64,000 nucleotides of DNA, taken from NCBI GenBank assembly GCA_030066975.1, contig JASJAO010000004.1:248001-312000 (forward strand), in the 5' to 3' direction. How positions within the stretch are numbered: the first letter of the stretch is position 1; each line of letters opens with the position of its first letter. Positions 1 through 64,000 of this stretch are shown here, one piece after another. The notes under the pieces are model-generated. The model had not been told where the DNA came from and did no database searches. It saw nothing but the letters and a program-made list of their open reading frames with translations. The translations under genes were made by a program, and so were the position numbers. Source of the DNA: Henriciella sp. (lineage in GTDB: Bacteria > Pseudomonadota > Alphaproteobacteria > Caulobacterales > Hyphomonadaceae).

Positions 1-143
1 TTGCCGAGATCGAGGGAAGTTGGACCGGGAAGTTCCTGACCGAAACCTTCAAACGCCAGGCTGAACGTTCCGGTGGGTCTGCTAAGCCGAAAAAAGCTAC
101 GCCCAAGAAGCCTGCCAAACGGAAGAAGAAGGCTGCCGCTTAG
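1..143 (+). CDS. 3' end of an unidentified gene with a Lys/Ala-rich tail
   Basis: Only the last 46 codons are in the window, ending at TAG 141-143. The visible peptide begins AEIEGSWTGKFLTETF and ends in a basic tail of repeated Lys, Pro and Ala residues. Such tails occur on many DNA- or RNA-binding proteins, but the fragment is too short to assign a family. It converges with the lytic transglycosylase gene, whose stop lies 66 bases downstream. Confidence 0.55.
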   Translation, partial: AEIEGSWTGKFLTETFKRQAERSGGSAKPKKATPKKPAKRKKKAAA

Positions 144-208
144 TCGGAGCGTTGCTTTTAAGGATCAGATCAGCGGCAATCGGGGATTCGAGCCTGCTTG
201 TACGGTGC

Positions 209-2251
209 TTACCGGTTCGCAAACCGTCCGCGCTGCAGGTCATCGGACAGCTGAATGTCTTCCGGCTCGCCGCTGAGCCGGTGCCGGTAGACTTGCGTAT
301 TCTCCAGCACGCGCTGCACATAGTTGCGCGTCTCGCTGAACGGAATGAACTCAACCCAATCCACAGGATCAACTTCACCAGCGCGCGGATCGCCATACTC
401 TTCAATCCAGCGCCGCGGGCGCGATGCCCCTGCATTATAGGCCGCGGCGGTCATGATGTAGCTGCCATTAAACTGTCCGAGCAGCGTATCGAGATGCGCG
501 CCGCCAAGCGTCATGTTGTAGCCCGGATCGTCCGTCAACCAGCTCGTGCGGTAGGGCAGTCCCTGCTTACGCGCCTCATAACGGGCGGTTCGCGGGACAA
601 ACTGCATCAGGCCACGTGCATTGGCGTGACTGATCGCGGCCGGGTTCATTTCACTCTCCTGACGCGACAGGGCGAGCATTAGTGAGCGCTCGACGCGCGG
701 TTCTCGCAGCAGCGGATACTCGACCAGCGGGTACGCTGCATCCGGCGCAACAACCCCTTTCGCCATACCCGCTTTGGCGCCGCGTACCCCAATGTCGGAA
801 TAATGATACTCACGCCCGAGTTCCGCCAGCAGATCGAACTGCGCTGCCTCAGTGAGTTGGTCATCCAGGTGATAAGCCAGCTTACGAAACGCGGCATCCC
901 AACCGTTTTCGGCGAACAGGCGCATAGCCCGAACCAGGGACTTGCGATTGAACGCCTCCCGGTCCGCATCACTGATCTGATGGTTCGCGATCAAGGCGAT
1001 CTCACGCGCTGAAACTTTCTCCGCTGCGAGCTGGCCATAATAGGTGAAAGGGTATTCGGCGGCGCGCCGATAGGCGGCAGAGGCGAGCTCTGTGGTATTC
1101 ATCGCCTCATGCGCTCGACCGACCCAATAGCGCGCTCGGGACAGGCTGATCGGTGATCCCACGCCTGCCTCAAGAGTCTCGAAGTGTTTCAAGGCACGTT
1201 CGGCATCCCCGCGATGGCGAAGCGCGATCCAGCCCGCCGTCCATTCTGCCTCAGCAAACTCCCTCCCGCGGGTCAGTCCGTGCGGCGCCGACAAATCGTA
1301 AGCCAGGGCCCAATCGCCGTCTTTCAGCGCAACGCGCACAGCCAGGCTGCGCTCGTTCCAAAGGCGCTCCCGGCCTGCAACCGGCACATCGTTACCATCA
1401 ATCTGTCGCAGTAGAGGTGCTACGGTCGACTTGATCCCGGACCGGCGCCGCCACTGCGCGCGATCGAACAGCAACCCTGGGTGCTCTTTCAGTTTTACCG
1501 GTACGCGATCGATCGCCGCGTCGACGCCTCGGCCCCGGCGAATAAGCAGAATTCGTGCCTCGGTTAGCGCCCGCCAATCGCGCGACAGATACGACATCAA
1601 TCGGTTGGCAGCGCTGGTCTGGCGCGTCCACAACAGGAAGTCAGCGCGCTTGTGATGATCGTCCTGGGTCAAGCGATCGCCATACCGCGCCATGACTTGC
1701 TGGCTGAAATCTCGCGTGAGTGTACGCCCGTGCCAGGCTTTGCGGATCTGAACCATTGCCTCGTCATGTCGCCCGACATTGTCGAGTGCGCGGGCATAGG
1801 TGAAATAGCCCGGACCACTGCGAGCGCCCTCATGACTCTCAAACCACTCGATCCGTTCTGCCGATGACAGCGCAGAAATTGCTAGATGCTCTTCGGCCCG
1901 GTTGCGAATTTCTCGGATCTGGGGCCAGTCATGCAGATCGTCTAAAGCCTGATTAAGCTCATCGAACGAGATGCGCAGATCTCGCCGCGCGCGATACCAG
2001 GCCAGGATATTCTGCGCCGTTGGATCACGAACCTCTTTCTGGATGCCGCGAACAGTCGGCCAATCCTCGCGCTCCACCGCCTGCAGGCCGCGCCGTAGCA
2101 ATGAGGCCTCACGGGTCGAGATCACGTCTGAAGCCGCGATCAGTGCCGGTTTGAGACTGGGCGCGCTTGGTGTAGGGGCAGCGAGTGCGAGCGAGGCCAA
2201 GAACGGCGTCAGCGCGACAACGGCAATGAGTTTCGAGAGTGTTACGTGCAT
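209..2251 (-). CDS. slt: Soluble lytic murein transglycosylase (Slt70-like)
   Basis: A 680-residue periplasmic enzyme that cleaves peptidoglycan glycan strands to form 1,6-anhydro-muramyl ends. A Sec signal peptide is evident (residues 1-24, hydrophobic core VVALTPFLASLALAA). A long alpha-helical superhelix with TPR-like helices follows (about 40-480). The C-terminal goose-lysozyme-like SLT domain carries SRQESEMNP with catalytic Glu532, then GLMQFVP and AYNAG. Length and domain order match the Slt70 family. It is transcribed divergently from dapA with a 110-base gap. Signal peptide and complete catalytic motif make the assignment secure. Confidence 0.93.
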   Translation of the reverse strand: MHVTLSKLIAVVALTPFLASLALAAPTPSAPSLKPALIAASDVISTREASLLRRGLQAVEREDWPTVRGIQKEVRDPTAQNILAWYRARRDLRISFDELNQALDDLHDWPQIREIRNRAEEHLAISALSSAERIEWFESHEGARSGPGYFTYARALDNVGRHDEAMVQIRKAWHGRTLTRDFSQQVMARYGDRLTQDDHHKRADFLLWTRQTSAANRLMSYLSRDWRALTEARILLIRRGRGVDAAIDRVPVKLKEHPGLLFDRAQWRRRSGIKSTVAPLLRQIDGNDVPVAGRERLWNERSLAVRVALKDGDWALAYDLSAPHGLTRGREFAEAEWTAGWIALRHRGDAERALKHFETLEAGVGSPISLSRARYWVGRAHEAMNTTELASAAYRRAAEYPFTYYGQLAAEKVSAREIALIANHQISDADREAFNRKSLVRAMRLFAENGWDAAFRKLAYHLDDQLTEAAQFDLLAELGREYHYSDIGVRGAKAGMAKGVVAPDAAYPLVEYPLLREPRVERSLMLALSRQESEMNPAAISHANARGLMQFVPRTARYEARKQGLPYRTSWLTDDPGYNMTLGGAHLDTLLGQFNGSYIMTAAAYNAGASRPRRWIEEYGDPRAGEVDPVDWVEFIPFSETRNYVQRVLENTQVYRHRLSGEPEDIQLSDDLQRGRFANR

Positions 2252-2361
2252 GTGACCTGTCTGTTTCCTTCTCGAAAGGGTATGATTCCAGAATAAAGCC
2301 CGTATATGACCAAAGTCTGGCGTTTTGGCCTTTCGTTCAACCCAAACTGTGTTTCTTTAAG

Positions 2362-3237
2362 ATGTTTTATGGTTCCATTCCGGCTCTGATTACCCCATTC
2401 AAGAACGGGGCCATTGACCGGAAAGCCTTTGCGGACCTCATCGAACGTCAGATTGAAGGCGGTTCCAGTGCCCTGGTGCCATGTGGAACCACCGGCGAAT
2501 CCGCTACGCTGTCTCACGCTGAACATCGCGAGGTTGTCGAGCTCTGTATAGACGTCGCCGCCGGCCGCGTTCCGGTCATCGCCGGTGCCGGATCGAATTC
2601 CACGAGTGAGGCCATCGAACTGGTTGAACATGCCAAAACGGTCGGAGCCGACGCAGCGCTGGTCATATGCCCCTATTACAACAAGCCGGATCAGGCGGGC
2701 CTTGAGGCGCATTTTCGCGCCATTAACGATGCTGTGTCTCTGCCCGTCATCCTATACAATGTGCCCAGCCGCACAGCCTGTGACCTTTTGCCGGACACGG
2801 TAGGGCGTCTCGCCAAACTGCCAAACATAATCGGTATCAAGGATGCCAGCGATGATCTGGGTCGCGTGTCCGAGCATGCGGCCCTAACCCGCGATCAGCA
2901 ATTCGTACAACTCTCCGGCAATGATCCCTCGGCGCTTGGCCATCGCGGTATGGGTGGGGCCGGCTGCATCTCTGTAACGGCCAATGTCGCGCCCGATTTT
3001 TGCGCTGCCATGCATCAGGCCTTTGATGATGGAGATCTTGAAACGGCGCAGGCGATCGAAGCCCGTCTGATTGCCCTGCATCATGCCATGTTCGCAAGCC
3101 CCTCACCCGGGCCGGCGAAATATTTGCTCGCGAAGACCGGCATTTGCAAGGCGGACGTCCGGCTTCCAATCGTGACACCTGATGCCAGCGCGCGTGCCAC
3201 AATCGACATGGCGATGAATGCTGCAGGCCTTGGATAA
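2362..3237 (+). CDS. dapA: 4-hydroxy-tetrahydrodipicolinate synthase
   Basis: A 291-residue class I aldolase that condenses pyruvate with aspartate semialdehyde, the first committed step of the lysine/diaminopimelate branch. Seen: GTTGES (residues 42-47), the Tyr132 region [10 protein letters not shown] and the Schiff-base Lys160 in IIGIKDAS. The start is the ATG at 2362 ([13 protein letters not shown]), which aligns with the usual DapA N-terminus; the open frame runs 123 bases further upstream without family resemblance. smpB follows 8 bases after the stop, as in many alphaproteobacteria, so the two are probably cotranscribed. Confidence 0.96.
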
Positions 3238-3245
3238 AGACACTT

Positions 3246-3725
3246 ATGGCCAAGAAATCGCAAACTAAAGGCCGTGCCGACGGTCTCGTCGCTGAGAATC
3301 GACGGGCGCGCTTTGATTATGCTGTTGAAGACACGCTGGAGGCGGGCATCATGCTCGTCGGGTCTGAGGTGAAATCCCTGCGCAATGGCAAGGCCAATAT
3401 CGCGGAGTCCTATGCCAGTGTTGAGGAAGGCGAGTTGTGGCTCATCAATGCGGATATCCCGACCTACGAAGGAGCAAACCGGTTCAATCACGAACCGCGC
3501 CGCAAGCGTAAGCTGCTGGTGTCAAAGCGCGAGAAAGCCAAATTGGCCCAGGCGGTCGAGCGCGCTGGCCGCACAATTGTGCCGCTGAAACTCTACTTCA
3601 ATGAGCGTGGTCTGGCGAAGCTCCTGATCGGCATTGCCACCGGTAAGAAGAACCGCGACAAACGCGAAACGCAACAAAAGCGGGACTGGCAGCGCCAGAA
3701 AGCGCGGATCATGAAGGACAGCTAA
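3246..3725 (+). CDS. smpB: SsrA-binding protein SmpB
   Basis: A 159-residue partner of tmRNA, needed to load tmRNA into stalled ribosomes for trans-translation. It has the family OB-fold pattern ([33 protein letters not shown]) and a basic C-terminal tail ([19 protein letters not shown]) that is helical in the ribosome decoding centre. The ATG is 8 bases after dapA. The stop (TAA) overlaps the convergent ammonia-lyase gene by 4 bases. No ssrA gene was seen in the window. Confidence 0.97.
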
Positions 3726-4711
3726 GCGCCTTCGCTGAGAATGTTCGCAAACACCTCTGGGTCGATATTGCCGCCGGTCAGGATCACACCAACACGTTGT
3801 CCCTTTGCCTGTTCTGGCAGTGCAAACAGCGCCGCCGCCAGAGCCGCAGCGCCGCCGGGCTCAACAACCAGTTTCAAATACCGAAAAGCGCGTCGCACCG
3901 CTTCGCGGACCTGATCATCGCTGACCACACATCCGCCGCTGAGCCGGTCTCTGCCGATGGCCCAGGTTAATTCACCCGGCTGAGGCGTTAGAATCGCATC
4001 ACAGATCGACCGTGTTCCGGGTGGATTTGATTGCACCTCCCCGGCTGTAAGTGACCGTGTCCAGTCATCATGGCCTTCGGGTTCTGCCGCCCAGATCGTC
4101 GTGTCCGGGCTGAGGCCCTGCAATGCCAGAGCGATACCGCTAATCAAACCGCCGCCGCCTGTACAGCAGATCAGGTGATCCAGCGGCGCGCCAAGCCCGC
4201 GCATCTGCTCTGCGAACTCAAGTCCACACGTCCCTTGCCCGGCGATAATGTCGGGATCATCGAAGCTTGGCACGACAATGGCGCTGCGTTCGGTCGCAAT
4301 CTGTGCGGCAATATCTTCGCGGCTTTCGGAGTTTCGATCATACAGGACCAGTTCGGCACCATCGCTGCGAACCCCAGCCATCTTAATCTCAGGCGCGTCA
4401 GATGGCATCACGATTACGGCAGGCATCCCGAGCCGCTTGGCTGCCCGCGAGATCCCTTGCGCATGATTGCCGGATGAGAAGGCGACGACACCCGCCTTAC
4501 GTTGGGCATCCGGAATCTGCAGCAAACGATTGGTCGCGCCGCGCAGTTTGAAACTCCCCGTCTCCTGCAGGTTCTCTGCTTTGATGAAAAGCTCGACACC
4601 GGCATACGTGTTCAGTTCAGCAGATTGAAGCACAGGCGTGCGCCTCACACGGCCTGCAATCCGGCGCCCAGCCCGGGCAACATCTTCAAATTCAGGGACT
4701 GTCTGTGTCAT
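3722..4711 (-). CDS. PLP-dependent threonine/serine ammonia-lyase family enzyme
   Basis: A 329-residue fold-type II PLP enzyme. The cofactor Lys55 lies in [19 protein letters not shown] and the phosphate-binding glycine loop [10 protein letters not shown] are present. It lacks the C-terminal ACT-like regulatory domains of biosynthetic IlvA (about 500 residues), so it resembles catabolic threonine dehydratase (TdcB), serine racemase or hydroxyaspartate ammonia-lyase. These cannot be told apart by eye. It converges with smpB and overlaps its stop. galU lies upstream on the same strand, 47 bases away. Confidence 0.85.
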
Positions 4712-4758
4712 GGCCCTGCCCTATGTAGAGCGCGGGGCCCGGTCAAGCGCAGCAGACC

Positions 4759-5628
4759 TCAAGCGAGCGCGGCGCGGACCATATCCTTCGCTTGCGCCCC
4801 AATCTCGGGATGATCGAGTGCGTGCGCCAACACAGCCTGAAAATAGCCCGCCTTGGATCCGCAATCATAAGGTGCGCCTTCAAACTCATAGGCGTAGAAT
4901 TTCTGGATCTCCATCAGACGCGCCATGGAATCGGTCAGCTGGATCTCACCACCCGCACCTTTGCCCTGATCGGCCAGCAATTCAAAAATCTCGCCCTGTA
5001 GAATGTAACGCCCGGTAATCGCGAGATTTGACGGCGCCTTCTCACGCGGCGGCTTTTCCACCATGCCTGACATCTCGATGAGGCGACCGTCGCGTTTGAC
5101 CGGCGTGATCACGCCATAAGACGACACGCGCTCTTCGGGGACTGGGTCAACCGCAATGATATTTCCGCCAACTTTGTCATAAGCCTGAACCATTTGGGCC
5201 AGGCAGGATGTCTCGTTCTTGATGATCACATCTGGAAGCAAGACCGCGAACGGTTCATTGCCGACAATATCTCGCGCACACCAAATGGCGTGTCCAAGCC
5301 CCAGCGGTTCCTGCTGGCGCACAAAGCTGGCCGATCCGGCCGGAAGGCGGGTCGCCTGAACTTGTTTGAGGATCTCTGCTTTGCTTTCTTTGCCAGCCAG
5401 GCTCGCCTCAAGTTCATACGCCATATCGAAATAGTCTTCGATCGCCCCTTTGTTTCGCCCGGTCACGAAGACGATGTGCTCAACGCCCGCTTGCAACGCC
5501 TCGTCAACGACATATTGCAAAGCCGGACGGTCGACGACCGGCAACAGCTCCTTCGGGATCGACTTGGTCATCGGTAAAACGCGCGAGCCGAACCCGGCAA
5601 CTGGCAATACAGCCGTACGAATAGACAT
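4759..5628 (-). CDS. galU: UTP-glucose-1-phosphate uridylyltransferase
   Basis: A 289-residue nucleotidyltransferase making UDP-glucose from UTP and glucose-1-phosphate, for polysaccharides and glycolipids. The N-terminal nucleotide-binding signature VAGFGSRVLPMTKSIPKELL (about 10-29) and PALQYVVDEA are typical, as is the length. The ATG gives MSIRTAVLPVAG, the usual start. An inverted repeat lies just upstream. Confidence 0.95.
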   Translation of the reverse strand: MSIRTAVLPVAGFGSRVLPMTKSIPKELLPVVDRPALQYVVDEALQAGVEHIVFVTGRNKGAIEDYFDMAYELEASLAGKESKAEILKQVQATRLPAGSASFVRQQEPLGLGHAIWCARDIVGNEPFAVLLPDVIIKNETSCLAQMVQAYDKVGGNIIAVDPVPEERVSSYGVITPVKRDGRLIEMSGMVEKPPREKAPSNLAITGRYILQGEIFELLADQGKGAGGEIQLTDSMARLMEIQKFYAYEFEGAPYDCGSKAGYFQAVLAHALDHPEIGAQAKDMVRAALA

Positions 5629-5667
5629 GGATATCGTCCCCTAACTGGTCCTCGCTTCTCACTGAAA

Positions 5668-5698
5668 CGTTTATCCAGTCAGTGCTGAAAGATAAACG
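5668..5698 (-). repeat. Inverted repeat between the small membrane protein gene and galU
   Basis: CGTTTATC (5668-5675) and GATAAACG (5691-5698) form an 8-bp perfect inverted repeat with a 15-base loop, directly after the stop of the minus-strand gene 5699-5971 and about 40 bases upstream of galU. On the minus strand it is followed by TTTCAG. It could be a weak terminator or an operator for galU. Confidence 0.4.
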
Positions 5699-5971
5699 CT
5701 AAAGTGTCGAATGCAGCCCGAAACCTGCAACCCAGGTGCCAAGACAGGCGAGCGTCAAAGCGAGGGTTACAAAGCGCGCAGAAAACTCGCGCACCATTGG
5801 GTTGAAATGTCCTCGCAACTGCTTTTGCAGGTGTCTGGCCGGCGAGGCGATCGGCGCCACCGCCTCAGGATCGTCAACAGCGCTGACACGCTGCGTCTCG
5901 TCATCGGTTGGCCGCGCCTCAAGCCTGCGGACCAATTGGGTGACCGATTCCGATTTCCGCTGCGCTGCCAT
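5699..5971 (-). CDS. Small membrane-anchored protein, unknown function
   Basis: Ninety residues. The N-terminal 60 are polar and charged (SVTQLVRRLEARPTDDE, KQLRGHFNPMVREFSARF). A single hydrophobic segment near the C-terminus (about 67-87, FVTLALTLACLGTWVAGFGL) suggests a tail-anchored inner-membrane protein with a cytoplasmic N-terminus. No family is recognised. No strong Shine-Dalgarno precedes the ATG, so the start is tentative. It is followed on the same strand by galU. Confidence 0.6.
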   Translation of the reverse strand: MAAQRKSESVTQLVRRLEARPTDDETQRVSAVDDPEAVAPIASPARHLQKQLRGHFNPMVREFSARFVTLALTLACLGTWVAGFGLHSTL

Positions 5972-6043
5972 AGCTTTGATCCATCACACTTCTTTGTGTT
6001 CTGTATCGACACAAAACACCTAACAGAGCGCTAAACCGATCGA

Positions 6044-6946
6044 TCAAACTGTTCGCTTTGCCCGGTCCTTGGCGTTAGTTGCTTCGATGGCGGACCGCGC
6101 CGCTTGCCATTCTTCGTCGCCCCAGGCACTGAGCTGGTAGAAGTTGCCGCCCGTCGCATTGTACATCGCACCGTCAATCGCGATGGTCTGGCCGTTCACA
6201 TATTCTGCACCCGGCGCCATCAGGAATGTCGCAAGATTGACGAGTTCGTGCATTTCCCCGATCCGTCCCATCGGATTGGAACGATCCCGGGCCATATCCT
6301 CGGTACTGTCCGCATCAGGCGCCAGACGCTTGGTCATGCCCTCTGTTGGAAAAGGCCCCGGCGCGATGGCGTTGAACCGCAGACCGTAGCGCCCCCACTC
6401 AGTTGCCAGCGACTGGGTCATCGTATTCACCGCTGACTTCGACATGGCAGACGGAACCACAAATGGGCCCCCGTTCCAGATCCAGGTGGTGAGGATGGAC
6501 GTAACATTGCCCTTCTGCTGCGCGGAAATCCATCGCTTGCCGATATCATGCGTCATGTAGAACGTGCCGCGAAACACGATATTGGCGATCGCATCAAAGC
6601 CGCGAATGGACAGATCTTCGGTCCGGGAGATGAAATTGCCGGCGGCATTGTTAATCAAACCAGTGAGCGCCCCATGCCCGGACCAGATCTTGTCATTCAT
6701 ATCACTGATGGCTTCGGCGACACGGATATCGCAGGCATGCGGCACGACTTTACCGCCATGCGCAGACATCAGCTGCTCAGCCGTTTCCTCGCAAACCCCG
6801 CCGCGTCGCCCGCAGATATGAACTTCCGCGCCGAGCTTCAGAAACCCTTCCGCCATTTCCTTGCCGAGGCCGGTTCCACCCCCTGTCACCAGGATCCTCT
6901 GACCTTGCATCAGGCCATCTTTGAACATGAGCTTGCTGATATCCAT
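6044..6946 (-). CDS. SDR oxidoreductase of the 2,4-dienoyl-CoA reductase type
   Basis: A 300-residue short-chain dehydrogenase. The Rossmann glycine motif TGGGTGLG (21-28) and NNAAGNF (99-105) are clear. The segment PFVVPSAMSK, SLATEWGRYGLRFNAIAPGP closely follows mitochondrial 2,4-dienoyl-CoA reductase (DECR1), whose catalytic Lys corresponds to Lys170 here. At the place of the DECR1 catalytic Tyr (15 residues before that Lys) this protein has Trp155. Likely role: NADPH-dependent reduction of dienoyl- or enoyl-CoA in fatty acid degradation. Substrate and activity are uncertain because of the changed residue. Confidence 0.85.
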   Translation of the reverse strand: MDISKLMFKDGLMQGQRILVTGGGTGLGKEMAEGFLKLGAEVHICGRRGGVCEETAEQLMSAHGGKVVPHACDIRVAEAISDMNDKIWSGHGALTGLINNAAGNFISRTEDLSIRGFDAIANIVFRGTFYMTHDIGKRWISAQQKGNVTSILTTWIWNGGPFVVPSAMSKSAVNTMTQSLATEWGRYGLRFNAIAPGPFPTEGMTKRLAPDADSTEDMARDRSNPMGRIGEMHELVNLATFLMAPGAEYVNGQTIAIDGAMYNATGGNFYQLSAWGDEEWQAARSAIEATNAKDRAKRTV

Positions 6947-7020
6947 AGCGCTTCCTCCAATCTCTTTTTGTAGGATCGAACCTAGACCAAGAGACTGCCA
7001 GGGAAAGCGCTACCGACGCG

Positions 7021-7392
7021 TCAGCCCATGACGTAAGCGTTCAGCTTGTTGCCATCCGGATCACGAAAATAACCAGCATAGAAGCCGTCCTCACCGCGGG
7101 GGCCCGGCGCACCCTCATCAACACCACCATTGGAGACAGCAATGTCGTACAACTTATCGACTTGGGCCTTGTCCTCGGCCTCCAGTGCCACCATGACGCC
7201 ATTTCCAACCGTCGCGGGGTTTCCATCGAAGGGTTTGGTCAGACCGATGCCCGCGCCCCCACCCGGTTTTCCCCAGGCGATAAACGTTTCAAATTCCATC
7301 ATCCGACCAGCCCCCAATTCGGCAAACAGCGCGTCATAGAACGCCGCACCACGCGCCAAATCACTGGTTCCCAAAGTTACATACCCAATCAT
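7021..7392 (-). CDS. VOC (glyoxalase/bleomycin-resistance fold) protein
   Basis: A 123-residue single-domain vicinal oxygen chelate protein: MIGYVTLGTSDLARGAAFYD at the N-terminus and FRDPDGNKLNAYV at the C-terminus are the two hallmark ends of the fold. The ATG at 7392 is chosen because GGAGGG sits 5 bases upstream; an in-frame TTG four codons earlier is less likely. The substrate cannot be deduced. Neighbouring genes give no pathway link. Confidence 0.85.
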   Translation of the reverse strand: MIGYVTLGTSDLARGAAFYDALFAELGAGRMMEFETFIAWGKPGGGAGIGLTKPFDGNPATVGNGVMVALEAEDKAQVDKLYDIAVSNGGVDEGAPGPRGEDGFYAGYFRDPDGNKLNAYVMG

Positions 7393-7459
7393 CTTGCCCT
7401 CCAATCTTGGCTTGGAACATTATAAGAACACACAGCAAGAAGAGTCCAGGGTTTCGAAA

Positions 7460-7801
7460 CTATTTCCGAAACGGCAAGGTCAACAAGCGCCACAAAAACC
7501 AGATCGGCAGCACGATGCCCGCGCCAGCCAAAGCGGGCTTCCAGAAATTCGCAACCGCCCATCGCGCAGCCGAGGCTGCGGTGGAGAGAAAGCTGCCAAG
7601 TGCGGAGGTCACATCCACGTTTGGGTTGGCCGGATCAAACTCTGACGCCATCACCAGAAATCCGACCAGAATGCACAGCAGAACAAGCTTGACCCATCCC
7701 CAGAGTTTTATCCCGAAAAGCCGTAGCAGAATATGGCGACGTGCCTTGGGTTGCTTGCCTGACGGCGGCTCAGCACCCGGTTCGGCAGGCACGTCACTCA
7801 T
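7460..7801 (-). CDS. Small two-helix membrane protein (DUF6460-like)
   Basis: 113 residues: a polar Pro-rich N-terminus (1-22), a hydrophobic segment at about 33-52 (LWGWVKLVLLCILVGFLVMA), and a second at about 87-108 (PALAGAGIVLPIWFLWRLL). The spacing and the PIW motif resemble small alphaproteobacterial DUF6460 membrane proteins; this is from memory of the family and not confirmed. It starts 2 bases after the MscS gene, so the two are almost certainly cotranslated. Confidence 0.7.
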   Translation of the reverse strand: MSDVPAEPGAEPPSGKQPKARRHILLRLFGIKLWGWVKLVLLCILVGFLVMASEFDPANPNVDVTSALGSFLSTAASAARWAVANFWKPALAGAGIVLPIWFLWRLLTLPFRK

Positions 7802-7803
7802 GA

Positions 7804-8631
7804 TCAGCTCGCCTGTTTCACAATCTCAACTTGATGCGGATAAGGAATGGTAACGCCCTGCTGATCGAAGGCTTCCTTAACCGCCTGCAGCAGATCGAAG
7901 CGGAACTCCCAATAATCTCCTGCCTTCACCCAGGTCCGGGATTGAATATCGACGGAGCTGTCATTCAATGTCACCACCCGGACAAACGGTTCTGGATCTC
8001 TCAACGGCCGCTTATCGGCGTTCACGATCGACTGGATGATCCCGATCGCCTTGTTGATATCGTCATCATAATCGATGCCAAATGTGAGATCGACGCGCCG
8101 CGTTGAGTAGCCGCTATAGTTCTTGATCACCCCGTCAATCGACTGGCTGTTCGGGATCATGATCTGAACATTGTCGACAGTCGCCAGAACCGTTTGGAAC
8201 AAGTTGATATCCTTCACCGTCCCGGCAACGCCGGCCACTTCGACATAGTCTTCGAGCTTATACGGTCGGAAAATCATGATCATGACGCCAGAGGCGATGT
8301 TCCCCAGCGCGCCCTGCAGTGACAGGCCTATCGCCAGCGTCAGTGCGCCGAGGACCGCGACGAAGCTGGTCGCCTGAACGCCGAATACTTGCAGTGCCGC
8401 AATGAAAACCGCTGCCATAATCGCCCATCGGACCATGGACCCGAAAAAGTTGCCGACCGTGTCGTCAATGTCTTCTCGCTCATTAGCGATATTGCGGACA
8501 ATCCGGCCGAGGATGGAGGCGACACGCAAGCCGATAATGACCACGACCAGGGCGCCAAGCACCCGCATGCCAAAGCCGAGCACACTCGGTCCATACTGCT
8601 CCCAGAGCGCTACGTAATCCAGGTTTTCCAT
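7804..8631 (-). CDS. mscS: Small-conductance mechanosensitive channel, MscS family
   Basis: 275 residues, close to E. coli MscS (286). Three N-terminal membrane segments (about 15-37, 58-80 and 88-115) end in the pore helix pattern LGALTLAIGLSLQGALGNIASG. The beta domain carries FRPYKLEDYVEV and IPNSQSIDGVIKNYS (the MscS PN motif). It releases osmolytes on hypo-osmotic shock. The start is the ATG at 8631 (MENLDYVALWEQYG); the longer open frame would overlap pdeM by 65 bases and adds a non-conserved leader. The small membrane gene follows after 2 bases. Confidence 0.92.
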   Translation of the reverse strand: MENLDYVALWEQYGPSVLGFGMRVLGALVVVIIGLRVASILGRIVRNIANEREDIDDTVGNFFGSMVRWAIMAAVFIAALQVFGVQATSFVAVLGALTLAIGLSLQGALGNIASGVMIMIFRPYKLEDYVEVAGVAGTVKDINLFQTVLATVDNVQIMIPNSQSIDGVIKNYSGYSTRRVDLTFGIDYDDDINKAIGIIQSIVNADKRPLRDPEPFVRVVTLNDSSVDIQSRTWVKAGDYWEFRFDLLQAVKEAFDQQGVTIPYPHQVEIVKQAS

Positions 8632-8668
8632 TGCCGTTTCTAATCCCTTTGCAAGACGTTCAAACCAC

Positions 8669-9430
8669 TTACTCTTCCAAAACTGGGCCTGCCGGTGCCA
8701 TCCGCCAGCGGCTGGTCTGAGGACGCGAGCCATCGGGTTTCAGGCGCTGACGGCGAACCGGATAAACCTCATCCTGCCCCATCGCAAACACCATCATACC
8801 GCCGTTCTGAAACAGAGGTGTGTAGGCGTCATCGAGGACATTCAGTCCGCCGGTAAACGCGCCAAGCGCTGGCATCACCAGGCATGACCCATCAGTGACG
8901 AAACATCTCCGCCGCAAGCCGCGATGTCGACCAGCAATCCGGGCGCAGGGATGCAGGTGTCCGGCAATCTCGCCCGCCTCGCCGGTGGGCTCATGGCGAA
9001 AGACCAGATCACCAATACGCAGCACCTTCGCCGCCCGTCCGCCAAGATGGGCCGGTGGATCGGGATCATGGTTTCCCTCCACCCAGACCCAATCCGTCGC
9101 CGCCGTCAGCGCCCTGACTCGCGCAGCGCAACTGCCGCTCATCCGGCGTTCGGCTTTTGAGTCGTGAAAACTGTCACCAAGTGAAATCACAGTCTGCGGT
9201 GCAAGCTCCCCGATCAAGGCCTCAACAATCGAGAGGGTCGCACTCGTATCATATGGCGGCAGCATTTGGCCGCGAGCCGCAAAGCTGGAGCCTTTCTCAA
9301 GATGCAGATCTGAGACCACCAGCAGCTGACGTTCCGCCCACCATAGTGCGCCTTCCGCCAGTGGCTTCAGCAACGCGCCTCGCACATGGAGCAGCGTTTC
9401 TGATTTCGAATGTGCAGCAGCAGAGCCCAT
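8669..9430 (-). CDS. pdeM: PdeM-type metallophosphoesterase (ligase-associated DNA repair)
   Basis: 253 residues. Calcineurin-like metal motifs are visible in order: SDLHLEKGSSF (Asp41, His43), GDSFHD (Asp85), GNHD (118-121), and GHLHP further on. SDLHLEKGSSFA...LPPYDT is the signature of the endonuclease found beside a DEAD/DEXH helicase, an exonuclease and an ATP-dependent ligase in bacterial DNA-damage loci. Those partners are not visible here; the flanking genes are a nucleotidyltransferase-fold protein and MscS. The start at 9430 fits the motif spacing. Confidence 0.85.
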   Translation of the reverse strand: MGSAAAHSKSETLLHVRGALLKPLAEGALWWAERQLLVVSDLHLEKGSSFAARGQMLPPYDTSATLSIVEALIGELAPQTVISLGDSFHDSKAERRMSGSCAARVRALTAATDWVWVEGNHDPDPPAHLGGRAAKVLRIGDLVFRHEPTGEAGEIAGHLHPCARIAGRHRGLRRRCFVTDGSCLVMPALGAFTGGLNVLDDAYTPLFQNGGMMVFAMGQDEVYPVRRQRLKPDGSRPQTSRWRMAPAGPVLEE

Positions 9431-9469
9431 GCGGGCAAATTGGCCCGCGTCGCCGATCCGGTCAATTGC

Positions 9470-9925
9470 TCAGCGCTGACGCATGGCTGAGATTCGCATT
9501 AAATCTTTCTCTCGTCCGAGCATCTGGAAGAGTGAGATCAGATCTTCATCCGATGGGACAAAGACAGGCATCCCTTCAACGTCAATTCGCGTCCGGCTAG
9601 TTGGCTGAACAGCTTGCCAGGTATCGTCACAGACGATCTCGTACCCGGCCATAATCTCGACCCGCAGAGCACCCAGTTTAGGCAACAAGAAATATCGCGA
9701 TCGATACGTTGCCGTTCCCCCATCTCTCTGATTCCGGATACCCCATCGTTTTATCAGCGCTTCGGCATCGCGCTCGGACACCAGCACGTCGACATCGCGA
9801 ACGCCTTGAGGATTATAGCCTTTCAAAGCGACCGCCGCGCTGCCAAGCACCCACCACGGATCCTCTGTGTGATCGAGAAACGCACTCAGCTGACCAAGCG
9901 TGGCGATGAGATCAGCGTTCAGCAT
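9470..9925 (-). CDS. Nucleotidyltransferase-fold protein, function unknown
   Basis: 151 residues with the minimal Pol-beta-like nucleotidyltransferase pattern: GSAAVALKG (28-36) followed by the metal-binding pair Asp44/Asp46 in GVRDVDVLV. The rest (LLPKLGALRVEIMAGYEI, PSDEDLISLFQMLGREKDL) resembles AbiEii/MNT-like and uncharacterised stand-alone NTases. No partner antitoxin or HEPN gene adjoins it. It begins 3 bases after the lpd stop, so it is probably translated from the PDH transcript. Confidence 0.65.
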   Translation of the reverse strand: MLNADLIATLGQLSAFLDHTEDPWWVLGSAAVALKGYNPQGVRDVDVLVSERDAEALIKRWGIRNQRDGGTATYRSRYFLLPKLGALRVEIMAGYEIVCDDTWQAVQPTSRTRIDVEGMPVFVPSDEDLISLFQMLGREKDLMRISAMRQR

Positions 9926-9928
9926 GAT

Positions 9929-11341
9929 CTACATATGCAGCTCACGCCCCTCTGAGGCCAGCACGGCTTCATGCATCATCTCTGACAGTGTCGGGTGCGG
10001 GAAGATGGTGTGCATCAGATCCTGCTCCGTCAGCTCGCCTTCGCGCGCGATGACATAGCCCTGGATCAGCTCAGTCACTTCCGCGCCGATCATGTGCGCG
10101 CCAAGCAGTTCGCCCGTCTCCGCATCAAAGATCGTTTTGACGAGCCCGTCACCGGCCCCGAGCGCAATCGCCTTGCCGTTGCCGATGAAGGGGAACTTGC
10201 CGATTTTCAGTTTCTTGCCGGTCTCTTTCGCTTGCGCCTCAGTCAGGCCGACGCTCGCGACCTGCGGATGGCTATAGGTACAGCCGGGCACATTCCACGG
10301 ATCAAACGGATGCGCGTCTTTGGTGTTGCCATTCATGGCCTCGACACAGATCACACCTTCATGGCTCGCCTTGTGCGCCAGCCACGGCCCGCCGGTCAGA
10401 TCACCGATCGCATACAGCCCCGGCACGCCCGTGCGACCAAACCCGTCCACCACGACATGCGTGCGATCGACTTTGACGCCGAGTTCTTCCAGCCCGAGAT
10501 TCTCGACATTTCCAACAATGCCAATCGCCAGGATGACCCGGTCGAACTCCTCAACCTGGTCTTTGCCGTCGATCGAGATGGTCGCCTTCACTTTCGTCTT
10601 GGTCTTGTTCAGACCTTTGACCTGCGCGCCTGTATGGATTGTCAGGCCTTGCTTCTCGAAGTCTTTGCGCGCGAGTTTCGAGATCTCTTCGTCCTCGGCG
10701 GGCAGAATGCGGTCCACGGCTTCGACCACGGTCACATCAGAGCCGAGCTCATTGTAGAAGCTCGCAAATTCGATCCCTATCGCGCCCGAGCCAATAACCA
10801 GAAGGCGCTTGGGCGTTACATCCGGCACCATGGCTTCGCGATAGGTCCAGACCAGCTTGCCATCCGGTTCCAGTCCGACCTGCGGGATGGCGCGGGCCCG
10901 TGCCCCAGTCGCGAGCAGGACATTGTTCGCTGTATAGCTCGTATCCTTGCCCTTCTCGTCCTTGATGATCACTTTTGGTGCCGGGCTGCCCTTCTCTAGC
11001 CGCGCGGTGCCCATGAGGACGGTGATCTTATTCTTCTTCATCAAGTGTTTGATGCCGCCGGACAATTGGGCGGCCACACCGCGCGAGCGCTTGACCACGG
11101 CCTCAAGGTCAAAGTCCGCCTTGTCGACTTTCAGGCCGAAACTCTTGGCGGTCTTGGCGAGGTGCAGCACCTCGGCCGAGCGCAGCAGCGCCTTGGTCGG
11201 AATACAGCCCCAGTTGAGACAAATCCCGCCCAGACTCTCGCGCTCCACAATCGCGGTTTTCATGCCGAGCTGCGCGCCGCGAATGGCCGCCACATAGCCA
11301 CCCGGCCCAGAGCCAATCACGATCAGGTCAAAGTCAGTCAT
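9929..11341 (-). CDS. lpd: Dihydrolipoyl dehydrogenase (PDH E3)
   Basis: A 470-residue FAD enzyme that reoxidises dihydrolipoyl groups with NAD+. Seen: FAD motif GSGPGGYVAA (10-19), redox pair Cys41/Cys46 in GGICLNWGCIPTK, the NAD-binding motif VIGSGAIGIEFASFY, and the C-terminal His-Glu dyad region FPHPTLSEMMHE. It is the last classical subunit of the pdhA-pdhB-pdhC-lpd set. The TGA of the preceding 177-residue gene is directly followed by the lpd ATG, so translation is tightly coupled across that insertion. Confidence 0.97.
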   Translation of the reverse strand: MTDFDLIVIGSGPGGYVAAIRGAQLGMKTAIVERESLGGICLNWGCIPTKALLRSAEVLHLAKTAKSFGLKVDKADFDLEAVVKRSRGVAAQLSGGIKHLMKKNKITVLMGTARLEKGSPAPKVIIKDEKGKDTSYTANNVLLATGARARAIPQVGLEPDGKLVWTYREAMVPDVTPKRLLVIGSGAIGIEFASFYNELGSDVTVVEAVDRILPAEDEEISKLARKDFEKQGLTIHTGAQVKGLNKTKTKVKATISIDGKDQVEEFDRVILAIGIVGNVENLGLEELGVKVDRTHVVVDGFGRTGVPGLYAIGDLTGGPWLAHKASHEGVICVEAMNGNTKDAHPFDPWNVPGCTYSHPQVASVGLTEAQAKETGKKLKIGKFPFIGNGKAIALGAGDGLVKTIFDAETGELLGAHMIGAEVTELIQGYVIAREGELTEQDLMHTIFPHPTLSEMMHEAVLASEGRELHM

Positions 11342-11875
11342 TCACTCAATTCCTTCAAGGGCGAACAGTTGCTTTTCTGAGATCCCAGCGCGGCATAGAT
11401 CTGCAAAAGCTGTGCTTTTTCTACGAAAACCTTCAAGTACGTCCAGTAGATATTCCGAGGCAAGGTCCACGTTAATTTCTTGTTGGAAGCTAAACACGAC
11501 ATCATATGCGTCTCCCGCGCTCTCCAAGATACTGTCTTCTACAAAAAGTCTTCCGCGAAGCATTAACTCGCTTAATTCAGCTACATGCTGATTGATACTG
11601 TTTGAGAAGCTCTCGATATTGCCTGTCACGAATTCTGGATCTGGTTGGTCATGTTCTACAACCTCCAAGAAACCGTAGAATCTTCCGGCATCCCAGTATG
11701 TACTGAGTAGCTGCGCGTAGTATCGATCGCAGAAATCTAATTGGCGCTGATAGATCGTTTGCTCAATCATGTTGTCGTCCGCCTGAACTGCTGCATGCCA
11801 TATCAACGCGGTAAAAACAGCCGCCATAAGCGAGAAGACAGCGGCTGAAACAGCAATTTTGTCGGAGCGGCTCAA
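11342..11875 (-). CDS. Membrane-anchored periplasmic protein inside the PDH operon, unknown
   Basis: 177 residues. An uncleaved signal anchor or signal peptide covers about 7-30 (IAVSAAVFSLMAAVFTALIW); the rest is an acidic, mostly helical periplasmic domain with no recognised family. The frame starts at TTG 11875; no ATG upstream fits the frame and a later start would lose the anchor. Two hand-counted 60-base lines gave 43% and 48% GC, against 60% for a line of lpd, suggesting different origin. Its stop abuts the lpd start. The lipoprotein gene lies 30 bases upstream. Confidence 0.68.
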   Translation of the reverse strand: MSRSDKIAVSAAVFSLMAAVFTALIWHAAVQADDNMIEQTIYQRQLDFCDRYYAQLLSTYWDAGRFYGFLEVVEHDQPDPEFVTGNIESFSNSINQHVAELSELMLRGRLFVEDSILESAGDAYDVVFSFQQEINVDLASEYLLDVLEGFRRKSTAFADLCRAGISEKQLFALEGIE

Positions 11876-11905
11876 TTGCTCTGACCATTCACGTGGTCAC
11901 TCATC

Positions 11906-12325
11906 TCAATCAACGCCCTTTACGTCATTCCACTTCACCAGGGCCTCATCTGAGAGAGCGCCCAATTGTTCAAACATTTCCGGCGTGCAGACATATTCCG
12001 CTTCCGCCGTTTCAAACTCTGCCAGAGTCATCATCGAGACATCAATCGCCCGTTGAACCGTCTCCACGGGCAGACTCGACAACACAACCTCTTCCACGAA
12101 GGTCTCGCTGATCGTCGAAGCTTCGTCGCCGCAGACATTAATCAGTCCCTGATGATACGCCACCGCCTTGGCCATTTCTTCCATTTGGTCGGCGGAGATA
12201 TTGATCATACCGACTGTGGAGGTGGCATCAATCTCCGCGATCACATCCTCGGCCAGCGGGGCTGGCTCGCCGCACCCTGTCAGGACGGCGGCGCTTATCA
12301 TCCCGCCGAACACGCCAGATCTCAC
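11906..12325 (-). CDS. Small lipoprotein coupled to pdhC, unknown function
   Basis: 139 residues from a GTG at 12325 that overlaps the pdhC stop by 4 bases (GTGA), the usual sign of translational coupling. The start gives a short lipoprotein signal peptide (RSGVFGGMISAAVLTGC) with lipobox LTGC and lipidated Cys18; residue +2 is Gly, consistent with outer-membrane sorting. The mature domain is acidic with two cysteines (INVCGDEA and YVCTPEM) that could form a disulfide. No family is recognised. A longer frame into pdhC exists but destroys the lipobox context. Confidence 0.7.
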   Translation of the reverse strand: MRSGVFGGMISAAVLTGCGEPAPLAEDVIAEIDATSTVGMINISADQMEEMAKAVAYHQGLINVCGDEASTISETFVEEVVLSSLPVETVQRAIDVSMMTLAEFETAEAEYVCTPEMFEQLGALSDEALVKWNDVKGVD

Positions 12326-13677
12326 AACAGCATGCTCTCTGGCATTTCGACATAGCGTTTGAACGCCTGCAGCCATTTTGCGCCTTCTGCCCCGCCAATC
12401 ACACGGTGATCACAGGTGAGCGTCACACTCATCACCGTGCCGACAGTCAGATTGCCGTCTGCGCCGACAACCGGGCGTTTCTCACCGCCACCGACCGACA
12501 GGATCATGCCCTCTGGCGGATTGATGATGGAGGCGAAATTCTTGATCCCGAACATGCCGAGATTGGAGATGGAGAAGGTTCCGCCCGTATATTCCTGAGG
12601 CTTCAGTCTCCGCTCGCGCGCGCGGGCGGCGAGGTCTTTCATCTCGGCCGAGATCTCAGCGAGCCCTTTCGCCTGCGCATCAAAGATGACCGGCGTGATC
12701 AGACCGCCATCAATCGCCACCGCCACAGAAACATTGGCGGACTTGTGATAAGCGATGCCGACATCGGTATAGCTCGCATTACAATCCGGCTCGGCCATCA
12801 GCGCCATGGCCGAGGCCTTGATCAACAGATCGTTGACGGAGATTTTCACCCCTTCGGGCGCGGCATCATTAATGCCCTTGCGGGCCGTCAGCAGCTTGTC
12901 CAACTCGATATCCACCGAGAGCGGGAAGTGCGGCACCTGCATGAAGCTCTGCGTCAGGCGCTTGGCGACGGTGCGACGCATCCCGTCGAGCGGAATCAGC
13001 TCATAGCTGTCCGGCGCATAGATGCGATCATCAAGCACTTGCGGCAGGATCAGACCGTCCGGCGACGCAGGCGCGGGTGTCCGATCGCTTCTCGGCACCA
13101 CATCCGTTCCGGGTTGCAAGTTTTCGACGTCTTTCTTGACGATCCGCCCACGCGGGCCAGAGCCCTTGCCGTTCAGCGCGGAGAGATCAATGCCCTTGAG
13201 GGCTGCGATACGACGCGCCAGGGGTGAGGCTTTGATCCGGGTCTCGCCCTTGCTGGCGGATGGGAGCTCCACAGGGGTGGAGGCGAGTGCCCCCTCGGTC
13301 TGCTTCGCAGACACCTCCCCCGCAGGCGGGGGAGGATCGCCCGCCGCAGCTTCCTTACCTCCTCCCCCGCTCGCGGGGGAGGTGCCCCCATCGGGGGCTG
13401 AGGGGGCCTCTGCCGAAATCGCCGAAGCATCTTCCCCTTCCTCGGCCAACACAGCGATCAGCTCATTGACCTTCACACCCTCAGTGCCTTCATTCACCAG
13501 GATCTGCGCGACGACGCCATCGTCTATCGACTCAACTTCCATCGTCGCCTTGTCGGTTTCGATCTCGGCGATGACGTCACCCGCCTCGACCGTGTCGCCG
13601 GGCTTGATGTTCCACTTGGCAAGCGTGCCTTCTTCCATTGTCGGGCTGAGGGCGGGCATCGTGATATTGATTGGCAT
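12322..13677 (-). CDS. pdhC: Dihydrolipoyllysine acetyltransferase (PDH E2)
   Basis: 451 residues. The lipoyl domain (1-80) carries the lipoylated Lys43 in [14 protein letters not shown] long low-complexity linker follows (about 85-145). Next come the E1/E3-binding domain (about 147-187, ASPLARRIAAL...GSGPRGRIVKKDV) and the catalytic core to the C-terminus. The start is the ATG at 13677, 2 bases after the pdhB stop with GAGGGG upstream. Two oddities: residues 91-130 of the linker are encoded by a palindromic repeat found elsewhere in the window, and the active-site motif usually read DHRxxDG is CDHRVIGG here (His424, Gly428 in place of Asp). The gene is otherwise full length. Confidence 0.95.
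   Translation of the reverse strand: MPINITMPALSPTMEEGTLAKWNIKPGDTVEAGDVIAEIETDKATMEVESIDDGVVAQILVNEGTEGVKVNELIAVLAEEGEDASAISAEAPSAPDGGTSPASGGGGKEAAAGDPPPPAGEVSAKQTEGALASTPVELPSASKGETRIKASPLARRIAALKGIDLSALNGKGSGPRGRIVKKDVENLQPGTDVVPRSDRTPAPASPDGLILPQVLDDRIYAPDSYELIPLDGMRRTVAKRLTQSFMQVPHFPLSVDIELDKLLTARKGINDAAPEGVKISVNDLLIKASAMALMAEPDCNASYTDVGIAYHKSANVSVAVAIDGGLITPVIFDAQAKGLAEISAEMKDLAARARERRLKPQEYTGGTFSISNLGMFGIKNFASIINPPEGMILSVGGGEKRPVVGADGNLTVGTVMSVTLTCDHRVIGGAEGAKWLQAFKRYVEMPESMLL
13288..13407 (-). repeat. 120-bp composite palindromic repeat inserted in frame in pdhC
   Basis: The outer arms GCCCCCTC (13289-13296) and GAGGGGGC (13400-13407) are perfect inverted repeats. Inside are two 22-bp palindromes (13314-13335 and 13361-13382), each built of CCTCCCCC and GGGGGAGG arms around a short centre. 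The same arrangement occurs between rpmF and a hypothetical gene at 18755-18870. The copy spans exactly 40 codons (E2 residues 91-130), without stop or frameshift, in the flexible linker. It behaves like a REP/RPE-type mobile repeat domesticated in a coding sequence. Confidence 0.85.
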
Positions 13678-13679
13678 TG

Positions 13680-15053
13680 CTACATCCCCTCGCAGACGGC
13701 CTTGCACGCCGCCACGATATCATCGGCATTCGGCAGGCTCATTGCTTCGAGATTGCCAGCATAAGGCAGCGGGACGTCGGCCTGATGCACGCGCATGGGC
13801 GGGGCATCGAGGTAATCGAACGCGAACTCGGTCACGCCAGCCGCGATCTCAGCGCCAACGCCCATATGCCGCCAGCCTTCTTCGGCGGTAACGATGCGAT
13901 TGGTCTTCTTCACGCTTTCTACGACTGTATCCATATCGAGCGGGCGGATGGTGCGCAGGTCAACAACCTCAGCTGAGATCCCCTGCTCTGCGAGCTTGTC
14001 TGCTGCTTCCAGTGCAAAGCCGACACAGCGCGAATAGGCCACGATCGTGACATCTGTCCCGAGCCGCTTCACCGACGCCTTGCCAATCGGCAGCACGAAA
14101 TCATCGAGATCCGGCACCGGATGGGCGTCGCCATAGAGCAGCTCATGCTCCAGGAAGACAACCGGGTTTGGATCCCGGATCGCCGCTTTGAGCAGGCCCT
14201 TCGCGTCAGCCGCATCATAGGGCGCAATCACTTTCAGACCCGGCACATGTCCGTACCAGGCCGCATAGTCCTGAGAGTGCTGCGCTCCCACCCGGCTCGC
14301 CGCCGCATTCGGCCCCCGAAACACAATCGGGCAGCCCATCTGACCGCCCGACATATACAGCGTTTTCGCCGCTGAGTTGATGATATGGTCAATCGCCTGC
14401 ATGGCGAAGTTGAAGGTCATGAACTCGACAATCGGCTTCAGACCGCCAAAGGCCGCGCCGACGCCCAAGCCTGCAAAACCGTGCTCTGTGATCGGGGTAT
14501 CGACCACGCGGCGCTCACCAAACTCCTGCAGCAATTCGCGCGTCACTTTGTAGGCGCCCTGATACTCCGCAACCTCTTCACCCATAATAAAGACGGTCTC
14601 ATCACGGCGCATCTCTTCGGCCATCGCGTCGCGCAGCGCATCGCGCACAACCGTATCCGTAAACGTCGTACCGTCCGGAATGTCAGGATCGCTTTGGACT
14701 TCCACTTTGGGCGCCGAGGCCGCAGCGGCAGCGATCACTTCGGGTTCATCAACGGGTGTGACAGCTTCGGTCGCAGAGGGCGTTGGCGCGCTCACCGCGC
14801 TTGCGTCTTCGCCATCTTCGGTCAGCACAGCGATGACCGCGTTGACCTTCACGCCTTCTGTGCCTTCCGGGATGACAATCTTGGCGAGCGTCCCCTCGTC
14901 CACGGCTTCGACTTCCATCGTCGCTTTATCGGTTTCGATCTCAGCGATCACATCGCCAGCAGAGATCGTATCGCCCTCGCCTTTCAGCCATTTGGCGAGG
15001 GTCCCCTCTTCCATCGTCGGGCTGAGCGCAGGCATCAAAATATCAACGGACAT
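13680..15053 (-). CDS. pdhB: Pyruvate dehydrogenase E1 component, beta subunit, with lipoyl domain
   Basis: 457 residues. An N-terminal lipoyl domain (1-80, Lys43 in [13 protein letters not shown]) is followed by an Ala/Pro/Val linker (about 82-125) and the E1-beta transketolase-like domains ([48 protein letters not shown]). A lipoyl domain on E1-beta is characteristic of alphaproteobacteria. It binds TPP jointly with PdhA. The ATG overlaps the TAA of the DUF3291 gene by one base (TAATG), and pdhC follows after 2 bases. Confidence 0.97.
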
Positions 15054-15538
15054 TAGGCACAGTCCTTCTTTGGGAAATTGGGAGTCATCGGCTGACCGGC
15101 TTCATCGAAGGGCAGGTTAAAGCTGAACGCGTGCGGCGTCGGGCCGTTCGCCCGGAAATGCTGGAGGCGCTCATTGGCTTCATGCAAATCGGGAATATGC
15201 CCATCCGGCACCCACCAAAGGACCAGAATGGCCTGTGTCATCGGCACGAACCAATCCTCGCGCTGACGGATCAGTTTTGCATGCGCTGTCTTGTAGACGA
15301 AGTGATAGAGGCTATCGACATCGTCCCACACGGACATGTTGACCAGGACATCGGTCTCGCCGGGCAGACGTAGGTCTAAAGCGCCATCGCGCTCGCTGTC
15401 ATCCTCCAGGCGCCAGACAAAGCCCGGCGAGCGTTCAGCCAATGCATTGATAACTTCAATCGGCCCGGTGAACCCGTCCATTCGGGGGTCGTCCATGGGA
15501 TACAGCGCTTCGGCGACGTTTAATTGGGCAAGCTGCAT
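15053..15538 (-). CDS. DUF3291 protein between pdhA and pdhB
   Basis: 161 residues. The N-terminal [18 protein letters not shown], followed by [11 protein letters not shown] and [19 protein letters not shown], matches the DUF3291 family (dimeric alpha/beta-barrel-like proteins, no established reaction). The start is the ATG at 15538, 2 bases after the pdhA stop; an upstream in-frame start would overlap pdhA. The stop overlaps pdhB by one base. Such tight spacing implies the protein is made together with E1-alpha and E1-beta, yet it is not a known PDH component. Confidence 0.85.
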
Positions 15539-15540
15539 CT

Positions 15541-16545
15541 CTAAGCCTCCACCAGAACGTCGGTCCACAGTTCTGCCGGATCCGGCTCCGGGCTCTCCAG
15601 CGCAAAGTCTGCAGAGTCTTTCACAATCGCGCGGATGTCCTTGTCCAGGGCCTTGAGATCGTCCTCACTCGCAATGCCTTGCGCAATGATCTGCTCTTTC
15701 AGACCGTCAATTGGATCGTGATGACTTCGAATGTCATCAACCTCTTCGCGTTTCCGGTACTTGGCCGGGTCGGACATGGAGTGCCCGCGATAGCGATAGG
15801 TCTTCATCTCCAGGATGTAAGGCCCTTTGCCGGAACGGGCATATTTAACCGCTTTCTCGCCAGCCTTCTTGACGGCATAAACATCCATGCCGTCGACCTC
15901 TTCGCCTTCAATCTCGAATGAGATACCGCGCTTGAACAGCTCAGTCTCGGACGCGTGGCGCTGCACGCTCGTCCCCATCGCATACATGTTGTTTTCAATC
16001 ACATAGACGACAGGCAGATCCCAGAGCGACGCCATGTTGAAGGCCTCATAGACCTGGCCCTGATTGGCGGCACCATCACCAAAGTAGGCGATGGAAACAT
16101 TATCCTTGCCCAGATATTTGTTGGCGAAGCCCAGCCCGGTTCCGATCGGCACCTGCGCCCCGACAATGCCGTGCCCACCGAAGAAGTTTTTCTCACGGCT
16201 GAACATGTGCATGGAGCCGCCCTTGCCGCGGGAATAGCCGCCTTCGCGTCCGGTCAGTTCGGCCATCACACCGCGCGCTTCCATTCCGCAAGCCAACATA
16301 TGTCCGTGATCGCGATAGCCGGTGATGACCTGATCGCCCTCCTTCAGGCAAGCCTGCATCCCGGTGACAACCGCTTCCTGCCCGATATAAAGGTGACAGA
16401 ACCCGGCAATCTTGCCCATTCCATAGAGCTGACCCGCGCGTTCTTCAAAACGTCGGATGAGCAGCATATCGCGGTAGAATTTGAGCGCTTCGTCCTTTTT
16501 CAGTTTCGGCGTAGCGCGACGCTTAGGTGCAGCATCCTTGCTCAT
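15541..16545 (-). CDS. pdhA: Pyruvate dehydrogenase E1 component, alpha subunit
   Basis: 334 residues. The TPP-binding motif runs from GDGAANQGQVYEAFNMA to IENNMYAMGT. YRYRGHSMSDPAKYR is the phosphorylation-loop-like segment near the C-terminus. The N-terminal 25 residues are basic and variable (SKDAAPKRRATPKLKKDE). The start is the ATG at 16545 with GGGAG 6 bases upstream; an in-frame TTG at 16575 lies inside a palindrome and is less likely. It is the first gene of the PDH set and follows ftsB by 62 bases. Confidence 0.97.
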   Translation of the reverse strand: MSKDAAPKRRATPKLKKDEALKFYRDMLLIRRFEERAGQLYGMGKIAGFCHLYIGQEAVVTGMQACLKEGDQVITGYRDHGHMLACGMEARGVMAELTGREGGYSRGKGGSMHMFSREKNFFGGHGIVGAQVPIGTGLGFANKYLGKDNVSIAYFGDGAANQGQVYEAFNMASLWDLPVVYVIENNMYAMGTSVQRHASETELFKRGISFEIEGEEVDGMDVYAVKKAGEKAVKYARSGKGPYILEMKTYRYRGHSMSDPAKYRKREEVDDIRSHHDPIDGLKEQIIAQGIASEDDLKALDKDIRAIVKDSADFALESPEPDPAELWTDVLVEA

Positions 16546-16558
16546 ATCAACTCCCAAT

Positions 16559-16576
16559 TTTGGTTTTGAAACCAAA
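16559..16576 (-). promoter_or_regulatory. Operator-like palindrome upstream of pdhA
   Basis: TTTGGTTT (16559-16566) and AAACCAAA (16569-16576) form a perfect 8-bp inverted repeat around TG, 13 bases upstream of the pdhA ATG. It is the only A/T-rich symmetric site in the 62-base gap after ftsB. The TTGGT...ACCAA core recalls GntR-family operators such as that of PdhR, though the spacing differs. It could bind a regulator or form an mRNA hairpin before the ribosome site. Confidence 0.45.
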
Positions 16577-16607
16577 TGGATGACAGAGCCTCAAACGTCC
16601 AGTCCTA

Positions 16608-16916
16608 TCACCTATGCAATTTTGCATCATTGACAGCGCGGTCAACGATTATCAATTCCGTTGGGTAAACCAATCCGAGCTCTTTTCTCGCCAAAACTTC
16701 AATTAATTCAGGGTCTACTTGTCCCGGGATTAGACGAGTTATGTCGTTCTGCAGCGCAGCATTTTCGACTTCCAGGGTTTCGAGAAACCGTTTTTTCTCC
16801 GCCAGTTGTGATTGCATATCGCTCCACTTGCCGAGCCCCTGCTCTCCAGCAAAGGCGTGATAGGCAAAGTATGCAACAGCAAGGGACAGTGTCCCAGCGG
16901 CCCATTTCGACATCAT
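16608..16916 (-). CDS. ftsB: Septum formation initiator FtsB/DivIC-like
   Basis: A 102-residue bitopic division protein. One membrane segment (about 5-22, WAAGTLSLAVAYFAYHAF) is followed by a periplasmic coiled coil (about 33-62, MQSQLAEKKRFLETLEVENA) and the conserved ARKELGLVYPTELI end. FtsB bridges FtsL and FtsQ in the divisome. Its position between eno and pdhA is the standard alphaproteobacterial order. Two tandem ATG codons begin the frame; a hairpin immediately upstream flanks the ribosome binding site. Confidence 0.9.
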   Translation of the reverse strand: MMSKWAAGTLSLAVAYFAYHAFAGEQGLGKWSDMQSQLAEKKRFLETLEVENAALQNDITRLIPGQVDPELIEVLARKELGLVYPTELIIVDRAVNDAKLHR

Positions 16917-16954
16917 GACTGAGTGGCTCCCTTGACCCAGAGAATCACTCAGTC
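16917..16954 (-). promoter_or_regulatory. Hairpin holding the ftsB ribosome binding site in its loop
   Basis: GACTGAGTG and CACTCAGTC (16946-16954 and 16917-16925, read on the minus strand) pair perfectly over 9 bp with a 20-base loop. The loop contains AAGGGAG, the only good Shine-Dalgarno for ftsB, and the 3' arm touches the ATG. It could moderate ftsB translation relative to eno or respond to temperature. It is not followed by a T run, so it is not a classical terminator. Confidence 0.5.
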
Positions 16955-16970
16955 TTCGTTAAGAAAACGT

Positions 16971-18263
<1,293 letters not shown>

Positions 18264-18333
18264 CTAACTGAACTTGCGGCTGGCGTTAGTCTGCCGCAGC
18301 GAAAAGCGCAAGGGGAGGAGAAGCCGCATACGA

Positions 18334-18359
18334 AAAACCCCCGCCAAAGCGAGGGTTTT
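18334..18359 (-). terminator. Intrinsic terminator after rpmF
   Basis: On the minus strand CCCTCGC-TTTG-GCGGGGG forms a 7-bp stem (one G-T pair) followed by TTTTT. It lies 27-52 bases downstream of the rpmF stop and before eno, so it should separate the rpmF transcript from eno. Confidence 0.8.
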
Positions 18360-18385
18360 GATCAGGTCTTAAGCTGAAACCGAAC

Positions 18386-18568
18386 CTAGTCGTCGGTTGG
18401 CTCCAGGATCTGACGACCGCGATACATGCCGGTTTTCAGATCAATATGATGCGGACGGCGAAGCTCACCGGACTCTGCATCCTCGATATAAGTGTTGCCT
18501 TTCAGGCGATCATGCGCGCGGCGCATACCGCGGCGAGATTTGGAAATCTTACTCTTAGGGACAGCCAT
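18386..18568 (-). CDS. rpmF: 50S ribosomal protein L32
   Basis: 60 residues: [19 protein letters not shown] followed by a short Lys/Arg-poor C-terminal half ([18 protein letters not shown]), the typical alphaproteobacterial bL32 without the zinc cysteines. The start is the ATG at 18568, as in all L32 proteins; the longer frame upstream is not conserved. An intrinsic terminator follows. It is monocistronic as far as can be seen. Confidence 0.96.
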
Positions 18569-18871
18569 GGTCTCAAATCCAGTCGATCGAGGGCTTGAGG
18601 CCCCGTTAAAATCAAACCGGGCGTATACAGGTGCGAGAAAGGTCACGCAAGGGGGAGATTGAAGTGATCGCTGCTGGAAGCAGCACTTGCGACCGCGGAC
18701 GCGGCTTTTGGTGAATAGATTTTGGTAGAAGAGGGTTGCGCGGTGAAGAGACCTGCCCCCTCCGAGCGCTTTGCGCCCACCTCCCCCGCGGGCGGGGGAG
18801 GATAGAACCGGAAGCGCCTCAGGCCATCCTCCCCCATTTATGGGGGAGGTGCCCGGAGGGCGGAGGGGGCT
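18569..18871. other. Intergenic stretch between rpmF and the Trp-rich gene
   Basis: 303 bases without a convincing gene. The first 185 bases should hold the rpmF promoter, though no clear -35/-10 pair was picked out. The last 116 bases are the palindromic repeat described separately. A 64-residue open frame here (18643-18837) is created by the repeat and is not a gene. Confidence 0.6.
18755..18870. repeat. 116-bp composite palindromic repeat, intergenic copy
   Basis: The outer arms GCCCCCTC (18755-18762) and GAGGGGGC (18863-18870) enclose two 22-bp palindromes at 18780-18801 and 18828-18849, each with CCTCCCCC and GGGGGAGG arms. Order, spacing and arm sequence match the copy inside pdhC; the internal spacer differs. 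One minus-strand frame reads [16 protein letters not shown], against [16 protein letters not shown] in pdhC. It ends one base from the stop of the Trp-rich gene. Confidence 0.85.
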
Positions 18872-19246
18872 TTAGCTGGAGTCTTCGATCGCCGGCAAAG
18901 CTCGCGCCGCTTGAGACCCCGCGCGATGCATGACCCGCTCGCCGCATTCCATGATCCGGCCCATCCAGAAGTGGATGGCGCTGAGGTGCATCTCGCCGGA
19001 TTCATTGTAGATCGCGTACCAGTGTGGGCGATAGAGCTTGGCCTGTTGGCGGCACCAGGCGGTGAGGTCTTTCTCGTCGTCGGAGACATAAGTCACCCAG
19101 ACTTTACCGTGCTCGTCAGCCTGCCAGAGCACTTTGCGTTGGTTCACCCGGCACCAGCGCTTCACGGCAAACAGCTGCCACCACACCCATGGCCAGAGAT
19201 AGACCGGGAGGTGCTGTACAGCAGACAGGGTGAAGCGGATGTCCAT
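18872..19246 (-). CDS. Trp-rich hypothetical protein
   Basis: 124 residues from the ATG at 19246. It is unusually rich in tryptophan (LWPWVWWQLFAVKRWCRV near the start, then W at AWCRQQ, HWYAIYN, FWMGRIM) and basic. No signal peptide or clear membrane helix beyond a short hydrophobic stretch at about 12-26. No family is recognised. No good Shine-Dalgarno precedes the ATG, and the frame continues upstream through repeat sequence, so the start and even the gene are uncertain; amino-acid content looks protein-like from 19246 onward. Confidence 0.5.
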   Translation of the reverse strand: MDIRFTLSAVQHLPVYLWPWVWWQLFAVKRWCRVNQRKVLWQADEHGKVWVTYVSDDEKDLTAWCRQQAKLYRPHWYAIYNESGEMHLSAIHFWMGRIMECGERVMHRAGSQAARALPAIEDSS

Positions 19247-19279
19247 GGGGAGGGAGTCTACGCCAGTTTTTCTGGGGGA

Positions 19280-19299
19280 GGATAGACCGCGGTCTATCC
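19280..19299. repeat. 20-bp perfect palindrome with a partial REP arm
   Basis: GGATAGACCG / CGGTCTATCC is perfectly self-complementary. The left side, with upstream bases 19274-19289 (GGGGGAGGATAGACCG), matches one arm and spacer of the 18755-18870 repeat (GGGGGAGGATAGAACCG), so it may be a degraded third copy. Confidence 0.6.
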
Positions 19300-19344
19300 A
19301 TGGTTTTTTTAGGGGGCGACGCGCATATTGTCTTCTGTTCCGCC

Positions 19345-19366
19345 GACACCCGTGAAGACGGGTGTC
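19345..19366. repeat. Perfect 9-bp hairpin
   Basis: GACACCCGT (19345-19353) pairs with ACGGGTGTC (19358-19366) around the loop GAAG. No T run on either side; it looks like a dispersed palindromic repeat and not a terminator. Confidence 0.6.
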
Positions 19367-19414
19367 CATGGCCTTTAAGGTCCTCAAGCGCTTGGGGGTT
19401 AGTTTCGTCCATGG

Positions 19415-19434
19415 ATGCCCACCTGCGTGGGCAT
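19415..19434. repeat. Perfect 8-bp hairpin
   Basis: ATGCCCAC (19415-19422) pairs with GTGGGCAT (19427-19434) around the loop CTGC. Both this and the preceding hairpin are flanked by CCATGG or GGCCATGG-like words (CCATGGCC, CCATGGAT), suggesting units of one composite repeat. Confidence 0.6.
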
Positions 19435-19595
19435 TGGCGGAGTTGGGGGATGCGACATGAAGGGCCAGCCTTGGCCCGCCGCCTCGGCAGGAATGACCAT
19501 GACATGGCGGAGTGACCTCCACCTTACGGCATCGCTCAGCGATGCACTAGTGTGCTAAGACAAACACCAAACGCCTGCAGGATTGAAAGCCATTG

Positions 19596-20285
19596 ATGAC
19601 GGCCAGTGTTCATAGATTACATTTGGGCGATGTGAAGTTGAGCGGAACTTACAACCCGCCAACTTTCGAGGATACGAGAATAGACGTCTTCGCGTTTTTG
19701 GTGAAAAGCGAGGATCACGTCATCCTGATCGATACCGGTATTGGCGACGACAACGAATTCATAGAGGCGACATTCCAACCGAACCGGCGATCAATAGAGC
19801 ATGAGCTGTCGAGATATGACGTGGCGCCGGAGAACATAACCCACATTGTGAATTCGCATCTCCATTTTGACCATTGCGGCAATAACAGGTTGTTTCCCCA
19901 AGCCAAATGTCTTGTTCAAGCCGACGAATTGGCCGTTGCCTCCAGCGAGAATTATACTGTTCGGGCGTGGTTTGACTTTCAGGGCGCCAGACTTGAAGTC
20001 CTTGACGGTGATCATCAACTCACCCCGGATGTCAGCATCGTCAAAACCCCAGGGCATACGCCTGGGCATCAATCCGTGATCGTGAACACCGCGGCAGGAC
20101 CGGAAATAATCGCCGCGCAAGTTGCTTTGAACACGGAAGAATATTTGGCAGGCGGATATCCACAATCTCAGTCCCACCAAGGCTTCGAGGACGTCTACTG
20201 TGATACGATCCGGAAGCTGAAATCGACACCTGCCGTTTCCGTCTTGTTTAGCCACGATGGAACAGAGTTGCAGCAACTGTCCTGA
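19596..20285 (+). CDS. MBL-fold hydrolase, N-acyl homoserine lactonase-like
   Basis: 229 residues. Metallo-beta-lactamase motifs: LIDTGIGDD (44-52), SHLHFDHCGNN with His88, His90, Asp92 and His93, and TPGHTPGHQS with His154. LHFDHCGNN and the overall length resemble AiiA/AttM-type lactonases, but lactonase activity is inferred. The bridging metal position usually Asp appears as Gln175 in IIAAQVALNTEEY. Start: ATG 19596; a TTG directly before it is in frame. GC of two sampled lines is about 48%, lower than neighbours. It sits alone between a repeat cluster and pyrG, with no LuxR or LuxI gene nearby. Confidence 0.82.
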   Translation: MTASVHRLHLGDVKLSGTYNPPTFEDTRIDVFAFLVKSEDHVILIDTGIGDDNEFIEATFQPNRRSIEHELSRYDVAPENITHIVNSHLHFDHCGNNRLFPQAKCLVQADELAVASSENYTVRAWFDFQGARLEVLDGDHQLTPDVSIVKTPGHTPGHQSVIVNTAAGPEIIAAQVALNTEEYLAGGYPQSQSHQGFEDVYCDTIRKLKSTPAVSVLFSHDGTELQQLS

Positions 20286-20350
20286 GCAATTGCACTGCAG
20301 GCGATTTCAGCCGTCGCATCGAAGCCGGGCCGAGCGCCAAGCTTTCGGCT

Positions 20351-22039
<1,689 letters not shown>

Positions 22040-22049
22040 CTAGAAATTT

Positions 22050-22499
22050 TTACTGCGGTGTCCCGAGTGGGTCAGCTGGTTCTGTGTCGTCTGTCTCTGC
22101 TGGTGCCGGGTCGCGGAGCGGTGTTTCCGTGCGACCGAGCGGATCATCCAGCAGGTCAGAGTCTGGCGCCAAGATGTCTTCGATATTGCCGATGCCGAGA
22201 TCATCTTCGCCGGGTTGCGTGCCGAACTCTTCGTTGAGGTTCTGCTCGATCTGGGTCTGGCCGCCGGAATTGCTGCGGGTGGAGATCGTGGTCAGGACGA
22301 GGCTGGTGACAAAGAAAATCGCACCGAAGATGATGGTCGCGTTGACCAGGGCGCCGGCTGCACCACGGCCAGACATCAGACCGCCGCCTGCGCCACCGCC
22401 GCCGCCAATGCCCAGTGCGCCGCCTTCAGAGCGCTGCATCAGCACGACGACGATCAACACGATGGCAACGAGAATATGGGCGACGAGAATGACTGTCAT
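22050..22499 (-). CDS. secG: Preprotein translocase subunit SecG
   Basis: 149 residues. Two membrane helices (about 3-20 and 55-72) flank the conserved VLMQRSEGGALGIGGGGGAGG loop. An Asp/Glu/Pro-rich C-terminal extension (about 80-149) is typical of alphaproteobacterial SecG. It is an auxiliary subunit of the SecYEG channel. tpiA ends 75 bases upstream. Confidence 0.95.
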   Translation of the reverse strand: MTVILVAHILVAIVLIVVVLMQRSEGGALGIGGGGGAGGGLMSGRGAAGALVNATIIFGAIFFVTSLVLTTISTRSNSGGQTQIEQNLNEEFGTQPGEDDLGIGNIEDILAPDSDLLDDPLGRTETPLRDPAPAETDDTEPADPLGTPQ

Positions 22500-22574
22500 T
22501 GTGACCGGTTCCTGAAACTCAAGTGGCGGGCCATACGACTTTATACCGCCGCCGCCAACCCCTTTGCGTCAGCG

Positions 22575-23330
22575 TCAGGCGATGGCGCTTTCATAAATGG
22601 CCATGAAGTCGTCTGCCTTCAAGCTTGCCCCGCCAATCAATCCGCCATTGACGTTTGGAACGGCGAGAATTTCGGCCGCATTCTTTGGCTTCATCGAGCC
22701 ACCATAGAGAATGGGGGTCTTTTCGCCCGCCACGCCCTGATGCTGGATCAGGATTTTGCGGATATGCGCGTGGGCGCTCTCAATCTCTTCCAACGTTGGT
22801 GTCTGACCGGTGCCGATCGCCCATTTCGGCTCATAGGCGACCACGAAATAGGCCTCGTCGCGCAGTGGATTTGAATAGGGCATGGATTTCAGCAAGACGC
22901 GTTCATTGACGCGATCGGTCTCACCGCGCTGGCGCTCATTATAGTTTTCCCCGATACAGATGATCGGCGTCAGACCGGCACGCATTGTGGCATAGGCCTG
23001 TTCCTGCACATAGGTGCTGCGTTCGGCGTGATCCTGACGGCGTTCAGAATGACCAAGGATCGCATAAGTGGCCCCGGCATCAGCGAGCATCTCAGCCGAG
23101 AGATCGCCTGTATGCGCGCCCATAATCTCGGGATGACAATATTGTCCGCCGGTGAGCAGGCGATTGCCCGGGATTGCAGACATCGCCGCAAGCAGGGTCG
23201 CCGGCGGGCAGAGGAGACAATCAGCCGTATCCGGCAGTTCACTCAGGCGCGCAGCAACTGTTTCAGCTTCCGAAAGCTGCGCTTTCAGGCCGTGCATTTT
23301 CCAATTTCCAGCGATAAGTCGACGAACCAT
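22575..23330 (-). CDS. tpiA: Triose-phosphate isomerase
   Basis: A 251-residue TIM barrel interconverting dihydroxyacetone phosphate and glyceraldehyde-3-phosphate. Seen: RRLIAGNWKMHG with the catalytic Lys, the His region ILGHSERRQ, the catalytic Glu in AYEPKWAIGTG, and the phosphate loop LYGGSMKP. The start is the ATG at 23330 with GGGGA 8 bases upstream; another ATG four codons earlier is possible. It is divergent from ppiD. Confidence 0.97.
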   Translation of the reverse strand: MVRRLIAGNWKMHGLKAQLSEAETVAARLSELPDTADCLLCPPATLLAAMSAIPGNRLLTGGQYCHPEIMGAHTGDLSAEMLADAGATYAILGHSERRQDHAERSTYVQEQAYATMRAGLTPIICIGENYNERQRGETDRVNERVLLKSMPYSNPLRDEAYFVVAYEPKWAIGTGQTPTLEEIESAHAHIRKILIQHQGVAGEKTPILYGGSMKPKNAAEILAVPNVNGGLIGGASLKADDFMAIYESAIA

Positions 23331-23417
23331 ACCAGTCCCCATCTTGAACAAGTCTACGGGCTCGCCTAGCAAGCTGTGTGCAACGCCACAACACTAACCA
23401 AGGATAAGGTGTAAATA

Positions 23418-25316
23418 ATGCTGACTTTGATGCGCGGTCTGCTTCGGTCGAAACTGGGAGTGGGTGTCTTCCTCCTCGTGATCGTGGCCATGGCCGGGTG
23501 GGGCATTACAGATGTGTTCGGGGGCGGACTGGGGAACAATCTGGCCGGTGCCGGTAACAGAACCCTGTCGGATACAGAATTTGACGGCATGGTCGAGCGT
23601 GGGCTGCGCAATGCCACCGATTCGCAGGGCCGGTCGCTGACCAAGGAACAAGCGCTGGAACAAGGCCTGATCGATCAGATTTTCCAGCGCGAGCAGTTTG
23701 ATCTGTCGCTGCGCGCCTATGCCGACTCAGTCGGGGTCAGTGCCACACGGCAGATGATCCAGGACGAGATTGCCAATGATGCGGTGTTTCAGGACACAAC
23801 CGGCGTTTTCGATCCGCAGCGCTACGCCGCCCTGCTGCGCGACAATGGCTTCACATCCGCGATGTATGAAGCCGATGTTGAATCGATCCTGACCATTGAG
23901 CGCCTGCAAGGGGTTCCTTCCGCCGGTCTGCGGGTTCCGTCTGTGCTGGCAAGACTGCAGGCGGCGTATTCCGGAGAGATGCGCAATGCGAGCTGGTTCG
24001 CCATTCCAAGTTCGAGCCTGCCGGACATCGGCGAACCGACAGAGGAAGACCTGCAGGCCCTTTATGAAGAGGTTCAGGAACGCCTGCGCGAGCCGGAGCG
24101 CCGTGCGGTTAGCCTGATCAAGCTCAGCGTCGATGATTTCACCGCTTTATCAGATATTGAAGAAGAGGACGTGACGGCCTTCTATCAGGCCTATCGCCCG
24201 GAGCGGTATACCGGACCGGATTCGCGGGTCTTCACTGACTTTCAATTTGCCGACGAAGCCGCCGCACGCGATGCGCTGGGCCGAATTGCCGGCGGCGCAA
24301 GTGCGGATGACATTGCCGGTTTGATGTCGGCGACAGAGCGATCTGGCCAAAAAGAAACCATCGCCAATCAACGGTTGGCGGATCAGGTGTTCTCGCCCAA
24401 CGCCCTGCCCGGCGGTATTTACGGGCCACAACAGGTGGGAGAGACGTGGAGTGTTGTGCGCCTTGAAGAGATCCTGGAAGGCGACATTACCCCGTTTGAA
24501 ACGGTGCGAGACGATATTCGCGATGAGCTGGCCCGCGATCAGGCGATTGATGTGTTCTATGATGCCCTGCCCCGCTTCGACGACCTGATTGGTACAGGTG
24601 CCCCTCTGGAAACAATCGCGCAGGATCTTGGCACGCCGCTGCTGTCGTTTCAGGGCGTAGATCGCCGCGGACTAAGCCCGCAAGGTAGCCGCTACACACC
24701 GCTGCTTGAGACACCAGAACTGCTGGATCAGATTTTCAGCCGCGCCGAAGGCCGCAATACAGACCGGCTGGGAGATCAGGAGATCACTTATCTGGCGCGT
24801 GTTGACGAGATCATCGAAGAGCGCATGCCGGAGCTCGATGAAGTGCGAGATCGGCTGATCTTCACTTGGGAACAGCGCAAACTGAATGAAGCGCTGGAGC
24901 TGGCTTCGGCGGAGGTTCAGGCCCGTATCCGGTCCGGCGAAACCACGCTGGCGCAGGAAGCAGAGGGCTTTGAGGCAGAGTTGGTTTCACTTGAACGACC
25001 GCTGACCCGAACGAACTTCCAGGCCAATCTGCCGCCTGCTTTGATCAATGGCCTGTTCGAAGCGCGCAATGAAGGCGATCTGCTGACCGCGCCGGGCTTG
25101 CCGGGGCAGATTATCGTGATGCAGGTCACCCTCATCGATCGCCCGGAGTCTGAAACGCTGGACGTGCTCGCCGGAGCAACGGCGGCGGGGCTGCAAGCGG
25201 AGCTGGAGCGGGATCTGTCGACGGCCTTCTCCATGGCGATCCAGGGTGAGACGGAGCTGAAAATCAACGCCTCGGCCTATGAAGGCTATAAACGCTCAAT
25301 CGCGCCGAACCCATGA
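23418..25316 (+). CDS. ppiD: PpiD/SurA-like peptidyl-prolyl isomerase, membrane anchored
   Basis: 632 residues. A single N-terminal membrane anchor (about 11-30, KLGVGVFLLVIVAMAGWGIT) is followed by the chaperone segment typical of SurA/PpiD (RTLSDTEFDGMVERGL, LIDQIFQREQFD), a middle parvulin-like region (about 260-370) and C-terminal helices. PpiD assists folding of exported proteins at the Sec exit. The parvulin core is poorly conserved to the eye, so isomerase activity is uncertain. AAGGATAAGG upstream is a good ribosome site. trpE overlaps the stop (ATGA), the usual alphaproteobacterial ppiD-trpE arrangement. Confidence 0.9.
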   Translation: MLTLMRGLLRSKLGVGVFLLVIVAMAGWGITDVFGGGLGNNLAGAGNRTLSDTEFDGMVERGLRNATDSQGRSLTKEQALEQGLIDQIFQREQFDLSLRAYADSVGVSATRQMIQDEIANDAVFQDTTGVFDPQRYAALLRDNGFTSAMYEADVESILTIERLQGVPSAGLRVPSVLARLQAAYSGEMRNASWFAIPSSSLPDIGEPTEEDLQALYEEVQERLREPERRAVSLIKLSVDDFTALSDIEEEDVTAFYQAYRPERYTGPDSRVFTDFQFADEAAARDALGRIAGGASADDIAGLMSATERSGQKETIANQRLADQVFSPNALPGGIYGPQQVGETWSVVRLEEILEGDITPFETVRDDIRDELARDQAIDVFYDALPRFDDLIGTGAPLETIAQDLGTPLLSFQGVDRRGLSPQGSRYTPLLETPELLDQIFSRAEGRNTDRLGDQEITYLARVDEIIEERMPELDEVRDRLIFTWEQRKLNEALELASAEVQARIRSGETTLAQEAEGFEAELVSLERPLTRTNFQANLPPALINGLFEARNEGDLLTAPGLPGQIIVMQVTLIDRPESETLDVLAGATAAGLQAELERDLSTAFSMAIQGETELKINASAYEGYKRSIAPNP

Positions 25317-26746
25317 CCCGCGCGCAATTAATCGTCCGGCGCAGGCCCGGCGACCTTGAAACTCCGGTTTCGGCGATGCTGAAACTGGGCGCGGACACGC
25401 CGGGTTCGTTCGTTTTTGAATCCATTCTCGGCGGGGAGCGGCTGGGCCGATACTCTTTTGTCGGTTTGCACCCCCTGCAATGGATGCGGATCAGGGATGG
25501 CGTCGGCGAAATCGCCTCCGATATCACCTTCAGCGACGCGGAGGCGGTGGAGGCCTCCCCAGTCGAAGCGCTGCGCCAGTTTGCCGAAATTGGGCGCGCC
25601 GAAGTTGATGCCAGCGAAGGCCTGCCGCCGATGGCAAGCGGAGCGTTCGGCTATGTCGGTTATGACATGATCCAGCATGTCGAACCGGTGGCGATTACCA
25701 AGCCGGACGCGCTGAATGTGCCGGAAGCCTTGCTGGTGATTCCTGGGGTCGTGCTGATCTTTGATCACCTCTATCAGGAATTGTTACTGGTCGGGCGACA
25801 TGAGGCCGGTGAAGCGGACCGGGCGAACGCTCTGCTCGACAAGGTTGAAACCGCGCTAGAAAGCCCGCTGCCGCTCAGCCCGCGGGATGGGGCTTCCGAA
25901 ACGCTGACCTTCACGTCGAACACGACCAAGGACCAGTATTTCGACATGGTCGAGACCTCGCGCACCTATATCAAGGCGGGCGATATCTTTCAGGTCGTGC
26001 CGAGCCAGCGTTTCAGCGCACCGTTCGAGCGCAAATCGATCAGCCTTTACCGCGCGCTGCGCCGGCTCAATCCGTCGGCCTTCATGTTCCATATGAATCT
26101 GGGCGAGGTCCGGCTGGTCGGCTCCAGCCCGGAGATCCTGGTGCGTGTGCGCGATGGCCGGGTTGCGATCCGCCCGATTGCCGGGACACGCCCGCGCTCC
26201 GGGGATCCGGTGGTGGATGCGGAGCGGGCCTCAGACCTGCTCGCGGATCAGAAAGAAATTTCTGAGCATCTGATGCTGCTTGATTTGGGTCGTAATGATG
26301 TTGGCCGGGTCGCCGCCTATGGCAGTGTCGAGGTGACCGAGCAGTTCATTGTCGAACGCTACAGCCATGTCATGCACATTGTCAGCCATGTCGAAGGCGA
26401 CCTTCGAGAAGGGATCGACAGCGTGGATGCTCTGCTCGCCGGTCTGCCTGCCGGGACCGTTTCCGGCGCGCCAAAGATCCGGGCGATGCAGATCATTGAT
26501 GAGCTGGAGCAGGAACGCCGCGGAATCTATGGCGGCGCGATTGGCTATTTCGGCTGGAACGGCGATCTTGATACCTGTATCGCGCTGCGGACCGCCGTGC
26601 TGAAAGATGGCCAGGTGCACATTCAGGCGGGCGGCGGGGTCGTGCTCGACAGTGACCCGCAATATGAGTTTGACGAGACTTTGCATAAGGCGAACGCGCT
26701 GAAAAAAGCAGCAGGTCTCGCAGCGGCGTATGAGTTTGATCAATGA
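25313..26746 (+). CDS. trpE: Anthranilate synthase component I
   Basis: 477 residues. It converts chorismate and ammonia to anthranilate. The C-terminal chorismate-binding domain has SPEILVRVRDGRVAIRPIAG, MLLDLGRNDVGRVA and PAGTVSGAPKIRAMQIIDEL; the N-terminal domain carries the feedback-region LLESILGGERLGRYSF-like segment (VFESILGGERLGRYSF). The ATG overlaps the ppiD TGA by 4 bases. trpG follows 97 bases later. No Trp-codon leader peptide was seen. Confidence 0.97.
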   Translation: MTRAQLIVRRRPGDLETPVSAMLKLGADTPGSFVFESILGGERLGRYSFVGLHPLQWMRIRDGVGEIASDITFSDAEAVEASPVEALRQFAEIGRAEVDASEGLPPMASGAFGYVGYDMIQHVEPVAITKPDALNVPEALLVIPGVVLIFDHLYQELLLVGRHEAGEADRANALLDKVETALESPLPLSPRDGASETLTFTSNTTKDQYFDMVETSRTYIKAGDIFQVVPSQRFSAPFERKSISLYRALRRLNPSAFMFHMNLGEVRLVGSSPEILVRVRDGRVAIRPIAGTRPRSGDPVVDAERASDLLADQKEISEHLMLLDLGRNDVGRVAAYGSVEVTEQFIVERYSHVMHIVSHVEGDLREGIDSVDALLAGLPAGTVSGAPKIRAMQIIDELEQERRGIYGGAIGYFGWNGDLDTCIALRTAVLKDGQVHIQAGGGVVLDSDPQYEFDETLHKANALKKAAGLAAAYEFDQ

Positions 26747-26775
26747 GTGGCTTATTGTTCCAGAACTTCACCATG

Positions 26776-26816
26776 ACGCGCCTCCCGCTCCCGTTTCGCG
26801 GGAGAAGGGGGCGCGT
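26776..26816. repeat. 41-bp palindromic element between trpE and trpG
   Basis: The outer arms ACGCGCC (26776-26782) and GGCGCGT (26810-26816) enclose the hairpin CTCCCG-TTTCG-CGGGAG (26788-26804). There is no T run, so it is not a plain terminator. It is REP-like and lies where trpE and trpG are usually close together; it could stabilise or attenuate the trpEG message. Confidence 0.5.
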
Positions 26817-26843
26817 ACAAATGCGTACGGGCGGAGAAGCGGC

Positions 26844-27419
26844 ATGACCCGAAAAAACATCCTCGTCGTCGACAATTATGACAGTTTCACCTGGAACCTC
26901 GTCCACTATCTGGAAGAGATCGGGGCGAGCACAACGGTTGTGCGCAATGATGAGATCACGGTCGATGAGGCACTGGCGCGCGGGGTGGATGGCATCGTGC
27001 TCTCGCCTGGGCCGTGCACGCCAAAAGAGGCTGGGATCTGTGTGGAACTGGTGCAGCGCGCGCCGGAGGATTTGCCTATTCTGGGCGTGTGTCTTGGTCA
27101 TCAGAGCATTGGCGCCGCTGAGGGTGGTGAAATCATCACGGCGCAGGAAATCCGCCACGGCAAGATCAGCCCGATCCGCCATGAAAACGGGCCTTTGTTC
27201 AAGGACTTGCCGGAGAGTTTTGATGTGGTGCGCTATCACTCGCTCTCGATCCGGACGGAAGACTTGCCCGATACGCTGATCGCAGATGCGTTCACAGCGG
27301 ACGGCGAGATCATGGCTGTGCGGCATGTCTCGCGCCCGGTCTTTGGCGTGCAGTTTCATCCAGAGAGCATCCTGACCGAGCACGGGCATGCGCTGTTGAG
27401 AAATTTTCTTGAGGCCTAG
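26844..27419 (+). CDS. trpG: Anthranilate synthase component II (glutamine amidotransferase)
   Basis: 191 residues, class I glutaminase that supplies ammonia to TrpE. NILVVDNYDSFTWNLVHYL opens the fold, LSPGPCTPKEAG is the TrpG/PabA signature, the catalytic Cys is in ILGVCLGHQ, and FGVQFHPESI holds the His/Glu pair. The start is the ATG at 26844 with GGAG upstream; the longer frame reads through the palindromic element. The stop shares a CTAG with the convergent porin gene. Confidence 0.96.
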   Translation: MTRKNILVVDNYDSFTWNLVHYLEEIGASTTVVRNDEITVDEALARGVDGIVLSPGPCTPKEAGICVELVQRAPEDLPILGVCLGHQSIGAAEGGEIITAQEIRHGKISPIRHENGPLFKDLPESFDVVRYHSLSIRTEDLPDTLIADAFTADGEIMAVRHVSRPVFGVQFHPESILTEHGHALLRNFLEA

Positions 27420-28828
27420 AAGCTGACTGTGACTTGGGCATAGCCGTACAGGGTGCCGTCGCCTTCCGGGCCATCGGGGACGTTTTTGGCGAACTCGCCA
27501 TAGATCAGGGCGGAGGCGCCGAGTTCCAGCCGGACGTTGCCTGGCACAACCCAATAGCGGGCGCGGCTGTCCAGTGTGTGGCCGATAAAGCTGCCGGATT
27601 GTCCGGTCGGGTCGCGGAGGCCTGCAATCACCCAACTATCGGTTTCCGAGGCGAGGTGCGCGGCATGATAGTAGAGGCGCGCGTCCCATCGCTTGTTCGG
27701 TTTGACTTCGATGCGAAAGCCCGGCGCGTTGAGATTGGCCGGGGTCAGCGGTCCGTGAATGCTGGTATTGTTGAGGTCGGACCGGCGCGCGCCAAACAAA
27801 CGCCCATGCTGATCGAAATTGAGATCATTCGGATCATCGTCGCCGCTTGCATAGTAGTATTCAAGAGCGAAGCGCGGCTGCCAGGGCGCATCGAACGTGT
27901 AGCCGAGTTCTGCGTGCAGCATGGAGGCGTCGACGGCGAGGCTCTGCGTGTCATTTGGATCGCTGGTGGCATAGCGCGTGCCGTGGCGGAGCGCGGCTTC
28001 TATGTCCACGTCCCACTGGTCGATCGCGGGTTTTCGATAGACGCGAAAACCGGGCGAGACATAAGATCGGTCCGGAGTCGCGAAGTCACCACTGTCGCGC
28101 TCTTCCAGGCCATACACGAAGCCTTCGAGCCAGAGGCCCGGCACAAGGGCGCCCAGTGCATCCGCGCGGCGATAGTGGATACCCCAGTTCCGACGTTCCC
28201 ATTGTTCTTCATCACCGGACAGCGTGTTGTCGTCGAGATCCGGCCGCTGATTGGGGAAGCGGGCGGTGGGCACGACATAAAGGCCGTGCAGCTCGTCGCC
28301 GCGCGCACTGGTCGAGATCAGATGCGCGCCGGTATAGCTTTTGATCACATTGGCAAAGTCGACGCGTTCGATCTGGCGCTTGGAGCCGATTGAGACGGTC
28401 TGGCGGCCGAGTTTCAATGTGCTGGAGGATCCTGCACCGAGCAGGCCAGGCACCGCGTCGAAACGGGTGTAGAGCTGTAGAACATCGAGTGGATTGGCGA
28501 TGCTACTTGAGAGCGGCGTGCCCGCATCGCCGAGATAGGTACGGCTATCCTGTAGCTCAAACCCGAGCGCAACAGGGCCGGTATCGGCCTCGACCAGCAG
28601 GAGGGATCGCAGGGCCAGCAACTGGTCGCTGCCCTCGCGCCCGGCACGGAACTGCCCTTCCAGGCTTTCATATCGCGCGCGGGTTTCGCCCTGAACGGTG
28701 AGCCAATCCGGAGCCCGGACCGCCTGATCCAGACGCCAGGGTTCTTCTGCCGACGCAGGCAGGACCGCGATCGCGGCAAACAGCGTCGCGGCGCAAAGTG
28801 TTTTGAAAGCCCCGAGTCCACACGTCAT
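27416..28828 (-). CDS. Alginate-export-family outer-membrane beta-barrel protein
   Basis: 470 residues. Signal peptide 1-27 (AATLFAAIAVLPASA, then EEPW). The mature protein begins APDWLTVQGETRARYE and continues with alternating aromatic beta strands (SRTYLGD, LKLGRQTVSIGSKR, WDVDIEAALRHGTRYA), ending in a C-terminal Phe (YAQVTVSF) that serves as the BAM signal. This matches Alginate_exp (AlgE-like) porins, often of unknown substrate outside Pseudomonas. No alginate genes lie nearby, so export of another anionic solute is possible. Confidence 0.85.
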   Translation of the reverse strand: MTCGLGAFKTLCAATLFAAIAVLPASAEEPWRLDQAVRAPDWLTVQGETRARYESLEGQFRAGREGSDQLLALRSLLLVEADTGPVALGFELQDSRTYLGDAGTPLSSSIANPLDVLQLYTRFDAVPGLLGAGSSSTLKLGRQTVSIGSKRQIERVDFANVIKSYTGAHLISTSARGDELHGLYVVPTARFPNQRPDLDDNTLSGDEEQWERRNWGIHYRRADALGALVPGLWLEGFVYGLEERDSGDFATPDRSYVSPGFRVYRKPAIDQWDVDIEAALRHGTRYATSDPNDTQSLAVDASMLHAELGYTFDAPWQPRFALEYYYASGDDDPNDLNFDQHGRLFGARRSDLNNTSIHGPLTPANLNAPGFRIEVKPNKRWDARLYYHAAHLASETDSWVIAGLRDPTGQSGSFIGHTLDSRARYWVVPGNVRLELGASALIYGEFAKNVPDGPEGDGTLYGYAQVTVSF

Positions 28829-28888
28829 GCGGGCGGCCTACGCCTCAAATATGACAATCACATTGCAGTCAGCCGGAGCCGTCGCAGC

Positions 28889-29833
28889 TCACAAACCAAG
28901 GCCGCGCTGCAGGGCCTCCATGTGGTCACGGACATATTGTTTGGTAACCGGCGCATCGACCGCCCATTGGAACCCGTGGCAAACTGACGGATAGATGATC
29001 AGTTCGGTGGCGACACCTGCGTTCATCAGGCGCTGGGCATAGGTCATGTTTTCGTCGCGAAACAGATCCAGTGCGGCGGTGCCGATCCAGGCCGGCGGAA
29101 GCCCGTCCAGGCGATCTGCGCGGGCGGGAACACTTGGCGCGGCCGGGGTGCCCTCACCAAGATAGCAGGTCCAGCCGGTGCGGTTCTGGGCACGGTTCCA
29201 GACGAACTCGCCAGTCGTTGAGTCAGCTTCGCCATCGCTTTGGCGTGTCCGGTCATCAAGCATCGGATAAGTCAGCAGCTGAAAACAGATCGGATAGGCA
29301 CGCTGCGCATGCGCATGCTGGACCAAGGCGGCGGCCAGTCCCCCACCCGCGCTTTCGCCGCCGACGGCAATGCGCGCAGGATCAAGGCTGAACTGGTCGG
29401 CATTTTGATGCAGCCAGGCCAAGGCGGCGTAGCAATCTTCCAGCGGGGCCGGGACGGGATGTTCCGGAGCCAATCGATAGTCCACAGAGAGAATGCGAAT
29501 GCCGAGCCGAGAACAGAGGTGCACATTGCTCGCATCCGACATTTCAGGCGCGCCGACAACATAACCGCCACCATGAACGTGCAGATAGGCGGCCTCGACG
29601 TGTTGCGGTTCTGCGGGCGTGTACATCAGGCCCCGGATCGCCGGTTGATCGGGGCTGAGGCCCGGAATCTCAACCGCTTCGCGCACGACGCCGGCAGCAG
29701 CGGCGTCAGCCAACTCAAACGCCTCCGCCATGGCCTGCCGGATCAGCGGCAGGGCTTCTGGCGACAATTCAAGATCAGGGATGGTTTCAATCGCGGGTCT
29801 GACGGCGGGGTCGAGCAAATGAGCTGTGGTCAT
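28889..29833 (-). CDS. Alpha/beta hydrolase, HSL-like esterase
   Basis: 314 residues. The oxyanion motif HGGG is in YLHVHGGGYVVG and the nucleophile elbow is GESAGGG (the GDSAGG motif of hormone-sensitive-lipase esterases). DYRLAPEHPVPAPLED is typical, and the acid and base fall in LFRDENM and CHGFQW. No signal peptide, so it is cytoplasmic. The ATG at 29833 is chosen over a TTG 33 bases upstream, but neither has a good ribosome site. The substrate is unknown; small acyl esters are usual for the family. Confidence 0.88.
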   Translation of the reverse strand: MTTAHLLDPAVRPAIETIPDLELSPEALPLIRQAMAEAFELADAAAAGVVREAVEIPGLSPDQPAIRGLMYTPAEPQHVEAAYLHVHGGGYVVGAPEMSDASNVHLCSRLGIRILSVDYRLAPEHPVPAPLEDCYAALAWLHQNADQFSLDPARIAVGGESAGGGLAAALVQHAHAQRAYPICFQLLTYPMLDDRTRQSDGEADSTTGEFVWNRAQNRTGWTCYLGEGTPAAPSVPARADRLDGLPPAWIGTAALDLFRDENMTYAQRLMNAGVATELIIYPSVCHGFQWAVDAPVTKQYVRDHMEALQRGLGL

Positions 29834-29892
29834 GGAATGAGCGGTAATACGCTCGCGCTGCGTCAATCAAGCCCGTCAGGATTGACCTGGAG

Positions 29893-29929
29893 ACAATAAA
29901 AGACCGCCCGACGCGCGAGCCGGGCGGTC
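29893..29929 (-). terminator. Intrinsic terminator after the lipoprotein methyltransferase
   Basis: On the minus strand GACCGCCCG...CGGGCGGTC (arms 29921-29929 and 29902-29910) is a perfect 9-bp stem with a 10-base loop followed by TTTTATTG. It lies 20 bases past the stop of the 29950-30945 gene. Confidence 0.85.
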
Positions 29930-29949
29930 AAAGTCAGAATTCGGGATGG

Positions 29950-30945
29950 CTAGTCTTTTTCGACCGGCTTCACGAATTTCAGCGTCATGCGGTCGCTTTC
30001 GCCGATCGCTTTCAAGGCTTCCTCTTCAGGCGTGCCTTCTTCAGTTGTCATCAGCGATGGTGGCAGGCGCCAGACGATATCTGTCTCACTCGGTACGTCT
30101 GCCGGGTTTGCATTGATCTCGCTGGACTGTTCCAGAACAAATCCGGCGTCCTCAAACGCAGCAATCACATAGCTCTGTTTGAGATAGCCTGCGTTTCCAA
30201 CAGCCCATTCATCCGAGTTGGTCTCAGGCGCGCGGTGTTGCACGACGCCAACCACACCGCCCGGCTTCAGGATGCGATAAGCTTCATCCAACGCCGTGGT
30301 GAAGGTCGAACGATCCTCATCCGCACGGTTCATGTTATGAAGGGCGCGAATGTAGAGGACCGCGTCGGCATAGCCGCCTTTATCCTCTGGCACTTCCGTC
30401 ATGTACATGTTCTTGATTTTGCCTGCACCAGGTACTTCCCAGCCCTTGGCGGTCTCCACCCAGTTGGCCCCGCGCGCGATGAAGCCCTCAACGCGTTCCG
30501 GTGAGGCGTCAGGCAGGATTTTCATCCAAATGTCATCTGGATATTGCGCACCGATGAGCTTGCCTTCCGGCCCAAGATAACCGAGCAGGATTTTCGAGTA
30601 CCAGCCGCCGCCCGGAAGAGCTTCAACGACGGTCATGCCGGGCTCAATGCCAAACAGAGCGAGCGTTTCAGCCGGGTTCCGCGCATCGTAGCGCGCCTTC
30701 ACTTCATCTGGTTGCGCGTCCAGTACGGCCTGCAGGATTTCGGCGTTGGTCATGGGCACGGCCTCAGGCATGACGTCCTCAACCATTTCCTCAACGGTCT
30801 CCGTGACTTCCTCAACCACGTCTTCAACGGTCTCTTCGACCGGCGGTGCATCCGCCACCGCGGGTGGCACATCGACATCATTTGTTGCACAGCCCGCGAG
30901 CACCAGAGCGCTGGCACCGGCCAATAATCCAATAGTTCGTTTCAT
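29950..30945 (-). CDS. Lipoprotein with SAM-methyltransferase-like domain
   Basis: 331 residues. The signal peptide ends in lipobox LAGC (Cys19); the ATG at 30945 has GGAGGG upstream. A 50-residue acidic linker of Val-Glu-Glu type repeats (about 25-72: EETVEDVVEEVTETVEEM) follows. The rest resembles a class I methyltransferase of the exported COG4798 type: GMTVVEALPGGGWYSKILL at motif I, LYIRALHN, and ILKPGGVVGVVQH at motif post I/IV. SAM is not expected in the periplasm, so its role is unclear. A terminator follows; the gene looks monocistronic. Confidence 0.82.
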   Translation of the reverse strand: MKRTIGLLAGASALVLAGCATNDVDVPPAVADAPPVEETVEDVVEEVTETVEEMVEDVMPEAVPMTNAEILQAVLDAQPDEVKARYDARNPAETLALFGIEPGMTVVEALPGGGWYSKILLGYLGPEGKLIGAQYPDDIWMKILPDASPERVEGFIARGANWVETAKGWEVPGAGKIKNMYMTEVPEDKGGYADAVLYIRALHNMNRADEDRSTFTTALDEAYRILKPGGVVGVVQHRAPETNSDEWAVGNAGYLKQSYVIAAFEDAGFVLEQSSEINANPADVPSETDIVWRLPPSLMTTEEGTPEEEALKAIGESDRMTLKFVKPVEKD

Positions 30946-31259
30946 AGGTTTCCCTCCATCACGTTGGAATTCAGTACAGCTCAAATGACCGTGTCTGTCT
31001 TGAGAGACGGTTTGCATGATTCATTTGACTGCGAATAGAGCGCTTCGTTGCAATCGAAGCGAGCGAGGTCTTCACATTGACCAGACTGGGGCCAATTGCC
31101 CAGTCCTGGTTCGATTCACCCATCCTGCTCACCTCCACGAAGCGAAATCCCGTGTTACACGAAGAATTTACGTCTGTCACGAACGCACAAATGCCGATTT
31201 TGTGAACTGTCTGAAACCGGCCCCTGTTCAGCACGGAACAGTCCGGCTAACCAACAGGC
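30946..31259. other. Intergenic stretch with two hairpins upstream of trpD
   Basis: 314 bases between the divergent lipoprotein gene and trpD with no convincing gene. Two hairpins are present: CGCTTCG/CGAAGCG (31042-31062, 7-base loop), and CCAGACTGGG pairing with CCCAGTCCTGG across one bulged base (31081-31109). They could be part of a trpD leader, but no Trp-rich leader peptide was found. Confidence 0.5.
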
Positions 31260-32300
31260 ATGACTGACTCACTGCTTGCTGCCTCGATCAAAGCCCTCGC
31301 CCGCTCTGAACCGCTGAGTTCTGAGCTTCTGGAAGGCGCGTTTGCCGCGCTCCTGTCGGGGGAGGCCGAACCGGAACAGATTGGTGCTTTCCTGATGGGC
31401 CTGGCGGTGCGGGGCGAGACCAGCGCTGAGCTGCTGGCCGGGGCAAAAGTGATGCGCGCGAATGCCCGATCAATAGACCTGGACGGGGATGTGCTGGACA
31501 CGTGCGGGACAGGCGGCCTGCCCTGGACCAGTCTCAACACCTCGACCGCCAGTGCGATTGTGATCGCAGCCTGCGGCGGCAAAGTCGCCAAGCATGGCAA
31601 TCGTTCCGTCCCGCCCAAGACTGGCAGCGCGGATGTGCTGGAAGCGCTTGGGGTTGAGCTTGATCTGACCGAAGCGCGGTTTCGCAAGTGTCTGGATACG
31701 GCGGGTGTCGGCTTCCTGTTTGCGCGAACCCATCACAGCGCGATGCGCCATGTCGCGCCGGTGCGCGCGAGCCTTGGCATTCGCACGATTTTCAACCTGC
31801 TCGGCCCGTTGTCCAATCCCGCGGGCGCGACGCATCAGATCCTAGGCGTGTATGAACCGCGCTGGCTGAAACCCATGGCGGAAACGCTGCGGGATCTGGG
31901 CATCAAACGGGCTTGGGTGGTGCATGGGCCGGACGCCGCCACGGGGGGCATCGATGAGCTGTCCGTCGCCGGGCCGACGCAAGTGGTTGAGGTGGCAAAT
32001 GGCGCACTCACAGAACTCACCATTGTTCCCGAGGATGCCGGCCTTAGCACCGCCCCGCTCGCAGCGCTGCAAGGCGGCAATGTCGACGAGAATGCGCTCG
32101 CCATTCGCGAATTGTTTGAAGGGCGCACCGGGCCGTTTCGTGACGCGGTGGTTCTGAACGCAGCCGCCGGGCTGTACATTCTGGGGCTTGCCGCCGATCT
32201 GAAAGCGGGCGCAGAACAGGCGACAGCGGCGCTCGACAGCGGCGCAGCCCTGAAAACGCTGACCACGCTCGCAGAAGCCTCCAGGGGCGGGATGGCGTGA
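31260..32300 (+). CDS. trpD: Anthranilate phosphoribosyltransferase
   Basis: 346 residues, second step of tryptophan synthesis (anthranilate plus PRPP). DTCGTGGLPWTSLNTST is the PRPP-binding motif, KHGNRSVPPKTGSADVLEALG (in two parts) the anthranilate site, and FNLLGPLSNPA is conserved. It stands alone, 3.8 kb after trpG and 3.4 kb before trpC, separated by minus-strand genes. Confidence 0.97.
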   Translation: MTDSLLAASIKALARSEPLSSELLEGAFAALLSGEAEPEQIGAFLMGLAVRGETSAELLAGAKVMRANARSIDLDGDVLDTCGTGGLPWTSLNTSTASAIVIAACGGKVAKHGNRSVPPKTGSADVLEALGVELDLTEARFRKCLDTAGVGFLFARTHHSAMRHVAPVRASLGIRTIFNLLGPLSNPAGATHQILGVYEPRWLKPMAETLRDLGIKRAWVVHGPDAATGGIDELSVAGPTQVVEVANGALTELTIVPEDAGLSTAPLAALQGGNVDENALAIRELFEGRTGPFRDAVVLNAAAGLYILGLAADLKAGAEQATAALDSGAALKTLTTLAEASRGGMA

Positions 32301-32305
32301 CGACG

Positions 32306-33742
32306 CTAAACGCCTGAGGCGTTGAAGAAGCCGAGATCGCGATTGTCGAAATTCTGCAGATTTGGCAGCGCGGAGTTAAGCTCCGAATTTGTCAGGCCAA
32401 ACCATTGGCCAAGGGTCGCGGCATACTGTTCCACAGACACGCTGGGGATGAGCCGTCCACGGCTTGGCGTATAGGACGCGCTGTCAATGTCGCTGCCCGG
32501 CAGATCGCCATAGATGCGCCTGCCCTGCACGCCGCCGCCCGCGATGAAGTGGTGACCGCCCCAGCCGTGATCTGTGCCGTCGCCATTGTCGTTCAGGGTC
32601 CGGCCGAAGTCTGACATGGTGAAAACGGTGACATCGTTCCAGCGATTGAGTTCCTGCATCGCTGATTTGAACGAGGACATCGCTGCAGCAAGCCCGGAAT
32701 GCCGGCCGCCCAGGGAGTTGACCTGACCGCTATGGGTGTCGAACCCGCCGCTGCTGACATAGAAAATCTGTCGCGGCACGTTGAGATAGGGCTGTAGCTG
32801 AATTGTCTCAGCGACGGTCTTCATCTGTTTGCTGAAGGGGTCATCGCCAAATAGCGTGGCCAGTTCTGAGACATTATCTTGGGCCGTGCGCAAGCGCTCA
32901 GACGCCTCGATCGAGTCGGCATTAGCGGCGCGTAGATCCTGCGCGAAGATATTGCCGTCCGAAACGTCGCCACGCGCCAGGAAAGCGCGGATCCGCTCGC
33001 GCGCTTCATCGTCTTCCGATGAGCCGCCGATATAGTTTCTTGATCTCAGCAAGGTGGGCTGTGGGGCCCCGCCCGAGGAGACCCGGAAGGGCTGCGTGTT
33101 GCCGCCAGAGAGGAACACGTCATTCGAACTTGCCGAAATGGCGGCAAAGCGCGCGTCGATGCCCGGCGACGAGGCGAGTGAGGCGTCAATGAACCGCCCG
33201 CCCCAGCCGACGCGTTGTCCTTCGACACCGAAGGACATCCAGGTCGACTGCTGATCATTATGGGAGAACAGGCGCTTTGGCAGGATCGCAGTTTTGTTCT
33301 CCATCTGCGCACGTGTGGTCGGTTCGATCAGCGGCCCGACATTGCCCAGCACAGCAAGATCACCGGCGTCAAACATGTCATGCAGCGGCGCGAGTTCAGG
33401 AGGAAGCGCAAAGGATCTACCGCCCAATGACGCCGCGTTCTCAGCATTCAACTGCAGCAGGTTGGCCCGGTTTCGGCTCGAGTCTGACGCGGTTGCATTG
33501 TATGAGCCAAACAAGCCGCTGCGCACCGCCGCCAGTTCGTCATAGGAGGCCTGATCATAGGGCAAAATTGTATCGGCATGGTCCATGCCGCCCTTTAGGA
33601 AGACGCAGACCAGGGCTTTGTAACCACTCGTATTGGCCGCCCAGGCTCGGGAAGCGCCTATACTGGAGAGCGCGCCAAGGCTGGCTGCGAACCCAAGCGC
33701 GCCGGACCCGGCCATGAAGTGTCGTCTGGAAAGATTAGCCAT
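32306..33742 (-). CDS. DUF1501 secreted protein (Tat signal)
   Basis: 478 residues. The twin-arginine signal LSRRHFMAGSGALGFAASLG ends near residue 35 (RAWAAN). The body (VCVFLKGGMDHADTILPYD, SDFGRTLNDNGDGTDHGWGGHH) is the sulfatase-like DUF1501 family. Its partner DUF1800 precedes it by 15 bases; the two families are a fixed pair in many bacteria and their function is not established. Folding before export is implied by the Tat signal. Confidence 0.9.
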   Translation of the reverse strand: MANLSRRHFMAGSGALGFAASLGALSSIGASRAWAANTSGYKALVCVFLKGGMDHADTILPYDQASYDELAAVRSGLFGSYNATASDSSRNRANLLQLNAENAASLGGRSFALPPELAPLHDMFDAGDLAVLGNVGPLIEPTTRAQMENKTAILPKRLFSHNDQQSTWMSFGVEGQRVGWGGRFIDASLASSPGIDARFAAISASSNDVFLSGGNTQPFRVSSGGAPQPTLLRSRNYIGGSSEDDEARERIRAFLARGDVSDGNIFAQDLRAANADSIEASERLRTAQDNVSELATLFGDDPFSKQMKTVAETIQLQPYLNVPRQIFYVSSGGFDTHSGQVNSLGGRHSGLAAAMSSFKSAMQELNRWNDVTVFTMSDFGRTLNDNGDGTDHGWGGHHFIAGGGVQGRRIYGDLPGSDIDSASYTPSRGRLIPSVSVEQYAATLGQWFGLTNSELNSALPNLQNFDNRDLGFFNASGV

Positions 33743-33757
33743 GGAGATTCTACCCTT

Positions 33758-35527
33758 CTACCAGGTGACCGCAAACGCAGGTGAGTTGAGCACAAGCGAC
33801 ACCGCGACTTGCACAATCTGAAGCCGATCAGTGTCTTCGCGTTCTGGTGTCGATGTGTTGATGGGCATCGCCTCGAGGATGTTAATGATCTCGGTTTTCT
33901 CGTCGTCTGACATGCGCTCGCCGGTGAGCAACAGATCGAGATGATCCAGTAGAGCCGGGAAGTCATCTGTCATGGTCAGCTCTTCGGTATAATCGGCAAC
34001 AAATGTCCGGCGATCTTTGTCGGCCTGCCCGCCGCGGTCGAAGGCGAAATCGGTCATGAAGTTCAGATATCCGATGGTCGACTGGGCATCGACAATCTGG
34101 AGTTCTGGCGCCGTCATTCCGGCCTCACCGCTTTGCGTGCCGGGCGCGACATAGCCCGGGCGGTAGAAATTAAACACGGACGGTGACCGGAACGGGTGCT
34201 GTCCAAGGCCGGAGACTGAATCGCTGGTGTTGCGAAGGCGTCTCTCGTTTTCGGCATCGATGCCTTGGACATCAAAGGCATGGACCCAATGGAGAAAGCG
34301 CAGAATGGGCTCTCTGATCTTGCCGGTTGTGTCGGCGCCTGCTGTACCGCTGTCGCGAACGAACAGAGTGTCTTCCAGCAATATCGCCGCCAAAGTCGCT
34401 TCAAGATCCCCGCGTTCACCGGTGCCGAACTGCCGCCCGTTCTCAGCCGTATAAGACCCGGCCTCAAACGCACGCGCGACCCGTTCGACATATTCCGGTG
34501 ATGGATTGGAGGCGGTGAACCTCTGGATCAGCTGGCGTGAGACAAAAGGCGCCACGTTCGGATGTTCAAAGATAGCATCGAGCGCGATCTCAATCGATTC
34601 CTCGCCGCTGGTGCCGGCTGGAATGGTGGTGCCAAGGAAGCTCTTCTCAAGCTCTGAGTGTTGCTCCTCCCACATCACCATTGGGTGATAATCGGCATCG
34701 TCATCAGACCGCCAGAACGACTCACCTTTGCCCGTCAGGCCCGTAAACACGCGCGCCAGCCCGACAATGTCGTCATTGTCGTAGGTCTCGATCTCACGTC
34801 CCTCAGTATCGAGCCGCGCCGTGCCATCCATGTTGAGCTCAACCACACCGATCGAGAAAAGCTGGAGGATCTCACGGGCATAATTCTCATCCGGCATACG
34901 GCCAGATCGTGGATCACCTTTGCGATTGCGATAGTAAGTCAGCCAGGCGGCCATGGCGGGCGAATAGGTCACCTCTTCCAACAGGTCGCGATAGTTGCCA
35001 AACGCGTTGCGGATCAAGACGTCCTGATAGTAAGCGCGCCGCGCCTGCCGCGATTGATTTGAAATATCCGAATAGACAAGGATCTGCGAGAGCGCGAACG
35101 CCATGCGCTGACGGAGGCGGTCATCGGCCTGCACCAGATGATCCCAGTAAAGATAAGTTGTGGCGTTGAAGGGCGGGTTGCCATTGCTTTGAAGGGGCAG
35201 AGCCAGAACATCTGGCAGTGTCAGCGTCACAGGCTTGGCGAACTCGGCCGCCAGCCAGTCCGCCGCATCTGTCGATTGCATGGAGGCGATGCCGGCTTTC
35301 GACGCGCCGAAACTCGCCTGTGACAGGAACCGAACCGCATCCGGCTCTGACATGATTTCAGTCTGTGTGGGTTCTGACGGGGCTGGCGCAGGCGGCGGGG
35401 GTGATCCGGTCGCGGGCGGCACAGGTGTTGAGCCGCCATCCCCGCCTCCACCACCACCCCCGCAGGCGGCCATGGACAGTCCAAGCATGGCGACGCACGC
35501 TGTTTTCCATATAGGGATTGTGCTCAT
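33758..35527 (-). CDS. DUF1800 lipoprotein
   Basis: 589 residues from the ATG at 35527, with GGAGG upstream. Lipoprotein signal peptide with Cys22 (GLSMAAC) followed by a run of seven Gly and a Pro-rich linker (to about 55). The DUF1800 domain starts DAVRFLSQASFGASKAG and contains YAREILQLFSIGVVELN and FSRPSVFNFYRPGY-like FRSPSVFNFYRPGY. Paired with the downstream DUF1501 gene. Likely exposed at the envelope; role unknown. Confidence 0.9.
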   Translation of the reverse strand: MSTIPIWKTACVAMLGLSMAACGGGGGGGDGGSTPVPPATGSPPPPAPAPSEPTQTEIMSEPDAVRFLSQASFGASKAGIASMQSTDAADWLAAEFAKPVTLTLPDVLALPLQSNGNPPFNATTYLYWDHLVQADDRLRQRMAFALSQILVYSDISNQSRQARRAYYQDVLIRNAFGNYRDLLEEVTYSPAMAAWLTYYRNRKGDPRSGRMPDENYAREILQLFSIGVVELNMDGTARLDTEGREIETYDNDDIVGLARVFTGLTGKGESFWRSDDDADYHPMVMWEEQHSELEKSFLGTTIPAGTSGEESIEIALDAIFEHPNVAPFVSRQLIQRFTASNPSPEYVERVARAFEAGSYTAENGRQFGTGERGDLEATLAAILLEDTLFVRDSGTAGADTTGKIREPILRFLHWVHAFDVQGIDAENERRLRNTSDSVSGLGQHPFRSPSVFNFYRPGYVAPGTQSGEAGMTAPELQIVDAQSTIGYLNFMTDFAFDRGGQADKDRRTFVADYTEELTMTDDFPALLDHLDLLLTGERMSDDEKTEIINILEAMPINTSTPEREDTDRLQIVQVAVSLVLNSPAFAVTW

Positions 35528-35725
35528 CTCGACCGCCTCCATTCAGTCTCGGGTGCACTGCTCAAGGCCAAATCTCGCCAGAAGCTGCTAAATTCTGCTG
35601 ACTTAGAATGCGAAACTTTTCGCCTGCCAATTAACCATTCATCCATGCAGGGCCCGCCGCGTGGGTGACGGGAGGACTACGCTCAGCGACTTCCAAATTG
35701 GGAAATTGCCGATATACGTCCGGCT

Positions 35726-36520
35726 ATGACCACAGCGCTCGACAAGATTATTGCCTATAAGCACGACGAAGTTGCCGCCTTGAAACGGAAACGCTCTGAA
35801 GCAGATTTCCTGAATAATCCGCTGTTTGGACCGGCCGCCCATCGTTTCGCCGCGCGGCTTTCTGACGTGTCAGCCAGCGGTGACAATGCGCTGATCTGTG
35901 AGATGAAGCGGAAATCGCCATCCGCCGGAGAAATCCTGCCGGGCGCAGACCCGAAGCAAATCGCACTTGAGTATGAACGCGGCGGCGCAGCCTGTCTCTC
36001 CATCCTGACGGATGGTCCGAGCTTTGGCGGCAGTTTGGCAGATTTCAAGTCGATCCGGGAAACGGCCTCACTGCCCCTTCTCCGCAAGGATTTCATGATT
36101 GATCCGCTGCAGGTGGTGGAGGCGAGAGCGTATGGCGCGGATGCCATTCTGGTGATCCTGTCCTGCACCGACGATGCTCTGGCCCGTGACCTGATCCAGA
36201 CGGCGCATGACCTGAAAATGGATGCGCTGATCGAAACGCATGACGCGGCAGAGGTGGATCGTGCGCTCAAGCTGCCGTCGCGCCTGATCGGGATTAATAA
36301 TCGAGATCTAAAACGCATGGTTACAGACCTTGCGACAACTGAAGCGTTGGCGCCGCGCGTGCCAGGCGATCGTCTGCTCATCGCCGAGAGCGGGATCAAG
36401 ATGCCGGAAGATATTTCGCGCCTGCGCAAGACCGGCGCGACCTGCTTCCTGATTGGGGAAAGCCTGATGAAACGGGCCGATCGGGAACGTCATTGCGCGG
36501 CCCTGAAGGCGGCCCGGTGA
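35726..36520 (+). CDS. trpC: Indole-3-glycerol phosphate synthase
   Basis: A 264-residue (beta-alpha)8 enzyme of tryptophan synthesis. Seen: CEMKRKSPSAGEI (catalytic Lys), LSILTDGPSFGGS, LPLLRKDFMID, IGINNRDLKRM, and LIAESGI. The stop overlaps the GNAT gene start (GTGA). The 198 bases upstream show no attenuator with Trp codons. Confidence 0.96.
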   Translation: MTTALDKIIAYKHDEVAALKRKRSEADFLNNPLFGPAAHRFAARLSDVSASGDNALICEMKRKSPSAGEILPGADPKQIALEYERGGAACLSILTDGPSFGGSLADFKSIRETASLPLLRKDFMIDPLQVVEARAYGADAILVILSCTDDALARDLIQTAHDLKMDALIETHDAAEVDRALKLPSRLIGINNRDLKRMVTDLATTEALAPRVPGDRLLIAESGIKMPEDISRLRKTGATCFLIGESLMKRADRERHCAALKAAR

Positions 36521-37059
36521 GCCTGCGCCAGCGCAAATTCACCACCCGCGACATTGATGAGCTGCTGACCTGGTTCGAAACGGAGCGCGACGTGTTGCAA
36601 TGGGCGGGCGCGCACCTGCCCTATCCGCTGCAGCGCGGTCATATCCGCGAGCTTGTGTTTCAGCATCGCGGGAAATCTCCAACGCGAGAAGTCTGGTGTC
36701 TGTGCAATGACGCCGACGCGATGGTTGGGCACTATCAGCTCGGCTATAGCTCAAGACTGCGCCAGGCCACGCTCGGTCGCATCGCCATAAATCCGGCTTG
36801 TCGTGGGCAAGGTCTGGCGACCAAGCTGATGTCGCTGGCGATCCCGCAAGCGTTTTCACAGGCCTGGGTGAACCGGCTGGAGCTGCGGGTCTATGATTTC
36901 AACACGCCGGCGATCGTCGCCTATACACGCGCCGGGTTCGTGCATGAGGGGACACGGCGACAATCAACGCCAATTGAAGACACATTCTGGAACACGCATG
37001 TCATGAGCCTGCTGCGCGAAGAATATAACGCATTTGACAAAAGAACAGAACAAGAATAA
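36517..37059 (+). CDS. GNAT N-acetyltransferase coupled to trpC
   Basis: 180 residues from GTG 36517, which overlaps the trpC stop by 4 bases and has AAGGCGG upstream. The acetyl-CoA pyrophosphate loop is INPACRGQGLATKLM, followed by ELRVYDFNTPAIVAYTRAGF, as in RimI-like GNATs. Target unknown. In most alphaproteobacteria moaC and moeA occupy this slot between trpC and lexA. Confidence 0.87.
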   Translation: MSLRQRKFTTRDIDELLTWFETERDVLQWAGAHLPYPLQRGHIRELVFQHRGKSPTREVWCLCNDADAMVGHYQLGYSSRLRQATLGRIAINPACRGQGLATKLMSLAIPQAFSQAWVNRLELRVYDFNTPAIVAYTRAGFVHEGTRRQSTPIEDTFWNTHVMSLLREEYNAFDKRTEQE

Positions 37060-37072
37060 ACAAACAGGGAAC
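37043..37072. promoter_or_regulatory. Candidate pair of LexA (SOS) boxes upstream of lexA
   Basis: The alphaproteobacterial LexA site is GTTC-N7-GTTC. On the plus strand GAAC-N7-GAAT (37043-37057) and AAAC-N7-GAAC (37058-37072) are two adjacent near-matches, each with one mismatch to the complement GAAC-N7-GAAC. They lie 27-56 bases before the lexA start, where autoregulation is expected. The first overlaps the end of the GNAT gene. Confidence 0.45.
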
Positions 37073-37098
37073 AGATTCGCGAACCTTGGAGACGTCTC

Positions 37099-37776
37099 TT
37101 GCTGACATCAAAACAAAAAGAGCTTTTGCTTTTCATTCATGAGCGCATCAAGGCCGATGGCGTATCCCCGTCGTTTGACGAAATGAAAGAGGCGCTGAAC
37201 CTCGCCTCCAAGTCCGGCATTCACCGCCTGATTGTAGCGCTGGAAGAGCGCGGCTTTATTGGTCGCCTGCCGAACCGGGCGCGCGCGCTTGAAGTGCTGA
37301 AACTGCCAGACAGCGCGACGCCGAATGCGCCGCCACGCGGACGTGGAACGTTCCGACCCAGCGTGGTCGGGGCCGCCAAGCCGCAAATGGCTGCAAACAC
37401 CATTCCGGTGCTTGGCCGGATTGCTGCCGGTGTGCCAATCGAGGCGATCCAGCACGAGATCGACCGCGTGACACCGCCGATCGACTTCAATGACAGCGAG
37501 GCCCACTATGCCCTCGAGGTCAAAGGCGACTCGATGATTGATGCAGGCATCCTTGATGGCGACATCGTCATTCTGCACCGCACAGACAGCGCGCAATCGG
37601 GCGATATTGTTGTCGCCCTGATTGATGAGGAAGAAGCCACGCTGAAACGCCTGCGCAAGAAAGGCGACTCCGTCGCGCTAGAAGCGGCCAACCCCGCCTA
37701 TGAAACGCGCATTTTCGGTCCGGATCGGGTGCGCGTACAGGGCCGCCTCGTGGCACTGGTGCGTAAGTACGACTAG
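37099..37776 (+). CDS. lexA: LexA repressor of the SOS response
   Basis: 225 residues starting at [23 protein letters not shown] matches the known LexA N-terminus, and GGAG lies 8 bases upstream. Winged-helix DNA-binding domain (1-70, [17 protein letters not shown]), self-cleavage site Ala110-Gly111 ([10 protein letters not shown]), catalytic Ser145 in VKGDSM and Lys183 in ATLKRL. All residues needed for RecA-stimulated autoproteolysis are present. Confidence 0.96.
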
Positions 37777-37799
37777 TTTGGTTTTCTCCGGGCGTTTGA

Positions 37800-39965
37800 C
37801 TAGCCCGGGTACGATGGACAGATTTGCCAGGGCCGGGCGTCACACGGCGGCTTGGTGAAGGGTGCAAGTGCGCCGTCGTCAACGCGCCAGCTGAGACCAT
37901 TTTGCTGCTCAATGTCTGACCAGGTAACGATCGGTATATCGCAGCTGGGCGCGGGATCACGGGCGGCCCAGAGCACCAGGTGTGCATGATCGAGTGATCG
38001 ACAGGAAACAGGGCTGGCGCCGCTTTGAGTGGTGCTGTCTGCTGGCGCGGGCGGGTCTGCGACCAGTGGCTGATCTGCCACAAGGACCAGGGTCAGATCG
38101 CCAAGCACCCGGGTGCAAATCCGCGTCTGGCAGTAAGACGTGATCGGGGCATCAGCATAGCGCAGTGGCGCAAGTCCATCGCCTTTATGAAACGCGATCC
38201 GATCCACCGCGCCTCCGGGGCTGGCAATATAGACGTCTCCCGACGGGCCCCAGTGCACTGACGGGGCGGCACTCGTCCACCAGATCCCAGCCCCAGCCAG
38301 CGCGGCTGCGGTGCCATAGGCGAGACGCTGCGGCCAGTTTCGTCCAATTGCACCGAGCAACAGAGACAGGGAGAAGAGTCCGAGCGCGAAAACCGGCATG
38401 GGCGTGTGCGCCTCTGTGCCGAGCGGCGACAGGCCGGACACCCAGTGAGCAATGGCGAGCACAGCTTCCAGTGAGTACCCGAATATCCGTAGTGGCAGCT
38501 CGACCAGACCCAAAGGCGACAAAACCAGCGCAGCCCCGGCGACGGGAGCGCTGATCAGGCTGACAATCGGCATGGCCAGCAGGTTGGCGAGCAAACCGAA
38601 CCCGGCGACACGGTCGAAATGGTAGAGCGCAAAAGGGGCTGTGGCCGCACTGGTCACCACGGAGGTGACAATCAGAGATTTGATCCAGAAGGCCGCTTTC
38701 AGATCTCTCGGGCCAATTTGCGCGCGGCGTTTACGCTGCCAGGCCTCATAGGTTGCGATCAGGGCGCCGGTGGCGGCAAATGACATCTGGAAGCCAGGCG
38801 ACAGGACACTCCAGGGCGCGATCAGGATGACCACGATCATGGCGATGGAAAAGGAGCGCAAGCTGAGCGGAGCGCGGTCGAGCAGGATGCCGCCAAAAAA
38901 GATCGCCGCCATCACAAAGGCGCGCTGCGTCGACACACTCGCCCCTGACAAGATGAGATAGACAAGGCTGGCGACCAGCGCGGCGGCAGCGGCAGGCTTC
39001 TGGACCGGAAGGCGCAGAGCCACCGGCTCAACCATGGCCAGTCCGCGCCAGACCATCAGATAAATCAGGCCGCCGACAATCCCCATATGCAGCCCGGAGA
39101 TCGCCAGTAGATGCGCGAGACCTGAGCCGCGCAAGGCCTCTTGGTCCGCCGACGCCATGAAACTGCGATCCCCGGACGCGAGCGCTGCGGCGAACCCGCC
39201 AGCCCGCTCTCCGCTGCGCGCTTTGACGAAATGTGCCAGCTGCCGGCGCTGCTTGGCGACATAAAGTTCAATACGCTGGCGAAGCGATTGCGGGGCCCCG
39301 AGTGTGCCGCCCCGGCAGCGGCCCTGGACATAGCCCACCGCGCCCAGACCTTCGTAAAAGGCCTGGCGATCAAACGCATAATCGCCTTTGACAATCGGAC
39401 CAGGCGGCGGGCGCAAAACCGCCCAGCAGCGCACAAACCGCCCTGCCTCCACTTCCAGGCGGGTGGTATGGGTCAGGCGAACTGTTTTGGGGATCTGACC
39501 GCGCGCCAGATCGTCAATGGCGTGAACCTGCAGCCGCAAACGCACGCCGCGGGTCGCAGGCTCGACTTCGCTGACCCAGCCCTCCACCATGACCGGACCG
39601 ATCGGCGCGGTGATCGAAACCGGATCGGCCCTCAAGGTTGCCGCTTTTCCAGCCGCAGCACCGATCAGTGTGCCAAGCCCAAAGATCAGGAGCAGAGCAA
39701 CCGGTGGTGCCACCGGAACCCGTCTCAACACAAACCAAACCGCGATAAGAGCCAGCGCCAATATGCCAAACAGCCAGCGCGCATCGGGCTCAAACCAGAG
39801 GCTGGTGTACCACGCAGCGCCTGTCAGCAGACCAAAGGCCAGAACCAGCGGGCGCCGTCCCGTCAGTTCAATCAGGACGAAACGCTGCAGAAAATCCGGC
39901 ACGCGACGCCCCGCCCCCTTGCGCGCTGGGGCCGGGGCGTGTTCAAGCGCACCAAACCCAGTCAC
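37800..39965 (-). CDS. comEC: ComEC/Rec2 family DNA-uptake channel, lacking a clear MBL domain
   Basis: About 721 residues from a GTG at 39965 (other starts are possible; the longest frame overlaps gltX). An N-terminal DUF4131-like region with membrane helices precedes the Competence domain (GSGLAHLLAISGLHMGIVGG, LSGASVSTQRAFVM, LSPGFQMSFAATGALI) with about eight helices. The C-terminal 150 residues are soluble but show no HxHxDH motif, so the metallo-beta-lactamase part is degenerate or missing. Convergent with lexA, divergent from gltX: the usual place in alphaproteobacteria. Confidence 0.88.
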   Translation of the reverse strand: MTGFGALEHAPAPARKGAGRRVPDFLQRFVLIELTGRRPLVLAFGLLTGAAWYTSLWFEPDARWLFGILALALIAVWFVLRRVPVAPPVALLLIFGLGTLIGAAAGKAATLRADPVSITAPIGPVMVEGWVSEVEPATRGVRLRLQVHAIDDLARGQIPKTVRLTHTTRLEVEAGRFVRCWAVLRPPPGPIVKGDYAFDRQAFYEGLGAVGYVQGRCRGGTLGAPQSLRQRIELYVAKQRRQLAHFVKARSGERAGGFAAALASGDRSFMASADQEALRGSGLAHLLAISGLHMGIVGGLIYLMVWRGLAMVEPVALRLPVQKPAAAAALVASLVYLILSGASVSTQRAFVMAAIFFGGILLDRAPLSLRSFSIAMIVVILIAPWSVLSPGFQMSFAATGALIATYEAWQRKRRAQIGPRDLKAAFWIKSLIVTSVVTSAATAPFALYHFDRVAGFGLLANLLAMPIVSLISAPVAGAALVLSPLGLVELPLRIFGYSLEAVLAIAHWVSGLSPLGTEAHTPMPVFALGLFSLSLLLGAIGRNWPQRLAYGTAAALAGAGIWWTSAAPSVHWGPSGDVYIASPGGAVDRIAFHKGDGLAPLRYADAPITSYCQTRICTRVLGDLTLVLVADQPLVADPPAPADSTTQSGASPVSCRSLDHAHLVLWAARDPAPSCDIPIVTWSDIEQQNGLSWRVDDGALAPFTKPPCDARPWQICPSYPG

Positions 39966-39995
39966 TGGATCAAGTTGAGGCCCCGAATACGGCTT

Positions 39996-41459
39996 ATGAG
40001 TATCGTTACGCGATTTGCCCCCTCCCCAACCGGCATGCTGCATATTGGCGGCGCCCGAACCGCTTTATTCAATGCGCTTTTAGCCAAACACCACAAGGGT
40101 AAATTTCTGCTCCGGGTCGAAGATACCGATCGGGCGCGCTCTACCGACGAAGCGACGCAGGCTATTCTTGAAGGGCTATCCTGGCTGGGCCTGACACCGG
40201 ACGAGGCGCCGGTGTTCCAATCGCAGAACGCGGCGCGGCATGTCGAATGTGCCCAAGCGATGATCGAAAATGGCACAGCATTTCGATGCTACACAACACA
40301 GGAAGAGTTGCAGGCGCGCCGCGAAGCGGGTGAAGCCAAACGCGCGGCGGCGAAATCTGACGATCTCAGCGATGCCGAGAAAGCCGCGCTGCGGACAGAG
40401 GCCGTCGCCCTGCTTGCACCCTTTCGGTCCCCCTGGCGCGGCGGCGATTTGGACCCGCCTGCCCCTGATGCCCCCTTCACGATCCGCCTGCGCGCGCCTG
40501 ATGACGGTGTGATTACGGTCGATGATGGGGTTCAGGGCACAGTCTCGATCCAAAGCTCGGAGATTGATGATCTGATACTTGTCCGCGCCGATGGCAGCCC
40601 GACCTATATGCTCGCCGTTGTTGTTGACGATCATGATATGGAGGTCACGCACGTCCTTCGCGGCGATGATCACTTTCGCAACACGTTCCGACAGATCCCC
40701 ATTTATCAAGCTATGGGATGGGCCCTGCCTGAGTTCGCGCATGTTCCGATGATCCACGGCGACGATGGGGCGAAACTGTCAAAACGCCACGGCGCGCTGT
40801 CGACACTGGCTTATCGCGATATGGGTTACCTGCCCGAAGCGATGAATGCTTATTTGCTGCGGCTTGGCTGGAGCCATGGGGATCAGGAGATTTTCACATT
40901 CGAGGAAGCAGCATCGGTGTTCACCATGGCAGGCCTCAACAAGGCGCCGTCACGATTGGACCTGGACAAGCTGAACGCGGTGAACAGCCATTTCATTCGC
41001 GCTGCCGATCCAGACCGATTACTGGCTTTGGTCAGCGAGGAGGTCTCAAAGCTGACCGAGCTGGATGATGCGCTGCGGCAGAAGCTGGAACTTGCCCTGC
41101 CGACGCTGAAAGCGCGCGGCAACACCCTGCCGGAGGTCGCCGCCGCCTGCCGCTTTCTGTGGGATGCCAATCAGGACAATCTGACCAAGAATGCACGTAA
41201 AGCGCTGCGCGATGACAAGCTGATAATACTGGCAAAAATCCGAGAAGCTCTGGACCAAACAGATTCTTGGACTATTGAGACACTTGAAGGTGTTTTAGGC
41301 GCGTTTTGTGCACTGCACACCTTGAGTATGGGGCAAGTCGGACCGCCGCTTCGCGCGGCTTTAACCGGCGGCCTCCCTGCGCCAGACATCGCGCCCGTCT
41401 TGTACTGGCTGGGCCGCGAAGACGTATTGGCGCGGATCGACAGACATCTGCCGGCTTAA
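39996..41459 (+). CDS. gltX: Glutamyl-tRNA synthetase
   Basis: A 487-residue class I synthetase. [20 protein letters not shown] contains HIGG (16-19), and [11 protein letters not shown] is the KMSKS-equivalent loop. The C-terminal anticodon-binding half is complete. The start is the ATG at 39996; the open frame upstream is the shadow of comEC. Confidence 0.95.
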
Positions 41460-41494
41460 CCGTCGGCAATAGAGGAACATGCAAGAGGGCTGAA

Positions 41495-42802
41495 ATGATC
41501 AACAAGACCAAACAGACGAGTACGGCGAAACTCGAAGTTAAAGGCAAAACCGTCGAACTTCCCGTCTATAGCGGGACAGACGGACCGGACGTGGTGGATG
41601 TAAAACGGCTCTACGCCGAAGCCGGTGTGTTTACCCTCGACCCGGGATTTACCTCCACCGGGTCTTGCGAGTCTCAGATCACTTTCATCAATGGTGAAGA
41701 AGGTATTCTGCTGCATCGCGGGTATCCGATCGACCAGCTGGCGGAGAATTCCGGCTTTCTTGAAGTCTGCTATCTGTTGCTGAATGGTGAGCTGCCGACG
41801 CAGCCCGAATTCAAGGCCTTCTCAGGGCGCATCACTCAGCACACCATGCTGCACACGCAGATGGACCGGTTCTTTGACGGCTTCCGCCGTGACAGCCATC
41901 CAATGGCGATGCTGACCGGCACGGTCGGCGCGATGTCAGCCTTCTATCCCGGCGCGATGGACAGCTCCGACCCCGAAGAGCGGAACCTGGCTTATATCCG
42001 CCTGCTTGCGAAAATGCCGACCCTCGCCGCGCGGATTTACAAGTACAATATCGGTCAGCCCTTCGTCGATCCGATCAATGATCTTGGCTATGCCGAGAAC
42101 TTCCTGCGCATGTGTTTCTCTATCACCGCTGAGAAGTACGTGCCCAACCCGACCGTCATCCGGGCAATGGACCGGTTGCTGATCCTGCAGGCAGATCATG
42201 AACAGAACGCGTCGACCTCGACCGTGCGTCTGGCGGGCTCCTCTGGCGCGCACCCCTATGCGGCGGTGGCCGCCGGTGTGGCTTCGCTTTGGGGGCCCAG
42301 CCATGGCGGCGCCAATGAGGCGTGTCTGCGTATGCTGCGCGAGATTGGCAGCGTCGACCGGATTCCGGAATTTATCGCACGCGCCAAAGACAAGAATGAT
42401 CCTTTCCGGCTGATGGGCTTCGGTCATCGCGTGTACAAGAATTACGATCCGCGCGCGAAAGTCATGCAGCAGACCGTGCATGAGCTTATGGAAGCGCTGG
42501 AAATCAAGAACAGCCCGATCATGCAGATCGCTATGGAGCTGGAAAAAATCGCGCTCGAGGACGAGTATTTCGTCGAGAAGAAACTGTATCCGAATGTCGA
42601 TTTCTATTCCGGCATCGCTATGGATGCGATTGGCTTCCCAACCGATATGTTCACCGTCCTGTTTGCCCTCGGCCGCACGGTCGGCTGGGTGTCGCAGCTG
42701 AATGAAATGATCGAAGACCCGTCACAGCGGATCGGTCGCCCGCGCCAGATCTATACCGGTGCCGCCAAGCGCGACTTCGTGCCTATTCAGGAACGGCGAT
42801 AG
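41495..42802 (+). CDS. gltA: Citrate synthase
   Basis: A 435-residue type II hexameric citrate synthase. ATG 41495 with GAGGG upstream gives [33 protein letters not shown], the His region [24 protein letters not shown], and the catalytic Asp in [10 protein letters not shown] are present. It takes acetyl-CoA from the PDH complex encoded elsewhere in the window. The stop overlaps the 3' end of lpxB by 20 bases (convergent). Confidence 0.96.
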
Positions 42803-43946
42803 ACTCTCGAATGGCCCGCGCTGCGATTTCAGCTGCGGGCATGCCGGGTTTCACCATACGCGCCAGGGCGGTGTCTTGGGCCGCGCGTTGAGCCTGCAAT
42901 GCGGCTCTATCGTTGAGTAGGGCCAGCGCGGCGTCAGCGATCAGGCCCGGCTTGAACTTGGTTTGCAGGAATTCCTTTGCGACTTCCGTGTCATCGGCGG
43001 CAATGTTGAGCAGGGTGATATGGTTCGGTTTGTAGAGGAAGAACCGCGCCACCGCCCAGGTCATCCAACCGGCTTTGTAGCCGACAATGAAGGGCGTGCC
43101 CTGCAAAGCGAGCTCGCTGGTCACGGTGCCGGAACAGGCCAGCGCGAGATCCGCCGCAGCCATGACGTCGAACCGTTCTGCACCCTGTTCGGCGACCTGG
43201 CCGCGCTCTGCGAGCTCCGGAAAGCGTTCCAGAAACTGCTCGCGAATGGCCGGGGCGGGCGCAAAGACCAGACGAACATTCGGTTTGGCGCGCTCAATCT
43301 GTTGAGCGGCCTCGACCAGGACCGGTGCAACGCGAGCAATTTCGCTCGGCCGACTGCCGGGCAGGACGAGCAGCAGATCTTCCTCATCTGACAGTCCGAG
43401 TGCGGCCCGGTACTGCGCGCCATCGCCTTTTTCGGTACGGCTGAGCGCGGGATTGCCCATCACCGTTGTGGGGACACCAAGCGGCTCGTAATATGGCACT
43501 TCCATTTCATGGATGCAGATCACATGGTCGACCACGGCCGCGATTTTCTTCGCACGCCCTGGACGCGTCGCCCAGATCTGCGGGCCGACAAGCTTGATCA
43601 CTTTGATGTTCGGGGCCCGTTTCTGCAGGCGCTCTGCAACCCGGATCATGAAGCCCCATGAGTCGACCAGAATCACGGCATCCGGATTGAATGCGATGAT
43701 TTCATCCGTAGCCTGATCGGCAAGGCGCAGGATCTCACCATAGATTTTCAAGCCATCAAAGATGCCGAGAATGGCAAGGGGGGACGTATCGATGGGCGAT
43801 GGCAGGCGGATCGCGGCGAGTTCCTGTCCGCCAATCGCGGCGAACTCCGTGTCCGGGGCAAAGCTGCGATAGGCTTCGACGGTTTCCCGCGCCAAGACGT
43901 CTCCGGACGGTTCCGCCGCCACGATGAACAGGCGGGCGGGTCTCAT
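42783..43946 (-). CDS. lpxB: Lipid-A-disaccharide synthase
   Basis: A 387-residue GT19 glycosyltransferase joining lipid X and UDP-diacylglucosamine. [44 protein letters not shown], and [15 protein letters not shown] are family blocks. The ATG overlaps the lpxI stop (TGATG). Last gene of the lpx run. Confidence 0.95.
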
Positions 43947-44797
43947 CAGGCCCAGTCCTTTGGGAAACTGTAGATAAACAGGCCGAGCGCCTCGGCCCGG
44001 GCGAACACCGCTTCCTGATCCAGGATCAGCGCCCCGCCGCTCTCAACCCCGATGCCGGTAAGTCCAGCTTCAGCGGCCCCTTCCACGGTTCTTACCCCAA
44101 TCGTCGGCCAATCGATCCGGTGATCCTGGATCGGCTTGGGGCGCTTGACCAACACACCGCGGCGAGCCTCTGGTGTCCCGCGCAGGGAAGTGTCGAGCGC
44201 CGCGCATCGTTGCAACATTGCGTCTGTCCCCTCCTGCGCCTCAACGCAGAGCACCAGACCGTTACAGACAATCACCCCCTGGCCGATATCCATACGGCCC
44301 GTCGCCGCAGCGATTTCTGCTCCTTTGCGCAAGTCCGCGAGCGCCTCATCGCCTGGTGCCGCGCCTGCGAGCAGACCGTCTCCGACAAGCAATTGTCCGC
44401 TGGCTTCCTGCGCGCCCACGACTTTGAACCCTTCTTCCTCAATCGCCTCCACCACCGTGCGCAGCAGAGCATCGTCGCCCTTTCGAGCAGCTGCCAGAAC
44501 TTTCGGCAAGAGCAGCATGCCCTTCATATCGGGCTTCAGGGCGCTGAAATCGGGTCGTTTCACATTCCCGGCAAAGCAGATTTCCTTGCACCCCGCCGCT
44601 CTGAACGCCTTGTAGATTTTGCCGACCTCGGCAAACCCGATCACTTCGCCGGGTAGATGATCCAACGCCGGTTCAACAAACCCTTTCAGCCGCACCACAT
44701 AGACGCCCTGCCCGCGCTCTGCCGCGGCAGAGGCGACCCGGACCGGCAAGTCGCCAAGGCCCGCAATCAATCCCAGAGGCGGCTGTTTCGCACTCAT
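43946..44797 (-). CDS. lpxI: UDP-2,3-diacylglucosamine pyrophosphatase LpxI
   Basis: A 283-residue alphaproteobacterial replacement for LpxH; hydrolyses UDP-diacylglucosamine to lipid X. LGLIAGLGDLPVRVASAA opens the N-terminal domain; VGKIYKAFRAAGCKEICFAGNVKRP and the C-terminal region DIGQGVIVCNGLVLCVEAQEGTD are characteristic. Start ATG 44797 overlaps the lpxA TAA (TAATG). Confidence 0.94.
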   Translation of the reverse strand: MSAKQPPLGLIAGLGDLPVRVASAAAERGQGVYVVRLKGFVEPALDHLPGEVIGFAEVGKIYKAFRAAGCKEICFAGNVKRPDFSALKPDMKGMLLLPKVLAAARKGDDALLRTVVEAIEEEGFKVVGAQEASGQLLVGDGLLAGAAPGDEALADLRKGAEIAAATGRMDIGQGVIVCNGLVLCVEAQEGTDAMLQRCAALDTSLRGTPEARRGVLVKRPKPIQDHRIDWPTIGVRTVEGAAEAGLTGIGVESGGALILDQEAVFARAEALGLFIYSFPKDWA

Positions 44798-45588
44798 TAT
44801 CTCGGCAGGCACAGGGACCGGTTCTTGTTCTCGCGGATGAAGTGCACGATTTCCATGACCTCTGGCACATGTTCAAAGGCCCGGGCGGTGTCGTCGAGAC
44901 GTTCTGTAAACGTCCCTTCCTTCGCATACAGCAGACGATAACCGGCGCGCATATCCTTAATGGTCTGGCGGCTGAACCCGCGGCGTTTCAGGCCGACAAC
45001 GTTCAGTCCAGCCAGATGCGCATGATTGCCAACGACAGAGCCGTAAGGGATGACATCGGCAACCAGGATCGATCCGCCGCCAATGAAGGCATGATCTCCG
45101 ATCCGGCACCATTGGTGGACCGCGACCGCGCCGCCCATCCAGACATTGTCTCCGGCGGTGACGTGCCCGCCCATATGGGTACTGTTTGCAATCACGCACT
45201 TATCGCCAAGCACACAGTCATGGGCGATATGAACCTGGGCCATAAGCAGGCAATCGCTGCCGACTTTGGTGAGGCCGCCATGTTCCGGCAATCCGGTATG
45301 AAGCGTGGCATGCTCGCGTATGATGGTTCTTGGCCCGACTTCGAGCCGAGACTCTTCATTCGGTTTGAAGCCGAGGACTTGCGGGCCGCCTCCAACAACC
45401 GCGCCGGGATGAACCTCAACGCCCTCGCCAAGTGTCGTTCGACCCTGAACAATGGCTTGCGGGTGGATTGTGACCCCATCGCCGAGCCTGGTGTGCGCGC
45501 CAATATAGGCATAGGCGCTGATGGTGACGCCCTCTCCCAGTTCAGCCCCGTCTTCGATGATCGCGGTCGGATGGATCGAAACGCTCAT
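44797..45588 (-). CDS. lpxA: UDP-N-acetylglucosamine acyltransferase
   Basis: 263 residues with a left-handed beta-helix of hexapeptide repeats ([20 protein letters not shown] and on), the catalytic His123 in [12 protein letters not shown], and a C-terminal helical domain. First acylation of lipid A. It overlaps lpxD by 4 bases (ATGA) with no fabZ in between. Confidence 0.96.
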
Positions 45589-46592
45589 TTGGACGGTTTC
45601 TTTCCTCGCTTCACCTGCCGTTGCAGCCAGGCCACTTCACGCAGGAACTGGCGGAAATTCTTCGCCGGTCGCCCGCCCCAGGTTTCGCCCGCCGGGACGT
45701 TTGTCATAACGCCGGCATCGGCGGTCAGAACCGCACCTTCGCCAATCTCGAGATGATCAGCAATGCCGACACGCCCGCCCATCAGGACGCCATCACCGAC
45801 CGTGCTGGAGCCGGAAATCCCGGTAAAACTGGCCATCAGAACATTTCGTCCGATCACCACATTGTGCCCGATCTGAACCAGATTATCGATCTTGCTGCGC
45901 TCGCCGACAATCGTGTCGGTGAAGGCGCCGCGATCTATACAGGTATTGCCGCCAATCATCACATGGTCCTGAATGATCACACGGCCCCACTGTGGAACGT
46001 CGACGGCTCCTTCCGGACTGGAGGTCACGCCGAAGCCACTTTCGCCGATACGTGCGCCAGACAGGATATTGACATGGTTGCCAATCAGCGCACAGCGAAT
46101 GGACGCATTCGCCCCGATACTTGTATCGGCGCCGATCTGAACACCGGGACCAATCACAGAATTAGGGCCGATGACGGCACGTTCACCAATGGCCGCGCCC
46201 GCCCCGATATAGGCCCCGGGCGCGATTTTCGCGGTAGGATGAACGCTTGCGGGCTCACCCTCATCGGTCCAATCACGTAGGTCGAACATGGCATTCGCGG
46301 CCATGACATGCGCCAATCTGGGCTGCTCGACGATCAAACCGCTGGTTCGATCAGGCAGGGCTTCGGCCACATCTGCGGTGACAAAACAGGCCCCCGCCTG
46401 CAGATCCATGGTGGCCAGGGCGCTCGTCTTGCCTTCAAAAAAGCAGACATCTCCGGAACGCGCCTGATCAGCGGCAGCGATACCGCTGATCAACCGGTCT
46501 GTATCACCGGTGCAAGTTGCCCCCGTCAGTTTCGCAAGCTGTTCAACCGTGAAGGTCTCTTTGGCGCGAAAGAAGCGAAGATCAACGGGCAT
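45585..46592 (-). CDS. lpxD: UDP-3-O-acylglucosamine N-acyltransferase
   Basis: 335 residues. N-terminal uridine-binding domain (1-100), hexapeptide-repeat beta-helix (about 115-310) with catalytic His243 in QIGHNVVIG, and a C-terminal helix ([11 protein letters not shown]). Third step of lipid A synthesis. It starts 14 bases after skp. Confidence 0.95.
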
Positions 46593-46606
46593 CGGTCAGG
46601 TCCCGA

Positions 46607-47212
46607 CTACTGAGCAGCTGCAGCTTGTGCGGGTTGCGTTGGAATTTTCTGACGCACAACCGAAATGGTCGGGGTCGCCGCATCCAGCTTCGAAATGACG
46701 AGATCGGATACGTCAATGGCCGGATCCGTGTACACAGAATTGGAGCGGTCGACCATTAATTGGGCACCGCGTTCCTCGACCACTTCTCTCAACACCGGGC
46801 GCAGGGCGACGAAGAAATCACTCCAGGCCTTGCGCTCGGTCAGGGCGAGTTCCTGGGCCGCAATCTGGCTGCGCTGTTCAAACTGTTGAGCCTTGCGAGC
46901 ATAGGCTGTGATTTCAGCTGTCAGAGCCTGATCGGCCAGAATGGCCTGCTGCGTTTTGCCCTGGGCCTTGGCATCAAGTGCCTGACCTTCATTTTGCAGG
47001 GAGGTCGCGGTCGGTTGCAGTTCGCGCTCAATCGACTGACCGATCCCCTGCAGCTTGGTGCGAATGTCTTTTCCGGCTGCACTATCGCGCATGATCTTGC
47101 TTTGGTCGATCACGACGACATTTGTGCCCTGGGCCGCGGCGATCGGCGCGGCGACAATGATAGGGCTGAAACTCAAGGCGATGGCAGCCAATATGCGTTT
47201 GACGAGGGACAT
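46607..47212 (-). CDS. skp: OmpH/Skp periplasmic chaperone
   Basis: 201 residues. Signal peptide 1-27 (RILAAIALSFSPIIVAAPIAAA), mature start QGTNVVVIDQSKIMRDSAAGK; long coiled-coil helices (about 55-140) form the trimeric tentacles, and YTDPAIDVSDLVISKLD ends the fold. Carries unfolded outer-membrane proteins to BamA, whose gene ends 22 bases upstream. Confidence 0.88.
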   Translation of the reverse strand: MSLVKRILAAIALSFSPIIVAAPIAAAQGTNVVVIDQSKIMRDSAAGKDIRTKLQGIGQSIERELQPTATSLQNEGQALDAKAQGKTQQAILADQALTAEITAYARKAQQFEQRSQIAAQELALTERKAWSDFFVALRPVLREVVEERGAQLMVDRSNSVYTDPAIDVSDLVISKLDAATPTISVVRQKIPTQPAQAAAAQ

Positions 47213-47234
47213 AGGTGTCTCCTTTCAGGTGTCT

Positions 47235-49811
47235 TTAGAATCGTGTGGACGTGCTAAAACGGAAAGTCTCCGTCTTGTCATAGTCCTCTTTGCGAAGGAT
47301 GTGAGAGAAATCGAATTGAATTGGTCCGAATGGCGAATCCCAGCCTATTGATAGCCCGGCCGACGCACGCATCGACAAGGCATCTTTGATTTGGCGTACG
47401 GCGGGAACCGCGCCGAAGCCGTTATACTGACCCGGTTGGGTCGTGAAAAATAAAGGTTCATCAATGTCTGCATCATCGAGGATGCCGACGCCGCCCACTT
47501 CCGTAAACAGGGTCGTACGGATGCCGTACTCTTCCGGCAGGAAGTTCGGCATCGTCACTTCAAAAGTGCCCTGATAGTAGGCCTTCCCACCAAGCGCATT
47601 CAGGCCTTTCACACTGATGGGGTTGCCTTGATCGTCAGCCAGGACATCCACCACGCGGGGCCCGAGACCGGCAACGTCAAAGCCGCGGAAGGATGATCCA
47701 CCTCTGAAGAAGCGACTATTGATCCGGATGCTTTCATCGTCCCCAAACGGCTCAATAAAGCCACCGGAGACACGCAGGCTGGCGCGCACACCTTTGAAGA
47801 TGCCGCGATAGGTCGCAGCACTGGCTTCGGTGCGCAGATACTGCACATCACCGCCTGCCCCAGCGATATCCTGACTGATGAAGAAATCGAACCCACCGGT
47901 TGGCGCGATCGGGTCATTCCGCCGGTCCCAGTTGAACGTGTAGCCGACGATCGAGGCGAGATCGCTGCGTTCGCTGTCACAAATGGTCGAGCGGAACAGA
48001 TAGGCCGGACTACACTGGTCAACGACACTTGTCCCGGCGGGCAACGGCACACGGTCGACCGGCACCAGTGTGGTGATCACCGTATCATCGCTCGGGTCGT
48101 CCGGCGTCGGCGGGTCATTATTGTCGATCAGCGTGTCTTCCAGTGCCAACCCGCCGGTTGCGTCTTCAATGACCACGTCCTGATCGGCCACATTGATCTC
48201 ATCAGATTGCAAGCGATAGCGCAGGCTGAGGCTGGTATTGTCACTGACCGGGAACCCGAGTGAAAGGCCGGCACCGATGGTCTGTGATTCAAAGTTCGAC
48301 ACATCGAGAAAGTCAGACCGGGACGAGAAGGCGCTGATCCCGGCCGATAGGTTGCGGTCGAGGAAGCGGGGTTCGGAAAATCTGAAATCCAGCAATTGCT
48401 GACGGTCTGAGGCTGACACCCGCGCGACAACCGATTGTCCGCGGCCACGCAGATTGCGCTGCGAGACGCTGAGATCGATCAGGAAGGCATCAACAGAAGA
48501 GAACCCGGCGGCAAAGGACAGCTCCCCTGTCGGTTGTTCTTCCACCGCAATTTCGACCACAGTGCGGTCAGGCTTCGAACCCGGCGTTTCGGTAATCGTC
48601 ACATTCGAGAAATAGCCGAGCGCGCGGGCCCGGTTGCGTGAGCGGTCAAGCAGAACGCGGTTGAACGCGTCGCCCTCTGCCACCCGCAACTCGCGGCGGA
48701 TGACCCGGTCGAGGGTCTGTGTGTTGCCGACAATATTGATCCGCTCGATGTAGACCCGTGGACCTTCGTCCAGCGCGAAGGTCACGTTGACCTGATTAGT
48801 CTCTGGATCCGCTTCGAGGCGCGGTGTGACGTCAACAAAGGCGTATCCGGCAATACCGGCCGCATAAGTCAGCGTGTCGATCGTATCCTCGATCAGGTCG
48901 CCGCGAAACAGATCCCCGGTCTGGAAGGGGACAGCGCGTTTCAGCGCCTCGCCATTGAGCTTGTCGAGCGCGGTCTCCACCTCAATCTCGCCGAAGGAAT
49001 ACTGCTCGCCCTCATCAATCGTGTAGGTGATGTAGAAATCTTCGCGATCCGGCGTCAGGTCCGCCACCGCCGAGATGACGGAGAAGTCGTAATAGCCGCG
49101 ATTTTGATAGAATTGGCGCAACAGTTCGCGGTCAAATTCGAGCCGACCCGGGTCGTAATTGTCGTTCGAGCTGAAAAAGCGCCACCAGCGCGACTGTTTG
49201 GTCACGACCTCACTGCGCAGGCGTCGATCGGAAAATTCTTCATTGCCGATAAAGTTGATCGCACGAACGCCCGTGACAGGACCTTCCGTGACCACAAACA
49301 CCAGATCCACCCGGTTCTGTTCCAGGGGTTTGTATTGCGGTTCAACCGTCGCTGAAAACCGTCCGGACTGACGGTAGAGGTCGAGAATGCGCTGAACATC
49401 GGCCTGAACGCGGGCCGGGGTAAAGATACCGCGCGGGGCCGCCTGAATCTCTTCGCGGATCTTGTCGTCATTGATCGACCGATTGCCCTCGAACAGCACG
49501 CGGTTGATGATCGGGTTCTCAACCACCCGCACGACGAGGTCCGACCCCGACTTTTCAAATGTCGCATCGGCGAACAGACCGGTCGCAAACAGGGTTTTCA
49601 GTGAAAGATCGATTCTGTCCGGATCAAACGGATCGCCAGGTTCAACCAGCAAATAGGATTGGACGGTGCGATCCTCGATCCGCTGATTGCCTTCGACAAT
49701 GATCGCGCGAATCGTCTCGCCAACCTGAGCCGAGGCGACGGGTTCAGAGACCGTGTGAGCCACAGCCAATCCAGTTGTTGCCATGAGGGCAGCAGCAAAT
49801 ACTTTACGCAT
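47235..49811 (-). CDS. bamA: Outer-membrane protein assembly factor BamA
   Basis: 858 residues. Signal peptide 1-26, five POTRA domains (about 30-430; first [20 protein letters not shown]), and a C-terminal 16-strand barrel with [11 protein letters not shown] at the lid-lock loop (the VRGF/Y motif) and a terminal Phe (FRFSTSTRF). A long, Asp/Thr/Pro-rich insert (about 610-640) lies in an outer loop. Start ATG 49811 has AGGA upstream; rseP ends 31 bases before it. Confidence 0.96.
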
Positions 49812-49842
49812 CGAAATCTCGATCCTCCCGTGCGGGCCGATA

Positions 49843-51024
49843 TCAACCCGCAGACCCGTTGAACAGGCCTGTCTCCAGTATGTCACCCCAGGTAATGAAC
49901 ACAAACAGGGTCAGTAGCACGACAATCCCCGCACGTAAGGCCATTTCCTGCACACGCTCCGGCATCAGCGATCCGGTCACGGCTTCATAGGCGTTGAACA
50001 CAATGTGTCCGCCATCGAGAATGGGCAGGGGTAAAAGATTAAAGAAGCCGATTCCAACGGAAACGGCGGCGCAGATCCCCAGCATTTGCCACAACAGAGC
50101 CAGCAACCGGTCGGTCAGCGGGACCTCGGTCCGCTCCATGGTTCTGTTGACCACCCGGCGCCCGGCATCGCCGATTCCCACCGGCCCGGTCAGCAGGCCA
50201 AGGGGCTCCTTACCGGTCACAATCCGGCCCAGCATGCGGGTGGTTGTGCTTAAAACTTCTCCAGTCTGGACGATGCCCTGGCCGACAGCTTCAACAGGAT
50301 TGAGCTGATGATGCGTTGTGGCGTCCTGCATGCGACCGAATTGAATACCAATCGTGCCCTGCGGAATCTTCTGACCAATCTCATTATCGCGCACCACGCG
50401 CTCTGGCGTCACGATGAGATCGACCAGATCACCGCGGCGATCCATGGTCATCGTCAGCGGCACACCGGTCGAATAGACCACGGCCATTGAGATATCGACC
50501 TGTGTTTCAATCGGATTGCCTTCAATCGCAACGAATACATCGCCCGGTTCCATGCCGGCCTCGGCTGCAGGCTGCCCTTCGGTCACAGAAGACACGACAA
50601 AGCGACTTTCATAGATGCCATTGAAGCCGAAAATCACGGCAAACAGGCCGATCGCCAGAATGAAATTCGCGACCGGTCCGGCCAGCAAGATCAGCGTACG
50701 CGCACCGACCCCAACCTCGTAATATTCCTTACCAATTGGCGCTCTCGGGATCTCGCCATCTTCGCCAATATCATCTGGGGTCTGATGCTCCCCGACAAAT
50801 TTCACAAATCCGCCGAGCGGAATCCAGTTTACCCGCCACCGGGTGCCGCGCGAATCAGTGCGTTCAAAGAGCGAACCGCCAAACCCGACCGAAAAGGACT
50901 CGATCGCCGCACCAAAGAAGCGCCCGGCGAGATAGTGCCCCAGTTCGTGAATGACAACGACAATGCCAAGCATGAACGCCAGACACAGGAGGAAGATTGG
51001 CCCTTGGCTGAGCAAACTAATCAA
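49843..51024 (-). CDS. rseP: RIP metalloprotease RseP (site-2 protease)
   Basis: 393 residues from TTG 51024: GGGAG lies 8 bases upstream, and the next ATG would remove the first membrane helix. Zinc motif HELGH (26-30), PDZ domain (about 125-220), LDG motif in LLPLPILDGGHIV, four membrane helices. It cleaves membrane-bound anti-sigma factors and signal peptides. Between dxr (4-base gap) and bamA. Confidence 0.94.
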   Translation of the reverse strand: MISLLSQGPIFLLCLAFMLGIVVVIHELGHYLAGRFFGAAIESFSVGFGGSLFERTDSRGTRWRVNWIPLGGFVKFVGEHQTPDDIGEDGEIPRAPIGKEYYEVGVGARTLILLAGPVANFILAIGLFAVIFGFNGIYESRFVVSSVTEGQPAAEAGMEPGDVFVAIEGNPIETQVDISMAVVYSTGVPLTMTMDRRGDLVDLIVTPERVVRDNEIGQKIPQGTIGIQFGRMQDATTHHQLNPVEAVGQGIVQTGEVLSTTTRMLGRIVTGKEPLGLLTGPVGIGDAGRRVVNRTMERTEVPLTDRLLALLWQMLGICAAVSVGIGFFNLLPLPILDGGHIVFNAYEAVTGSLMPERVQEMALRAGIVVLLTLFVFITWGDILETGLFNGSAG

Positions 51025-51027
51025 GCT

Positions 51028-52236
51028 CTACACTCCCTCAGAACGCGTCAGGGCTTCCGCCAGTAACGCACGGGTTAGTCTCATGGCCTCGGCTTCAATC
51101 GCCATGATCGAGTCCAGACTGTCACAGGATTGATTGGCCATTTGTCCTGATACAAACCGATCAAGGGCCATCTCGACAACCCAGCTTATGTCGAGGAATC
51201 TGCTATTTCCCGCAAGAAATGCAGCTACAGCCGCTTCATTAGCGCAATTTAATACGGTCGGCGCCCCTTTGCCGTGCCGCAAAGCCGTCCGGCAGAGGTC
51301 AATTGCAGGGAATCGAATAGAATCAAGAGGTTCGAAATCGAGCTGGCTGAGCGCAACCAGATCAAGCGGCTCCACCCCGGCGGGCTGACGCCGGTCTGGC
51401 CAGGTCAGGGCGTGCGCGATGGGCGTGCGCATGTCCGGGTTGCCGAGTTGGGCCAGAACCGACCCGTCGCGATACGCGACCAGCGAATGAATGATCGACT
51501 GCGGGTGCACCACAACATCAATCTTGTCCTCCGGCATATCAAACAGATATGCCGCCTCGATCAATTCCAGCCCCTTGTTGAACAGCGTCGCGCTATCGAT
51601 GGAGATCTTATCACCCATATTCCAGCGGGGATGCGCCAGCGCCTGTTTCGGGGTGACGGATTTTAGCGCCGCCGCGGAACTCTTACGGAAGGGCCCGCCC
51701 GAGGCCGTGAGGATCAGCTTGTCGACATCCTCACGCCGCTCCATGACCTGGAACATCGCATTGTGCTCAGAATCCGTCGGCACAATCTCTACGCCTTTAC
51801 GGCGCGCCAGAGCTTTCAACATCGGTCCGGCACAGACCATGCTTTCCTTGTTCGCCAACGCGATCGAATTTCCAGCTTCGACGGCTGCGATGGTTGAAGG
51901 CAATCCGGCGATTCCGACAATTGCGGCGAGCACACGATCCACCGGACGGGCTGCCGCGGCAATAATCGCATCTTCGCCCGCGGCGGTTTGAATGCCCGTC
52001 CCCTGAAGGGCGTCTGCAAGCGCGCCGTGTTGGGTCTCATCAGCGATGACTGCCAACCGCGCGCCAAATACGCGCGCTTGCTGGGCGAGCAAATCGACAT
52101 TGCGGCCAGCCGCCAGCGTATCAATCTCAAAAACAGGATCTGCCGCCATGGCATTCGCATGCTCGACCACCGCGAGCGCAGAGGTGCCGATCGACCCGGT
52201 CGACCCCATGATCGAGAGACGCCGGGGGCCGGTCAT
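51028..52236 (-). CDS. dxr: 1-deoxy-D-xylulose 5-phosphate reductoisomerase
   Basis: 402 residues, NADPH-dependent second step of the MEP isoprenoid pathway. NADPH motif IMGSTGSIGTSAL; metal and substrate residues in PTDSEHNAMFQ, LTASGGPFR, HPRWNMGDKISIDSATLFNKGLE (in parts). The ATG overlaps the cdsA stop by 4 bases (ATGA). Confidence 0.97.
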   Translation of the reverse strand: MTGPRRLSIMGSTGSIGTSALAVVEHANAMAADPVFEIDTLAAGRNVDLLAQQARVFGARLAVIADETQHGALADALQGTGIQTAAGEDAIIAAAARPVDRVLAAIVGIAGLPSTIAAVEAGNSIALANKESMVCAGPMLKALARRKGVEIVPTDSEHNAMFQVMERREDVDKLILTASGGPFRKSSAAALKSVTPKQALAHPRWNMGDKISIDSATLFNKGLELIEAAYLFDMPEDKIDVVVHPQSIIHSLVAYRDGSVLAQLGNPDMRTPIAHALTWPDRRQPAGVEPLDLVALSQLDFEPLDSIRFPAIDLCRTALRHGKGAPTVLNCANEAAVAAFLAGNSRFLDISWVVEMALDRFVSGQMANQSCDSLDSIMAIEAEAMRLTRALLAEALTRSEGV

Positions 52237-53054
52237 CCTGCAAACCCCAGTTTCTCAACCAGAGTCGGCAACCCGACAAATCCGAACACCATCACGCCGC
52301 ACACGATACCAAGTCCATCGACACGGTCCAACACGCCGCCATGACCCGGCACGAGACCGCTGGAATCCTTCACGCCAAACCGTCGTTTCAGAATGCTCTC
52401 CATCAGGTCACCCATTTGCGCGAAGATCGATATGATGATGCCGGTCAGTATCCAAACCGTGATGTCCCCTTGCATTATTCGCGCCGCCAGCGCGCCACAC
52501 AAAGCGCTGAAGATGACAGCTCCTAGCGCGCCGCTCCAGGTTTTGGAAGGCGATTCGGGTGTCAGCGGCGGGCCGCCAAAGCCCTTTCCGGAAAAATACG
52601 CTGCAGAATCAGAGCCCCAGACGATCCCCATGGTGATAAGCGCCGCGCTCTGACCCGACCAGTCTCCACCTTCGCGAAGGACATACAGAGCCAGGGCCAT
52701 GCCGGATGTGTACAAGAGGCCGAAGCCCGACATACGCCGTTCCGATGCCAATGGGTGAGACAGTGCCGCCAGCACCGTACAGACCGCCAGAGCCACGCCG
52801 CCCGCCGCAAGACCAATAAAATGAACTGCAATGATCGGGAGTACAGATAGGGTCACCATCGACTTCATCGCCGGAGAGGCCGACATGCGCACCCACTCAT
52901 AGGCCATGATCGCGGCAAACAGACCGCAGCCGATGGCGAGCGCCAGACCGCCACTCCAGACCACATACAGTCCGAATGGAATCAGGATCAAAGCCGACAA
53001 GAGCCGCAGTGTCAGCTCACTGCGCCTGGACCCTCCGGATTTTGCCGCCGCCAT
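52233..53054 (-). CDS. cdsA: Phosphatidate cytidylyltransferase
   Basis: 273 residues, about eight membrane helices. The CDP-diglyceride synthetase signature SILKRRFGVKDSSGLVPGHG, then GVLDRVDG, lies near the C-terminus. Makes CDP-diacylglycerol for phospholipids. uppS ends 2 bases upstream. Confidence 0.95.
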   Translation of the reverse strand: MAAAKSGGSRRSELTLRLLSALILIPFGLYVVWSGGLALAIGCGLFAAIMAYEWVRMSASPAMKSMVTLSVLPIIAVHFIGLAAGGVALAVCTVLAALSHPLASERRMSGFGLLYTSGMALALYVLREGGDWSGQSAALITMGIVWGSDSAAYFSGKGFGGPPLTPESPSKTWSGALGAVIFSALCGALAARIMQGDITVWILTGIIISIFAQMGDLMESILKRRFGVKDSSGLVPGHGGVLDRVDGLGIVCGVMVFGFVGLPTLVEKLGFAG

Positions 53055-53056
53055 GG

Positions 53057-53818
53057 TCAGGCAACTCCGGTTGCCAACCCACCAAAGCGGCGTTCGCGAT
53101 TCTGAAACTGGGCCACCGCCTCACGCAGGTGTTTGGCCCCAAAGTCCGGCCACAGCACATCCTGAAACACCAGTTCGGCATAGGCTGCCTGCCAGATCAG
53201 GAAATTGCTGAGGCGCAGCTCGCCGCTGGTCCGGATCAGCAGATCAGGATCAGGCAGATTACCCGTATCCAGATAAGTGGAGAAGCAATCTTCGCTGATC
53301 GCGCCCGCTTCCAGCTTGCCGGCAGCAACGTCGGCGGCAATGGTCTGGGCCGCGCGGACAATCTCCTCACGCCCGCCATAGTTGAACGCGATACAGAGAT
53401 TGAATGTGTCATTGGCCGCTGTCTTGACCTCGGCCTCCTCAACCAGGGCCAGAATATCGGTCGGCAGCCCCACGCGCGTGCCCAGCACACGGATGCGCAC
53501 GCCTTCGCTGATCAATCGCTTAAGGTCCTGCTTCACATACAATCTCAACAGGCCAAACAGCGCGTTGACCTCTTTGACAGGTCGCCGCCAATTCTCGGTT
53601 GAAAAGGAAAATACGGTCAGGTGTGACAGGCCGAGATCCTGCGCCGCGCGGACGGTTTTGCGCAGCGCCTCAACGCCGCGTTCATGTCCGACCTCGCGCG
53701 GCAGTCCCCTCGCCTTCGCCCATCGCCCGTTTCCGTCCATGATGATCGCGACATGCGCAGGCAGGTCGGTCGTATCGATCTGGTCGCCTTCGGCCGGGGG
53801 AGTGGGCGCTGAGATCAA
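53057..53818 (-). CDS. uppS: Isoprenyl (undecaprenyl) diphosphate synthase
   Basis: 253 residues. [20 protein letters not shown] carries the catalytic Asp28; [33 protein letters not shown] and [14 protein letters not shown] are family blocks. It makes the C55 carrier for peptidoglycan and LPS. The frame starts at TTG 53818, overlapping the frr stop (TTGA); no later ATG keeps the conserved N-terminus, so the TTG is likely real. Confidence 0.95.
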
Positions 53819-54369
53819 ACCTGCATGATCTCCGCTTCTTTCGCTTTCAGAACATCATCGACCATTTTGACATATTTGTCGGTGAGTTTCTGGACATCAT
53901 CAGAAAAGGCGCGCAGCTCGTCTTCGCTGATCTCGCCATCCTTTTCCATTTTCTTGAGTGCATCCATACCGTCACGGCGCACGTTGCGTACCGCGATCCG
54001 GCCCGACTCGGCATATTTTCCGGCGACTTTGGTGAGCTCGACCCGTCGCTCCTCATTCAGGGGCGGGATCGGAATGCGAAGGGTCTGGCCATCAACCACC
54101 GGATTGAGACCAAGCCCGGAATCGCGGATCGCCTTGTCGGCGGCGGCCACGATGCCCTTGTCCCAGATATTCACCGCCAGCATGCGCGCGTCCATGACCG
54201 ACACGGAGCCGACCTGGCTCATCGGCATCATCGAACCGTAAGCCGAGACCTGAACATTATCCAGCAGATTGATCGAAGCGCGCCCGGTGCGCAGGCCCTG
54301 AAGTTCTGTCTGGAGCGATGAAATCGCCCCCTCCATACGCCGTTCCAGGTCTTTTTCATCGTAACTCAT
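53815..54369 (-). CDS. frr: Ribosome recycling factor
   Basis: 184 residues. [15 protein letters not shown] and the C-terminal long helix ([19 protein letters not shown]) make the L-shaped fold; [14 protein letters not shown] is the hinge. Splits post-termination ribosomes with EF-G. It follows pyrH by 9 bases. Confidence 0.97.
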
Positions 54370-54378
54370 GATCTGATC

Positions 54379-55119
54379 CTAACTCCCAGATATGACCGTG
54401 CTCGGACCTTTTCCGGAGAGAACATCCTGCAAGGCACCTTTATTGTGTAACGAGAAAACCACAATGGGTATATTGGTGTCACGCATCAGGCTGACCGCGG
54501 ACGCGTCCATAACGCGAAGATTGCGCGCGAGCACATCCTGATAGGTCAAGTGATCATAGCGCACCGCGTCCGGATTGTGCTTGGGATCAGCAGAATAGAC
54601 ACCATCAACCTGGGTACCTTTCAGCATCGCTTCGCAATGCATCTCAGCCGCGCGAAGGGCCGCGCCGGTATCGGTCGTAAAATACGGATTTCCGGTTCCC
54701 GCAGCAAAGATCACCACCCGTCCCTTTTCCATATGGCGGATCGCGCGGCGACGAATGAAGGGTTCGCAAATCTCATCCATGCGAATGCCGGACTGAACGC
54801 GGGTCTGGACCCCGATTGTCTCCAGCGCGCTTTGCATGGCCAGCGCATTCATCACCGTGGCCAACATGCCCATGGAGTCCGCCTGTGAGCGCTCCATCCC
54901 ATTGGCAGCGCCCGCCATGCCGCGGAAGATATTGCCGCCGCCAATCACCAAACAGATTTCCGCGCCCGCCTCACGCGCCGCTGCAATTTCCTCGGCAAAT
55001 TTCAGACAGGTCGGCATGTCGATGCCGAAGTCGGAAGGCCCCATCAGAGCCTCTCCGGAAATTTTCAATAGGACGCGCTTGTATTTCAAGCCCTCTGAAG
55101 TCTCTGAATCGGCGTCCAT
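54379..55119 (-). CDS. pyrH: Uridylate kinase
   Basis: 246 residues, amino-acid-kinase fold, phosphorylates [27 protein letters not shown], and [17 protein letters not shown] are signatures. Of several in-frame ATG codons the one at 55119 is chosen: GGAG lies 9 bases upstream and the length matches the family; ATGs at 55128 and 55152 are alternatives. Confidence 0.95.
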
Positions 55120-55149
55120 ATTCTGCATCTCCGTGACGTGAGCTTTGCG

Positions 55150-55189
55150 CATAAAAGATTCCCGGACCCCTGTCATGAGGGCCCGGGAA
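55150..55189 (-). terminator. Terminator between tsf and pyrH
   Basis: On the minus strand TTCCCGG...CCGGGAA (7 bp) is extended by CCCT/AGGG inside the loop and followed by TCTTTTATG. It lies 20 bases past the tsf stop and should end or attenuate the rpsB-tsf message before pyrH. Confidence 0.75.
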
Positions 55190-55209
55190 AATCAACTCCC
55201 CGTAGAAGC

Positions 55210-56109
55210 TTAGCTGTTCGTCAGAGACGCCACTTCGGCGGCAAAATCGTCTTCGGCTTTTTCAATGCCGTCGCCAAGTTTGAAGATCTGGAAACCGGCG
55301 AGTTCAGCGCCGCTGTCTTCAATAAACTTACCGACCGTCTTGTCGGGGTCCATCACGAATGGCTGCTCGACCAGAACAACTTCCTTGTAGAACTTCTTCA
55401 GACGACCTTCGATCATCTTCTCGATCACGTTGGCCGGCTTGCCGCTTTGGGTGGCCTGATCGGTCAATATCTGACGCTCACGCTCAACCAGGGCCTGATC
55501 GAGATCGGCCACAGTCGCAGAGGCCGGAGAGGTCGCGGCGACGTGCATCGCCACTTTGCGACCGGCTTCGGCCAGATCGCCGCTACCGTTCAGGGCGACC
55601 AGCACGCCGATTTTACCCATGCCCGGGGCTTCCGCGCCGTGGATGTAAGACGCTACGCTGTCGGCTGAGATCTTCGCCGTGCGGCGCAGAGTCATGTTTT
55701 CACCAATCGTGGCGACCAGACGGGTAATCATATCAGCCACTGTGCCTTCGCCATCCGGTGATGGGGCGCCGGACACAGCTTCAAGTGATCCGTCCGTGCC
55801 TAGCGCGATGGTCGCCACATCACTGACAGCCTTCTGGAACATTTCGTTGCGAGCAACAAAATCAGTCTCTGCGTTCAGCTCGACCAGCGCGCCAGACTTG
55901 CCATCTTCTGCGACAACTGCGGCGACGAGGCCGTCTGCAGCCGTTCGGCCAGACTTCTTGGCGGCCTTGGACAGGCCTTTGGCGCGCAGCCAGTCAACGG
56001 CCGCTTCCATGTCGCCATCGCTTTCAACAAGCGCTTTCTTCGCATCCATCATGCCCGCACCGGTACGGTCCCGCAGGCCTTTGACGAGGGCAGCAGTAAT
56101 CTGAGCCAT
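55210..56109 (-). CDS. tsf: Translation elongation factor Ts
   Basis: 299 residues. N-terminal UBA-like domain ([20 protein letters not shown]), then [14 protein letters not shown], the TDF motif contacting EF-Tu. Start ATG 56109 with AAGGAAG upstream; the longer open frame reads into rpsB. Exchanges GDP on EF-Tu. Confidence 0.97.
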
Positions 56110-56140
56110 CGAAATCTTCCTTCTGTTGAAACAGGTTGTT

Positions 56141-56974
56141 CTAAGCTTCGCTATTCTCGGTCGCTTCGGCAGCCGCTTCCGTGCCTTCGGCTTCTGCAAC
56201 AGCGGCATCGACGGCAGCGAGATCAGCCTCGGTCAGCGCGTCAATGTCTTCCGCGTCACCAAGGTCGATACCCAGGCCTGCAGACGACTCAGCCAGTCCA
56301 TCCAGAACGGCATCAGCCACCAGGTTGCTGTAGAGCGAAATCGCACGCACCGCGTCGTCATTGCCCGGGAATGGGAAGTCCGCATCCTCAGGGTCACAAT
56401 TGGTATCAACCACCGCGACGACCGGAATGCCGAGCTTGCGCGCCTCTTTGATCGCGATCGCTTCCTTGTTCGTATCGATCACGAAGATCAGGTCCGGCAG
56501 ACCGCCCATATTGGCAATCCCGCCCAGCGCCTTGTCCAGCTTCTCACGCTCACGCTCAAGGTTTAGCAATTCTTTCTTGGTGAGACCGGATTGTTCTTTG
56601 TCGGCGAGGGTCTCTTCCAGCTCACGCAGGCGCTTAATGGAGTTTGACACCGTCGCCCAATTGGTCAGCGTGCCGCCGAGCCAACGATGGTTCATGTAAT
56701 ATTGAGCGCAGCGCTGGGCAGCTTCCGCGATCGGTTGAGACGCCTGGCGCTTGGTGCCGACAAACAGGATACGACCGCCCTTGGCCACGGTGTCGCGAAC
56801 CTTGACCAGCGCCTGGTGCAATAGTGGCACAGACTTCGAGAGGTCCATAATGTGGATGCCGGAGCGCGCGCCGTAGATGAAGGGCTTCATCTTGGGGTTC
56901 CAGCGGTGGGTTTGGTGGCCGAAATGGACCCCTGCTTCCAGGAGTTCACGCATCGTAAATTCAGGCAAAGCCAT
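56141..56974 (-). CDS. rpsB: 30S ribosomal protein S2
   Basis: 277 residues. [35 protein letters not shown], and [16 protein letters not shown] are hallmark blocks. An acidic Ala/Glu tail (about 240-277) extends past the E. coli protein. ATG 56974 has AAGGAAA upstream. First gene of rpsB-tsf. Confidence 0.98.
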
Positions 56975-57074
56975 GATCAGTTTTCCTTCATCCGGTTGAC
57001 CGGCACGAACGTGATTGGGCCTCACTTGAGGAGCCAACACCGGATTGTCCGCGCGTCGGGGGTTTCTGCGCGCG

Positions 57075-57102
57075 TATATACAGTCTTTATCCCGCGCGGC
57101 AA
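57075..57102 (-). promoter_or_regulatory. Candidate sigma-70 promoter of rpsB
   Basis: On the minus strand TTGCCG (57097-57102) and TATATA (57075-57080) are 16 bases apart, about 100 bases before the rpsB ATG. This leaves a leader of about 90 bases in the 152-base gap after dnaE, consistent with S2 autogenous control, but the start site is inferred. Confidence 0.4.
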
Positions 57103-57126
57103 CACCCCGATTTCATGCCGCGAGGA

Positions 57127-60100
57127 TCAGGCCGCCTTATGGTCGACGCGGGCAACGCCGGGCGCGGTTTTCAAGGCCCGTAAAGCCTCCAGCCCGGTGG
57201 CATAGGTTTCCGGCAGGCGTAGCGTCACAAGCTTCCCAGTTTCGGTTGGCAAGCGTACGAAAATCTCCCCTCGGTCCGGCCCCGGTAATGTCTTCAAACG
57301 CGCCGCGATTTCGGCGAGCCCACTCAGATCGGCGCCTTGTTCCAGGCGCACCGACAGGGCCGGTGCTTTCTTGGCGATCCGGGCTTGTTCGATGGGTTTG
57401 ACCCGCATCGCTGACAAGCGAATTTCATCGTCGCGGCGGCGCACTTCGGTTCGAACAACGACCGCCATCCCCACCTCCAATTGCTCGCGCATCTCAGACA
57501 ACATTTCCGGCATCACCATCAGTTCAACCTCGCCGGTCGGGTCCGAGAGGGTCAGGAAGGCAAATTTGCCACCATTGCGGGCCGGTTTTTCAACCCGGCG
57601 CCGGACAACACCCATCAATTCCAGCGGTTGTCGGTCCTGCGCCACTTCTTCAATATTCATGGCGAGCGTGATGCGGCCCTCCTCAAGGCTGCCCAGCACA
57701 TCATCGAGCGGATGGCCGCTGAAATAGAAACCGATGGCGCCAAATTCATTGTCGAGCTTTTGCTGCATGTTCCAGGCAGGCGCGGCTGGTAGCGCGGCAC
57801 GCATGGCCGGCTCCGCATCTCCGAACAGACCGCCTTGGCCCCCAGCCCGGTCTTCCGCAGACGCCGCCGCGGCGGCCGCGAGCGTCGGTGCAGCCGCAAG
57901 TGCCGCAGCCCGGTTCGGTTCCAATTTGTCAAACGCCCCGGCTTTGGCGAGCTGTTCCAGGCATTTCTTATTGATGTCCTTTGGGTCCACCCGATCAGAA
58001 ATGTCGTGGAAATCCTTGAACGGACCCTGTTCGGCCCGGTTCAGCTCGAGGCTGCGCATCGCTTCAGGTCCAACGCCTTTCAGTGCGCCGAGCGCATAGA
58101 CAATCGCATCGCCGCGCACATCAAAGTCGGCTGTTGAGGCGTTCACATCCGGCGCGATAACCGGGATCTTGAGCCGTTTCGCCTCCTGAAAGAAGGCCGC
58201 GAGCTTGTCCGTATTGTGCAGATCTAGGCTCATCGAGGCGGCCAGAAACGCGACAGGGAAATGCGCTTTTAGATACCCGGTCTGATAGCCGATCAGGGCA
58301 TAAGCGGCGGCGTGCGATTTGTTGAAGCCATAGCCTGCAAACTTCTCCATCGTGTCGAAAATCTCGTTCGCAAGCCCCGACTCGATGCCTTTCAGCTCAT
58401 GCGCCCCGGAGAGGAAGCGTTTACGCTGGGCAACCATTTCCTCGAGCTTTTTCTTACCCATGGCGCGGCGCAAAAGATCGGCTTCACCGAGCGAATAGCC
58501 AGCAATTTCCTGCGCCATCCGCATCACCTGTTCCTGATAGACTGGCACGCCATACGTCGCCTCCAGGATCGGCTCGAGATCCGGGTGCTGATAACGGATC
58601 GTTTTGGGATCATCCTTACCGGCGACATAGACAGGGATATTGTCCATTGGCCCCGGACGGTAGAGCGAGATGATCGCGATCACGTCTTCAATATTACCGG
58701 GGCGGACCTTGCGCAGCGTGTCGCGCATCCCTTGCCCCTCAAGCTGGAACACGCCGAGCGTTTGCCCGGACGCCATCAGGTCATACGTCGCCTGATCGTC
58801 CAGTGAATGCCATTCGGGGCCCACATCCTGCCCATCGCGGCGAATGAATTTCAGCGCGCGGTCAATCACAGTGAGGGTTTTGAGGCCCAGAAAGTCGAAT
58901 TTGACCAGTCCGCCCGCTTCCGCCCATTTCATGTTGAACTGGGTCGCTGGCAGGTCCGCCCGCGGGTCCTTGAACAGGGGTGCAATCTCAACCAGCGGCC
59001 GATCGCCAATCACCACGCCCGCCGCATGCGTCCCAGCATTGCGATACATGCCCTCCAGTGCCAGCGCGGTGTCGAGCAGTTCCCCTACGCGGGGATCGCG
59101 GTCCTTCTCCTCATCGAATTTTGGTTCGTCGAGAATGGCGTCCTGGAGTTTGGGGGGATTGGCCGGGTTGAACGGGATCAGTTTGGCGAGCCGGTCAACC
59201 TGGCCATAAGGCATTTGCATCACCCGCCCGACATCGCGCACCACCGCTTTCGCCTGCAGCGTGCCGAACGTGATGATCATGGCGACGCTGTCGGCGCCAT
59301 ATTTGTCGCGGACATAGCGGATCACCTCGCCGCGCCGCTCCTGACAGAAGTCGATATCAAAGTCCGGCATTGAGACCCGTTCCGGGTTCAAGAACCGCTC
59401 GAACAGAAGATCAAAGCGCAGCGGGTCGAGATCGGTAATCGTCAACACCCAGGCGACCAGCGAACCGGCGCCCGAGCCTCGCCCCGGCCCGACCGGAATG
59501 TCCTGATCCTTCGCCCACTTGATAAAGTCGGCAACGATCAAAAAGTAACCGGGAAACCCCATCCGCTCGATAATGCCAAGCTCGTATTCAAGACGTTCCG
59601 TATAAGTCTCACGCGGGGCATAGAGTTTCGGCGCCGCGGCCAGCCGGGCTTCCAGACCGTCCTCAGCCTGAACCCGCAACTCCTCAATTTCAGAGCGTGA
59701 TCCGTCGCCAAAATTTGGCAGGATCGGATCATGCTTGGTGGCGCGCACACCGCAGCGCTTGGCAATCTCTACGGTTGTCTCCAACGCTTCCGGCAGATCG
59801 GCAAACAGGGCCTGCATCTCTTCGGCGGTTTTCAGATACTGATTGGGCGCGACTTGCGGGCGGTCTTCCTGACCGAGATAGGCCCCGTTCGCGATACACA
59901 TCATCGCGTCATGCGCCGGAGCATCCTCAGGCTTCATGAACCGCACATCCTGGGTCGCGACGATGGGCAGATCCAGCTTGTAAGCAAGGCTCAAAAGGTC
60001 CGGCTCGCACTGGGCCTCTTCCGGCGTGCCGTGGCGGGTGATCTCCACATAACAACGCCCTGGAAAGGCCTCCGCCAGCCGTTTCAACTCTGCCTCAGCC

Positions 60101-60546
60101 TCAGCTATTTTGCCGCGCAACAGGCACCGGCCAACCTCACCCTCGGTACCGCCGGTTAGAACGATCAGGCCGTCCATCTGCTCGTCCAGGTACTTGCGGT
60201 GAATGCGCGGCACGCCGTCCTCGGCATCGAGATACGCATAAGATGACAGGGCCATCAGCCGCTGATACCCGGTTTGGTTCTGGGCATAGAGCGAGAGCCG
60301 CGTGACGGTTTCCTGATGCGCGCCATCGGTAACGTCGAAACAGACCGCCATGATCGGCTGCACCCCGGCCCCGGCGAGGCTTTCCGACAGCTCCAGGGCT
60401 CCGAACAGATTGTTCCGATCGGTTACAGCGACCGCTGGCATACCCTGATCCACGCACCAGCTGGTCAGCCCCTTGGTCGTGATCATGCTTTCCAGAAGGG
60501 AAAAACTCGTCCGGATCGCCAAATGGATAAAGGATGGATTCGCCAA
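57127..60546 (-). CDS. dnaE: DNA polymerase III alpha subunit
   Basis: A 1139-residue replicative polymerase. PHP domain at the N-terminus (about 5-270) with altered metal motifs (HLAIRTSF instead of HxHxHT), polymerase catalytic acids Asp397/Asp399 in PDFDIDF and Asp551 in VKFDFLGLK, the fingers [14 protein letters not shown], a helix-hairpin-helix region and a C-terminal OB fold. It starts at TTG 60546 with GGGGAG 7 bases upstream; no earlier start is in frame. Lies 80 bases after lolD. Confidence 0.96.
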
Positions 60547-60627
60547 CAGACTGCTCCCCGTCGCCGCGCCGGATGCGCCGCCTAAGATAATCCTGTATCA
60601 GAAATTGATTTGGAACAAAAGCAGAAC

Positions 60628-61308
60628 TTATGCAAAGTCTGTGAGTTTCCCGTCCTTGAGCGTCAGCACACGGTCCATATGCTTGGTCAGCGCCATATTG
60701 TGGGTCGCGACCAGCACCGCTGCCCCCTCACTGCGCGCCATGCGGATCAGGCTGGCAAACACGCGGTCGGTGGTGGCCGGATCGAGATTTCCGGTCGGCT
60801 CGTCAGCAATCACCAGACGTGGGTCATTCGCAAGCGCACGGGCAATCGCGACGCGTTGCTGCTCACCGCCGGACATTTGCCCCGGTTGATGACGCGCACG
60901 GTCTGACAGACCCATTTCCTCGAGCAGAGTCTCGGCCTTCTTGCGCGCTTTGCTGCGCGCCATACCGCCGACCATGAGCGGCATCGCGATATTGTCGCGC
61001 GCATCAAATTCCGGCAGCAAGTGGTGGAACTGATAGACAAAGCCGAGCTTTTCCCGGCGCAAGCGCGTTCGGCCGTCATCATTGAGCTGCATCGCGTCTT
61101 CGCCTTCGAGCAAGACTTGCCCGCCTTCGGCCTGCTCGAGCAAACCGGCAGTGTGCAGCAGGGTCGATTTACCCGAACCCGACGGCCCGACCAGGCCCAC
61201 CAGCTCGCCCTTGTTGAGCGTCAGGTCCGCCCCATCCAGCACGCGCAGAACGCCTGCTTCCGAGCGATACTCCCGCAGGATGTTTCGAAGCTCCAGGACC
61301 ACGTCCAT
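60628..61308 (-). CDS. lolD: Lipoprotein-releasing ABC transporter ATPase LolD
   Basis: 226 residues. Walker A GPSGSGKST, Q-loop YQFHHLLPEF, signature SGGEQQRVAIARAL, Walker B LVIADEPTGNLD, H-loop ATHN. The ATG at 61308 overlaps the lolC stop (TGATG). Powers release of lipoproteins from the inner membrane. Confidence 0.97.
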   Translation of the reverse strand: MDVVLELRNILREYRSEAGVLRVLDGADLTLNKGELVGLVGPSGSGKSTLLHTAGLLEQAEGGQVLLEGEDAMQLNDDGRTRLRREKLGFVYQFHHLLPEFDARDNIAMPLMVGGMARSKARKKAETLLEEMGLSDRARHQPGQMSGGEQQRVAIARALANDPRLVIADEPTGNLDPATTDRVFASLIRMARSEGAAVLVATHNMALTKHMDRVLTLKDGKLTDFA

Positions 61309-62576
61309 CACTCAAACCTCAGCGCTTCGACCGGGTCGAGCTTCGCCGCAGACCAGGCTGGCCACAGCGTCACCAGAACCGACATGCTCATCGCCCAGAG
61401 CGTCGTGAAAATCGCTTCCGCCCAGTCGAGTTCCGCCGGTAGTCCGTCGAGGCCGTAGACATCCGGTGGGAAAATCTCGATCCCGATGACGCGCAACCCG
61501 TCTTCGATGGCCCCGATGTTCAAGACAATCGTCACGCCCAGCAGGAGACCGATCAAAGCCCCGGTGAGGCCGAGGATTGCCCCGATCATCACAAAGACCC
61601 GCATGACGGATCCGCGCGAGGTCCCGATCGTACGCAAGATGGCGATGTCTCGGGTCTTGTTCTTCACCAGCATCACCACGCCGGTAATGATGTTAAGCGC
61701 GGTAATGGTGATCAGGATCAGCATGATCACCCGCATCATCCCGCGCTCAGTGTTGAGTGCGCCGAGATAGGCGGCTCTCTGGCGTTTCCAGTCATCAATA
61801 ATAAACTGGTTGCCCGTCGCTTCGGCAATGTCCTGCATGGTCGGCAAAGTGTTCTCAGGCTCTTCAATGCGCACATCGAGAAACTCATATTCATCGCGCT
61901 TGTTGAAGAAAAGTTGGGCCTGATCGATCGGCATCAATATGTATAGCTTATCCAACTCCACGCTGCCGGTCTCGAACGTATCGGCGACCGTGTAAGTTTT
62001 ACGCCTTGGGCTCATTCCGGCTACGGAGTTGAACCCTTCTGGTGTGATCAGGGTGACTCTACCGCCTGCACGTACGCCAAGATCGTTCGCAAGGAACCGA
62101 CCGATATAGATCTTGTCGCCACCATTGCGCCCCGCGCCGAACCCGTCCTGCCTGGCCTTCTCTGATCCCCTCTCTAGGAAGGGCAGATTGTCGAGATCCT
62201 CAATCCGCACCCCGCGCACGGCCGCGCCGACTTTCGCGTAATCGGTGCTTGCGAGCACCTGTTCCTCAATCACCGGCGAGACGCTGACCACATTGGGCAG
62301 CTGGCGCAGATCGATCACCAGATCATCAATGACAGATTCTGGTTGATCGATGACTTGCACAAAAATATGTCCCTGCCCGCCGAGCAGCGCATTCAGCAAA
62401 GTTGCGCGAAATCCGCTCATCACCGACATGATCACAATCAGAGCCGTCACGGCCAGCATGATGCCGACAAAGGAAATGATCGAGATCAGGGACACCCCGC
62501 CCTGCGAGCGTCGGGCCCGCAAGTAGCGCCAGGCCAACGTGCGCTCGACCGCGCCGAAAGGGGCTGCTCCGGCCAT
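61308..62576 (-). CDS. lolC: LolC/LolE-type lipoprotein-releasing permease
   Basis: 422 residues. ERTLAWRYLRARRSQGGVSLIS before helix 1 (about 30-52), a large periplasmic domain (55-270), and three C-terminal helices (about 278-400) with the MacB-FtsX coupling region ILRTIGTSRGSVMRVF and C-terminal WSAAKLDPVEALRFE. Only one permease is present, so it probably works as a homodimer LolF-like unit with LolD. Confidence 0.95.
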   Translation of the reverse strand: MAGAAPFGAVERTLAWRYLRARRSQGGVSLISIISFVGIMLAVTALIVIMSVMSGFRATLLNALLGGQGHIFVQVIDQPESVIDDLVIDLRQLPNVVSVSPVIEEQVLASTDYAKVGAAVRGVRIEDLDNLPFLERGSEKARQDGFGAGRNGGDKIYIGRFLANDLGVRAGGRVTLITPEGFNSVAGMSPRRKTYTVADTFETGSVELDKLYILMPIDQAQLFFNKRDEYEFLDVRIEEPENTLPTMQDIAEATGNQFIIDDWKRQRAAYLGALNTERGMMRVIMLILITITALNIITGVVMLVKNKTRDIAILRTIGTSRGSVMRVFVMIGAILGLTGALIGLLLGVTIVLNIGAIEDGLRVIGIEIFPPDVYGLDGLPAELDWAEAIFTTLWAMSMSVLVTLWPAWSAAKLDPVEALRFE

Positions 62577-62582
62577 ACCCGC

Positions 62583-63908
62583 CTAGGCGCCCGTGATCCG
62601 CGCAATCGCTTCATCGAGCGTGACGTCACTCTTCTCGCCGCTGGCACGATGCTTCAGCTCGACCTTGCCTTCTTTGACGCCGCGCGGCCCGACCGTAATC
62701 TGCCAGGGCAGCCCGATCAGATCCATGCGGTTGAACTTGGCCCCGGCCCGGTCTGATGTCTCATCATAGAGCGGGTCCTTGCTGGCTGCGGTCAGTTTCG
62801 CATAAGCCTCATCAGCGACCGCGGCGACGTCCGCCGCATCAGGTTTCATTGAGATAATGCCCGCATCGAACGGGGCAACAGATGCTGGCCAGACAATCCC
62901 GTTCTCATCATGGCTGGCTTCAATAATCGCTCCGACCAGACGTGATACGCCGATCCCGTAAGAGCCGCCATGGATCGTCGCGAGTTTGCCCTCAGGGGTC
63001 TGAACGTCAGCCTTCATAGGCTCGGAATACTTCGTCCCGAAGTAGAAAATATGGCCAACTTCGATCCCACGTGCCTCAATTCGGCTATCTTCTGGCACGG
63101 CGGCATAAGCGGCCTCGTCGTGTTTCTCGTCAGTCGCGGCATAAAAACGCGTCCGCTTTTCCATCTCGGCTTTCAGAGCGGCTTCGTCTTCAAAGTCGAA
63201 GTCAGCACCGGGCGGTGGAACATCCAATACGGCCTTGTCACAGAAGACCGCGCTCTCGCCGCTATCGGCCAGGATCAGGAATTCATGGCTGAGGTCGCCG
63301 CCAATCGGCCCCGGGTCGGCCTGCATCGGGATGGCCGTCACGCCAAGCCGGTCGAACGTGTTGAGATAGGCCGCGAACATCTTCTGGTACGAGATCCGCG
63401 CTGCCTCTTCACTCACATCGAAGCTGTAGGCATCCTTCATCAGGAATTCCCGGCCCCGCATGACGCCAAAACGGGGGCGGACCTCATCACGGAACTTCCA
63501 CTGCTGGTGATACAGGTTCAGCGGCAGCGCCTTGTAGCTCTTCACATATTGCCGAAATATATCGGTGATCATCTCTTCATTGGTGGGGCCGTACAACATA
63601 TCGCGATCATGCCGATCGGTGATCCGCAGCATTTCTGCACCATAGGCCTCATAGCGGCCGCTCTCGCGCCAGAGATCGGCCTGTTGAAGCGTCGGCATCA
63701 GCAGCTCAATCGCCCCGGCGCGATCCATTTCCTCGCGCACAATCTGCTCGATCTTTTTCAGCACTTTGAAGCCAAGCGGCAGCCACGAATAAATCCCCGC
63801 CCCGTTCTGGCGGATCATACCGGTACGCAGCATCAACTGGTGGCTGACAATCGCCGCATCCGAAGGCACATCCTTGGTCACGGGCAGGAAAAAACGGGAA
63901 AGACGCAT
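62583..63908 (-). CDS. proS: Prolyl-tRNA synthetase, short alphaproteobacterial type
   Basis: 441 residues, class [20 protein letters not shown] start, motif 2 ([21 protein letters not shown] in two parts), motif 3 ([16 protein letters not shown]). It lacks the large editing insertion of E. coli ProS (572 residues), as is known for alphaproteobacteria. ATG 63908 is chosen over one 5 codons upstream. lolC follows after 6 bases. Confidence 0.96.
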
Positions 63909-63968
63909 GGGCGAAAAATCCAATCAACTCATCAACCCAAACCTGTTATGCAGAACCGGTAAACTTGG

Positions 63969-64000
63969 CTAGGGGGCGATGTGTACGATGAGACCTCCTT
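63969..64000 (-). CDS. Possible 3' end of a gene upstream of proS
   Basis: A minus-strand frame entering the window reads GGLIVHIAP then TAG (63969-63971), 60 bases before the proS start. Ten codons are too few to identify a protein or even to be sure it is coding. Confidence 0.25.
   Translation of the reverse strand, partial: GGLIVHIAP

Follow-up and report, generated by a model that had tools for sequence, protein, structure and literature searches.

A REP-like palindromic repeat in frame in the PdhC linker of Henriciella sp., and in-frame relatives in loops of other enzymes

In the 64,000-nucleotide stretch of Henriciella sp. DNA analysed here (the window), a palindromic repeat lies inside pdhC, the gene for the dihydrolipoamide acetyltransferase (E2) of pyruvate dehydrogenase. 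We consider it highly probable that this part of pdhC is a copy of a REP-like family that now stands, in frame, in linker codons and is read as linker peptide. Judged by its sequences, the family is one of REP-like palindromic repeats and is common in the bacterial order. Repeat DNA seems to become protein sequence in places where the protein tolerates it. A copy of the dimer would have come into the part of pdhC whose codons specify the flexible linker joining the lipoyl domain to the E3-binding domain, the frame being kept, and would be read as a Pro/Gly/Ala-rich linker peptide of 40 residues. We infer that the element arrived by insertion, that the inserted stretch is translated and that it is close to neutral, selection having presumably purged insertions that were out of frame or harmful.

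The palindromic dimer in pdhC

The pdhC gene occupies 12322–13677 on the minus strand and codes for 451 amino acids. Its product carries a lipoyl domain (residues 4–77), an E3-binding domain (148–185) and a catalytic domain (224–451), all assigned by Pfam. These limits place the linker at residues 78–147, and residues 91–130, the 40 Pro/Gly/Ala-rich residues read from the element, therefore fall inside it; the rest of PdhC is intact. The first-pass annotation of this DNA had described a repeat that encodes residues 91–130 of a flexible linker and keeps the frame, and the 451-residue coding sequence with its intact domains bears this out.

The element is a palindromic dimer of 119 nt (13289–13407, assigned to neither strand), recognised by a covariance model, a recoding test and reading of the sequence. 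Along the plus strand, an outer arm GCCCCCTC of 8 bp (13289–13296) is followed by a perfect 6-bp hairpin, GTCTGC-TTC-GCAGAC (13298–13312), and by a 22-bp palindrome with perfect 10-bp arms (13314–13335). A spacer whose minus strand reads GGAAGCTGCG (13336–13360) leads to a second 22-bp palindrome, again with perfect 10-bp arms (13361–13382), a second perfect 6-bp hairpin, GCCCCC-ATC-GGGGGC (13384–13398), and the other 8-bp outer arm, GAGGGGGC (13400–13407). An intergenic copy lies at 18755–18870 on the plus strand, with 10-bp arms and 22-bp palindromes at 18780–18801 and 18828–18849. The arms and 22-bp palindromes that the first-pass annotation had reported at both places are present; the two 6-bp hairpins of the pdhC copy were absent from its list. 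Its figure of exactly 120 bp counts one flanking T beyond the symmetric unit of 119 nt, and the exact inserted length cannot be fixed because pdhC offers no clean empty site.

Membership in the family was assessed with a covariance model (R1) built from an alignment (A1) of seven full intergenic copies, among them the copy at 18755–18870; the pdhC copy was excluded. R1 nevertheless matches the pdhC copy with 71.5 bits (E 1.7e-12 in the window, E 9.3e-11 in the whole genome), E-values that are rough according to the tool's own warning. The spacer word GGAAGCTGCG recurs in the spacers of three of the seven intergenic copies in A1, and GGAAGC is found in all seven. An Rfam search of the window returned no match.

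PdhC linkers are rich in proline and alanine, and linker codons for Pro, Gly and Ala could in principle have come to resemble the repeat by accident. We generated 2000 synonymous recodings of the 40-residue peptide, drawing codons at the frequencies of six genes of the window. The recodings form on average 5.9 hairpin base pairs and at most 25, where the pdhC copy forms 32. In similarity to the family they average 28 and reach at most 60, where the pdhC copy scores 84; none of the 2000 comes up to either value of the pdhC copy. On the strength of this test we take such convergence, which the spacer word common to the pdhC and intergenic copies also contradicts, to be excluded and scarcely credible. 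We strongly favour the reading of the pdhC copy as a REP-like dimer that stands in frame in the PdhC linker.

The relation between the pdhC copy and the one at 18755–18870 is looser than the first-pass annotation had supposed. A peptide matching that of pdhC can be read from the intergenic copy, but the frame that gives it holds a stop. The two copies had also been assigned the same coding orientation, a claim that finds no support: GGAAGC lies on the coding strand of pdhC, but in the intergenic copy the matching peptide comes from the strand opposite to that word. By the model, too, orientation is indistinct, as the two strands of the pdhC copy score 71.5 and 70.0 bits.

Across the family, a half unit consists of a palindrome of 22–24 nt (CCTCCCCC-loop-GGGGGAGG), a short second hairpin and an end like CGGAGGGGGC. 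The dimer of about 118 nt is made of two half units facing each other, and the reversed arrangement is seen too. Half units are found alone and as reversed pairs, which suggests that the module, as in REPs, is the half unit. In the second hairpin, pairing is kept between arms that differ wholly from one copy to another (GTCTGC/GCAGAC, GTCAGC/GCTGAC and CCCACAGCC/GGCTGTGGG are examples). The best second hairpin has a mean of 4.1 bp, against 3.1 in shuffles, and 27 distinct best hairpins occur; the gain is modest, the copies are related, and the count is over 92 half units, those among 182 ends in which both boundary motifs are present. In 81 elements of at least 100 nt, a mean of 3.6 of the six reading frames is open, against 2.9 in base shuffles. 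Element length is divisible by three in 42 of these 81, a figure that is no test, since the copies are related.

Orthologous linkers and other in-frame targets

By its named pdhC relatives, the genus stands near Henriciella of the Hyphomonadaceae. We located pdhC in 27 of its 29 genomes. Comparison of coordinates gave no R1 place inside pdhC in any of the 26 genomes other than that of the window. Nine of these (G001, G003, G006, G008, G011, G015, G016, G024 and G028) have no R1 match anywhere at E <= 1e-3, and the closest by PdhC is among the nine. Among 80 pdhC loci from named records, R1 matches the linker in L035 (E 1.4e-8), L065 (E 4e-4) and, weakly, L093 (E 0.013). A further 29 pdhC loci (L111–L139, the best 29 of 60 relatives) gave no R1 match at E <= 1. 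Among the matches listed for the genome of the window (2 of 8), pdhC is the sole close one; the other is the lipoyl part of the neighbouring gene, and the remaining matches are weaker.

Between the same flanks of the linker, near relatives carry some 25 native residues rich in Pro and Ala. The element in the window's pdhC stands in place of this stretch and not beside it, so the case is one of replacement, or of insertion followed by loss, and not of clean insertion. In the PdhC linker of G003 (L111) we found a different, CGTC-like repeat, ATCCCCGCCTGCGCGGGGAT. Its pattern has 23 matches in G003, none in a reversed-pattern control and none in G013. Linker hairpin pairs of similar look to that of G003 occur in G013 (L121, p 0.003), L081 (p 0.01) and L067 (p 0.023). 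In the linker hairpin test as a whole, six of 109 pdhC linkers, the window's included, reach p <= 0.01, the two locus sets behind the 109 linkers overlapping in organisms; L067 (0.023) and L065 (0.096) lie above this threshold. We take the signal in the L085 linker (p <= 0.01) to be chance in GC-rich sequence. As a separate observation, the pdhC linker of L094 (a Salaquimonas MAG) encodes SPHPEVRAERASPS, which may be a third repeat family read in frame.

The more distant pdhC of L035 holds an element of the same type, in the same frame and at the corresponding position. This would be expected if the element were an old feature of pdhC, inherited and lost in most relatives instead of having been inserted in this lineage. 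Such a history would require many losses among nearer relatives, and the presence in G003 of another family at that position suggests that gain has happened more than once; we consider an inherited element improbable. A quite different alternative is that the pdhC element is kept for a function, either because hairpins in the mRNA pace translation between domains or because the element supplies a better linker peptide. The perfect pairing of all four hairpins in the pdhC copy would fit this, as would the Pro/Gly/Ala-rich composition of the coded peptide, given that Pro and Ala abound in native E2 linkers. The patchy occurrence in pdhC, the different repeats that other genomes hold at that place and the similar inserts in unrelated enzymes all argue the other way, and we give a functional explanation little credence. 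We continue to favour a nearly neutral insert that the linker would tolerate.

The family also stands in frame in other genes, which were named by NCBIfam (PdhC by Pfam). In all, 11 in-frame places were found: one in pdhC, two in GlyS, seven in a ligase-associated DEXH helicase and one in an error-prone DNA polymerase. For pdhC, GlyS and the DEXH helicase, orthologues that lack the insert were found as well. The suggestion in the first-pass annotation that linkers serve as tolerant sites holds for PdhC and is too narrow for the family, as loops of globular enzymes are hit as well.

In GlyS, the affected loop lies between the motifs YY and HYKP and measures 15–16 aa in 21 of 29 genomes and 54–65 aa in the other eight. 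Two of the eight long loops are of R1 type (G025 and G004), and in the remaining six no R1 match reaches E <= 0.1. Five of these, G002, G022, G015, G014 and G013, hold a CGTC-like dimer at almost the same position, and G011 holds another hairpin repeat, identified by eye. The pattern TCATCCCGG...CCGGGANCC matches inside GlyS of G002, G014, G015 and G013, and does not match G022 exactly. Genome-wide, this pattern has 28 matches in G002, 19 in G014, one in G015, 88 in G013, nine in G022 and none in G000 or in the control, so the repeat in the GlyS loop is multi-copy in four of the five genomes and not in G015. Alignment to the GlyS chain of entry 7yse breaks at the loop (query 418 to 461, chain 423 to 420); the stretch is therefore absent from this solved enzyme.

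The DEXH helicase gene was read in 28 genomes and has two affected sites. Site 1 measures 12–13 aa in 24 genomes and 26–65 aa in four. Of these four, G025 is of R1 type, G019 holds a lone half unit that R1 matches weakly (E 0.005), and G009 and G020 hold something else. Site 2 measures 37–38 aa in 23 genomes, 45 aa in one and 89–112 aa in four, all four of R1 type. Leaving the insert aside, the helicases of G021 and G004 share 96–98% identity, and that of G021 lacks the insert. An LSPIHREGT-type peptide is found at site 1 in L284 and L283 (G009 and G020), and occurs twice in G009; it stands outside the palindromic family.

We tentatively propose that the PdhC linker, one GlyS loop and the helicase loops are recurrent docking sites at which unrelated palindromic families swap in frame, REP DNA acting as an exchangeable peptide cassette and a repeat already present perhaps serving as the target for the next. 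We hold this proposal to be rather unlikely as it stands.

Spread of the family and possible movers

The genome of the window holds 17 places at E <= 1e-3 (unique places among 27 R1 rows). Across the genus, R1 matches occur in 13 of 29 genomes, and in a sample of the order, searched with stricter filters that may miss weak matches, they occur in 85 of 150 genomes from 22 of 31 genera. The first-pass annotation had conceived of an independent element, analogous to the Rickettsia palindromic elements (RPEs) and belonging to this lineage. The evidence supports an RPE-like palindromic element that stands in frame at a tolerant linker, and its spread over the order goes well beyond one lineage. That annotation had also named two findings that would speak for coding convergence, the same linker DNA in all related pdhC genes and a lack of other genomic copies; the element-free orthologues and the 17 places run counter to both.

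All seven A1 copies fall into two groups that share 580–850 bp of further sequence, so they amount to about two independent copies within this genome. In G000, contig C22 begins inside a copy of the element (L028, positions 1–26), so copies may interrupt the assembly, and the number counted is a minimum.

We examined the context of all 91 R1 places in the 13 positive genus genomes. Eleven lie in frame inside conserved genes, a count to which two helicase places of L196, overlooked by the simple gene caller, were added by hand. The other 80 comprise 73 places that simple gene calling puts between genes and seven that overlap the end of an open reading frame. Neighbouring genes on the same strand gave 22 pairs that might each be a single gene split by an element. 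In the 10 pairs tested, none had the look of a split gene: eight are two different named genes, and in two, one side has no name.

Two open reading frames accompany copies of the element. One of 124 aa (18872–19246, minus strand) lies beside the intergenic copy and has DNA relatives in L023, L025, L026, L029, L169, L171 and L172, seven loci all selected for an element; Pfam and PHROGs gave no name for it or for its relative in L023. The second, multi-copy and 213–253 aa long (L019, L020, L021, L022 and L167), sits in a repeated block of about 850 bp with the element at its edge. It had no Pfam match in the three members tested and no PHROGs match in two.

Candidate movers of the family would be an enzyme acting in trans, an enzyme already lost, or template switching at hairpins. 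The first-pass annotation had called the repeat mobile and suggested a RAYT-type transposase as a partner to look for. We regard mobility as putative; no accompanying RAYT-type gene was found, and by eye the flanks of eight elements show no obvious target-site duplication. The genome of the window holds no match to Y1_Tnp (PF01797), which was found in three of 29 genus genomes and in 30 of 150 order genomes. In the order, the element is present in 22 of 30 RAYT-positive genomes versus 63 of 120 RAYT-negative ones (Fisher p 0.042, kinship ignored), a cross-count which assumes that both searches drew the same 150 genomes. The corresponding figures for the genus are three of three versus 10 of 26 (p 0.078). 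This co-occurrence is a hint in favour of RAYT, weakened by the 63 of 85 element-positive order genomes that have no such gene. Given this weak association, those 63 genomes and the lack of PF01797 in the genome of the window, we rejected RAYT as the mover.

Proximity was examined at 28 of the 45 Y1_Tnp loci listed. In the stretch of sequence around the gene, 26 of the 28 have no R1 match at E <= 0.01. L320 has one match about 1.9 kb from the Y1_Tnp match. L310 was considered as a case of an element near a RAYT gene and rejected: its R1 matches are weak and about 0.8–1.4 kb away, and by eye the gene sits between copies of another repeat. That RAYT-type gene (L310, 1100–2540) is flanked by copies of a GGGACAGACACATTT-containing repeat that may be its partner.

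Another possibility is that no transposase was involved in the spread of the family, and that recombination, gene conversion or template switching from hairpin to hairpin produced the copies. The grouping of the seven intergenic copies within larger duplicated blocks would fit such a route, as would the lack of a RAYT association able to explain the family and, in GlyS, the presence of one repeat type at nearly the spot of another. Against it, the pdhC copy resembles the other copies of its genome over the element alone and not over the flanks. We regard spread without a transposase as possible, if on balance unlikely, and retain insertion of the element as the preferred route into pdhC.

Comparison with known palindromic repeats

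The host of the element family belongs to an order other than that of Rickettsia and is not an obligate intracellular bacterium. The available part of PMC10969869 describes RPEs as palindromic elements of about 150 bp in many copies, nearly half of which lie in frame inside unrelated genes of R. conorii. The family described here is likewise palindromic, multi-copy and found in frame inside unrelated conserved genes. It differs from RPEs in being built of two facing half units with two hairpins each, a distinction drawn from description, and in that 80 of its 91 genus copies lie outside conserved genes.

CGTC REPs, as far as the available text of PMC3733652 describes them, are facing pairs of short palindromes, mostly from alphaproteobacteria, with no associated transposase and with known intragenic copies; they have an unpaired CGTC, TGTC or CCTC tag, a stem of 8–9 bp, a loop of 4–5 nt and a CCA tail. 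To the extent of that description, our family shares with them the facing palindromes and the lack of a transposase of its own. Unlike them, it has no unpaired tag in the eight sequences read, CCTC being part of the stem, and in place of a single 8–9 bp stem with a 4–5 nt loop it has palindromes with 10-bp arms, a second hairpin and an end like CGGAGGGGGC. The CGTC-like repeats in the PdhC linker and in GlyS are another family in the same loops. GTAG REPs, in the portion of PMC3733652 available, form facing and reversed pairs, are mostly intergenic with some intragenic copies, and are associated with RAYT. Within the bounds of that account, the present family resembles them in its facing and reversed pairs and its mostly intergenic, partly intragenic copies; it differs in having no unpaired GTAG tag (again in eight sequences read) and no tie to RAYT. 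Like a MITE, it is short and non-coding with terminal inverted arms; unlike a MITE, it has half units that occur alone. By eye, no target-site duplication is obvious in the flanks of the eight elements read, and a parent insertion sequence was sought among Y1_Tnp genes.

The same partial source (PMC3733652) reports GTAG and CGTC REPs inside coding regions of many bacteria, including those of DnaE2, helicases and tRNA synthetases, proposes linkers and loops as neutral sites for REPs, and notes that recB was struck at about the same site in two Xanthomonas species. Two of our four target genes encode DNA-damage enzymes, in agreement with a remark on repair genes in that text. In-frame REPs (PMC3733652) and RPEs (PMC10969869), as far as the available parts of these sources go, show that the phenomenon was already known. 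We found no report of the untagged two-hairpin family in the open-licence literature, which does not prove that it is unpublished, nor one there of different families making use of the same PdhC linker and GlyS loop. It is this reuse of the same loops by different repeats that we consider the interesting part. Orthologues with and without inserts in the same loops of housekeeping enzymes form a natural series. With it, an old question can be put to the test: are peptides coded by repeats neutral passengers, or do they alter protein function, and by what means do REPs lacking a RAYT move? Set beside the known systems, these observations add to the palindromic repeats that insert in frame a family that is common within the order and carries neither a GTAG nor a CGTC tag.
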